42,303 bases of DNA from Methanoregula sp. PtaB.Bin085 (GTDB taxonomy: Archaea; Halobacteriota; Methanomicrobia; Methanomicrobiales; Methanospirillaceae): NCBI RefSeq assembly GCF_002067035.1, contig NZ_MVQB01000023.1, positions 1-42,303 on the forward strand, given 5' to 3'. The notes under the pieces were generated by a model. It was not told the DNA's origin. It saw only the letters and a program-made list of their open reading frames with translations, and searched no databases. Positions 1 through 42,303 of this stretch are shown piece by piece. How positions within the stretch are numbered: the first letter of the stretch is position 1; every line of letters begins with the position of its first letter. The position numbers and the translations under genes were made by a program.

Positions 1-109
1 GAGACAATGTACCTTAGATCTTTCGGTCGGCTCCAGCACTCTTTTCTCTCGTTAGATAATGATTTCTACAGAGCAGGTTTTTTCAATAAAGAACAAGCAT
101 GATTATTTC

Positions 110-2110
110 TTACACCGGGGCCATATACTGAACTTCCAGAAACAGCCCCACACCTTCCCGTATGAGAGGTATCCAGAATGGATACCCGTTGGTCTTCATT
201 AGCAGGCCATAGAGCGAGGTCAGCATGATCTGGAATGAGAAGGCCACGATAATGACGAGAACCAGGAAGAGCGGTACCATGCGGATGAAGGATCCGTCCG
301 GGTATATTCTTGACAGGATCATCGCTCCTGCGCAGAAAGCAAGGGTAACGAGTACCGCAAGTTTAAAAAACAGTGAAAATCCTGCGTAATCCTTGGTAAA
401 CGGCTGGATAAAGATCATCACAAAGAATATGATCGGGATCAGAATGATACTTCCCCAGAAGGAATACCTGAGCAGTGCACGGGATGTCACGGCATCGTTT
501 TTCAGGCAGGGCGTTTTGGTGAGGATGAAGACGGCGAGTATCCCGCAGGGAGCATAGGCCGGGGAGAGGTACCGCATATCCGGAAGGACGCCCAGACTGG
601 TGTTCATGGAACTGAATTTCGTTGCGTAACTGAAAAATACTGCAAAGGTCATCAGGATGATAAATCCGATCACCTCTTTTTTTGCCTTCATCGCTGCAAG
701 GACATTGTCCCACCAGAGAAGAAGGGCACACAGGCCGATGACGGCGAGCGGGCACATGATCAAAAATCCGATACTGTTATTCTGAGGGAATGTCAGGGTA
801 CCGGCAAGGCCACGGACAAGGTTATCATATGACAGGCCCCCGAAAATGGCCCGGGCGATCATCCCTCCAACTCGTACCAGGGTATCTGCAGGAGATAGGC
901 TGCCGGCCTGGCTGATGATGGAAGGATCATTTATCACCTGGCTGACGGGAAGGGGTTCTGCGAGCGTTGCACCGGGTCCCTGGATATTCCTTGGCAGGTC
1001 AAATACCGGAATGAGCCAGTTGTGGCTGATGAGAATATTGTTGAGAATGAACGGAACAACGCCGATACAGATTCCTGCTGCCGGGAGTATGGATACGATG
1101 AGTTCCCTTGCTGGTATACCCATGCGCCGTGCTGCGCTGATGTGCGGGATGATGAAGGACAATCCCAGAAAGAGGGTAACGAAGAATCCCATTTCGGGCC
1201 GGATCCAGATCAGGAGCCCGGAGAAGACAAAGGCAAGCGCCGCATACCGGGATTGCCGGCCAAAGAGATAGAGAATAAACGTGTACAGGACAAGAAGGAA
1301 TACCAGTGTCGTGAGGATGTGATCCTTTGCTGCCGCTGACCAGAATATGTAGGATGAGGACGAGACCGAGGCACATGTCCCGAACAGGGCCATCCAGGTG
1401 TTTTTTACCAGCAGGCGGATGATGGAAAAGATCACCGTTGCGATGAGGGCAAAAAAGATCTGGTTGGTGAGGACGAGGGCAGCGACCTCGAAGGGCGCGT
1501 CCGGGGCCGAGAAAGGGAACTGCTTGTACAGCAGGATATTCCCCATGAACAGGAACAATGCTCCTGCTAGGATAGGGAAGACCACACGTATCCCGCGAAC
1601 GCGGGCATACTCCGGGTAGTATGCATCGATGATCAGGGCAATCAGTACGGGACACAGTGACCATGCGAGGATGACGATCAGGCGGAAATTATCGCCAAAC
1701 AAACCGAAGAGTTTCACCATGGGAAGGGCCGAGACCGGGAACGCCAGGGAGTACATCAGGACGTTCTGCCGTGACGTGAAGTATGCGGAGACGGTCCCGT
1801 TCCAGGTTACGCCATACTTTGCCTCGGAAAAGGTCACCTGGTGGCCGATATCCAGCTGGTGGAGCTGGTTGGCCGTAATCCACTCGTCGTTCATGTAGAT
1901 TGCCGGGTTGGAGATGGTTATGACAAAGAAGAATGAGAAGAGAAAGACAATAAGGGCCGGTGCAAGGCTCCTGAACATGGCGATCGTGCCGGGTCCGGTC
2001 TCGTCCCGGGAAACGGTACTCCGGCCTGTGTCCGTACAGTTTTTTGCCGGAGGATCCACCACGTCCCCTGCATGTGTTCCGGGCTGCTTGGAACGCTTTT
2101 TCCCAGCCAT
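110..2110 (-). CDS. Polytopic membrane protein, probable GT-C fold glycosyltransferase
   Basis: A 666-residue protein with a polar N-terminal tail of about 45 residues and then roughly 13-15 hydrophobic segments up to the C-terminus. Just after TM1 comes an acidic motif, NDEW (near residue 75), in the first extracytoplasmic loop. An Asp/Glu pair at this place is the hallmark of the GT-C glycosyltransferases (ArnT/PMT/Alg-like), which use lipid-linked sugar donors. That is the basis for the call; I do not recognise a specific family. The gene is divergent from the archaellum operon, so a role in glycosylating archaellins or the S-layer is possible but is inference. The ATG at 2110 is chosen because a TATA-like box lies about 28 nt upstream, which fits a leaderless mRNA. 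Confidence 0.6.
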   Translation of the reverse strand: MAGKKRSKQPGTHAGDVVDPPAKNCTDTGRSTVSRDETGPGTIAMFRSLAPALIVFLFSFFFVITISNPAIYMNDEWITANQLHQLDIGHQVTFSEAKYGVTWNGTVSAYFTSRQNVLMYSLAFPVSALPMVKLFGLFGDNFRLIVILAWSLCPVLIALIIDAYYPEYARVRGIRVVFPILAGALFLFMGNILLYKQFPFSAPDAPFEVAALVLTNQIFFALIATVIFSIIRLLVKNTWMALFGTCASVSSSSYIFWSAAAKDHILTTLVFLLVLYTFILYLFGRQSRYAALAFVFSGLLIWIRPEMGFFVTLFLGLSFIIPHISAARRMGIPARELIVSILPAAGICIGVVPFILNNILISHNWLIPVFDLPRNIQGPGATLAEPLPVSQVINDPSIISQAGSLSPADTLVRVGGMIARAIFGGLSYDNLVRGLAGTLTFPQNNSIGFLIMCPLAVIGLCALLLWWDNVLAAMKAKKEVIGFIILMTFAVFFSYATKFSSMNTSLGVLPDMRYLSPAYAPCGILAVFILTKTPCLKNDAVTSRALLRYSFWGSIILIPIIFFVMIFIQPFTKDYAGFSLFFKLAVLVTLAFCAGAMILSRIYPDGSFIRMVPLFLVLVIIVAFSFQIMLTSLYGLLMKTNGYPFWIPLIREGVGLFLEVQYMAPV

Positions 2111-2133
2111 CGATGTACGTGTGGGAATCCCTC

Positions 2134-2143
2134 CTATATACTA
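2134..2143 (-). promoter_or_regulatory. TATA box for the GT-C-like gene
   Basis: On the minus strand the sequence reads ctagtatatagg, centred about 28 nt before the ATG at 2110. That is the usual archaeal TATA-to-start distance, so transcription should begin at or next to the start codon (leaderless). Confidence 0.5.
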
Positions 2144-2258
2144 GTACGTTTTTTGGCATCCACCTGTTCCAGGGACTCTCAGGATCTTAAATCGTCATAT
2201 CGGCCGGAAAATCGACCTGAAAAAACATGGAATGCCTGGATTCACCGTAAACCCGAAC

Positions 2259-2281
2259 GTGCCGGATGAAGCGCCCGGCAC
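2259..2281. repeat. Inverted repeat in the divergent intergenic region
   Basis: GTGCCGG (2259-2265) and CCGGCAC (2275-2281) form a perfect 7-bp stem with a 9-nt loop. It lies in the 343-nt region between the divergent GT-C-like gene and the archaellum operon. No T-run follows it on either strand, so it is not an obvious terminator; it could be an operator or an RNA structure. I see no other gene in 2111-2453. Confidence 0.4.
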
Positions 2282-2415
2282 ATGGTAAAGAGCGTGCATA
2301 AGATCAGCATATGGCCTGAAACGGTATTCCTGAGGCGCCGGTCTTTCATTTACCCAATTTTTTCTTTTTATTTCTCCGGACACCCTGAAATATCATTGTT
2401 TCCCGATACATACCA

Positions 2416-2425
2416 TTATTAATAA
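2416..2425 (+). promoter_or_regulatory. TATA-like box of the archaellum operon
   Basis: The A/T-rich core tattaataag starts about 38 nt before the ATG at 2454 and predicts a start site only a few nucleotides ahead of that codon. No Shine-Dalgarno sequence precedes the ATG, which fits a leaderless or very short-leader transcript. Confidence 0.45.
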
Positions 2426-2453
2426 GGAATGTAATATAACGAATAGATACTGT

Positions 2454-3410
2454 ATGGCGGTAAACCAGTCTCAGGTCGACCATATCATTACTGCCGCATC
2501 AGAGGATGATCCGGAGGTCAAGCTCCAGAACCTTGAGCGTGAGGTGGATCTCATCAAGACATCCATCAAGCGCCTGCTCATGGATATCCGGGAGCGGATG
2601 AACGAGCTGGAGAATCCTTTCACGCTTACAGCGGTAGCCGCAGGAGCACCGGCACCGGTTTCCCCGCCCCAGCAGCCCGCTTCTTCGGATTCGGAAGCGG
2701 AAGAAGCAAAGAGATCCGCCATGGAAGCCCGGGAAGCCGCACTCGATGCCCGGGAGTCAAAGCTGGAAGCCACCGAGGCCAAAATCGAGTCGGAGAAGAA
2801 GACCGAATCTGCCAGTAGGAAAAAGGAGCCGTCACTTCAGGCCGCAGAAGACGGGTATCACCCGGTTATCGATGAACAGGTCCTTGCCCTCCTGCGATCC
2901 CAGGTCTCCCCCCAGAAAGTCCCGGCAGGTATCATGGCAGGTCCGGCTTCCCCGACAACACCCCCGGTAAACGAGAAGCTCCGGCTCCAGAAAGTGTATA
3001 AGCTCTTCAAATGGACCAGCCAGTCGGTAAAGAAATTCGGCCACGATCGTCTTGAGATCATGCTCGAATCATACCGTGCGATGGGGTACATCACCAAGGA
3101 ATCCTGCGACGAGATACGGGAGATATCCCGCCTGATGCCGGCGAACCTCGGCGAGGAGCACGAGGTCGGGCCCGATGAGTTCGTGGCAGAGCTCTACGCC
3201 CTGAACCGAATCCTGTCCCCGAGCGATACATCGCTCGACCGGGATATGATTGAAGTGATGATGGAGAAGCGCCAGCAGGAACCCGCCATAAAAGAGATCA
3301 AAACCAGCGACCTGCCTGAAATCCAGAGCGCTCCCCTGCGGGATGTTCCGCCTTTAGTACGGAAGAAAGAAAAAAATGACGAATGGATGAACCTTCCGGA
3401 CAGGATCTGA
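2454..3410 (+). CDS. arlCDE: Archaellum accessory protein ArlCDE (FlaC/D/E)
   Basis: First gene of the archaellum operon. In euryarchaea ArlC/D/E proteins form the cytosolic collar around the motor and receive the taxis signal through CheF. The 318-residue product has a short helical region (about 20-55), a Pro/Ala linker, a strongly charged Ala/Glu coiled coil (about 80-125), and a C-terminal FlaD/E-type helical domain (about 170-270) with KLFKWTSQSVKKFG, an ESYRAMGYI segment and a final EMMEKRQ helix. The coiled coil plus FlaD/E domain in one chain suggests the fused form seen in Methanomicrobia. Its stop at 3410 is followed three nucleotides later by the arlF start. No archaellin gene precedes it, so the filament subunit must be encoded elsewhere. 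Confidence 0.85.
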   Translation: MAVNQSQVDHIITAASEDDPEVKLQNLEREVDLIKTSIKRLLMDIRERMNELENPFTLTAVAAGAPAPVSPPQQPASSDSEAEEAKRSAMEAREAALDARESKLEATEAKIESEKKTESASRKKEPSLQAAEDGYHPVIDEQVLALLRSQVSPQKVPAGIMAGPASPTTPPVNEKLRLQKVYKLFKWTSQSVKKFGHDRLEIMLESYRAMGYITKESCDEIREISRLMPANLGEEHEVGPDEFVAELYALNRILSPSDTSLDRDMIEVMMEKRQQEPAIKEIKTSDLPEIQSAPLRDVPPLVRKKEKNDEWMNLPDRI

Positions 3411-3413
3411 TCG

Positions 3414-3881
3414 ATGTCAGCCGAGACAATCACCACGGCATTATTCCTGATCACGGCAGTCATAGCTGCCGGTGTCCTGATAAATGCCGTATATCCTGTT
3501 GTCTATAATATGGCAGGGACATTCTCATCCGCAACACATGAATCGGATGTCCGGATGCGCACGGATTTCAAGGTTATTGCAACTGCAGGTTCAGGATCAG
3601 CCGCAAATATCTGGATGAAAAATATCGGATCTGAACGGATTCAGGAAGCGGAAATCCAGAACGGTGACGTTTTTTTTGGTGAAACGGGCAATTTCGATCG
3701 TATCGAATATGGTGACTGGACCTACCAGCTTTCCGATACCAACAGCAATAACATATGGGACTCTGGCGAGACGGTGAAGATCACCATCACTGGAGTATCA
3801 CTTTCCAGCGGTCATGAATACTATTTCCAGTTTTCACTCCCCAATGGAGTATGGAGGTCGGACACATTCACAGCGAGCTGA
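3414..3881 (+). CDS. arlF: Archaellar stator protein ArlF (FlaF)
   Basis: A 155-residue protein with one N-terminal TM helix (about 7-30) followed by a beta-rich extracytoplasmic domain. This is the ArlF architecture: a pilin-like helix and a beta-sandwich that sits in the pseudoperiplasm, contacts the S-layer and anchors the motor. The beta domain includes ANIWMKNIGSERI and a C-terminal GHEYYFQFSLPNGVW segment. The gene is packed between arlCDE (3-nt gap) and arlG (6-nt gap). The family call rests on fold-like features and operon position together, because ArlF sequences diverge strongly. Confidence 0.82.
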   Translation: MSAETITTALFLITAVIAAGVLINAVYPVVYNMAGTFSSATHESDVRMRTDFKVIATAGSGSAANIWMKNIGSERIQEAEIQNGDVFFGETGNFDRIEYGDWTYQLSDTNSNNIWDSGETVKITITGVSLSSGHEYYFQFSLPNGVWRSDTFTAS

Positions 3882-3887
3882 CAGGCT

Positions 3888-4376
3888 ATGGCTGTATCTG
3901 AAATTATCGGGGCAGCGGTAGGAGTCATTCTCCTTATTATCGTAGCCTATGTCATCGTCAGTGGCACGCTCATTGCCGGGGAGACCATGGCAAATTCGCA
4001 GAAGGACCTTACCATTCTGCAGGAAACCCGTCTGCGAACCTCTCTGGAGCTCAGCAGTATTGAGCAGAACAAGTCGATCATCTATGCTAATATCACCAAT
4101 ACCGGCAGTGAGATCATCGGCGATTTTAAGCATATGGATGTACTAGTGTATGATAACGATCTGACCGACCATTACCAGATTTTCCCGTATGCTCCCGGAG
4201 GGGTGCCGGAAACCCCTCTCGCATGGGGAATCGATAACCGGTATGGCGAATTTATCCACCCGTACGAACTGGATCCCGGAGAGGTGTACCGTATACGGAT
4301 AAATTCCGCTGGTGACAACCCGGGCTGGTTCCAGATCACAACAGCAAACGGGGTCTCTGCATCTGCATTTACCTGA
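3888..4376 (+). CDS. arlG: Archaellar stator protein ArlG (FlaG)
   Basis: A 162-residue protein with an N-terminal TM helix (IIGAAVGVILLIIVAYVIV, about residues 5-25) and a beta-sandwich domain. It resembles ArlF in layout, with the matching IYANITNTGSEII element where ArlF has IWMKNIGSERI. ArlF and ArlG form filaments or complexes outside the membrane that hold the rotor against the S-layer. The start at 3888 gives a good TM, and the gene is followed after 14 nt by arlH. Confidence 0.82.
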   Translation: MAVSEIIGAAVGVILLIIVAYVIVSGTLIAGETMANSQKDLTILQETRLRTSLELSSIEQNKSIIYANITNTGSEIIGDFKHMDVLVYDNDLTDHYQIFPYAPGGVPETPLAWGIDNRYGEFIHPYELDPGEVYRIRINSAGDNPGWFQITTANGVSASAFT

Positions 4377-4390
4377 AGGAAGAGGGTACC

Positions 4391-5122
4391 ATGGCAAACA
4401 TTTCCGACCTGATGGGAGGCGAGGACAAGCAGATCATCTCGACCGGCAACAGCGAACTGGACAAGAAGATTGCCGACGGTCTTCCGCTGGAGTCCCTCAC
4501 CCTCATCGAGGGCGAGAACGATACCGGAAAGAGCGTTCTCACCCAGCAGATTATCTGGGGAGCGATGAAACAGGGCCTCTCCGTTGACCTTTTCACAACC
4601 GAGAGCACGAGCAAGAGTTTCATCAAGCAGATGGAGTCCATGAGCCTTGACATCTCTGAATACTTTGCCTGGGGCTACCTCAAGGTATTCCCCCTCCATG
4701 TTGTGGGCTTCGAATGGAAAAAGGAGGAGATGACCGGGATCCTCAACCATCTGATCGGCCATTTCCAGAAGAGCAAGGCCCAGGTCATCGTGGTCGACTC
4801 GCTCACCCTGTTTACGGAATATGCTGAAACCGATTCCATCCTGACCTTCTTTACCAACTGCAAGTCGCTCGTCGACCACGGCAAGACCATCCTTGTCACC
4901 CTCCACACCTATGCGTTTGAGGAGGACACGCTCGTCCGCGTCCGGTCCATCTGCGATGCCCACCTGAACATGAAAAAAGCCCTCGTCGGCGACAAGTACG
5001 TCATGGTCATGGAGGTCGTCAAGGTCCGCGGGGCCCGCAAGACAACGGGGAATCTCGTCAGTTTCGAGGTCCACCCGGGGTATGGCATGAAGATCATCCC
5101 GATGAGCTTTGCGAGGGTCTGA
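4391..5122 (+). CDS. arlH: Archaellum regulatory ATPase ArlH (FlaH)
   Basis: KaiC/RecA-like ATP-binding protein of 243 residues that docks on the ArlI hexamer and is thought to switch the motor between assembly and rotation. Walker A is GENDTGKS (about 41-48) and a Walker B-like strand is VIVVDSLT (about 132-139). Full length for the family. A purine-rich GAAGAGGG sits just before the ATG at 4391. The stop at 5122 comes one base before the preferred arlI ATG. Confidence 0.92.
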   Translation: MANISDLMGGEDKQIISTGNSELDKKIADGLPLESLTLIEGENDTGKSVLTQQIIWGAMKQGLSVDLFTTESTSKSFIKQMESMSLDISEYFAWGYLKVFPLHVVGFEWKKEEMTGILNHLIGHFQKSKAQVIVVDSLTLFTEYAETDSILTFFTNCKSLVDHGKTILVTLHTYAFEEDTLVRVRSICDAHLNMKKALVGDKYVMVMEVVKVRGARKTTGNLVSFEVHPGYGMKIIPMSFARV

Positions 5123-5123
5123 C

Positions 5124-6995
5124 ATGGGCACGCCCACGATGGCAGTCAACCTGCCGTTCAAACCGGAGCCGGTTGATTCGAACATCGACTTTTATTCCGA
5201 TATCGAATCCAGCGCCCTGTACAAGATGCTCCCGGCGAATGCCAAGGAGTACGTGAAAGCCAGCCCCCACCTGCTCGAATATCTTCACGTCTTCCCGGTC
5301 AACACCTATGGCATCCCGCTCTTCATATCCGAGCTGAAAAAAGACCTGCGCTCCATGAAGAGCCCGAACATCATCTACCCGGTGAACGATACCACGTTCG
5401 TCCATATCCTCCCGGACCCGGATGATGTGAGGAACTACTATATCCCGATCGAGCCCTCGTTCCTCCATTCCGTCAGCATGATGCTCCCGACAATCGAGAC
5501 GAAACTTATCGACCTTATTGACGGGCTCGAGGACGATCCGATCAGCGACAAGGAGCGTGCGGAAGTCATCAAGAAGATGCTTGCTACGGTTGCCGTGATC
5601 CGGCCCAAAGGCACTGACCTTGCTGTCATGACCGGGTCCAGCGGGCAGGGATCTCAGGACCTCAAGACAAAGATCGTTACGTTCCTGAACACCGACTTCA
5701 CCGCCCAGAAGAAGATGAAGGATACCAAGAAGAAGCACCAGGTCCCCCTGACACCGGACGGCAAGGTCATCCTGACCGACGAGGAGTACCGGGCAATCGA
5801 GTACCTGCTCATCCGCGACAAGATCGACATGGGCGTGCTCAAACCTTTCCTTTCGGACCAGTACATCGAGGATATCTCCTGCGACGGCGTCGGCCCGATC
5901 TTCATCGAGCACAAGATCTTCAAGGGACTGAAATCCGTTATCGAGTTCAAGGTCTCGAGCGAACTCGACGAGTTCGTTGTCAAGATGGCAGAAAGAATCA
6001 AGCGCCCGATCACCTACCGCAACCCGGTCGTGGATGCGACGCTCCTTGACGGCTCGCGTATCAACATCGTATACGGAACTGCCATCTCCCGCCATGGCAG
6101 CAACTTTACTATCCGTAAGGTGAACGAGGTCCCACTCTCCATCCTCAACATCGTCGAAAGCAACGGTATCGACTACACGGCGGCCGCGTATCTCTGGATC
6201 TGCGTTGAATATGGTATGTCGCTTTTCGTTTCCGGCGAGACAGCGAGCGGGAAGACAACCCTCCTGAATGCAATCACTACGTTCATCCCGCCGGAGAACA
6301 AGATCGTGACCATCGAGGACACGCCCGAGCTGAACGTGCCGCACCGGAACTGGATCCGGGAAGTTGCACTTGCCAAGGGCAAAGGGGAAGGTGGCGGCAG
6401 CGGGGGGGAAGTTTCCATGTTCGACCTCCTGAAAGCCGCGCTCCGCCAGCGGCCCAACCAGATCCTTGTCGGGGAGATTCGCGGAGTGGAAGGGGCCGTC
6501 GCTTTCGGTGCCATGCAGACCGGGCACCCGGTCATGAGCACGTTCCACGCAGCATCCGTGGAAAAACTGATCCAGCGCCTCTGCGGTGACCCGATCAATA
6601 TCCCCAAAACCTATGTCGATAACCTCAACCTCGTCGTTATCCAGAGTGCCGTGAAACGCCCCGACGGTCAGCTGGTCCGGCGCATGATCAGCTGCAACGA
6701 GCTGGTCGGGTTCAACCCGGAGACGCAGGGGTTCACGTTCGTGCAGATGTTCACTTGGGAACCGGTATCGGATACCTTTGTCTGGACCGGCAAGGGCAGT
6801 TCGTTCCTTCTCGAGAATAAGATTGCGACCATGCTGGGCATGCCCGAGAGCAGGAAGGCTGAGATTTATCTCGAGGTCGAAAAACGGGCAAAGATCCTGG
6901 AACGGCTCCACAAGGCCGGGTATACCAAGTTCTGGGACCTGTTCCACATGATGACCAAGATCAAGAAACAAGGACTTCTCACTATAGGTTCCTGA
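5124..6995 (+). CDS. arlI: Archaellum assembly and motor ATPase ArlI (FlaI)
   Basis: Type II/IV secretion-type ATPase that powers archaellum assembly and rotation. Walker A GETASGKTT is near residues 371-379, a glutamate-rich VTIEDTPE strand follows, and Walker B ILVGEIRG is near 447-454. A glycine-rich loop (GKGEGGGSGGE) lies between them. At about 623 residues it is longer than the roughly 510-560 I expect for the family; the extra length seems to be a charged, lysine-rich insertion around residues 140-210, before the conserved core. A TTG at 5109 would also open the frame, overlapping arlH by 14 nt, but the ATG at 5124 has GAGGGT about 8 nt upstream and is preferred. Confidence 0.93.
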   Translation: MGTPTMAVNLPFKPEPVDSNIDFYSDIESSALYKMLPANAKEYVKASPHLLEYLHVFPVNTYGIPLFISELKKDLRSMKSPNIIYPVNDTTFVHILPDPDDVRNYYIPIEPSFLHSVSMMLPTIETKLIDLIDGLEDDPISDKERAEVIKKMLATVAVIRPKGTDLAVMTGSSGQGSQDLKTKIVTFLNTDFTAQKKMKDTKKKHQVPLTPDGKVILTDEEYRAIEYLLIRDKIDMGVLKPFLSDQYIEDISCDGVGPIFIEHKIFKGLKSVIEFKVSSELDEFVVKMAERIKRPITYRNPVVDATLLDGSRINIVYGTAISRHGSNFTIRKVNEVPLSILNIVESNGIDYTAAAYLWICVEYGMSLFVSGETASGKTTLLNAITTFIPPENKIVTIEDTPELNVPHRNWIREVALAKGKGEGGGSGGEVSMFDLLKAALRQRPNQILVGEIRGVEGAVAFGAMQTGHPVMSTFHAASVEKLIQRLCGDPINIPKTYVDNLNLVVIQSAVKRPDGQLVRRMISCNELVGFNPETQGFTFVQMFTWEPVSDTFVWTGKGSSFLLENKIATMLGMPESRKAEIYLEVEKRAKILERLHKAGYTKFWDLFHMMTKIKKQGLLTIGS

Positions 6996-6996
6996 A

Positions 6997-8649
6997 ATGG
7001 CTGAAATCCCCCAGCTCCCGGCGCCACCGGTTCAGGAGAAACGGCAGGTCCCGTTTGCCGGTATGGTTGCCGACCTGAAGGCAAAGATCGCCCAGATATC
7101 CGAGGACCGGAAGATGGGTGCGGACCTCCTGTTCACCACAACCTACATGGCATCGCTCTCGCTTGCCAACGCCTCACGGCCGGAGATGTTCTCGTACGCG
7201 GCAAACCGGAAGGAGTACATCTCGTCGCGGTATATCACGAAAGTGGATACATACGTGAAAAAGTGGGGATACAGCTATGCCGAAGGACTGAGCATTGTCG
7301 CGGAACGCATCAGCAATCCCATCCTCAAGAGTTTCATGAGCCGGTATGCCAACGCGATCGACTCCAGTGTCCCTGATGATGAATACCTGAAAAACGAACT
7401 TTCCACGGTTCGGAGCGTGTACCGGAGCCAGGTCGAGCAGGGCCTCGAGATGGTGACCAAGTGGGGGGATGCCTATGTTGCCATGCTCCTGTCGGGAACG
7501 GTCATTGCCGTCACCCTGATGATCTCCATTGCCATCTACTCCCCCACCGGCATGGAGACAACCCTTGGTATGTCCTATGCCATCACCTTCGCGATCTGTT
7601 TTTTTGGCAATCTCCTCATGTTCATATCGGTCCCGGACGACTACAAGACTCACGGACTCACGACCCGTGCTTCCAAGGAGCAGCAGACCATCCATGCCAT
7701 GGAGCGGGTGATCGTTCCCCTGGCCATTCTCGCTCTTATCGTCATGATCCTGCTTGGCGTGAGTGCCGGTCTGATCTTTCTCCTTATCGGTATTCTCATG
7801 GCTCCCATGGGAATCATCGGGTTCATTGACGACAGCAACATCACCCTCCGGGACACGGATTTCTCTACGTTCATCCGCAGCCTGGGGGCGGTGATGGGGG
7901 GGCAGGGGATGACTGCCGTCTATGCCCTTGCAACGATTGACAAAAAATCCCTTGTGGCCCTAGAACCCCTTGTCAATTCGGTATACTCCAAGATGAACCT
8001 CGGCCTCGATGACAAGCAGATCTGGGAAAAATTCATCGGGGAGTCGGGAAGCAATCTCATCAACAAGTACCTCAACATCTATCTCGACACCATCATGCTG
8101 GGCGGCCCGCCCGATGCCATCGGGACCGTGGTCGGGTCATCGATGCTGGAACAGACCCTCCTGCGGGAGAAGAAGGACATGCATGCCCGCAGCTTCATCA
8201 TCCTCCTTGTACCAATGCATATCGCCATGGCAGGGATCTTCGTTGTCCTGTACCGGATCATGGTCGTGCTCACCAGTTCCGTCGCGGTCATGATGACGAA
8301 GTTCCAGGAGAGTTCGATCTCGCAGGGAGCGACAGGCACCCTCTCCGGGGGCGTTTCGGCGTCGAGCTCCCTCGGGGGCATGTCGATGTTCACCAATTTC
8401 CCGGAAAAGGAAATGGGAATCTACGTGGTCACGAGCCTGACCATCATCACGATCTCCAATATCGTTGCCGCACGGGTTGTTGGCGGTGGAGACAGGTATA
8501 TGTTTTATCTCTACACAGCGATATTCTGTTCACTGACCGGTCTTGTGCTCATCGTCTCGCCCATCCTTGTCGGGATATTCTTCAGTCCTGAAGGGCTGAC
8601 GAAAATGGCCGGGTCGGGTGCAGGGGCGCTGGGGATGTATCTGGTATGA
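6997..8649 (+). CDS. arlJ: Archaellum membrane platform protein ArlJ (FlaJ)
   Basis: Polytopic protein of 550 residues homologous to the TadC/PilC/GspF platform family. It is the integral-membrane base on which ArlI acts. A basic cytoplasmic N-terminal region (about 1-150) precedes TM groups at about 155-220, 232-275, 400-435 and 475-535, with a large cytoplasmic loop between about 280 and 395 that should contact ArlI. The ATG follows the arlI stop after one nucleotide, and the gene ends in a 4-nt ATGA overlap with the next gene, so the three are translationally coupled. Confidence 0.92.
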   Translation: MAEIPQLPAPPVQEKRQVPFAGMVADLKAKIAQISEDRKMGADLLFTTTYMASLSLANASRPEMFSYAANRKEYISSRYITKVDTYVKKWGYSYAEGLSIVAERISNPILKSFMSRYANAIDSSVPDDEYLKNELSTVRSVYRSQVEQGLEMVTKWGDAYVAMLLSGTVIAVTLMISIAIYSPTGMETTLGMSYAITFAICFFGNLLMFISVPDDYKTHGLTTRASKEQQTIHAMERVIVPLAILALIVMILLGVSAGLIFLLIGILMAPMGIIGFIDDSNITLRDTDFSTFIRSLGAVMGGQGMTAVYALATIDKKSLVALEPLVNSVYSKMNLGLDDKQIWEKFIGESGSNLINKYLNIYLDTIMLGGPPDAIGTVVGSSMLEQTLLREKKDMHARSFIILLVPMHIAMAGIFVVLYRIMVVLTSSVAVMMTKFQESSISQGATGTLSGGVSASSSLGGMSMFTNFPEKEMGIYVVTSLTIITISNIVAARVVGGGDRYMFYLYTAIFCSLTGLVLIVSPILVGIFFSPEGLTKMAGSGAGALGMYLV

Positions 8650-9932
8650 AAGAGAACCTGCGAAAACCGATCCTGTTCCTCATCATCGTCGTGGTCGGAT
8701 CAGTACTGGTTCTGTTCGATTTCCCTCTTACTGCCCTCCTGCCGCTGCTCATCGTCATCGGATTCGCCACCCTTCTCGCACTCGGCTCCATAACCATACC
8801 CGAGATCCGGGGGGGTATTGCAAGTCTCGGCAAATCCGGCATCCTCAAACGCCTCAATGACATAAAAATCTTTGAAAAAACCCCGGCCGGTGCGCAAGCG
8901 GCAGCGGCAAAGCCTGTTCCCGCCCATGCCCCCATCAAAAAGGAAGAACCGAAAAAGAAAGGATCAGAGGAAAAACCCGGGCTGGCTTCCCACATCTCAA
9001 CCTTATTTTCCTCCATCCGCTCGGTGGGGTCGATCCTGCAGCAGAAGGGAAAACGGGAGAAGAACGTCGAGGAGATCGACAAGATTCTTGACAGGACGGT
9101 TACGGAGAAAGTATCAGCCCCGCCACCGGCTGCGGCGGCGCCGGCAACTCCTGCCAAAGCGGGTGGGGCGGGTGGCGCTCAGCTTGACATGGATGATCCG
9201 TTCATGTCACTGTCTGCTGATGAGTTTGATGCAGGCCTGCTGGACGGCCTTGGCGACGACGAGGCGCAGGTGCAAGCCTCTCCGGCGCCGTCCGCTCCGG
9301 TACCGGATACCGGGGGACTTCTTCCGGTCTCCCCTGCTGAAGGCCCGGATCTCCTGGCCCCGGAGCTTGATGTCGATTCCGCAGCCAGCGATATCCTCAA
9401 ACAGGCCGGTGAGGGTGCCGGTGGGACCTCTGACGAGTTCAGCGGTCTTGACAGCGGCAGTCTCTCGGATGAGGATTTTGGCGACCTTGATAACCTGAAT
9501 CTTGACGATGTCAGTCTTGACGCTGATCTTGAAGGAGGGGATGCCGTTCCTGCGCCTTCGTCTGCACCGGCTGCACCCGTACCGCAGGCACCGGCCGCTG
9601 CACCCGGCTCCGACAGCAATGCAGTAAAAACCGCGTGGATACCGTCCGATGCCCCAAAAGATGCGGGAGAGGTCGAAGATGAGGTATCAACACAGGCCGA
9701 CATGGCAGCCTTCGCCAGCGGCGCCGGCGGCGACGAGGATCTGCTCAGCTCCCTTGCTGCGGATGTCAAGCATGTCAAGAAAGAGCAGGACCTGAGCCTG
9801 TTGCGGGAACTCAAGGATTTCAGGGCGCCGGCAACCGAGATCGAGAAAGAACTCAGCGGGATGTACGAGCGGATGGGCGCCGGAAAACCATCCCGGAAAA
9901 AAGAACCCCCTGCCACAAAGGGAATAAAATAG
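8646..9932 (+). CDS. Unrecognised two-TM protein with long acidic Ala/Pro tail, in the archaellum operon
   Basis: A 428-residue protein whose start overlaps the arlJ stop by 4 nt, so it is very likely coupled to ArlJ synthesis. Two TM helices lie at about 7-24 and 27-47. After them come a short amphipathic region (IPEIRGGIASLGKSGILKRL), a lysine/alanine stretch, a basic helix (about 125-160), and a long low-complexity segment rich in Asp, Ser, Leu and Ala/Pro (about 175-330). A short conserved-looking C-terminal helix is LLRELKDFRAPATEIEKEL. I do not recognise a family. Its place between arlJ and cheF suggests a cytoplasmic tether or adaptor at the motor base, but that is inference. Confidence 0.8.
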   Translation: MKENLRKPILFLIIVVVGSVLVLFDFPLTALLPLLIVIGFATLLALGSITIPEIRGGIASLGKSGILKRLNDIKIFEKTPAGAQAAAAKPVPAHAPIKKEEPKKKGSEEKPGLASHISTLFSSIRSVGSILQQKGKREKNVEEIDKILDRTVTEKVSAPPPAAAAPATPAKAGGAGGAQLDMDDPFMSLSADEFDAGLLDGLGDDEAQVQASPAPSAPVPDTGGLLPVSPAEGPDLLAPELDVDSAASDILKQAGEGAGGTSDEFSGLDSGSLSDEDFGDLDNLNLDDVSLDADLEGGDAVPAPSSAPAAPVPQAPAAAPGSDSNAVKTAWIPSDAPKDAGEVEDEVSTQADMAAFASGAGGDEDLLSSLAADVKHVKKEQDLSLLRELKDFRAPATEIEKELSGMYERMGAGKPSRKKEPPATKGIK

Positions 9933-9989
9933 ATGCGGGTGTACTATTGTGATAGGGGATTTGTCCTGCATACGGACGGAGGATTGTGA
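9933..9989 (+). CDS. Possible 18-codon leader ORF before cheF
   Basis: ATG directly follows the previous stop (9932) and encodes MRVYYCDRGFVLHTDGGL before a TGA at 9987-9989. The next codon is the GTG start of cheF, in the same frame. It could be a coupling peptide or chance. No independent evidence of translation is visible. Confidence 0.2.
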   Translation: MRVYYCDRGFVLHTDGGL

Positions 9990-10805
9990 GTGCCGCTCAA
10001 AGAAGTTCCGGTGAAAATCGAATATAATAACCAGTGGATCGTGACGAAACTGGGTCTCGCGGAGGACCGCATCGTTATCCCTGCGCCGGTCAACCGGGAG
10101 ATCCTCTTCAAGACGGTCACTGATGTTGAGGAGCGCAAGAATATCCTCATCATCACCGCCAAGACGGACGTGGAGGCCAAATACAAGATCCTGTCTGTAG
10201 AAAAGGTCCTCCAGGTCCTTAAGAAACTGATCCTTGCCCTCTGTAACGCGTACCGGCTGAAGGCGTATTTCATGTCGCCGGCAATCCGGGGCGGTGTCCT
10301 CGTCAAGGATGCAAAATGGGAAGAGGGCAGCGTCGTTGTCGTCCTCTCTGGGATTTGGTTCTCTTCAGGAGTCAAGCAGATCTGTGTCCCTGTGGTTGAT
10401 GTCGCCGCCATCGAGCTCACAAAACGCGATGTACAGGCAAAACCAACCGACGTCATCCGGATCGATCACCTGGAGTCCGGTGAAGTTGTATCCAGTTTCG
10501 TGCTCTGCCCCCTCTCCACCCTCCAGGTCCTGTATAATTTCCTCAAGGAGACGACAAAAGGCATGGATATGAAGGGAACCGAGCTGGACAGTATCGACCA
10601 GCAGGTTGCCATGCTTGTATATTCCGGCATGGATTCCCATGCCATCGAGAACATGCTCAACATCCCGCCGAAACAGCTGGATGCCATCTACGACAAGATC
10701 TTAAAACTCGGGCTTGCCGAGGTTGTCATTGTCCGCAGGGAGATCCAGCTGACCACCAAAGGTGTACGCTACATTTCTGATGCCACAAAAGCCCAAACAA
10801 ACTGA
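9990..10805 (+). CDS. cheF: Archaeal taxis adaptor CheF
   Basis: A 271-residue protein of the archaea-specific CheF family (formerly DUF439), which binds phospho-CheY and the ArlC/D/E collar and so passes the taxis signal to the motor. The N-terminal two thirds are beta-rich (for example DRIVIPAPVNREI and GSVVVVLSGIWFSSG). The C-terminal part (about 195-265) looks like a winged helix: QQVAMLVYSGMDSHAIENML followed by QLTTKGVRYI. Translation should begin at the GTG at 9990, which has GGAGG seven nucleotides upstream. It is the last gene before an oligo-T stretch. Confidence 0.88.
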   Translation: MPLKEVPVKIEYNNQWIVTKLGLAEDRIVIPAPVNREILFKTVTDVEERKNILIITAKTDVEAKYKILSVEKVLQVLKKLILALCNAYRLKAYFMSPAIRGGVLVKDAKWEEGSVVVVLSGIWFSSGVKQICVPVVDVAAIELTKRDVQAKPTDVIRIDHLESGEVVSSFVLCPLSTLQVLYNFLKETTKGMDMKGTELDSIDQQVAMLVYSGMDSHAIENMLNIPPKQLDAIYDKILKLGLAEVVIVRREIQLTTKGVRYISDATKAQTN

Positions 10806-10820
10806 TTTTTTCCTTTTTTT
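10803..10820 (+). terminator. Oligo-T terminator after cheF
   Basis: Immediately after the cheF stop the plus strand has two T-runs (6 and 7 T) separated by CC. Such oligo-T tracts are the usual archaeal intrinsic termination signal. It separates the archaellum operon from the taxis operon. Confidence 0.6.
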
Positions 10821-10833
10821 CCCCCAGAAACTT

Positions 10834-10843
10834 CTTTATGTAA
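10834..10843 (+). promoter_or_regulatory. TATA box of the taxis operon (cheY)
   Basis: The sequence ctttatgtaa lies about 30-38 nt before the cheY ATG at 10872, directly after the T-run terminator. No Shine-Dalgarno precedes the ATG, so a leaderless or nearly leaderless mRNA is expected. Confidence 0.55.
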
Positions 10844-10871
10844 TAATACACCAATCAGTTATTTGATCGTC

Positions 10872-11234
10872 ATGGGAAAGATTCTGATCGTGGATGATAC
10901 ACTGTTCATGCGGACCCTTCTGAAAAATATCCTCTTCTCCGGCGGGCATACTATTGTGGGCGAGGCCGGGGATGGTGAAGAAGCCGTCGCAAAGTATCAG
11001 GAACTGAAACCCGACCTTGTGACCATGGATGTCGTGATGCCCAAGCAGAACGGGATCGAAGCACTCAAGGCCATCAAGGCGCTTGACCCGGCGGCAAGGG
11101 TTGTCATGTGCACGGCAGTGGGACAGGAACAGATGGTGAAGCTTGCAATTAAAAGCGGTGCCAAGGGATATATCGTCAAGCCGTTCCAGGCACCAAAAGT
11201 GCTCGAAGAAGTCAAGAACGTCCTTGCAGCCTGA
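10872..11234 (+). CDS. cheY: Chemotaxis response regulator CheY
   Basis: Single receiver domain of about 120 residues. Counting from the ATG at 10872, the acidic pair is D8/D9, the phosphorylated aspartate D53 (TMDVVMP), the switch Thr81 and the conserved Lys103. In archaea phospho-CheY binds CheF at the motor. A TTG nine nucleotides upstream (10863) could open the frame but would add only three residues ahead of the normal MGKILIVDD start. The cheB start follows after 5 nt. Confidence 0.93.
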   Translation: MGKILIVDDTLFMRTLLKNILFSGGHTIVGEAGDGEEAVAKYQELKPDLVTMDVVMPKQNGIEALKAIKALDPAARVVMCTAVGQEQMVKLAIKSGAKGYIVKPFQAPKVLEEVKNVLAA

Positions 11235-11239
11235 GTTCT

Positions 11240-12271
11240 ATGGTCAAAGTACTCACAGTCGATGATTCCGTGTTCATGCGCACGATCATCCGGGATATCC
11301 TCTCAAAGGATCCTTCAATCGAGGTAGTGGGAACGGCATCCAACGGCCTCGAAGCCCTGGAGAAGATCCAGGAACTGAAACCGGATGTCATGACCCTTGA
11401 TATCGAGATGCCGAAGATGAACGGCCTTGAGGTTCTCAAGGAACTGAAAAAGATCAGACCCCGTCCCAAAGTCCTGATGCTGAGTTCCCTGACATCCAAA
11501 GACGCAGAGGCCACAACCGAGGCGATCAGCCTTGGTGCCGATGATTTCATGCTCAAACCCAAGGATATCCCCCATGTGCGGGAGATCGGGGACGAGCTGA
11601 TCGGTAAAGTAAAACACCTGATGACACTCCCGTCGTTCGAGGTTCCCCATAAATCAGTCGAATCCGGCGGCGCTGCCGACCGGGTGGTCCTTATCGGGTC
11701 ATCCGCTGGGGGTCCCCCGATGCTCGATACCCTGCTTGCAGCCATCCCGCCAACCCTTCCGGCAGGAATCATCGTCACGCAGCATATGCCCACCGGGTTC
11801 ACGGCGGCACTGGCAGCCCGGTTCAACCGGATCGCACCGTTCCCCGTAAAGGAAACCGACAACGGGGACATCGTTGAGAGCCGCAGGATCCTCCTCTCAA
11901 AAGCCGGAGTCCACACGGTTATCAGCGGTGTCATCGGCCCCAACGGTACAAAGAGCGGACGGATAGTCCATTCCAATGCACCCCCGATGCACGGGGTCAG
12001 GCCTGCAGTCGACAAGACGTTTGAGTCAGCTGCACACGTCTACGGGAAGCGTTGCGTATCGGTCATCCTGAGCGGTATGGGCAATGATGCCGGAGAAGGA
12101 GCCCATGCCATCCGCGATGCCGGCGGCGTGAGTATCATCTGCGATGAGAAAGACTGTCTCGTATACGGGATGGCCCGCTCCGCAATCAACAAGGAGGCGG
12201 TCGACAAGGTCCTCCCCCTGAATAAAATTGCACAGGAGATTGAACGTGTCGTGTTACAGATGGAGGGATGA
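11240..12271 (+). CDS. cheB: Protein-glutamate methylesterase CheB
   Basis: A 343-residue two-domain protein that removes methyl groups from (and deamidates) chemoreceptors. The N-terminal receiver has D8/D9, phospho-acceptor D54 (TLDIEMP) and K106. The C-terminal methylesterase has the catalytic Ser155 in GSSAGG, His182 in TQHMP and Asp283 in GMGNDAGEG. The usual GMGxDG motif has Ala after the Asp here, a conservative change. The stop overlaps the cheA start in ATGATGG, indicating coupling. Confidence 0.94.
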   Translation: MVKVLTVDDSVFMRTIIRDILSKDPSIEVVGTASNGLEALEKIQELKPDVMTLDIEMPKMNGLEVLKELKKIRPRPKVLMLSSLTSKDAEATTEAISLGADDFMLKPKDIPHVREIGDELIGKVKHLMTLPSFEVPHKSVESGGAADRVVLIGSSAGGPPMLDTLLAAIPPTLPAGIIVTQHMPTGFTAALAARFNRIAPFPVKETDNGDIVESRRILLSKAGVHTVISGVIGPNGTKSGRIVHSNAPPMHGVRPAVDKTFESAAHVYGKRCVSVILSGMGNDAGEGAHAIRDAGGVSIICDEKDCLVYGMARSAINKEAVDKVLPLNKIAQEIERVVLQMEG

Positions 12272-14229
12272 TGGCATCCGAATTTGAAGCCTACCGGGGT
12301 CTGTTTGTTGCAGAATCCCGGGAAAACCATGAAAACCTGGTCAAGAACCTCCTTATTCTGGAGAAAGGGCCTGACCAGAATGCCATTGATGAGATCTTCC
12401 GCTCGGTCCATACCCTGAAAGGAGCTTCGGCATCCATGGGGTATGCCGAGATGGAACGGCTCTGCCATGCCATGGAAGATGTTTTCCAGCTTGTCCGGAG
12501 CGGAAGCGCGGAGGTATCCGAGGATCTGGGAAACCTGCTCCTGGCCTGTTCGGATGTCCTTGAGGAGATGATCGATGATATCGAGGGTGGCGGGGACTCG
12601 TCGTCCAAGAATGCGGACGATCAGGTCTTTGCTCTCAAGGACTGGCTTGGGCAGAGGGGAAAGGTGACGGAGGCGAAAAAAGCACCCGCAAAGGGCAAAA
12701 AGAAGGAGATGACCCCGCCCGATGCTCCAGCCGGAAACGGGGAAACCCCCGCAGGGAGTATGCCCGAATACACCATGGTCATTACGGTATCCCCGGAATG
12801 TGCCATGAAGGATGTCCGGGCTATGCTTGCAATCGGCAATCTCGAGGCGCTGGGGACGATCCGGTCAATGACTCCCTCGAAAGAACAGGTGGACGAAGGG
12901 AACTTCGACGGGGTCCTGAACCTGACCATCGCAAGCGATGCCGGGGAGAATGCCCTCAAAACGGCAGCGCAGGGAACCGAGATAGCTTCGGTTGAGATAC
13001 GACCGGCACACGGGGTGGCACCCGAGGAAAAATCCCCGGCTGCTGCTCCCCGGAAGCCTGCCGAGGCGGACCGGAAACCCGGTGCTGCGGACAAGAGCCG
13101 GGAGATCAAGAACCTCCGTGTTGATATCGCCCAGCTTGACCACATCATGAACCTTGTTGAGGACCTGGTCATCAACCGGGGGCGGCTCAAACAGATCGCG
13201 GAGCAGCACAAGATCAAGGAGATGGACGAGGCCATCGGTATGGTGGAGCGATCGGTCTCCGAGCTCCAGAACCTGATGATGCTCATCCGCATGATCCCCC
13301 TCAACCATATCTTTAACCGTCTCCCCCGCGTGGTCCGTGATGTTGCCCAGTATGACGGGAAAGAGGTGGAGTTTGTCATGGAGGGTGGCGAGACCGAACT
13401 CGACCGGAGTGTCATGGACGGTCTCAATGATCCGCTTCTTCACCTCATCCGGAACGCGGTCAACCACGGTATCGAAGCACCCGATATCCGCGAGAAGGCC
13501 GGCAAACCCCGGAAAGGATTCGTCAAGCTCTCTGCCCACCGCGACCGCGACAATGTCATCATCGAACTCATCGACGACGGTGCCGGCATCAATATCGAGA
13601 AGGTCAAGCGCAAGGCCGTGGAGAAGGGTCTGGTAACGCAGGATGCTGTGGATACCTATACGATCGACCAGGCAATCGATCTCCTTTTCCAGCCTGGTTT
13701 CTCAACGGCCGATAAGATTACCGATATCAGCGGCCGCGGTGTCGGACTTGATGTTGTCAAACGTTCTATCGAAGCGCTGAAAGGCACGATCCGGGTAGAG
13801 ACCACGCCGGGCAAAGGCAGCCGCTTCGAGCTGCTCCTCCCGCCAACGATGGCGATCGTGGATATCATGATCGTCAGGGTCAATGGAAGGAGGCTTGGTA
13901 TCCCCATCAGCAGCATTGTCGAAGTTGCCAATTATGAGCGGGAAGGGACCCACACTATCGGGAAAGGCGAGGCGGTCCTGCTCCGCGACGAGGTGCTCCA
14001 GCTCCTCTGGCTCACCGATATGGTCGGTGCGTCAGATGTATGCGAGATCCTCATCGTGGTGCAGTACCAGAAGCGGAAGTGCTGTATCCCGGTCGACCTT
14101 GTTGAAGGCAAGCAGGAGGTTGTGGTCAAGCCGCTCTCCAGCTTCATCGGAAACACCCGTGGCGTGAGCGGGGTAACCATTCTCGGGGACGGAGAGGTTA
14201 TTCCGGTCCTTGATGTAAATACGATGTAG
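12268..14229 (+). CDS. cheA: Chemotaxis histidine kinase CheA
   Basis: A 653-residue kinase. The HPt domain has the phosphorylated His48 in SVHTLKGAS. A Lys/Pro linker (about 130-165) leads to a P2-like alpha/beta domain (about 168-250), a second linker, the helical dimerisation domain (about 280-340), the HATPase domain with HLIRNAVNHGIE, DDGAGI and GRGVGLDVV, and a C-terminal CheW-like domain (about 515-650). The start could be either Met of ATGATG; 12268 overlaps cheB by 4 nt. No cheW is present in the window, so the coupling protein must be elsewhere. Confidence 0.95.
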   Translation: MMASEFEAYRGLFVAESRENHENLVKNLLILEKGPDQNAIDEIFRSVHTLKGASASMGYAEMERLCHAMEDVFQLVRSGSAEVSEDLGNLLLACSDVLEEMIDDIEGGGDSSSKNADDQVFALKDWLGQRGKVTEAKKAPAKGKKKEMTPPDAPAGNGETPAGSMPEYTMVITVSPECAMKDVRAMLAIGNLEALGTIRSMTPSKEQVDEGNFDGVLNLTIASDAGENALKTAAQGTEIASVEIRPAHGVAPEEKSPAAAPRKPAEADRKPGAADKSREIKNLRVDIAQLDHIMNLVEDLVINRGRLKQIAEQHKIKEMDEAIGMVERSVSELQNLMMLIRMIPLNHIFNRLPRVVRDVAQYDGKEVEFVMEGGETELDRSVMDGLNDPLLHLIRNAVNHGIEAPDIREKAGKPRKGFVKLSAHRDRDNVIIELIDDGAGINIEKVKRKAVEKGLVTQDAVDTYTIDQAIDLLFQPGFSTADKITDISGRGVGLDVVKRSIEALKGTIRVETTPGKGSRFELLLPPTMAIVDIMIVRVNGRRLGIPISSIVEVANYEREGTHTIGKGEAVLLRDEVLQLLWLTDMVGASDVCEILIVVQYQKRKCCIPVDLVEGKQEVVVKPLSSFIGNTRGVSGVTILGDGEVIPVLDVNTM

Positions 14230-14238
14230 GAGACAATC

Positions 14239-14850
14239 ATGAAATTATCAGCAGTCCAGGCAGATGCAATGCAGGAACTGGGAAATATCGGGGCAGCCCA
14301 TGCTGCCACTACGCTTTCCCAGATGATCGGAAGTCCCGTCCATATGAGCGTACCGGCAATCAAGGCCGTGGACATCTCGGAACTCGGGAAATATATGGGC
14401 GAAGAGTCTGCGGCAATGGTAGCTTTCGAACTCCAGGGAGAGATCCCGCATGGCGGCTTTGTCATTTTCTATATCACCCGGCAGTCTGCAATCAGGCTGA
14501 CCAACACGATGCTGGGTCTTACTGATATGAACCGGCCGATGAACGAGATGGACGAGAGCGCCCTGCTCGAAGTGGGAAACATCATGGTGTCTGCCTTCCT
14601 TGATGCAACTGCCGAACTGCTCGGTTTTGTCATGCTGCCGTCGCCACCGGCCATGACCATCGACATGGTCCATGCAGCAATGTCGACCCTGATTGCCAGC
14701 ATGGGTGATGAGGTCAACGAGGTACTGCTCTTTTCGACCGAGCTCACCTGCGAGGAACACAAGATCGACAGCGACATCATTATGATGCCGGAATCCAATA
14801 CCCTTGCCCACATCGTCGAGCTGATGGAAAAGATGATGAAACCTGCATGA
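14239..14850 (+). CDS. cheC: CheY-P phosphatase CheC
   Basis: A 203-residue CheC/CheX/FliY-type protein. Both phosphatase motifs of the ExxN type are present: E13/N16 in QELGNIGAAHAATTLS and E111/N114 in LEVGNIMVSAFLDA. CheC dephosphorylates CheY-P and works with CheD, which is encoded next. The ATG at 14239 is preceded by GGAGACAATC, a short purine-rich ribosome site. Confidence 0.92.
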   Translation: MKLSAVQADAMQELGNIGAAHAATTLSQMIGSPVHMSVPAIKAVDISELGKYMGEESAAMVAFELQGEIPHGGFVIFYITRQSAIRLTNTMLGLTDMNRPMNEMDESALLEVGNIMVSAFLDATAELLGFVMLPSPPAMTIDMVHAAMSTLIASMGDEVNEVLLFSTELTCEEHKIDSDIIMMPESNTLAHIVELMEKMMKPA

Positions 14851-14856
14851 ACTGTT

Positions 14857-15360
14857 GTGAACCTGATGCCTGACCAGCCCTCCACGGACGGACAAACGGT
14901 AATGATCGGTATCGGCGAATACCGGGTGGGATCCTTTCCGATGATGACCATCGGCCTCGGCTCCTGCATCGGCCTGACGCTCTACGACGAATCCCTGAAG
15001 GCCGGGGCTATGGTCCATATCATGCTGCCGGACAGCTCCGGGAGGACTGATCGGCCGGGAAAGTACGCGGACACCGCCATCCCACTCCTGCTGAATGAGC
15101 TTTCGAAGCTCGGCAGCAGGAAAGGATCCTCCATCGTTGCAAAGATGGCAGGTGGCGCGTGCATGTTCGAGTATTTTGGTGCAAACCTCAATATCGGCGA
15201 GCGGAATGCTGAACGGGTGAAAAACATCCTGAAAGACCATGGCATCAAACTTGTCGCGGAAGATTGTGGCGGGAAAGTCGGCCGTTCTGTTACGTTCATC
15301 CCTTCAAATCACGGGAAATTCACTATCCGGAGAGCCGATGGTACGACCTGCGATCTCTGA
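14857..15360 (+). CDS. cheD: Chemoreceptor glutamine deamidase CheD
   Basis: A 167-residue CheD. The catalytic Cys37 is in LGSCIGLTLYD and the partner His54 in MVHIMLPDS. CheD deamidates receptor glutamines and binds CheC. The frame opens with GTG at 14857; an ATG three codons later (14866) is equally possible. The 3' end overlaps the start of the next gene by 23 nt when that gene begins at 15338. Confidence 0.92.
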   Translation: MNLMPDQPSTDGQTVMIGIGEYRVGSFPMMTIGLGSCIGLTLYDESLKAGAMVHIMLPDSSGRTDRPGKYADTAIPLLLNELSKLGSRKGSSIVAKMAGGACMFEYFGANLNIGERNAERVKNILKDHGIKLVAEDCGGKVGRSVTFIPSNHGKFTIRRADGTTCDL

Positions 15361-16603
15361 TGGTTTTGCTTTTCTCTTTCTCCTCCTGCTTATCGTACCG
15401 GTTACTGCTGCCGGTATTGCCCCATATATCATTACGACTACGCCAGCAGGGGATGTCAGCCAGAGGCCGTATTCCATCCTGCTGTTCATCCCGAAGCAGA
15501 CGATGATCCACTCCGATCAGATCAACGATATGACAAACGGGCCGGGCGGGGAGACGATCATCGGAACCTCGTTTGGCCTTTCAACCTATAACGGGAGCTG
15601 GAGCACACGTCATACCAACCTCCAGAACATCTCGGAAGGCCTTATGGACGATTATATCACGGCTGTCGAACGCGATAGTGCCGGTAACCTCTGGATAGGA
15701 TATTCCGGAGGCCTCCAGATCTATGACGGGAACTCATTCCGGTCAATCCGCGACCAGCAGATCCTCAAGGAGACCCGCATCAAGGATTTCCAGCGGTGGG
15801 GTGCCGATATGTGGATCGCAACCGGCCATGCCGGTATGCACCGGTACCGCAACGGAACCTGGACGTGGTACCAGCCGATGAAACGGACCGGGCCGGGCTT
15901 CTATGAAGTGAAGAGTATGGCCCTTGATACAGGTGCAGACGCGATGGTCATCACCACGGAGGTCGAGGGAATATGGCTTCTCCGGACACCGGAAGACCGG
16001 GCCACGTTCGAGGAGATCGCACCCCGCTACAGCACATGGGGTTTTCTCGAGACAGCCCGGCGCGATCCCCTTGGGGGGGTCTATCTCTTCAATACATCTG
16101 TCATTGTCCGCTATGCTCCGGATGATGGCTTTGTCCCGGTCCTGTCAGCTGCTGACCTTGCACCCGGGACCATTGTCATCAACGATATCACCGCCGCACC
16201 TGACGGGCGGCTGTTCATCGCAACAGACACCGGGATATTCATCTGGAAGGATGGCAGGGTGCTCGACCACCTGACACGGACTGAAGGTCTGGGAACCTCC
16301 CCGGTCATCCGGACTGTCACGATCGATGCAAAAAACCGGGTCTGGTTCTCGTCGACGGGATACGTCGGATATTATACTGACCAGGCAGCGTCCACAATCC
16401 CGATCGAGATCGTTCAGTCCGTTGCAATCCCGAGCACAACACCGACGCCCCTGCCAACCACCCGGCCGACAACAGTACCTGTCGTTACGACCGTTCCGGT
16501 TCCGGAGCCCCATTTCTTTCCGGAGGATTCGTTTTTTACATTCCTCAATCCCCTCATTGATCCGATCATGAAGGCGATCGGAGCAGCCGGATCGCGGAAC
16601 TGA
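15338..16603 (+). CDS. Exported beta-propeller protein at the end of the taxis operon
   Basis: From the ATG at 15338 the 421-residue product has a clear signal peptide (hydrophobic FAFLFLLLLIVPVTAAG, about residues 10-26). A series of propeller-type repeats follows, each with an aromatic 'W.g...gl..yd' pattern such as NLWIGYSGGLQIYDG and RVWFSSTGYVGYYT, like the periplasmic Reg_prop blades of hybrid sensor kinases. A Thr/Pro-rich stretch (about 360-385) resembles a cell-wall spacer, and the tail is weakly hydrophobic without a convincing TM. A longer frame opens at 15239 but has no signal peptide at its start and overlaps cheD by 122 nt. The 23-nt overlap with cheD and GGAGAG before the ATG support co-translation. 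The function, perhaps extracellular sensing, is not known. Confidence 0.75.
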   Translation: MVRPAISDGFAFLFLLLLIVPVTAAGIAPYIITTTPAGDVSQRPYSILLFIPKQTMIHSDQINDMTNGPGGETIIGTSFGLSTYNGSWSTRHTNLQNISEGLMDDYITAVERDSAGNLWIGYSGGLQIYDGNSFRSIRDQQILKETRIKDFQRWGADMWIATGHAGMHRYRNGTWTWYQPMKRTGPGFYEVKSMALDTGADAMVITTEVEGIWLLRTPEDRATFEEIAPRYSTWGFLETARRDPLGGVYLFNTSVIVRYAPDDGFVPVLSAADLAPGTIVINDITAAPDGRLFIATDTGIFIWKDGRVLDHLTRTEGLGTSPVIRTVTIDAKNRVWFSSTGYVGYYTDQAASTIPIEIVQSVAIPSTTPTPLPTTRPTTVPVVTTVPVPEPHFFPEDSFFTFLNPLIDPIMKAIGAAGSRN

Positions 16604-16738
16604 CGTTGAAGTGAATCATTGCACTCCCTGTCGTTCACTCCCGTCAATAATCCGAAAATTTCCGTATCTGTTCCCGGACATCTGCATGGAAGATCCCCTG
16701 CATCCGGGCTGCAGAGATGCCAAAACCCGTGGCTGGAA

Positions 16739-16756
16739 ATCCCCTGCTGGGGGGAT
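16739..16756. terminator. Hairpin in the convergent gap
   Basis: ATCCCC and GGGGAT form a 6-bp stem with loop TGCTGG in the 164-nt gap between two convergent genes. A T6 run follows about 15 nt later on the plus strand. It may stop transcription from either side; the call is weak. Confidence 0.3.
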
Positions 16757-16767
16757 ACACGACCTGA

Positions 16768-17961
16768 CTATTTTTTCCTGTTCAGTTCGTCAAGGCAGAA
16801 CTGGTCCACGGAATCGAGAAGTGCTTTCTTTGCTTTCTTGATCCGGACATCATTGCCGGATGAAACCTCGGAGGCGATGTACTTCAGGATCGTTGTGTAA
16901 TACCTGAGGTGGGGATATTCAGCCTCGATGTCGGCGATCCTCGCTGATGCCTCCTGTGTTTCGTTGTTGAGAAGGTCGAATACGAAGTCGAGGAGTTCGA
17001 GTATGTATGGTGGCATTCCTTTCGTTACTGCAAGTTTCCGGAAACTGAGAAAGGAATTCTTTTTCATTGCCAGGAGTGACAGTTTCAGACCGAGGTATAC
17101 GGGTTCCAGTTCGTCGGGATACTGCTTGATCAGCTGGTTGACCACACCGGCAGCCCCCCCGGCATCGCGGTTCTCGAGGTTGTAGTAAAACATCTCCCGC
17201 AGGAAATGGATGTCGGAATAAAAGCGTTCCGAGCCAATCTCCAGGAGCCGTTTCCTCATATCCGCGTTGCCGGTGAAGACTGCATTCCTGAGGCCGACAT
17301 CGATGAACCATTTCTCGCTCGGGAACCATTCGAGACCAATAAACACCATCTGCCAGAAGGTCTTTTCAAGAAATGCCGGGTCGTCGACCTTCAGCTGGGG
17401 GAGGCTATTCACCGGCGGACGCAGCCGTGTCAGGTTCAGGAGGGTTTCCCGTGCCAGCAGTTCCATCTCCCCGGGGCGGTAGTTCCGTGAGGACGTGTCG
17501 TCGGTTTTAAACTCGCGGAGGGAGAGGGCATAATAACAGTATGCCACCGCGGCGCCGATCTTTGCATCGAGAGCGATGTATTTTTTCAGGTAGTCCAGTG
17601 CATGAACATAGTCCCCGACCTTGACCAGCTTGAGGCCGACAACGATATTGACACCCATCTCGGCATCCTTCTTCTTCTTGAACCGGATCGCGTTGGCAAT
17701 CACCTTCCGGATATACTCTGCATCGCCGCTGCTGCTGCTGACATCCAGGACCTTGAAGGTAATGCTGTCGATGAATTCGTCATAGACCTCGTCAGAGATG
17801 TTGGGGAACGATGCATCCACCGCGGAAATGACATAGCCGTAGAAGACCGGCAGGTTGGTGTCGACCTTGGCAGTATTGCGCTCAATATATCCGAAAAAAT
17901 CCCTTTTCAGGAGCTTCAGCTTATCGTAGACAATGGCGTCCGACAGCTTCTCTCCCCGCAT
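16768..17961 (-). CDS. TPR-like all-helical protein, unknown function
   Basis: A 397-residue soluble protein without signal peptide or TM. It appears all-helical, with helix pairs of the TPR/SEL kind in the middle and C-terminal half, for example LKLVKVGDYVHALDYLKKYIALD, where the Tyr/Ala/Leu spacing is typical of a TPR. A Ser-rich turn (VSSSSGD) occurs near residue 75. I do not recognise a named family. A TATA-like box about 29 nt before the ATG at 17961 suggests a leaderless mRNA of its own, so it is probably not cotranscribed with ABCE1. It converges on the taxis operon but nothing in the sequence links it to taxis. Confidence 0.78.
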   Translation of the reverse strand: MRGEKLSDAIVYDKLKLLKRDFFGYIERNTAKVDTNLPVFYGYVISAVDASFPNISDEVYDEFIDSITFKVLDVSSSSGDAEYIRKVIANAIRFKKKKDAEMGVNIVVGLKLVKVGDYVHALDYLKKYIALDAKIGAAVAYCYYALSLREFKTDDTSSRNYRPGEMELLARETLLNLTRLRPPVNSLPQLKVDDPAFLEKTFWQMVFIGLEWFPSEKWFIDVGLRNAVFTGNADMRKRLLEIGSERFYSDIHFLREMFYYNLENRDAGGAAGVVNQLIKQYPDELEPVYLGLKLSLLAMKKNSFLSFRKLAVTKGMPPYILELLDFVFDLLNNETQEASARIADIEAEYPHLRYYTTILKYIASEVSSGNDVRIKKAKKALLDSVDQFCLDELNRKK

Positions 17962-17984
17962 ATACAGGTGAGTAGCATGTGAAA

Positions 17985-17995
17985 CGTATTAAAAG
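17985..17995 (-). promoter_or_regulatory. TATA box for the TPR-like gene
   Basis: On the minus strand cttttaatacg is centred about 29 nt before the ATG at 17961, consistent with a leaderless transcript. Confidence 0.45.
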
Positions 17996-18009
17996 TATGA
18001 CAGGGAGGG

Positions 18010-19782
18010 CTACTCGTCGTCAGCGGTATAATAATAGAATTCCCTGGATGCCTTCTGTTCCCGGTCCAGGAATGACCCGGGTTTGTTGATCCGCGGCCGG
18101 CCGCTCTGGTCCCTCCGGAAGGTGACATCGAGCTCGTCAAGGAAGCGGTTCATGCCTTCGCGCATCCCGAACGGTCCGGCAGCCGTGCCGCTGACGCCCG
18201 GCTCCCCTTCGAAGACAAGGATCCGTTCGCTGATCATGTCGATGAGGTAAATATCGTGGTCGATGACCATGATGCCTGCCTCCCTTCCCTCAGCATGGTG
18301 CTTGATCATCCGTGTCACCTTGACCCGCTGCTCGACATCGAGATGGGCGCTCGGTTCGTCCAGGATGTAGATATCAGCGTCCCGCGAGAGGCACCCGGCG
18401 ATGGCCACTCTCTGGAGTTCCCCGCCGGAGAGCGAGTCGACCGGGGACTGGAGGATGGGAGCGAGCGAGAGCGGTTCCAGGATCTCGTGCTGGTAATGGG
18501 AGGTGTCGAACTTTGTCGTGCAGCGACGGAGGTGCATCTCGACCGTATCGGAGGTGTCCGCTTTGATGTACTGGGGCTTGTACGAGATCCGGAGCGTTGT
18601 TTCCAGCGTACCGGTGGTCGGTTTTTCAACACCGGCAAGGAGTTTGGCATAGGTACTCTTGCCCATGCCGTTTGCCCCGACTACCCCGAGAACCTCGCCG
18701 CTCCGGATCGTACCCCCGCTGATGGTGAGACGGAACCGCTCGTATTCCTTGGTCATGGGGGGGATCCTGAAGAGATCCTCCCGGTCCGAGCCTTTCTCGT
18801 GCGCCCGTTTCTCAAAGACCACCTGCGTATCGCGGAAGCGGACATTCTCCTCATGAAGGTACCCCTCGAGGTACTGGTTGATTCCAACCCGGACCCCCTT
18901 GGGCCTCGTAATAATACCGAAGACCGCCGGCTTGCCGTACCCGACATGTACGGTATCCGCCAGCATGTCGAGGATGGCAAGGTCATGCTCCACGATAACG
19001 ACCGGTCGTTCCTGCGCCAGCTCCCGGATCAGTTTTGCTGCGGCGATCCGCTGGTAGATATCCAGGAACGGGGTGATCTCGTCGAGGAAATACAGGTCGG
19101 CGTCGCGTGCGAGGCAGGCAGCGATGGCAACCCGCTGGAGTTCGCCGCCCGAGAGCGTGGTGATGTCGTGCCCGATGAGGGAGTTCAGTTTCAGTACCGG
19201 CAGGAGCCCTTCGAGGCGGTTGCGCTCGTCCGTCTTTTTCAGGAGCTCGCCTACGCTGCCCGAGAAGACTTTCGGTATATAATCAATATACTGGGGCTTG
19301 GTGGCAATCTTCAGGGTCTTTTTCGATACCGTCTGGAGATAATCGAAAAGTTCGGTGCCGGTATACTGTTTCAGGATCTCATCCCATGCGACCTCTGTAT
19401 CGAAGTTACCGAGGTTGGGCCGGAGCTGGCCGGAGATGATCTTGATCGCGGTGCTCTTCCCGATACCGTTGGCGCCAAGGACACCGGTGACTTTACCCTC
19501 GACCGGGACGGGCAGGCCATAGAGGGCAAAACCGTTCTTGCCGTAGCGGTGGGTCGGGTGTTCGAGCTCTTCGGGCAGGCTGACGATATCGATGGCATCG
19601 AACGGGCATTTCTTGATGCAGATACCACACCCGACGCAGAGTTCTTCCGATACGACCGCCTTTCCTTCAGGTCCGATGACAACGGTCTCGTCACCGGTAC
19701 GGACACGGGGACAGTAGATGATGCATTCGGTGCCGCATTTCTTCGCATGGCACCGGTCTTTGTGGACAACAGCGATTCTCAT
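18010..19782 (-). CDS. abce1: Ribosome recycling ATPase ABCE1 (Rli1)
   Basis: A 590-residue ABC protein without membrane domains that splits ribosomes after termination or after rescue by Pelota. The N-terminal iron-sulfur domain carries two Cys clusters, CHAKKCGTECIIYCP (about 11-25) and CVGCGICIKKCP (about 49-60). Two nucleotide-binding domains follow, with Walker A GANGIGKS and GANGMGKS and signature motifs LSGGELQRVAIAACL and LSGGELQRVAIAGCL. Full length for the family. It lies 18 nt downstream of the EMC6-like gene and is probably cotranscribed with it. Confidence 0.96.
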   Translation of the reverse strand: MRIAVVHKDRCHAKKCGTECIIYCPRVRTGDETVVIGPEGKAVVSEELCVGCGICIKKCPFDAIDIVSLPEELEHPTHRYGKNGFALYGLPVPVEGKVTGVLGANGIGKSTAIKIISGQLRPNLGNFDTEVAWDEILKQYTGTELFDYLQTVSKKTLKIATKPQYIDYIPKVFSGSVGELLKKTDERNRLEGLLPVLKLNSLIGHDITTLSGGELQRVAIAACLARDADLYFLDEITPFLDIYQRIAAAKLIRELAQERPVVIVEHDLAILDMLADTVHVGYGKPAVFGIITRPKGVRVGINQYLEGYLHEENVRFRDTQVVFEKRAHEKGSDREDLFRIPPMTKEYERFRLTISGGTIRSGEVLGVVGANGMGKSTYAKLLAGVEKPTTGTLETTLRISYKPQYIKADTSDTVEMHLRRCTTKFDTSHYQHEILEPLSLAPILQSPVDSLSGGELQRVAIAGCLSRDADIYILDEPSAHLDVEQRVKVTRMIKHHAEGREAGIMVIDHDIYLIDMISERILVFEGEPGVSGTAAGPFGMREGMNRFLDELDVTFRRDQSGRPRINKPGSFLDREQKASREFYYYTADDE

Positions 19783-19800
19783 GGGGGATCAAAAACGTAT

Positions 19801-20166
19801 TCAGGGGTGGGATGAGGTCAGGAGGATTGTCCAGGTCATAAACCAGAAGGCAAAGGTCATGAAGCCCTGGTAGAACCAGTCCTTCCAGCCCAGTTTGTCG
19901 GTATCCATTCCCGTGATCATGAAGATGTGCTTCTGGAGGACGATCCCTGCAAGCATCAGTACCAGCCCGAGGAGCCCCACATCTTTCTGGAGCCCGGCTG
20001 CATCCGGCACACCCCCCAGGGAGAATGCCAGAGCCCCGGTTCCGATACCCATGAACGATGCAATGAGCGTCCGCTTGATACGGGCGATGTGTTCTGCCTG
20101 CTTGTCTTCCCGTGTCTTTTTCTTCTTTACCGGTACAGGCTTTTCCCCGTCCACCTCTTCACTCAA
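19801..20166 (-). CDS. EMC6-like small membrane protein
   Basis: A 121-residue protein with a lysine-rich cytoplasmic N-terminus (VPVKKKKTRED) and three hydrophobic helices at about 35-52, 62-80 and 95-117. The size, the Arg/Ser-Gly-Gly pattern of helix 1 (LIASFMGIGTGALAFSLGG) and the aromatic last helix (FMTFAFWFMTWTILL) match the EMC6/Rab5-interacting family, which in eukaryotes is part of a membrane-protein insertase. Archaeal members are known but of unproven function. It is directly upstream of ABCE1. Without a profile search the family call is moderate; the membrane topology is clear. Confidence 0.62.
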   Translation of the reverse strand: MSEEVDGEKPVPVKKKKTREDKQAEHIARIKRTLIASFMGIGTGALAFSLGGVPDAAGLQKDVGLLGLVLMLAGIVLQKHIFMITGMDTDKLGWKDWFYQGFMTFAFWFMTWTILLTSSHP

Positions 20167-20385
20167 TCGCGCTCCTCCGTCTTCTTATTTTTTTGCGCGC
20201 AAGCCATATGTAATTTGGTATCGTCGGGAGCCGTCATGTTTCGGCGCTCCGCTCAGGATCTCTTCCCTGCATCCGTGATCTGAACAAAAAAGTCATGTTT
20301 CCCGGAAAGGGTATTGGCAGGAATCCCGGAATGACGGTAATCCGCCCTGCCACACGGTAAACCACGGAATCAGATCGCGGTAAAT

Positions 20386-20778
20386 TTATTCTTTCAGCCT
20401 GCGCACAAGAGTGGGGAAACCCCTTCGGTAAATACAGTCTGATCCCGGGACGAATATCCATTCCGATGAGGTAACATTTCTTGACCGGTCTACTGTCGAG
20501 GGCTCATCCCGGATAACAAAATAGGAATTTTTCTCATCCCTGTTCGCCCGCCATGTGGTAAAGCCGTCGCTCCCGACAGTGCCGTTCCCGTAAAAAACCA
20601 TGCCGTTGTCCCATGCACCGATAATCGGATCCCTGTCTGAAGGGGTGGCGGTTGTTGCCGGTACTGATGGCAACGGTGTTGGCTGGGTGGTGATGACAAC
20701 CGCTTTCTGGGGCCCGCTGACACATCCCCCCGTGACCAGGGCTGTAACAAGCAGGAGAAATAACAGAGGGTATCTCAT
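20386..20778 (-). CDS. Small exported lipoprotein, unknown function
   Basis: A 130-residue protein with a hydrophobic signal segment and a lipobox-like VTGGC (Cys about 19), so it is probably lipid-anchored outside the cell. After a Thr/Pro spacer there is a short beta-rich domain (IIGAWDNGMVFYGNGTVG, then WIFVPGSDCIYRRG) with one further Cys. I do not recognise a family. An A/T-rich stretch (AATAAGTAATAAAATT on the minus strand, near 20815) could be its promoter. It stands alone between the ABCE1 and RqcH operons. Confidence 0.65.
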   Translation of the reverse strand: MRYPLLFLLLVTALVTGGCVSGPQKAVVITTQPTPLPSVPATTATPSDRDPIIGAWDNGMVFYGNGTVGSDGFTTWRANRDEKNSYFVIRDEPSTVDRSRNVTSSEWIFVPGSDCIYRRGFPTLVRRLKE

Positions 20779-21063
20779 ATTCGCCGTTCTTTTTTCATAG
20801 GGTATGAATTTTATTACTTATTATTCCCGCCGGATGATTTATCGTCCGGCAGCCCTCAACGATCATGACAGCCTCTTTATGATTCCCTGCCGGGCTGCCA
20901 TTATATGAGCTGAAAAATACTGAAAAAACCACTTTGCTGCGGCTGGTATGGATCGCCCGGTACATTCCGTATCCGATGTTCCCTCGTACGGTATGTTCAC
21001 GCAGCGTCTGGATATTTAGCGTACAATAACCAACCTTGAACTGATATACGAACAGGAAGAACC

Positions 21064-22956
21064 ATGGCATCCGAACAGGGAATGAGCGGGATTGATACAC
21101 GGGCGATCGCGGCAGAACTTGCTGAGAAGCTCCCGCTCTGGATCGACAAGGTGTACCAGTTCGACAGCCATACCCTTGCGATGCGCATGAACGGCGAGAA
21201 CAAGGCGCACTACCAGTTCATCATCGAAGCCGGCAGGCGGGCGCATTTCGTCCGGGACATTCCCGAACCCCCGAAGAACCCTCCCCAGTTTGCCATGCTG
21301 CTCCGGAAATATATCTCCGGGGGGAAAGTCCTCGGGGTCCGCCAGCATGGCCTCGAACGTATCATCATCTTCGATATCGGCAAGGGTACGATAACGTACC
21401 GCCTCATCATCGAGTTATTTGATGAGGGAAACGTCATCCTTGCAGATGAGACGTACGAGATCATCAAGCCTCTGCGCCACCACCGGTTCAAAGATCGGGA
21501 AGTGATTCCCCGGGTACCATATACCCTGAGCCCCCGGGATCCCACCGCGTCACAGGAGAACCTTGCAGCTACCCTGAAGAGCGACGACCGTGACCTGGTC
21601 CGTGCCCTTGCTATTGGCTGCATGCTGGGCGGGACCTATGCGGAATATATCTGCAGCAAAGCAGGGCAGGATAAGGCCATGCCCGCAGCCTCGGCGGATC
21701 CCGCAGCGTTATACCCGGCACTCCAGACACTTTTCAACGCCGTCCTTCACAAGCGGGACCCGGTCCTGACAAAGAAACACTGCGAACCGGTTGATCTCTT
21801 CAGGGAGCCGGATGCACAGCATTTCCCGACGTTCTCCGAAGCGCTCGAAGCCTTCTTCCCGCTGACAAAAAAAGAGAAAAAGACCGCTGGTGCCCATCCC
21901 GTACTTACCAAAGAAGAGCGTATCCGGAAATACCAGGAGTCAGCCATCAGGAAATTTGACGACAGGATCAAAAAGACCGAGGAGATCGTGGCGGCCATCT
22001 ATGAAAATTACCCGTTCGTGACGCAGGTGATAACATCGCTCGACGCGGCCAGCAAACGGCTCTCGTGGCAGGAGATCGAAAAACACCTGAAGGGCACCCA
22101 GTCTGCCGATGCAAAAAAGATAATTGCATTCCACCCTGAGGAAGCATCGGTCGATCTCGATATCGGAAAAGTCGTCAGGATCCATGTCCATGAAAGCCTT
22201 GAGCAGAACGCTGGCAGGTACCACGATATCATCAAGAAGTTCAAAAAGAAGAAGGCCGGTGCCCTTGCCGCAATGAAGGACGTCCCGGTAAAAAAGAAGG
22301 TGCAGAAGCGTGAATTTGTCCCGATGAAGAAACTCTGGTACCACCGCTTTCGCTGGTTCGTGACAAGCGACGGGGTCGTGGTTCTCGGTGGCCGGGACGC
22401 CTCCCAGAACGAGGAACTGGTCAAGAAATACATGACCGGCGGCGACCTGTTCGTCCACGCTGACGTGCACGGGGCGAGCGTTGTCATTGTCAAAGGGAAG
22501 ACGGAACGGATGGACGAGGTGGCTCAGTTCGCTGCCTCGTACTCCGGTGCATGGCGGAGCGGGCACTTTTCAGCTGACGTGTTCAGCGCCCTGCCGTCGC
22601 AGGTGAGCAAGACGCCGGAGTCCGGCGAGTTTATCTCCCGTGGCTCGTTCATTGTCCGTGGCGACCGCACCTGGTACCGGAATGTCCCCCTTGCCGCTGG
22701 CATCGGGCTGATGCTTGAACCCCATGCGGCCGTCATTGGCGGCCCGCCTGCGGTCGTGAAGGCAAAGACCCGGATCTCCGTGGAGCTCAGGCCCGGGCAG
22801 TTCGAACCGAACGATGTTGCAAAGAAGGTCCTCCGCATGCTGAAGGGTAAGGTGACGCCCGACGAAGAAAAAGCACTGAAGGCAGTCCTGAACACCGAGC
22901 AGGTTGCAGCGTTCGTTCCGCCGGGCGGTTCGGACATCGTTGCGGGGGCATCATGA
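21064..22956 (+). CDS. rqcH: Ribosome quality control protein RqcH (NFACT family, Rqc2 homolog)
   Basis: A 630-residue NFACT-family protein. In bacteria and eukaryotes these bind the split 60S/50S subunit with stalled peptidyl-tRNA and drive C-terminal tailing. The NFACT-N domain occupies about 1-190, followed by a helical region, a long charged coiled coil (about 275-420, rich in Lys), and the C-terminal NFACT-R (DUF814) domain with WYHRFRWFVTSDGVVVLGGRDA and LFVHADVHGASVVIVKG. AGGAAG precedes the ATG at 21064. The stop overlaps the pelota start in ATGA. The 285 nt upstream hold only A/T-rich promoter-like sequence. Confidence 0.93.
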   Translation: MASEQGMSGIDTRAIAAELAEKLPLWIDKVYQFDSHTLAMRMNGENKAHYQFIIEAGRRAHFVRDIPEPPKNPPQFAMLLRKYISGGKVLGVRQHGLERIIIFDIGKGTITYRLIIELFDEGNVILADETYEIIKPLRHHRFKDREVIPRVPYTLSPRDPTASQENLAATLKSDDRDLVRALAIGCMLGGTYAEYICSKAGQDKAMPAASADPAALYPALQTLFNAVLHKRDPVLTKKHCEPVDLFREPDAQHFPTFSEALEAFFPLTKKEKKTAGAHPVLTKEERIRKYQESAIRKFDDRIKKTEEIVAAIYENYPFVTQVITSLDAASKRLSWQEIEKHLKGTQSADAKKIIAFHPEEASVDLDIGKVVRIHVHESLEQNAGRYHDIIKKFKKKKAGALAAMKDVPVKKKVQKREFVPMKKLWYHRFRWFVTSDGVVVLGGRDASQNEELVKKYMTGGDLFVHADVHGASVVIVKGKTERMDEVAQFAASYSGAWRSGHFSADVFSALPSQVSKTPESGEFISRGSFIVRGDRTWYRNVPLAAGIGLMLEPHAAVIGGPPAVVKAKTRISVELRPGQFEPNDVAKKVLRMLKGKVTPDEEKALKAVLNTEQVAAFVPPGGSDIVAGAS

Positions 22957-23981
22957 AGGCCGAGTACGGGGAGCTGAAGAAAGGATACGGCGAGATCCGG
23001 TTGTTCCCGGAGAGCATCGATGATCTCTGGCACCTCCGGCACCTTATCGACGCAGGTGACCTGGTGTTTGCCACAACCTTCCGGAGCGTGGAGAGTGCAA
23101 CCGACAAGATCCGGCCCGAGAAGGTAGAGAAGCGGCCGGTCCGGCTCGGCATACGGATAGAAAAGGCCGAGTTCTCCGAGCATGGTGTCCGGCTCCGGCT
23201 CACGGGGATCATCGAGCACGGTGCCGACACGGGATCGCACCACACCATCAATGTCGAGACCGGTTTTGAGATATCCGTCATCAAGCAGTGGCGGCCTATT
23301 GACCTCGAACGGGTGGAACGGGCCGTGAAAGCCTCCGTTTTCGGCGTAATCCACATCCTCACGATCGAGGAGGGGGAGGCCGAACTCTTCCGGCTCCGCC
23401 AGTACGGGCCTGAGAGTGTTATCACCGTGACCACCGGAAGCGGGAAGGGGGCGGATACCGATTCACGGACAGCGTTTTTTGAAACCCTCCTCGACCATGT
23501 CCGGAATATCTCCGGCCCGCTGATCATTGCCGGTCCCGGGTTTGTCAAGGACGATTTTGTGAAATTCGCAAGGAACCGTTCCTGCCCGGGCATCGACCGG
23601 GCCGCTGTAGTCGAGACGCGGCGTATCGGCCGCGGGGCCGTGCAGGAGGTTGTCGGCAAGGGGGCGCTGGAGAAACTGATGGACGATATCCAGCTCTCCC
23701 GCGAGGTGAGGCTGATGGACGAGGTCCTGCTCCGGATATCACGGGACGGTGCGGTTGCATACGGTATCCGCGAAGTCCGGGAGGCCGTCGGCTACGGCGC
23801 TGCCGAGCAGGTGCTCATCGCCGATACTCTCCTGCGGGACGCTCAGGTCGCCCGCCTGATCGATGAAGCTGAAGCGATGCGTGCAACGGTCGTCGTCCTC
23901 TCCTCGTCGTTCGAGCCCGGCGAACGTCTCGTTGCGCTCGGGGGTATTGCAGCACTGTTACGATACCGGATGCAAAAATAA
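22953..23981 (+). CDS. pelA: mRNA surveillance protein Pelota (Dom34)
   Basis: A 342-residue Pelota, the archaeal stalled-ribosome rescue factor. It resembles aRF1 but lacks the GGQ loop, and with aEF1A and ABCE1 it splits ribosomes stuck on damaged mRNA. The N-terminal Sm-like domain (about 1-130) contains DDLWHLRHLIDAGD. The central domain starts near 135 with ASVFGVIHILTIEEGEAELF, and the C-terminal domain carries YGAAEQVLIADTLLRD. Start and rqcH stop overlap by 4 nt, so the two are coupled. Confidence 0.95.
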   Translation: MKAEYGELKKGYGEIRLFPESIDDLWHLRHLIDAGDLVFATTFRSVESATDKIRPEKVEKRPVRLGIRIEKAEFSEHGVRLRLTGIIEHGADTGSHHTINVETGFEISVIKQWRPIDLERVERAVKASVFGVIHILTIEEGEAELFRLRQYGPESVITVTTGSGKGADTDSRTAFFETLLDHVRNISGPLIIAGPGFVKDDFVKFARNRSCPGIDRAAVVETRRIGRGAVQEVVGKGALEKLMDDIQLSREVRLMDEVLLRISRDGAVAYGIREVREAVGYGAAEQVLIADTLLRDAQVARLIDEAEAMRATVVVLSSSFEPGERLVALGGIAALLRYRMQK

Positions 23982-24116
23982 AACGAGACGGCTCTCGATA
24001 TACGGGCTTGAATGAGGGTTCAAACCCGAAAGATGAAAATCATATGATATCTGGTTTTTGAGTGCCTCCTGGATCCGGGCAGATTCGTGGCATGGCAGGA
24101 TATTTCCAGGCTCTTT

Positions 24117-24225
24117 AAAACCAGGTAATTGTACCCGCAGAGGGGCGCCCTTTCAGGTTGGCAGCCGGTTATCATGTATGGGGACATGGGGGCATCAGCC
24201 CCATCATTGATCAATCTGATTTTTG
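24117..24225 (+). repeat. Dispersed intergenic repeat, copy 1
   Basis: About 100 nt that align with 39936-40035 in the same orientation. Shared landmarks in order are GGTAATTG, GGGGCGCCCT, TTATCAT and a GGGC-ATCA-GCCC hairpin (here GGGGC/GCCCC, 24189-24202). Both copies lie in long intergenic regions beside otherwise unrelated genes. Confidence 0.6.
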
Positions 24226-24246
24226 CCACTGCAGATCAGTCTCGAG

Positions 24247-24287
24247 TTTTTTTTCAATCGACCCCTCCCCGCCCGCCCGGTTTTTTT
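24247..24287 (+). terminator. Two T-runs downstream of Pelota
   Basis: T8 (24247-24254) and T7 (24281-24287), each followed by CAATC, lie about 265 nt after the pelota stop and bracket a C-rich stretch. They are plausible oligo-T termination sites for the rqcH-pelota transcript or for an RNA from the repeat at 24117. Confidence 0.35.
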
Positions 24288-24338
24288 CAATCATGATCCG
24301 ATTGTACAGTCAGGTCGCTCACCCCGGAAAAAGGAAAA

Positions 24339-24387
24339 TTTTGTCGGATAATCAATTGTTTTGTCGGATAATTATCCGATAATCGGC
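24339..24387. repeat. Repeated TTTTGTCGGATAAT with a 14-bp palindrome
   Basis: TTTTGTCGGATAAT occurs twice 20 nt apart, and the second copy runs into CGGATAATTATCCG (24365-24378), a perfect palindrome. TTATCCGATAA also occurs at about 29520-29531, upstream of a calpain gene. This looks like a dimeric-regulator operator, but no regulator gene is in the window. Confidence 0.4.
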
Positions 24388-24439
24388 AGAGTTACTGACT
24401 ACGGATTTTCGCGAAAAAAGTCATTCTGAAAAATCTGCG

Positions 24440-24541
24440 ATGCCCGTGACCGCAGGCATCATGAGCATATTCCTGGAAAACCTTCCCGGAACACTCAGCA
24501 GAATTGCGAAGGTGATGCCCGGGCTCATCGAAGAACGCTGA
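24440..24541 (+). pseudogene. Remnant of an ACT-domain protein (N-terminal piece)
   Basis: The frame from the ATG at 24440 encodes 33 residues including MSIFLENLPGTLSRIAKVM and then stops. The pattern 'iSiFLENkPGrLaevt.vl' is the first strand and helix of a stand-alone ACT domain, the amino-acid-binding regulatory fold. The rest of a normal domain of about 70 or more residues is missing; downstream frames show no clear continuation. It is best read as a decayed gene fragment, or less likely a chance resemblance. Confidence 0.4.
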
Positions 24542-24604
24542 TGACCTTGTCCTGCCGCAGGTCAGATGACCTATGGCATTCTGCGACCTCCCCGCGGTTG
24601 AACA

Positions 24605-24730
24605 CCCCGGGAGGAAGGCAGCATGCGGGAGCGGCCCCCCCCTGATCCCCCTATACGGCCTGCTCGACGGGACGGAGGTCGGCAGATCCCGATCGCCCCC
24701 GGCCCCACCACTATCAGATACGATCCCTGC
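24605..24730. repeat. Module tail repeat, copy B
   Basis: Sequence downstream of the left propeller/PKD gene that matches the tail after the right one (about 30073-30300). Shared landmarks are GCATGCGGGA, TATACGGCCTGCTC and TATCAGATACGATCCCT. It marks the end of the duplicated unit. Copy B lacks about 100 nt of hairpin-rich sequence found in copy A. Confidence 0.55.
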
Positions 24731-24757
24731 CGTGTTTACTCGGGAATCATACAACAA

Positions 24758-27700
24758 TCATTCCCACTTCGGCCTTCTTCCCCTCATCACGAAAAAGCCG
24801 GCAACGGCAAGGGCTGCAGCCGCCACGATGAGAACCAGGTTCTGCAGGGCAAGGCCTGCAATCCACCCCATCATGCTCATAAAGATGCTGACGGCAGTTG
24901 TCGGGGGCTGGGCTTTTACCTGCTGCGGAATGACGGTCGGGGGAATCGTCGTTGTCGCGATAGTAGGAGGTGGTGTACTGGCACTGGTGAACAGGGCATG
25001 GATACTGAAGTGGGATACCGGTGCCGTGACAATACCCGTTGATCCGTCAAAGGTTGTCGGCAGATCCTGCCAGGTCCCAATTTTCCTGTCAAAGGTTTTT
25101 ACCGAGTAATCGCGCCCCCACCGGGGCTGCACCGGGGATAACGTGAGGGAGACCGGCGGAGAGAAGGCTGCACCGTCCGGGCCGATCTCGTACGCAATAC
25201 CGTCGAAGACAAACACGGAAGCAGATGGCACCGGGGGGAGGTCTGCCATGGAAAGAACCCGTATCGTTACACTCTCAAGCGGTTTGCCTGCCGCGTCGCG
25301 AGCGGTTATTCCTTCACCAATGGTGATTGTTGCACGGCTATCGGATGACGTGAGCCGGGTCTCCTGCGATACGACTCCCTGTGCATTGGTATAGACCTTA
25401 GCCGAAACGCCGGGATCTGCCGTGACTTTTGGCTCCTGTGTCGCGGTTGGCGAAGGAGTCGGAACTGGGGCGGTTGTTGTCGCTGGTGACACGCCTGCAG
25501 CCGGCATCCCGGTGTCGGATTCGGAAACGGGATTGTATGGCTCAGACGGGCCGACATGGCTCGTGACGGAGAGGGTGATCAGCTGGAGCGGATTACCGGA
25601 GCCGGAGAGCTGGGTGATATAATAATTGGTGAAATAGGAGAATTGAGCCGGTATATCTGCTTCAAAATAATCCAGGTCACTGTCTGAGACTATATACCGT
25701 GTCACAAGGACAGAACCAACCCTGGTGCCTGAAGCAGGATCTGTTCCGTATGCGATGATGTATGTTTTGTCCCTGCCGGCCGCGGCTCCGCCGGTTCCGG
25801 CAACCCATGCTGATCTGATACTCATGTTCATGGTGGAGGATCCGATATTTCCGAGTGATGTCCGTGTGAACCTCGACGAGTAGCCTACGGTATCGACAGA
25901 TGTGAAACTGCTCGATAAAGCGATATCTGACAGGAGCGACCTGTCAGATGCTATTGCCCCCTCCCAGATTTCCGCATTGAGAGATCCCGATGACGGGTAC
26001 CTGCTGAAGGTAAGGCGTTCACTCACGTATACGGGATCTCCTACCGAGGGGGAAAATCCCCTTACTGCAATATCCGAGGTCTGGAGGGAACTGACCGATA
26101 AATTCCCGAACAATGTTCCGTTTCCTGTATCGGAAAATCCGATTGCATCAGATCCTGCAAACGTGATGTTCTGCCACCCGAATGACGGAGGAGGATGGGA
26201 GATAAGTACTCCTGATGATGGAAGGACAGGTATTCCTGCCATCGAACTGTTATAGATCAGGAACTGACCTCCGAACCTGTTGTCAACAATAATGCCTTCT
26301 ACCGGTGTGAATGCTGTTTCATGGGCACCCGGCAGGGCAGTGATATATGCAGTTCTGACGCGTGTTCCGGTACCGTAACTGTTCGTGGCATCGTGCCTGA
26401 CGTTGTATGTTCCCGGGATGGTGAATGTGTGGGTGGCATTCCGTTCGCTGCTGTCAACCGTTCCGTCGTTTTCAAAGTCCCACGCGAACGTGTCCGGTGA
26501 ACCGGTCGAAGTATCATTGAACTGGACAACGAGCGGCACGACTCCCGATAACGGACTGCCGGTGAAATCTGCCGCGGGGCTTCCTGCCGTGATCGTATGG
26601 TCTGCAGATACATTCCGGCAGTATTCATCGCTGATGGTGAGGTTCACGACGTACTGGCCGGCAGAAATAAAGACGTGATCCGGGTTCTGCTGGTAGGATA
26701 CCGATCCATCGCCAAAATCCCAGTACCAGTGTGATGGTCTGGTAATCCCGGTTTCATCAGTGAAATGAACGGCCAGGGGATCTCCGCCGCTTGTTGCATT
26801 CTCGGAGAAGAGAATTTCAGGACAGGTTTCTGGTGTCCCGTAGGTAAAGAGATGGATCTTTGAGCTGCCTGCATTCTCTTCGATCCAGATAATGCGGTTG
26901 CCGGAGATCCGGGGCGATTTTTTTGTGTTTGTTCCGGAGGACAGGAGCAGCTGCTCAGGGGGAAGACGTGCCGTGTCATTGATATAGATGTCACCTTGCA
27001 TCTGGTCCCGGTAATCGATCCAAACGATCCGGTCACCATCAACAGAAGGGAACATCACCGGATCGATGCCGTAACCGGCGGGCAGGTTGGCAGATACGAG
27101 GTTATCAGAGATACGCTGTTCCCCTCCTATGGGATCGTAACGGTAGATGTTTGGCACCGGGAACGGGTCGGTGTTCCAGTTGCGGTTATCTTCCCACACG
27201 ATGGTGTTTCCTGAAACTGAGGGTGCATCCTGCCACGCCCCGTCTGTCGATCCATCTGTCCCGACTCCAAGACCGTTATCAGGTGTGATGAGCGACTCCG
27301 TCCAGGTTGCGGTATCGTTCATGTAAATCTCCCGGTCGCCATTCAGGGTATTGCGGTAATCCTCCCAGACAATCCAGTTACCGGAAACTGCCGGATAGAC
27401 CTGGTCGGATCCGGAGGTACCTGGCGTGATGAGGTATTCCGTATCAGAAGCGAGATCGTACAGGTAGATATCCAGATCACCATTCCTCCTGTCCTGCCAG
27501 ACGATCTTATCCCCGGATAAAGCCGCATACTCCGGTGTGTCCGCATCGTTGCTGGTTATCCGGGTCAGGAGACTGGTGGTCAGGTTAAAAAGATAGATAT
27601 CGCCCGAAGCACGGTTCCGGAGATCGTGCCAGAGGATCCGATCTGAAAAAACTGCAGGATTCTTCTGGGTATTCATGTCGTTCGTAACGTGCGTCACATT

Positions 27701-27943
27701 ACCTGTGGCAATATCGTAGAGGAATATATCTCCTGCATTGCTGGTGGGGTCATCCCAGACAATACGGGAGCCATAAATGGCCGCATGCTGCTGGTACGTT
27801 GAAAAATTGGTCGGGATCAGGGTTTCTGTTCCAAACGGGTTCGCCAGGGCTGATGGGATAAGTAACAGGAAGAGAAGTGCTCCGCAGAGGGCCCGAAAAA
27901 ATGCTCTGTATTTTTTTCCCTTCCCCTTACGAGCTTCATTCAT
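24758..27943 (-). CDS. Giant surface protein: seven-bladed propeller, two PKD domains, C-terminal TM (module B)
   Basis: From the ATG at 27943 the product has 1061 residues and a signal peptide (basic KGKGKKYRAF, then LCGALLFLLLIPSALA). Seven TolB-like blades follow, each with a 'vsG..IVWeD.R.g..diYlyd' core (FSDRILWHD, LSGDKIVWQD, VSGNWIVWED, VSGNTIVWED and so on). Two PKD domains (WYWDFGDG, FAWDFENDG), an unrecognised domain of about 200 residues containing DNRFGGQFLIYN, a Thr/Pro spacer, a conserved domain of about 110 residues (VFVFDGIAYEIGPDGAAFSPP) and a TM helix with RGRRPKWE tail complete it. The frame also opens at 28036, but that start overlaps the calpain gene and puts 31 charged residues before the signal. 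It is probably a surface-anchored binding protein, cotranscribed with the calpain gene 53 nt upstream. Confidence 0.8.
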   Translation of the reverse strand: MNEARKGKGKKYRAFFRALCGALLFLLLIPSALANPFGTETLIPTNFSTYQQHAAIYGSRIVWDDPTSNAGDIFLYDIATGNVTHVTNDMNTQKNPAVFSDRILWHDLRNRASGDIYLFNLTTSLLTRITSNDADTPEYAALSGDKIVWQDRRNGDLDIYLYDLASDTEYLITPGTSGSDQVYPAVSGNWIVWEDYRNTLNGDREIYMNDTATWTESLITPDNGLGVGTDGSTDGAWQDAPSVSGNTIVWEDNRNWNTDPFPVPNIYRYDPIGGEQRISDNLVSANLPAGYGIDPVMFPSVDGDRIVWIDYRDQMQGDIYINDTARLPPEQLLLSSGTNTKKSPRISGNRIIWIEENAGSSKIHLFTYGTPETCPEILFSENATSGGDPLAVHFTDETGITRPSHWYWDFGDGSVSYQQNPDHVFISAGQYVVNLTISDEYCRNVSADHTITAGSPAADFTGSPLSGVVPLVVQFNDTSTGSPDTFAWDFENDGTVDSSERNATHTFTIPGTYNVRHDATNSYGTGTRVRTAYITALPGAHETAFTPVEGIIVDNRFGGQFLIYNSSMAGIPVLPSSGVLISHPPPSFGWQNITFAGSDAIGFSDTGNGTLFGNLSVSSLQTSDIAVRGFSPSVGDPVYVSERLTFSRYPSSGSLNAEIWEGAIASDRSLLSDIALSSSFTSVDTVGYSSRFTRTSLGNIGSSTMNMSIRSAWVAGTGGAAAGRDKTYIIAYGTDPASGTRVGSVLVTRYIVSDSDLDYFEADIPAQFSYFTNYYITQLSGSGNPLQLITLSVTSHVGPSEPYNPVSESDTGMPAAGVSPATTTAPVPTPSPTATQEPKVTADPGVSAKVYTNAQGVVSQETRLTSSDSRATITIGEGITARDAAGKPLESVTIRVLSMADLPPVPSASVFVFDGIAYEIGPDGAAFSPPVSLTLSPVQPRWGRDYSVKTFDRKIGTWQDLPTTFDGSTGIVTAPVSHFSIHALFTSASTPPPTIATTTIPPTVIPQQVKAQPPTTAVSIFMSMMGWIAGLALQNLVLIVAAAALAVAGFFVMRGRRPKWE

Positions 27944-27996
27944 CCGGACAATGGTAATAATTGTTGATTTTTTGGGAAGGATACTGGTTCTTTCCC

Positions 27997-29382
27997 CTAG
28001 CTTTTCCATACCCATCCAAATCCTTTGAAATGCCACCGGAACTTATCAACTGCAAGGGCAAAGATCCCGTCATTGAGGCTGAGGTCGATTTTTATCTCAG
28101 TCTTGTTCAGGGTCTTTGTGTAGTTCTCGGTATTTACCGGGACTGTCCAGGTTCCGGTATACAGGGCAGCGCCCATCTGCGTGTAATAAATAATATCCTC
28201 CTGTGTGGATCCCGCAGGAGCGATAAATTTCGGATCACCTCCGAATGCACTGGGTATCGCCATTCCCCATGGATTGCGTAAAACGATGTATTTCCGGTTA
28301 TTTACATAATGAACTCCGAGGATCGAATAGGAGTGACGGGCAACGATACTGTCATTGGTATATTTCACGCTCTTTTCCGGGTTGATCTTCGGATCAACCT
28401 TGTTGGCAGCATTGGCTTCTTCTGCTGTGGTATATGTCCATGCTGTCATCGGGTAAAGCGTCATGCCGGGGACAAAGGGCGCAGGATTATTTGCGCTGAC
28501 AACAATATAGCACCGCTTGTATATAGTATCAAAAACCGTGTCGCCTTTCGTATCTGCAGGATCGAACTCCGTCATATTAAAAGCAGACTGGGTCTGGGTC
28601 TTGTCATTGTCATAATCCAGTTTCGTATAATACCGTTTCCCGGTCAAGTGGGTAAGGCTGTTCAGCGGGTTTCCGGTATCAAATTTTGCAATGTTGGGAG
28701 TGTCCTTTTCATAACCATCCAGTTTATAGAAATCAGCATAACATTTCTCGTACAGTGCAGACCAGTAAGCGTTGGGATTGGCAGTCGAAGGCCGGCAGTA
28801 CACCCAGTCGCCAGGACCTTTCGCTCCCCATGGTAATGCATAGCTGGTCTTGTCATTTTCCCTGACCGGTGTAAATTTTACACCAGCAGCGGGCATGTAG
28901 GGTGGCTGTATGATGGCAGGATCACCTTTATACAGATACAGATAACAGGTGGCATTGTTGACAAGCGATCTCTTTACGAGATCCGGCCAGGTCCATGCGT
29001 ACGATGCGAGGGCAGCAGTAAACCAGCAGTTCAGGGAACAACCCTGGTTCACGTCATTGATATCTGGTGGTGGACATGCAAATCCTCCGGCATTGTTTAC
29101 GCTCCATATACTGACGGCAGATGAACAGCGGGGGACAGAATCACCGGTCCTGGCCGACTGCGGGGAGTTCTTGTCAGCCTTTGTGATATCCGGGAACAGG
29201 GGAGATCCGTTTTTTGGATCGAATAACTGGTCAAACGGCAGCTGAAGCTCTTCTTCAATGATCTTTTTCCTTTCGGCCGGGTCCAGGCTTTTCCAATCGA
29301 TATTTGATCCTTTTCTTGAGCAAACCAGTGCGTAGGGATTGATAGCACCTGTTGCGAAAAGATCTGTTTTTTTACCTACCAT
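27997..29382 (-). CDS. Calpain-like cysteine protease (peptidase C2), module B
   Basis: A 461-residue soluble protein without signal peptide. The calpain catalytic core is visible: VNQGCSLNCWFTAALA with nucleophile Cys119, matching the calpain pattern QGxxGDCW, His350 in ARHSYSILGVHYV, and Asn370 in YIVLRNPWG. The Asn-Pro-Trp-Gly block after the His is diagnostic of family C2. As in calpains, a 'LFDP..GSP' element (about 53-61) precedes the core. The segment between Cys and His is about 230 residues. No EF-hand or C2-like domain is evident. It is 52% through a HEAT-calpain-propeller module and paralogous to 33453-34895. The ATG at 29382 has GAGGTG nine nucleotides upstream. Confidence 0.82.
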   Translation of the reverse strand: MVGKKTDLFATGAINPYALVCSRKGSNIDWKSLDPAERKKIIEEELQLPFDQLFDPKNGSPLFPDITKADKNSPQSARTGDSVPRCSSAVSIWSVNNAGGFACPPPDINDVNQGCSLNCWFTAALASYAWTWPDLVKRSLVNNATCYLYLYKGDPAIIQPPYMPAAGVKFTPVRENDKTSYALPWGAKGPGDWVYCRPSTANPNAYWSALYEKCYADFYKLDGYEKDTPNIAKFDTGNPLNSLTHLTGKRYYTKLDYDNDKTQTQSAFNMTEFDPADTKGDTVFDTIYKRCYIVVSANNPAPFVPGMTLYPMTAWTYTTAEEANAANKVDPKINPEKSVKYTNDSIVARHSYSILGVHYVNNRKYIVLRNPWGMAIPSAFGGDPKFIAPAGSTQEDIIYYTQMGAALYTGTWTVPVNTENYTKTLNKTEIKIDLSLNDGIFALAVDKFRWHFKGFGWVWKS

Positions 29383-29424
29383 TCGGCATCACACCTCTAT
29401 CTGAATACTACAGTCCGGGCATAA

Positions 29425-29444
29425 TAAATATTTGTATAACAATT
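29425..29444 (-). promoter_or_regulatory. Shared promoter element of calpain gene B
   Basis: TAAATATTTGTATAACAATT (plus-strand reading) is identical at 34938-34957 before the other calpain gene, about 43 nt before the start codon in each case. It contains a TATA-like ATACAAATATTTA on the minus strand, placed for a short leader that carries GAGGTG. Confidence 0.6.
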
Positions 29445-29586
29445 TGGAGAAAAAAATCCTGAATATGTGATTAAACCATAGTGTATGTTAATTCTATCTT
29501 TATATTGCAGACATCTGGCGTTATCCGATAATTTACGTGAAATATCTGAAAATTGACGTAAAAATAAAAAATTTTCCGTCCGCAAT

Positions 29587-29866
29587 GTTTTTATGCCGGT
29601 TCCTCCGGCATGTTCTTTGCCAGGTACCATGCATGGATGGCAAGCAGGAAATAGACCGGGAAGAGCAGGCCGTAGGTATTGGTCTCCCCCATCTCCTTAA
29701 AAGTCCAGACCGTGACGGTGATATCGATCTGGAAGATCATGATGCCCCACCATTTCCCGAGATACCCGTACCCGAGTCCGGGCAGGAGGAAGTTTAAAAA
29801 CCCGGCTATGAGCGGGTTCTTCTGTATGCGCGGTCGCTGGTACAACCCGCGGGGGAGGATGAGGGG
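29587..29866. repeat. 280-bp near-identical repeat, copy B
   Basis: Matches 35100-35379 over 280 bp with a single difference that I can see (G at 29789, A at 35302). It encodes the C-terminal membrane part of the HEAT protein. Sequence on the far side is only about 80-85% alike, so the identity stops abruptly at the deletion junction. Confidence 0.85.
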
Positions 29867-30075
29867 CGGGATGGCATCCTTGCTGTTCATGCTGCCCAGT
29901 GCAACGGCTGCCTGTCAGTGGGCCTCGCTGACCGGATCGAGCATCATACCGGCTAGGGCGGACACCGCGGCGGGATCCCCTGTCTGGGTGAGTGCCCCGA
30001 TGGCACCAAACGGAATCTCTGGTTCTTTCTTTTCAGGGCCGGGACGAGCAGCGCGACCGTATCATGCCCCATCTC
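29591..30075 (-). pseudogene. Broken HEAT-repeat membrane protein (module B)
   Basis: Compared with the intact paralog at 35104-36066, this copy lacks the first HEAT repeats and about 372 nt (124 codons) in the middle. The deletion joins two places that both read GGGG(A/C)GGGA and encode PPLI. Upstream of the junction the Trp codon of 'VRWQAA' has become TGA, so the reading frame is split. An ORF of 99 residues remains downstream (from 29890), starting MNSKDAIPPLI and continuing straight into the C-terminal membrane part (LNFLLPGLGYGYLGKWWG). It could still make a three-helix membrane peptide. Confidence 0.8.
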
Positions 30076-30300
30076 TCCCCCGGAGGAGGCATCATGCGGG
30101 ACAAGCCGTCTTGACCCCATATACGGCCTGCTCCACGGTTCGAATGGTCATCAGACCCGTGAGGATGATAAGTGTTGAGAGTCATCGGACCTGAGACACA
30201 AGAAGACCATCAGGTCTTCGCAGGACTCATCAAAGTCCTTCGCAGGCAAGGGTTAACAGACCCCAAGCCCCCGTGGTCCCATCATTATCAGATACGATCC
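30073..30300. repeat. Module tail repeat, copy A, with inserted hairpins
   Basis: Matches the tail at 24605-24730 but carries about 100 extra nt. The extra part contains perfect stems with ATCA in the loop: GGTC-ATCA-GACC (30146-30157), GAAGACC-ATCA-GGTCTTC (30202-30219) and AGGACT-CATCAA-AGTCCT (30222-30239). Stem sequences differ while the loop is kept, which suggests a selected RNA structure. Confidence 0.55.
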
Positions 30301-30319
30301 CTCCTGGTTTTTCCGCCGA

Positions 30320-30330
30320 TCTAAAAAAAC
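30320..30330 (-). terminator. Oligo-T after module A propeller/PKD gene
   Basis: On the minus strand T7 follows the stop of the 30334-33399 gene after 4 nt. This is a typical archaeal termination tract. Confidence 0.5.
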
Positions 30331-30333
30331 CGT

Positions 30334-33300
30334 TCACTCCCACTTCGGCTTTCCCCCCCGCATCATGAAAAAGCCGGCAACGGCAAGGGCTGCGACCGCT
30401 GTTATGATTACCAGGTTCTGCGTAACAAAGCCTGCAATCCATTCCATCATGCTCATAAAGATGCTGACGGCTGTTGTCGGAGGCTGGGCTTTTACCTGCT
30501 GCGGCATGACCGTCGGGGGTACTGTTGTTTCGGGGATGGTGGGAGGTGGTGTACTGGCGCTGGTGAACAGGGCATGGATACTGAAGTGGGATGCCGGTGC
30601 CATGACAGTTCCCGTTGATCCATCAAAGGTTGTCGGCAGATCCTGCCAGGTCCCGGATTTCCTGTCAAAGGTTTTTATCCAGTAATCGCGCCCCCACCGG
30701 GGCTGCACCGGGGATAATGAGAGGGAGACCGGCGGCGAGAAGGTTGCACCATCCGGCCCAATCTCGTATGCAATGCCGTCAAAGACAAAGACCGGATCGG
30801 AAGGCACGGGGGGGAGATCTGCCGTGGAAAGAACCTGCATCGTGATACGCTCAAGCGGTTCACCTGCCGCGTTGCGTGCGGTTATTCCTTCGCCGATGGT
30901 GATGGTTGCGCGGCCATCGGATGACGTGAGCCGGGTCTCCTGCGATACGACTCCCTGTGCATTGGTATAGACCTTTGCCGATACGCCGGGATCCGCTGTG
31001 ACTTTTGTCTCCTGTGTCGCGGTTGGTGATGGTGTCGGGACAGGGGTGTATGTTATCGATGGGGATACGCTCCCGGCCGGCATCCCGGCATCGGATTCCG
31101 ATACGGGAATGTATGGTTCAGGTGGACCGACATGGCTTGTTACGGAGAGGGTGATCAGCTGGAGTGGGTTGCCGGAACCTGCAAGCTGGGAAAGACCAAA
31201 TTTTGATAATCCACGTGGTGAATCTGCCACAAAGTAATCAAGGTTTGTATCCGGATCGCGGTACAGGAATTGGGTCGGCAGCACCTGCCCGATATTATCG
31301 TCACCGATCCGTACAAGGTAGGTATGTTCCCGGCCCTCGTGACTTGCGACCCACGAGGAATTAACGCTCACGTATAATCTGGCTGGCCCGCCCGGCGTGA
31401 ATGAAGTAAGGGTATTCCGAATCGTGTATGCAACACCAAGGACATGAGAGAAACCGCTGCTATGTCCTATATAACGGAACGTAGTCAGATCCGGATCAAG
31501 GACACCTTCCCAGACCTGTGTATTCATGGTTCCTCCTGCCGGATATAAGGGTAGTTCCAGCATGTAGAAAATTGAGCTGTCCGCTCCGGTGGCCGGCGAG
31601 AACCCGGCCGGATGAATAACATCAGAATAGAAAACCACTCCAGAAAGGTTTCCCATAATGGTTTCGTTGCCGAAGTTACGGAACCCGCTGTTATCATTTG
31701 ACCGGAAGGTGATGTTCTGCCAGCCATACTCAGTCAACTCCGGTGTTGTGAGAACAGAAACAGATGGCATGGAATACCCGGGGAGGGTAGTTCCGTTGTA
31801 GACAAGGAACTGGCCGCCGAAACGGTTTACGATGATAAACCCTTCAATCCCCGTGATGAAATCCTGGTTTGCACCAGTCAGTGCATGGATGGTGGTCGTT
31901 GCTGTTGAATTCCCGTACTCGTTTTCATCGATTAGACGAACCGTGTAAACCCCACCGTTACTGTAAGTGTGGGAAACGGGATTTGTCTCTGCATATGTTC
32001 CATCGCCGAATGACCAGTTCCATGCCGTTGCTGCTTCCGATGTATCCGTGAAAGTGACATCAAGAGGAACCATTCCCGAAAGAGGGATGGCTGATATACC
32101 GGCAATCGGGGCTGCCCCTGCTGTTATCCGATAGGCCGGATCGATCTCAGTTGCGTTCCTGCACAGCGGGTTATCGACGATCAGCTGGACATCATAATTA
32201 CCAGGTTTGTCATATGTCCAGACCGGGTTTTGGAGGGAGGAATAATTACCGTCTCCGAATGACCAGTTCCAGTGCGCTATCGGATTCGTTGGCGAAACAA
32301 CTGAGGCATCGTTGAACGAGACTTCGAAGGGTACAGCACCGGCCTGCGAAGGGGCGATGGTGAAATCGGCATCCGGACAGACCTCCTCAGTGCCAATGGT
32401 GTACAGGTAGATCATATCAGGGCTACCGGAATCACGCCATACGATACGGTCACCGGAAATTCTCAGGTTCTCTTTTGTGGTTGAACCATCGGTATTGGAA
32501 ACCTGCGTTTCGGATTCAGAGATGGCGGTATCATTCAGGAATACATTCTCATATTTCTTCCAGATAATCCGCGATCCATCGATATCCGGGAAATAATTCT
32601 CATCCAAGTTCGGCGTAATATCGGAAATATCCCCGGTTGCCAGATCCATCATGTAAACAAGATAGGTCCCTTCATGTGTATCTACCCAGACAATATGGTT
32701 GTTGTCAATTGCCGGCTCTATCTGCTCTTCATCCATCCCAAAATTGACCGGCTGGAAGATTGTCTGGTTGCCGGCGTAATCATAGACGGAAACCATCGGA
32801 GGCCAGTAACTGCCATTTTCCCATACAATCACGTTGTCAGAGACATGGGGCATTATCTGTGAGCCATCACTATCACTCACTTGAAGGACAGTATCTCCTG
32901 AAATAGAATACAGGTAGATATTATCGGTAAAGTCACCATTCCGGGCATCCTGCCAGACCACAAGGTCGCCATCAATATCGGGATTGGTCTGATCACCGGT
33001 CTCATTGCCGATACGGATTGTGATGCCGGTATCGAGGTCGTACAGGACGACATCATACTCATTGCCAAAGGAGGAGAACCGGTCATCTACCCATGAAAGA
33101 TAATGTCCGGAGATGACCGGTTGGAGTTCCCCGACTGGCCCATCCGTTATCTGATATTCGGAACCCGTTGCGATGTTATACAGGTATATATTCCGGTCTC
33201 CGGTCCTGTCATCACTCCAGACAATATAATCCCCGAATATTGCAGGTTCCCAGTGGCGGACACTCGTGTTCGATATAGTAACAGGGGTGAGGGTGCCGGA

Positions 33301-33399
33301 AATTGAATCACTCGTTACAGGATAAACTATGAAAACAATTAGAAAAAAACTGACAAAAAAAAGAGAATTTTTCTTCTTTCTTCGGGGATCTTCGAACAT
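30334..33399 (-). CDS. Giant surface protein: seven-bladed propeller, two PKD domains, C-terminal TM (module A)
   Basis: From the ATG at 33399 it has 1021 residues: a signal peptide (RRKKK, then LFFVSFFLIVFIVYPVTS), seven propeller blades (FGDYIVWSDDR, IDGDLVVWQDAR, ISGDRIVWRD and others), two PKD domains (HWNWSFGDG, AWNWSFGDG), the domain with VNRFGGQFLVYNG, a Thr/Pro spacer, the roughly 110-residue domain with VFVFDGIAYEIGPDG, and a C-terminal TM ending RGGKPKWE. The C-terminal 250 residues are nearly the same as in the module B paralog, while propeller and PKD parts are much more diverged. An upstream start (33435) adds 12 residues; 33399 puts the charged cluster directly before the signal and has a GGGATG about 9 nt upstream. 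The calpain gene ends 53 nt upstream. Confidence 0.82.
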   Translation of the reverse strand: MFEDPRRKKKNSLFFVSFFLIVFIVYPVTSDSISGTLTPVTISNTSVRHWEPAIFGDYIVWSDDRTGDRNIYLYNIATGSEYQITDGPVGELQPVISGHYLSWVDDRFSSFGNEYDVVLYDLDTGITIRIGNETGDQTNPDIDGDLVVWQDARNGDFTDNIYLYSISGDTVLQVSDSDGSQIMPHVSDNVIVWENGSYWPPMVSVYDYAGNQTIFQPVNFGMDEEQIEPAIDNNHIVWVDTHEGTYLVYMMDLATGDISDITPNLDENYFPDIDGSRIIWKKYENVFLNDTAISESETQVSNTDGSTTKENLRISGDRIVWRDSGSPDMIYLYTIGTEEVCPDADFTIAPSQAGAVPFEVSFNDASVVSPTNPIAHWNWSFGDGNYSSLQNPVWTYDKPGNYDVQLIVDNPLCRNATEIDPAYRITAGAAPIAGISAIPLSGMVPLDVTFTDTSEAATAWNWSFGDGTYAETNPVSHTYSNGGVYTVRLIDENEYGNSTATTTIHALTGANQDFITGIEGFIIVNRFGGQFLVYNGTTLPGYSMPSVSVLTTPELTEYGWQNITFRSNDNSGFRNFGNETIMGNLSGVVFYSDVIHPAGFSPATGADSSIFYMLELPLYPAGGTMNTQVWEGVLDPDLTTFRYIGHSSGFSHVLGVAYTIRNTLTSFTPGGPARLYVSVNSSWVASHEGREHTYLVRIGDDNIGQVLPTQFLYRDPDTNLDYFVADSPRGLSKFGLSQLAGSGNPLQLITLSVTSHVGPPEPYIPVSESDAGMPAGSVSPSITYTPVPTPSPTATQETKVTADPGVSAKVYTNAQGVVSQETRLTSSDGRATITIGEGITARNAAGEPLERITMQVLSTADLPPVPSDPVFVFDGIAYEIGPDGATFSPPVSLSLSPVQPRWGRDYWIKTFDRKSGTWQDLPTTFDGSTGTVMAPASHFSIHALFTSASTPPPTIPETTVPPTVMPQQVKAQPPTTAVSIFMSMMEWIAGFVTQNLVIITAVAALAVAGFFMMRGGKPKWE

Positions 33400-33452
33400 G
33401 ATCAGTGACATCCCTGATTCGTCTTCAATTATCACAATAATTTATTTTCAAA

Positions 33453-34895
33453 TCACCCTGTCCAGCCGAAGGACTCAAAGTACCTCATAAAACACTCGCT
33501 TTCCAAACCGAAGATACCCTCAGAGCCAGGATTTGGGGGGAGAATTGCCGGCAGGTTCGTTGTGAGATGGGCCTGCGTATATGCATCAAAATTTGGAAGC
33601 GAGTGGGTTCCCCAGGGATTTCGCAGAACTACGTATCGTTTTTCTTGATTAACCTGGTACACTCCAAGGATGGAGTACGCATGATTTGCTGGTAGACCTG
33701 AACATCTCGCATACGTAACGATGGATCCATATTTTCCATGGTTAGCGGCAGCAGGGACATCATTTTCTGTCAGATAGGTATACGCTGTGACAGGTTTTTT
33801 TACGGGAAGAAATATTCCATCACTGAGATTTTGACCATCACAGGTATATATTCTGAGATCTTCAATAATCTGATTATCAGAATCGGGATTCGATCCGCCC
33901 AGATAGTTCTCAGTATTTTTAATAGTTGTATCTATTACATTCACTCCCGTCAAATCCTCTGTTGCGAGAAATGGACTTCCAAAATCCAGACCCGAATAAA
34001 TAGGATTGTTATTTGTATCGAAATGAATTGGGAGGGGTGTCAGGTCAGGTATTCTGTTTTTTTGTACATATCCTGCAAAACACTTCTCATAAAATGAAGG
34101 CCAGCATTCGTAATAACCAGGTACAAGATTATTCGGATTTGTTTGTGCATAATAAGGGATTGTTACCAGGTTATCTGTAAAAAAATTCATAGATGTGGTG
34201 ATCTTTGACGGATAAAATGTAGTAACCGTTTTTGGAGCATAAAGGGTTATGGTGGTGCTTCTCGATAGTTTTCTTGGAAACCCATTCGTTTCAGCCCATG
34301 CAACAGATGAGATCGCGGATATCAGCCAGCAGTCTGCAAGACATCCCTGTTGCGGATCATTAAATTCAAGATCATAGTTATCTTTTTCAGGAGCAGCAGT
34401 GTCCCGATATTTGAGGGGTGTCCCTGCAGGAATCTGATTTTTCATTGTATCACTTTTTGTGATATCGTCACAATAGCAGGGAACCTTGCCGACTTTTCGG
34501 GCAGGATCCTTTTGGAGATAATACAATGATTCCGCATATTGCTTTGGGCATACCTTCGCTAAACCGAGAGTTGCAGAAAAAATCCCATGATAAACAGGGG
34601 ATCCGAACTTGGGATCAAACAGTTCGTCATATGCATAATCCTTAAAAGCAATTTCCATCATTTCTGGCAAATTTTCAGGATGGTATTCAGACACGTCCAT
34701 GCCCATCATCTGCAACTTGCGTTTTGCGATTACGAAGGGATTCCTTGCTCCGACATTTTGCCGGAATTTTAGGATTTTTTCTGGATTGATCCGTTCCATT
34801 TTTTTGTTATTTGTCTTTTCAGGAACTTCTTGCCGTGACCATTCAGGGTCTTCATGTTTCTTTTTTTGTACACCTGAACGCTTCCTCTCAACCAT
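33453..34895 (-). CDS. Calpain-like cysteine protease (peptidase C2), module A
   Basis: About 480 residues, no signal peptide. The triad is intact. Numbered from the GTG at 34901, it is Cys191 in PQQGCLADCWLISAISS, His407 in ANHAYSILGVYQV and Asn428 in YVVLRNPWG. DELFDPKFGSP (about 92-102) corresponds to the pre-core element of the module B protein. The first 60 residues are very basic and differ from module B. Base composition is visibly richer in A/T than the surrounding genes, which suggests a different history. The ATG at 34895 is preferred over that GTG because GAGGTG lies five nucleotides before it. Substrates are unknown; the cytoplasmic location and linkage to a surface protein suggest regulated processing, which is inference. 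Confidence 0.82.
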   Translation of the reverse strand: MVERKRSGVQKKKHEDPEWSRQEVPEKTNNKKMERINPEKILKFRQNVGARNPFVIAKRKLQMMGMDVSEYHPENLPEMMEIAFKDYAYDELFDPKFGSPVYHGIFSATLGLAKVCPKQYAESLYYLQKDPARKVGKVPCYCDDITKSDTMKNQIPAGTPLKYRDTAAPEKDNYDLEFNDPQQGCLADCWLISAISSVAWAETNGFPRKLSRSTTITLYAPKTVTTFYPSKITTSMNFFTDNLVTIPYYAQTNPNNLVPGYYECWPSFYEKCFAGYVQKNRIPDLTPLPIHFDTNNNPIYSGLDFGSPFLATEDLTGVNVIDTTIKNTENYLGGSNPDSDNQIIEDLRIYTCDGQNLSDGIFLPVKKPVTAYTYLTENDVPAAANHGKYGSIVTYARCSGLPANHAYSILGVYQVNQEKRYVVLRNPWGTHSLPNFDAYTQAHLTTNLPAILPPNPGSEGIFGLESECFMRYFESFGWTG

Positions 34896-34937
34896 CACCA
34901 CACCTCACATTAGGTGAGTAATCAAACTATGTGGTAT

Positions 34938-34957
34938 TAAATATTTGTATAACAATT
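34938..34957 (-). promoter_or_regulatory. Shared promoter element of calpain gene A
   Basis: The same 20 bases as at 29425-29444, at the same distance from the start codon, and again followed by a GAGGTG ribosome site. Flanking sequence is much less similar, so the element itself appears to be conserved. Confidence 0.6.
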
Positions 34958-35099
34958 CACTCTAAAAAATCTATGAATAGTGTTAATAATTCTCAATATT
35001 CTTCGTATGGCTTTTAATTCGGGCAGAAGGAGAAAGCTGACTGATTCTTGAAAATATTCATGAAATTCAGGAATTAATCAATTATTTTTCCCGCGCAAT

Positions 35100-35379
35100 A
35101 TTTTTATGCCGGTTCCTCCGGCATGTTCTTTGCCAGGTACCATGCATGGATGGCAAGCAGGAAATAGACCGGGAAGAGCAGGCCGTAGGTATTGGTCTCC
35201 CCCATCTCCTTAAAAGTCCAGACCGTGACGGTGATATCGATCTGGAAGATCATGATGCCCCACCATTTCCCGAGATACCCGTACCCGAGTCCGGGCAGGA
35301 GAAAGTTTAAAAACCCGGCTATGAGCGGGTTCTTCTGTATGCGCGGTCGCTGGTACAACCCGCGGGGGAGGATGAGGGG
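35100..35379. repeat. 280-bp near-identical repeat, copy A
   Basis: Partner of 29587-29866; it lies at the 3' end of the intact HEAT-repeat gene. Confidence 0.85.
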
Positions 35380-36066
35380 AGGGACACCGCACTTCCGTGA
35401 GGCAAGGGCAGCCTCCCACCGGACATTCCGATCGGGATCGGCAAGCATGCGCACAATGGCAGGACCGGAACTACGGTCTCCGATATCGCCAAGGATCTGC
35501 ACGGCGCGGACCCGGACGCTGCTGTCAGTATCCTGACAAAGGGTTGCGAGAGGGGCAAGCGCGGCCGTTCCCGAGCCCTTCAGCCGCTCCCAGTCCTGCA
35601 TGGCGGCATGGTACCACGCCCAGCCGGTCTCATCGGAGGGCTGGTACCCGATCCGGGCAAGCGATATCGCTGACCCGTACCGGACATACTTGTCCGTGTC
35701 TTCCAGTCCGTGGATCAGGGGCGGGATGGCATCCTTGCTGTTCATGCTGCTCAGTGCAATGGCTGCCTGCCAGCGGACCTCGCTCACCGGATCGAGCATC
35801 ATACCGGCCAGCGCGGGCACGGCGGAGGGATCCCCTATCTGGGCGAGTGCCCCGATGGCGCCGAGCCGGAGGTTCCGGTCCCTTTTTCTGAGTGCCGAAA
35901 CGAGCAGCGCGACCGCTTCAGGCCCTATCTCTCCAAGGGCATGTACTGCGTCGGACTGGATATCCGGATCGCGGTACGACAGTGCCCGGACAAGCCCCGG
36001 GATATCCCGGTTCCTCTGCAGTGTTCCGATATCGGGTTTTTTCCTCGGGATCAGGTCGAGCAGCAT
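35104..36066 (-). CDS. HEAT-repeat protein with C-terminal membrane domain (module A, intact)
   Basis: A 320-residue protein (324 if started at the GTG at 36078). The first 230 residues are HEAT-type helical repeats of about 31 residues, each with the pattern 'D....vr..A..aLg.iG...av..L' (for example DPDIQSDAVHALGEIGPEAV, VRVRAVQILGDIGDRSSGPAI). A basic linker leads to about three hydrophobic helices, the first with LNFLLPGLGYGYLGKWWG, a glycine-rich TM2-like motif. The repeats should face the cytoplasm and act as a docking scaffold. The ATG at 36066 is preferred since AGGTGAT lies seven nucleotides before it; the GTG at 36078 abuts the upstream stop. The HEAT family class (PBS-lyase-like) is recognised, the function is not. 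Confidence 0.8.
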   Translation of the reverse strand: MLLDLIPRKKPDIGTLQRNRDIPGLVRALSYRDPDIQSDAVHALGEIGPEAVALLVSALRKRDRNLRLGAIGALAQIGDPSAVPALAGMMLDPVSEVRWQAAIALSSMNSKDAIPPLIHGLEDTDKYVRYGSAISLARIGYQPSDETGWAWYHAAMQDWERLKGSGTAALAPLATLCQDTDSSVRVRAVQILGDIGDRSSGPAIVRMLADPDRNVRWEAALASRKCGVPPLILPRGLYQRPRIQKNPLIAGFLNFLLPGLGYGYLGKWWGIMIFQIDITVTVWTFKEMGETNTYGLLFPVYFLLAIHAWYLAKNMPEEPA

Positions 36067-36078
36067 CGGTACTATCAC

Positions 36079-37053
36079 CTACAGGTCTGACATTCGTTCC
36101 GCAAGGTAGTACGTGTGGATTGCGGCAATCGCGGTCAGTGGATACGCGATCAGGTAGGGGAGCCAAGGTCCCATGGCGAGCTGGGCGAGAACGAGGATGC
36201 ACATGTAGGCCATGAAGACCGGGAAGCCCCACCACCTGCCGATGTAATTGTACCCGATACCCAGGAAGAGGAAGTTCAGGATCGCTGCCGCGGCAGGATC
36301 CGGCCCGGTACGTTCCCTTCCTGCCACCATCAGGGGGATATCGTGGGAGGCAACCCCGCAGTCCAGTGCCGCCAGGACTGCCCGCCAGCGGACGCGGGGA
36401 TCCCGATCCCTCAGCGCACCCTGGCAGGCTGCCTGAGCCCGGTGGTCGGCATTCCCCCCGATGAGCGACACGATGGTTGCGCGGGTCCCGGGATCATCGT
36501 CCCTCAACAGGTCCCAGAGAACGGGCAGGGCCGCGGAACCAAGTTTTTTTACCCCCTCCCAGTCATACCTGGCGATCAGCAGGTATGCTGTATCGGTCTC
36601 GTTCTCCGGTTTCCAGCCAAGCCTGCAGAGCGCTGTTGCAGCCCCGTACCGCAGGTAGCGGTTACGGTCCCGCAGGAAGGGGAGCAGCGCCGGTATCGTC
36701 TCCGGAGAGCCGATCTCGCCGAGAGTAAGGGCAGCGGCCCACCGTACCTCAAGAGAGGCATCGCGGTTGAGGAGTACAGCGACCCGGTCTGCTGCCCGAA
36801 AATCCCGGATGGCGCCAAGTGCTTCAAGAGCACCGAGCCTGACCGGGACGGACGGGGAACCCAGTGCCTGGATCAGCCGGGGGACCGCTTGCCTGCCACA
36901 CCTGCCAAGCGCTTCGGCAGCCTGCCACTGTACCTTCGGATCCGGATGCCCGAGATCCCGGACCAGGGCCGACAGGTCATTTTCAGAAAGCCGGTGCCCG
37001 CTCTCTGCAGCTGTCGTTCCAGGATCATTTGGGGGGATCGTGGCAGAAAAAAT
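36079..37053 (-). CDS. Second HEAT-repeat membrane protein, without a standard start codon
   Basis: The minus frame is open from 37086 to the stop at 36079 and encodes HEAT repeats (LSALVRDLGHPDPKVQWQ, ASLEVRWAAALTLGEIGS, LRYGAATALCRLGWKP) followed by the same membrane domain as its neighbour (ILNFLFLGIGYNYIGRWWG). No ATG, GTG or TTG occurs in frame before the TTG at 36507, which lies inside the repeats. An ATT at 37053 has AGGAG seven nucleotides upstream and would give 324 residues, the same as the neighbouring paralog counted from its GTG, and the first repeat then aligns within one residue. So either a rare ATT start is used, or the gene has lost its start. Its stop directly abuts the next HEAT gene. 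Confidence 0.6.
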   Translation of the reverse strand: MFSATIPPNDPGTTAAESGHRLSENDLSALVRDLGHPDPKVQWQAAEALGRCGRQAVPRLIQALGSPSVPVRLGALEALGAIRDFRAADRVAVLLNRDASLEVRWAAALTLGEIGSPETIPALLPFLRDRNRYLRYGAATALCRLGWKPENETDTAYLLIARYDWEGVKKLGSAALPVLWDLLRDDDPGTRATIVSLIGGNADHRAQAACQGALRDRDPRVRWRAVLAALDCGVASHDIPLMVAGRERTGPDPAAAAILNFLFLGIGYNYIGRWWGFPVFMAYMCILVLAQLAMGPWLPYLIAYPLTAIAAIHTYYLAERMSDL

Positions 37054-37150
37054 ACAGATGCTCCTGAATTCAGTATGCCGCGATACTCAATATCAACTTT
37101 ATGGAAATCAGGGGAAATGGAAAGGACGCGGGAAAAAGAGGGATGAACGA

Positions 37151-38200
37151 TCAGCTGATGGTGAAGGCACCGTACCAGATCCCATAGGACCCGTCAGTAT
37201 TCACAATCCTGATGTCCCAGACCCCGTAGGATCCGGCAGGCGGATTCAGGAAGCATTCCAGCCGGGTATCGCTGCTGACAATGACGTTCGTTGCCTCGAT
37301 ATCCGGTTTATCGCTCCTCTTGAGAATGACCTTGGCATTGTTCTTGAAACCCGAACCGGTGATTGTGAACTTGCTGTACTGGGAAGAGAAGGTGTTGGGC
37401 GGATCGATATAGGTAATGCCGACAGTTCCGGCATGGGTGGCATAGGTTGTCGATTGTGCACCCGGCGTACGGTGAACCGAGAAGATATTGGTATACCGGT
37501 CGGACTGGCCGTCCGGGTTCGTGACAACGACATCCCAGCTTCCTGCCGGGGCATCTGCCGGGATTGCAAAGGTGCAGGTTATCGACTGGGGTGTCACTGC
37601 CCTGACCCCGGTTGCCCGTATCTCATTGCTTCCGGCACGGGAAAGGGTGACGTTTGCCCCGTTTTTGAAATTATCTCCCACAAGGTCAGTGACCTGGACG
37701 GTTGTCCCTGCATCGCCTTTGTCCGGGATGATCTTCTTGATCATCGGACCCTTTGCTGCTGTCGCCGTTGTCGTGACTGCTGCCGGTTTTATTGTTTCTG
37801 CACTTGTGGCCGCTGTTACGACGGCGGGTGTTTTTACCGGTATGGCTGAAGGGGGCCGGTTGGTGACGATCTCGGTATTCACTTTCTCCATAAGGGCCCG
37901 GCTGACATGTTCAGTCCGCTCATCCATCCGGTATCCCCAGGTGCCCTCGTCATTCAGATACACGAGGGCCCGCTCGTACGTGTCCGATGCACTGTCGTAT
38001 CCGATGACCAGCCAGGCATTGTCCCCGGTCGAAGATGGATTCCTGACAATATCGCCTTCGGAATAGAGCGGGCCGGGCGTTGTTGTGAGTACAGCGGTTG
38101 TTCCGGAACCGGTGGTTGTCGTGTCATTGCAACCCGCTGTGACCAAAAACAGGGCGATGAACACGAGAAAGACCGGTGCAGGGAGTGCAGGTCTGTCCAT
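37151..38200 (-). CDS. Lipoprotein with two IPT/TIG-like domains
   Basis: From the ATG at 38200 the 349-residue product has a signal peptide and lipobox (VTAGC), a Thr-rich spacer, a small domain (about 50-110, NAWLVIGYDSASDTYERALVY), a second Ala/Thr linker, and two Ig-like IPT/TIG domains. These start with IKKIIPDKGDAGTTVQV and ITYIDPPNTFSSQYSKFTI and end with WDVVVTNPDG and WDIRIVNTDG. Such proteins are extracellular and usually bind ligands or other surface proteins. The frame opens seven codons earlier with GTG, but that codon adjoins the TATA box, so 38200 is preferred. The HEAT gene follows on the same strand after about 100 nt. Confidence 0.75.
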   Translation of the reverse strand: MDRPALPAPVFLVFIALFLVTAGCNDTTTTGSGTTAVLTTTPGPLYSEGDIVRNPSSTGDNAWLVIGYDSASDTYERALVYLNDEGTWGYRMDERTEHVSRALMEKVNTEIVTNRPPSAIPVKTPAVVTAATSAETIKPAAVTTTATAAKGPMIKKIIPDKGDAGTTVQVTDLVGDNFKNGANVTLSRAGSNEIRATGVRAVTPQSITCTFAIPADAPAGSWDVVVTNPDGQSDRYTNIFSVHRTPGAQSTTYATHAGTVGITYIDPPNTFSSQYSKFTITGSGFKNNAKVILKRSDKPDIEATNVIVSSDTRLECFLNPPAGSYGVWDIRIVNTDGSYGIWYGAFTIS

Positions 38201-38221
38201 ACACAGTATTGGTTTCGTCAC

Positions 38222-38231
38222 TTTTTAAAAA
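38222..38231 (-). promoter_or_regulatory. TATA box for the IPT/TIG lipoprotein
   Basis: The sequence TTTTTAAAAA is centred 26 nt before the ATG at 38200, which predicts a leaderless mRNA and argues against the upstream GTG start. Confidence 0.5.
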
Positions 38232-38383
38232 GGCCGGTGCCGGGCGGTTCGGATGCTTTTTGGAATTCCGGCCTGCCAAATCAGATCGGAGGATCGCCGC
38301 TGTATTCCGGACGGTCTGTCGGAAGTCAGCCGTGCCGGTCCGCATCCGCAGGCCGGTACCTGATCAAGGAATGGTAAAAAAGA

Positions 38384-39070
38384 TTATTCGCTCTTCTCTT
38401 CTTTCTTCTCCGGCTTTTTGAAGGTCTCAACAAGGACGATCTCGGAGATACCCTTAATCATCTCAAACCCTTCGTGGATGATGCGCCCGCGCCAGAGCAG
38501 CCAGCGGCGGTCGTAGATGATACCCGGCGGGAGGATGAGGGTTGCCTTTCCGTCATCAAGCGTCATCTCCATGTCCCGCCCGGAATAGAGCCTCACAAGG
38601 CCTTTGAGCTGCTCAAGCGGTTCTCTGACAATCTCCTCGATGGTGTACTCGTAGGTCAGTGTCTGGCCCGCGAGCGGTGCATTGAAATCGACGATGACCT
38701 TGCTGCCGATAACATCGACAACGGTCCCCTCGCCCTGCTCCTCGAGCCGGACCGGCATGCCGCGGACGGGTTTCTCCTTGAACTGGCTCTTCGGGAATGA
38801 CCGAACGCGTTTGGGATCGCGCTGGCCGAAAGCCTTCTCGGGCGTGACGGTGACCGTTCCCTTTGATCCGGCCTTCTTGCCCACGAGTTCCTCGTCAAGG
38901 CCGAGGATGACATGCTTCTGGCCGACACAGATGGTAACCGGGCCGTACGTGGCATTCTGGTTGTGGATGCCAGCCTTCTTTGCCTCGTCCTCATCCGTGG
39001 TATCGAAAACATTATTCCCGACCTTCCCGGTATAACTGAGCCGGATAAAATCTCCATCCTTTATTGCCAT
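38384..39070 (-). CDS. Long archaeal FKBP-type peptidyl-prolyl isomerase
   Basis: A 228-residue SlyD-like FKBP with foldase/chaperone activity expected in the cytoplasm. The FKBP fold is interrupted by an insert-in-flap domain, as in archaeal and SlyD proteins: DGDFIRLSYTGKVGNNVFDTT, then VILGLDEELVGKKAGSKG, TVTPEKAFGQRDP, and after the insert DFNAPLAGQTLTYEYTI. A C-terminal extension of about 75 residues (160-228) is typical of the long euryarchaeal form. AGGTGA lies just before the ATG. It is divergent from the CYTH gene. Confidence 0.93.
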   Translation of the reverse strand: MAIKDGDFIRLSYTGKVGNNVFDTTDEDEAKKAGIHNQNATYGPVTICVGQKHVILGLDEELVGKKAGSKGTVTVTPEKAFGQRDPKRVRSFPKSQFKEKPVRGMPVRLEEQGEGTVVDVIGSKVIVDFNAPLAGQTLTYEYTIEEIVREPLEQLKGLVRLYSGRDMEMTLDDGKATLILPPGIIYDRRWLLWRGRIIHEGFEMIKGISEIVLVETFKKPEKKEEKSE

Positions 39071-39080
39071 GATTCACCTG

Positions 39081-39090
39081 ACTATATTAA
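39081..39090 (+). promoter_or_regulatory. TATA-like box for the CYTH gene
   Basis: The sequence actatattaa in the 56-nt divergent gap lies about 40 nt before the ATG at 39127, giving a leader of roughly 15 nt. Confidence 0.35.
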
Positions 39091-39126
39091 GTCCTCATCA
39101 AGACAGATAAAGGGTGTGGCACAAGA

Positions 39127-39669
39127 ATGCTCGAAGTTGAACTCAAGGTACGGGTCCCGTCGCTCGATTGCGTGCGGGACCTTCTCAGGAAGAACGGGGC
39201 AGAACAGCTCGGCAGGGTGCACGAACACGATATATTTTATAACGCCCCGCACCGCGACTTCGGGAAGACTGACGAGGCGGTCCGGGTCCGGTACACGGAC
39301 GACCATGCGGTTGTCACGTACAAGGGACCCAAAATAAAGAGGTTCGGGCTCAAGGCCCGCGAGGAACTGAACTTTGCCGTAGAATCGGGCGGGACCTTTG
39401 AGAAGATGCTCGAACGGCTGGGGTTCACCCGGACGCTGGAAGTGAACAAGTGGCGGGAGAACTACCGGCTCGGGAATGTATCGGTCTGCCTCGATGATGT
39501 AGCGGGGCTCGGCACCTTTGCCGAGATTGAAGTGATGGCAGAGGATGGTGCGGATAACCCGGCATCCGTGATCGAGAAGATGGCAAAAGAGATCGGCGTG
39601 ACGGGGGAGCCGATCCTTGAATCATACCTCGAGATGCTGCTTGCGAAGAAGGCAGGAAAGGAAGTCTGA
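39127..39669 (+). CDS. cyaB: CYTH-domain protein, class IV adenylate cyclase-like (CyaB)
   Basis: A 180-residue CYTH/triphosphate tunnel protein. The signature ExExK is present as EVELKV (residues 3-8), with further charged strands inside the tunnel: AVRVRYTDDHAVVTYKGP, KAREELNF, and the late acidic strand FAEIEVMAE. The family includes CyaB adenylate cyclases, thiamine triphosphatases and tripolyphosphatases; the length and 'HxHDIFYNAP' region match the archaeal CyaB-like group. The true substrate in archaea is uncertain. Confidence 0.88.
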   Translation: MLEVELKVRVPSLDCVRDLLRKNGAEQLGRVHEHDIFYNAPHRDFGKTDEAVRVRYTDDHAVVTYKGPKIKRFGLKAREELNFAVESGGTFEKMLERLGFTRTLEVNKWRENYRLGNVSVCLDDVAGLGTFAEIEVMAEDGADNPASVIEKMAKEIGVTGEPILESYLEMLLAKKAGKEV

Positions 39670-39742
39670 TTTCTCGGATTTATCGATACAGAAATTCACG
39701 AGCGTTCACCCCCAATGCATGAAAATAATAAAATCCCGGCAC

Positions 39743-39752
39743 TTTTTTTTTT
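39743..39752 (+). terminator. T10 run downstream of cyaB
   Basis: Ten consecutive T on the plus strand about 75 nt after the cyaB stop, a likely oligo-T terminator. Confidence 0.5.
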
Positions 39753-39801
39753 ACGAACTGTAAATCTGATTTGTTTTTATTTTTATAGGAAAACCTCCCA
39801 A

Positions 39802-39925
39802 GGCGAGCAACAGGTTTAGATAGAGCCACGGGTACTCGGGGTCTGTCGACCCTCGCCCAACGAAGAATCCTTTGGATTCTTCTCATCCTCCCGGTCCTTG
39901 GGACCAGTCAGACCGTGGAGCATTA
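39802..39925 (+). ncRNA. Candidate structured RNA in the 470-nt gap after cyaB
   Basis: A TATA-like TTTTTATAGG (about 39779-39788) predicts a transcript starting near 39808. The sequence then folds into several perfect stems: closing CCACGG/CCGTGG (39826-39831 with 39913-39918), GGGTC-TGTC-GACCC (about 39839-39852), AAGAATCC-TTT-GGATTCTT (39863-39881) and GGTCC-TTG-GGACC (39893-39905). The arrangement is a four-way junction. It does not match tRNA, SRP RNA or RNase P landmarks I know. No protein-like frame covers it. The rest of the gap (39926-40139) holds a repeat copy and an A-run. Confidence 0.4.
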
Positions 39926-39935
39926 CGTTTCCGGG

Positions 39936-40035
39936 AAACCGGGTAATTGAAGCGCCGCGGGGGCGCCCTGTCGGGGGTGGAGCAGTTTATCATAACCGGG
40001 GGTATGTGGGCATCAGCCCCCATCATCGGATTTTA
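39936..40035 (+). repeat. Dispersed intergenic repeat, copy 2
   Basis: Aligns with 24117-24225 in the same orientation, including GGTAATTG, GGGGCGCCCT, TTATCAT and the GGGC-ATCA-GCCC hairpin (40008-40019). It follows the candidate RNA directly and could be its 3' part. Confidence 0.6.
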
Positions 40036-40090
40036 CAGACATATAACAAGACCCCATCATTATTCTGATTACGTCAGGAAGGGATTCTGG

Positions 40091-40124
40091 TAAAAATCTA
40101 AAAAAAAAGATTTCAACAAAAAAT
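40091..40124 (-). terminator. Oligo-T after the metallophosphoesterase gene
   Basis: On the minus strand, after the stop at 40140, come T6 and T9 runs, the second flanked by AAATC/GATTT so it can form a small hairpin. This is a likely terminator for the radical SAM/phosphoesterase operon. Confidence 0.5.
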
Positions 40125-40139
40125 GGAACCACTGCCGGC

Positions 40140-40781
40140 CTAGACCGTCAGCAGCTCGACCTTGATGTCCTTTGCATCGGTGCCGAAGTGGAGCATTGCA
40201 CAGTGGCCGTCCATAGCGGGACCGGGGTTAACGACTTTGACGCCTTCAACGTCCATGACACCCCGGGCCTCGTGGATGTGGGCGCAGCAGACAAGGTCAA
40301 ATGCCTTCATGTGCTTCCGGATGCTGTGGCTGCCGACATGCTCTCCGCCCGGTTTGTCGAGTGTCTCGTAAGGAGGCGCATGGCAGAGGAGGATGTTATG
40401 CACGGCTTTCTCCATCTTCTTCATGGCGGAGGTCAACACGTCGTCGATCTGCTTGTCGGTCATCTCGAACGGTGTGCCGAAGGGGGTCGGGTTGGAACCC
40501 CCGACACCGACAATCGTCATCTTCCCGAGGTTCATCCGGTGTCCGTGCATGCACACGGTGTCCGAGTGTTCGATCGTATCGATGATCTCGCGTGGGTCGC
40601 AGTTGCCGGGCACTGCAAAACACGGCACATCGATACGTGAGAGCACGTCATCGACCGTGTCAACCGGACCCATGTTCGTAATGTCGCCTGCGATAAATAC
40701 CGCTTCCGGATTGAGTTCCAGAAATGAATCAATTTTACCGAATTGACCATGGAGATCTGCTATGAGAAGCACATCTGTCAT
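40140..40781 (-). CDS. Calcineurin-like metallophosphoesterase
   Basis: A 213-residue single-domain protein of the YfcE/MJ0936-like metallophosphoesterase class. Metal-binding motifs are in order: D9 and H11 in IADLHG, D33 in AGDITN, N60 in PGNCD, a His in LLCHAPP, and CCAHIHE near the C-terminus. Likely a broad phosphodiesterase; the natural substrate is not evident. It starts 6 nt after the radical SAM gene stops, so the two form an operon. Confidence 0.9.
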   Translation of the reverse strand: MTDVLLIADLHGQFGKIDSFLELNPEAVFIAGDITNMGPVDTVDDVLSRIDVPCFAVPGNCDPREIIDTIEHSDTVCMHGHRMNLGKMTIVGVGGSNPTPFGTPFEMTDKQIDDVLTSAMKKMEKAVHNILLCHAPPYETLDKPGGEHVGSHSIRKHMKAFDLVCCAHIHEARGVMDVEGVKVVNPGPAMDGHCAMLHFGTDAKDIKVELLTV

Positions 40782-40787
40782 GGTATA

Positions 40788-41897
40788 TCATTTCGGAGTA
40801 TGCCTGAAAAACCTTACCGCCGGGTCATTCCACGAACCGGTCAGTCTTCCCCGTAACGCAAGACTTCCGAGCACAGTCTCTGTTTCCGGAAGCAGGTCAC
40901 GCGCAACGCTCCCGGCAAGCGGGGTACCGGGCAGCGGGATGAAGCGGTGGACATGGACCATCCCGTTCCGGGCAACCTCCTGTATCATGGCGAGGGTGGC
41001 CCGCTGGTCGTCGTCCGTTTCGAACGGGAACCCGACAATGAAATCGACCACCGGTTCAAGGCCCTGCTCCCGGCACAGGTCGCAGGCATGGAGGATATCG
41101 GAGACTGTATGCCCGCGCCGGAGCATGCCGAGGACACGATCGCTGCCGGACTGGGCGCCGAAATGGAGCTTTTTGTTTGCACAATACCGTGTCACCAGCT
41201 CAAGGGATGTTTCGCAGACAAACTCAGGGCGGACTTCGCTGGGGAACGTTCCGAAGAAGATCTGGTTTTTGCAGGCTGCAAGGAGACGCTCCACCCGGTC
41301 CCATCGCGGGTGGATGCCGTCAGAACCGTACGCGAATGCATTCGGGGTGACAAACCGCAGCTGCGAATGCCTGCGGGCAAACCGGGCGATCTCGTCCACC
41401 GAACGGTGCCGCATGCAGCAGCCGAAGATCCGGGGGGTCTGGCAGTACCCGCAGGTATGCGGACACCCGCGGCTGATCTCGATATATCCCTTGATCTCGG
41501 AAAATGCGGGGTACGCATCGAGCCGTACGGATGTTGTGGCGGGTTTGAACCAGTCCCCGGCCATCACGCCGGGGATCCGGCCATCGCCCCCATTGCGGAG
41601 GTTCTCAAGCAGCCGCGGGAGGGTATACTCCCCCTCGCCAACGACAACATAGTCGGCGTACCGGGCAACCTCCCGCGGGCAGGCCGTTGCATGGGGCCCG
41701 CCGACAACCGTGATGCACCCGGTATTGGCAATCTCGTCCCGGAAGGCCGGTTCGCTGATGGAGTTGAGGCTGTAACAGGTTATATCGTCTGCCGGGCTCT
41801 CGACGACCTGCAGGGGAAAACCTTCGCGTTCGCAGGCAGCAGAGAGGACCGCACAGGAATTCCTTGCCGCCTGGATCCACCGCCAGTTGACCTGCAT
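40788..41897 (-). CDS. B12-binding/radical SAM protein (MJ1487-like family)
   Basis: A 369-residue protein. The N-terminal half is a cobalamin-binding-type Rossmann domain (about 1-115, with TVVGGPHATACPRE and VVVGEGEYTL), though it lacks a DxHxxG motif. The radical SAM cluster is C145, C149 and C152 in GCPHTCGYC, and a barrel follows (VVDFIVGFPFETDDD). I believe it belongs to the family of archaeal B12-binding/radical SAM proteins named after MJ1487; the reaction is unknown. The ATG at 41897 is the first in frame and leaves the B12-like domain slightly short at its N-terminus. Confidence 0.82.
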   Translation of the reverse strand: MQVNWRWIQAARNSCAVLSAACEREGFPLQVVESPADDITCYSLNSISEPAFRDEIANTGCITVVGGPHATACPREVARYADYVVVGEGEYTLPRLLENLRNGGDGRIPGVMAGDWFKPATTSVRLDAYPAFSEIKGYIEISRGCPHTCGYCQTPRIFGCCMRHRSVDEIARFARRHSQLRFVTPNAFAYGSDGIHPRWDRVERLLAACKNQIFFGTFPSEVRPEFVCETSLELVTRYCANKKLHFGAQSGSDRVLGMLRRGHTVSDILHACDLCREQGLEPVVDFIVGFPFETDDDQRATLAMIQEVARNGMVHVHRFIPLPGTPLAGSVARDLLPETETVLGSLALRGRLTGSWNDPAVRFFRHTPK

Positions 41898-41933
41898 TGT
41901 CGTGAATGATCGGAAAAAAGGGGATTTTTGGCG

Positions 41934-42303
41934 TTACCGGGTGCGATACTCACTCCTGACATCGGCGACTTTGTATGTCTGCCCGTTTACTTCCGAGACA
42001 TACGCGACGACCCGGTCGGTCTGCTTTGTCCCACGGAGGTTGACGAGATCGCCCTTCTTGATACCGAGGGTTACGGTCTCCATTGTCCCGTCAGAGCGGT
42101 ATATGGTAACGGACGCGGACTTTACAAGGTACTGTCCTTTTCCTCCGTCGAATACGACCGGGATATTCGCATTGTACTCCTTCTCCTGCACAATCACGCT
42201 CACAGCATTGTTGTCGGGAACAACATCTGTGGGAGAGGGCTCGAGGCTGAAACCAGAGGGGGACGCAGCTGCCTGGGTTGCAGCCGGTCCTGATGGCTGT
42301 GCC
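41934..42303 (-). CDS. C-terminal part of an exported protein, cut by the window edge
   Basis: The minus frame is open to the last base of the window. The visible 122 residues begin with a Pro/Ala/Ser/Thr-rich spacer (PSGPAATQAAASPSG) and continue into a beta-rich domain (YNANIPVVFDGGKGQYLVKSASVTI as strands, then VNGQTYKVADVRSEY). A GTG at 42203 would make an 89-residue protein but would split the frame inside the spacer, so a partial longer gene is more likely. The spacer suggests a lipoprotein or surface protein. I do not recognise the domain. Confidence 0.6.
   Translation of the reverse strand, partial: AQPSGPAATQAAASPSGFSLEPSPTDVVPDNNAVSVIVQEKEYNANIPVVFDGGKGQYLVKSASVTIYRSDGTMETVTLGIKKGDLVNLRGTKQTDRVVAYVSEVNGQTYKVADVRSEYRTR

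Follow-up and report, generated by a model that had tools for sequence, protein, structure and literature searches.

The window analysed here is the whole 42,303-nt stretch of contig NZ_MVQB01000023.1, from a Methanoregula genome (Methanomicrobiales) of 2.9 Mb that is 98% complete. On its minus strand, from an ATG, lies the gene for a 461-aa protein of the calpain family (Peptidase_C2), P0001 (27997 to 29382), with Q113, C119, H350 and N370. An N-terminal domain, residues 11-66 (GAINPYAL ... LFDPKNGSPLF; 29185 to 29352, minus strand), is delimited by alignment, by motifs found in bacteria and by a pLDDT of about 90. The gene is followed on the same strand (24758 to 28036) by one encoding a secreted beta-propeller (TIGR04275) with PKD domains, middle domain and C-terminal TM anchor. 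The listed start of this partner is a GTG, which makes it overlap P0001; an ATG near 27940, before a hydrophobic leader, looks like a better start. Its fold is best matched by 1l0q, the structure of an archaeal surface-layer protein with propeller and PKD, and a BFVD search with the propeller model returned generic propeller and fibre folds only. The partner's middle domain is also found, with lower scores, across many surface-type proteins of great length in Methanomicrobiales (118 of 232 genomes in all).

The arrangement is repeated upstream. A second calpain-family protein, P0002 (33453 to 34901, minus strand; 482 aa; Q185, C191, H407, N428; Pfam 40.7 bits), has a core 38% identical to that of P0001, and 17 bases downstream of its gene begins another gene for a propeller protein with PKD, middle domain and TM anchor (30334 to 33435, minus strand). 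The genome has three proteins with TIGR04275 repeats, so far as they were found, and two of them adjoin the calpains. Beyond P0002 lies a conserved neighbor, P0003 (35104 to 36078, minus strand), a HEAT-repeat protein by Pfam with C-terminal hydrophobic segments. Then comes a second HEAT-repeat reading frame (36079 to 37086, minus strand), open from 37086 for about 335 codons; its first ATG, GTG or TTG comes only at 36507, which may mean an odd start or a damaged gene. Between the two calpain-propeller copies is a HEAT gene remnant with an internal deletion and a stop (29550 to 30078, minus strand), which matches the gene at 35063-35934 over 322 bp at 95.3% (the HEAT 3' end) and 223 bp at 85% identity. 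The 3' end of the first propeller gene (24683 to 25614, minus strand) is likewise 84.7% identical in DNA, over 936 bp, to 30257-31190. Rfam and tRNA scans of the window were empty, and a scan for promoter and terminator consensus sequences gave counts not above expectation.

Family C2 is defined by a catalytic Cys, His and Asn together with an oxyanion Gln (PMC4631099). P0001 has them in that order: Q113 and C119 within QGCSLNCW, H350 within ARHSYSILG and N370 within RNPWG, the codons for Cys, His and Asn starting at 29028, 28335 and 28275. A preliminary description of the gene, made from the letters of the window, had pointed to this frame, to Cys119, His350 and Asn370 and to the motifs QGxxxxCW, H-S/A-Y-S and RNPWG, all of which are where it placed them, and had called the protein a calpain-like protease. 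The HMM search that it proposed scores P0001 at 41.1 bits with PF00648 (E 1.5e-10), above the curated cut-off of 23.8, and this match is not chance. A phmmer search of PDB chains with P0001 gave weak matches, the best of them calpains with the regions of Cys, His and Asn in order. A profile of 45 homologues, drawn from the window and from fetched contigs, found calpain-3 at E 2.8e-29 across both subdomains.

The structure prediction that it also proposed agrees. The same 45 homologues gave an AlphaFold2 model with a pTM of 0.85 and a mean pLDDT of 77. Its 34 best Foldseek matches in the PDB, which are all those with E of 0.001 or less, are calpain protease cores without exception (best E 1.6e-8). 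Against 6bjd about 390 columns align at a target TM of 0.60, the TM values being moderate because loops differ, and the three catalytic residues align with the Cys, His and Asn of calpain. A fold other than papain-like, or catalytic residues out of register, was to count against the assignment; the model and its PDB matches instead have the two-subdomain papain-like CysPc fold. Sequence and model together indicate that P0001 is very probably a catalytically competent cysteine protease of the calpain family (MEROPS C2 / PF00648).

Three glutamates that I take to be calcium ligands of the mu-calpain protease core (those of YEAL and DGEFW and the one after RNPWG) are replaced in the profile of the 45 homologues when it is aligned with calpain cores. 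Peptidase_C2 is the sole Pfam domain reported in P0001; the search found neither a C2-like nor a penta-EF-hand domain, just as the preliminary description had remarked on the lack of a calcium-binding domain. P0001 thus has neither the core ligands nor the added domains of the classical Ca2+-dependent calpains. Since the eukaryotic ligands are not conserved, calcium dependence is unlikely, and P0001 probably works independently of Ca2+.

Q113, C119, E212 and H350 are invariant in all 34 archaeal and all 52 bacterial homologues, 86 in all. The Asn position holds N in every one of the 52 bacterial sequences; among the archaea 27 have N and six have D, and one sequence is truncated. Median core identity is 30% among the archaea, members of one order, 29% between archaea and bacteria, and 41-44% among bacteria of many phyla. 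Archaeal members have often lost the Trp of NPWG, and there are short archaeal forms that lack the N-terminal domain.

Judged by the alignment profile, the calpain gene is present in 45 of 232 Methanomicrobiales genomes (25 of the 135 good ones), in three families and 13 of 40 genera. The Pfam model, run on 393 genomes sampled across the phylum, was positive in 14, all of them Methanomicrobiales. A pattern-limited scan of 84,980 species, with a 7-row subset of a 24-row alignment as query, gave archaeal matches in this order only and many bacterial ones; a single-protein scan of genome contigs gave no relative. Another genome of the genus (G105) carries its calpain locus on JAJRBZ010000047.1. 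The nearest relatives found outside the archaea are bacterial, and what they have in common with the archaeal proteins includes, besides the core, the N-terminal region (GxxNPYAL ... LFDP). In trees, the archaeal sequences form one group, or come close to it, adjoining a large clade of bacteria, and the two eukaryotic cores branch separately. Archaeal monophyly (support 19) is neither shown nor rejected, and a common side for archaeal and eukaryotic sequences (p-AU 0.11) is not rejected. Six bacterial calpain loci (L073, L075, L076, L081, L082 and L088) have nearby a protein of about 177 aa without Pfam family; in L073 its gene (9230-9763) is directly downstream of the calpain on the same strand, and the product is possibly an inhibitor or partner.

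According to Rawlings 2015 (PMC4631099) and Veselenyiova 2022 (PMC9380684), there is no calpain in any archaeon. Archaea of one order do have calpains, in many genomes, and some may already figure in automatic database annotations. The preliminary description had termed the family mainly eukaryotic with scattered bacterial members, in line with the literature. It had also called the protease archaeal, and this stands: the host is in the same GTDB genus as Methanoregula, the gene order recurs in other genomes, and the gene occurs in single-contig genomes too. Literature searches for calpain in methanogens, or for Methanoregula with PKD and propeller, turned up nothing relevant. What the preliminary description overlooked, right as it was on both calpain and archaea, was the second calpain-like gene and the conserved neighborhood. 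Its call proves somewhat more interesting than it stated, because the literature denies archaeal calpains and because the calpain belongs to a conserved yet variable pair with a propeller gene. That pair is the larger result.

Of 33 archaeal loci, 32 have a propeller gene directly after the calpain gene and on its strand, as do 7 of another 8 non-redundant loci, which makes 39 of 41; both exceptions stop at a contig end. The pairing holds for long and short calpain forms alike, and in L064, L068 and L126 the two genes overlap by 4 bases. Seven genomes match the propeller strongly but have no calpain; in them the propeller gene is cut at or near a contig edge on the calpain side. There are also intact propeller paralogues with no adjoining calpain, at 5729-8506 of L157 and 5405-8299 of L158 (genomes G164 and G515). 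HEAT genes, usually two together, lie nearby, upstream or downstream, in 20 of the 33 loci (about 60%) and are therefore common, not universal.

The two genes also vary together. In the tandem duplication within the window, self-comparison finds the flanks alike and the interior, calpain plus ectodomain, with no detectable DNA similarity. Among close relatives, where the neighboring OTC gene is 86-97% identical, calpain core and propeller fall as low as 30-43% and HEAT genes lie at 64-90%. Thus L169 and L171 share 97% in OTC, 90% in HEAT, 37% in calpain and 43% in propeller; L128 and L133 share 92% in OTC, 64% in HEAT, 39% in calpain, 33% in propeller, 80% in PKD and 71% in the middle domain; in L143 and L144 calpain and propeller are both high, at 88 and 86. 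Over 51 near pairs the Spearman correlation between calpain and propeller identity is 0.83, a value inflated by duplicate loci and shared ancestry and so supportive only; PKD and middle-domain identity track calpain identity as well (0.77 and 0.65). Over all pairs, most of them saturated, the calpain-propeller correlation is 0.09. GC3 is 49% in the calpain genes, 54% in the propeller genes and 67% in HEAT and other genes. These comparisons suggest that calpain and propeller have been replaced together between species, rather than drifting steadily. Gradual fast evolution as the only cause of calpain divergence is thought unlikely, given near pairs with equally similar flanks whose calpains are 81-95% identical in some cases and 34-41% in others.

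The genes that flank the module in the window are, to go by their sequence, presumably those for pelota and FKBP. The interval between them is 14.4 kb here and 1.2-2.3 kb in seven genomes of the same genus, and in those of the seven that were inspected it contains no module gene. By this comparison sister species lack the module at the site where the window has it. In other genomes it is found elsewhere, with the OTC gene or a TraB-like gene as its neighbor. Several Methanoregula genomes have, at or beside the insertion site, a lipoprotein-like gene (about 364-370 aa, with a short hydrophobic leader and Cys), seen both with the module (L098, L130, L131) and at empty sites (L163-L166).

I propose, with a probability of roughly 0.6, that P0001 is an active archaeal protease of the calpain family that works with a hypervariable surface propeller in a module of the Methanomicrobiales. 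The order of the module would be calpain, then secreted, membrane-anchored propeller/PKD surface protein, often with two HEAT-repeat genes. Since calpain and propeller part vary, and apparently are replaced, jointly while the flanking parts are conserved, their products are most likely a matched pair. As the likeliest mechanism, the protease would act on its own propeller protein or be held and regulated by it, the direction being my inference. For example, the surface protein might be trimmed or released, or the protease might dock and cut what the propeller captures. By eye the calpains inspected have no recognizable signal peptide, and the ectodomain of the partner is presumably outside, so that direct contact is no more than possible.

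Might the module go further than this? It is possible, though I offer the idea tentatively, that it is an undescribed surface-recognition system of the Methanomicrobiales, in which a hypervariable propeller ectodomain is swapped, together with its cognate calpain, as one cassette between conserved anchors. If so, then a protease matched to a variable surface protein might make a calpain-based system of recognition or antagonism, a suggestion to be held just as loosely. No description of such a system was found, in archaea or in bacteria.

The main rival has the propeller sensing a target outside the cell and the calpain serving as effector or processing enzyme, in a module for immunity, competition or interaction with phage. 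Much of what is described above would suit it: presence in a patchy 45 of 232 genomes, apparent replacement of calpain and propeller as a block, low GC3, sites occupied here and empty there, and tandem copies whose flanks are alike and whose interiors are not. However, no PADLOC model matches the calpains or the propellers (HEAT is matched generically), P0001 has no homologue in the phage collection, nor has its homologue from L061 any in plasmids, a pattern scan of IMG/VR viral contigs found none either, and surface proteins can vary for other causes. I regard this account as unlikely, short of improbable.

It is improbable that the protein is a pseudo-enzyme, a binding module built on the calpain fold. 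Non-peptidase homologues of calpains do exist (PMC4631099), six archaeal members have Asp in place of Asn, and the Trp of NPWG is often gone, but Gln, Cys and His persist in 86 of 86 sequences despite the 30% median core identity of the archaea. Also improbable is an ordinary cytosolic protease that stands alone beside incidental neighbors. Such neighbors are indeed missing beside the bacterial homologues and no signal peptide was seen, but genes that adjoin it in 39 of 41 archaeal loci, in three families and at several sites of insertion, are not there incidentally. That the gene is a contaminant, or came recently from a eukaryote, is suggested by a family long known mainly from eukaryotes, but may be counted as refuted by the synteny conserved over many archaeal genomes, some of them single contigs, by the N-terminal domain in common with bacteria and by the separate branching of the eukaryotic cores.

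The strict tie between calpain and variable surface propeller also points to a concrete function that could be tested in a microbial calpain; as of 2015, one bacterial calpain alone had been studied biochemically (PMC4631099). An argument on the origin of eukaryotic calpains has moreover drawn on the supposition that archaea have none (PMC4631099, PMC9380684). That premise needs correcting. The conclusion is not reversed, because the archaeal calpains sit next to the bacterial ones, although the tree test does not reject placing them with those of eukaryotes.

Among known systems, the bacterial C2 homologues (PMC4631099), from Methylophilus, Mitsuaria, Cellvibrio, Bacteroidales, Anaerolineae, Actinomycetota and others, have the same Peptidase_C2 core with triad and Gln, many of them the same GxxNPYAL...LFDP region as P0001, and neither group has calcium-binding domains. 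The archaeal forms differ in being far more divergent, often without Trp after Asn-Pro and in some cases short, and the tie to a propeller gene is archaeal, seen in no bacterial locus examined. The cores of eukaryotic calpain-1, -3 and -8 are of the same fold in both PC1 and PC2, and their Cys, His and Asn are in register with those of P0001, which is about 15% identical to them and has neither their calcium ligands, nor C2-like or EF-hand domains, nor shared neighbors. The partner, for its part, has propeller repeats and PKD in common with the archaeal surface-layer proteins (1l0q; TIGR04275), but it also has a middle domain and a TM anchor at the C-terminus, and just upstream of its gene lies that of a calpain.
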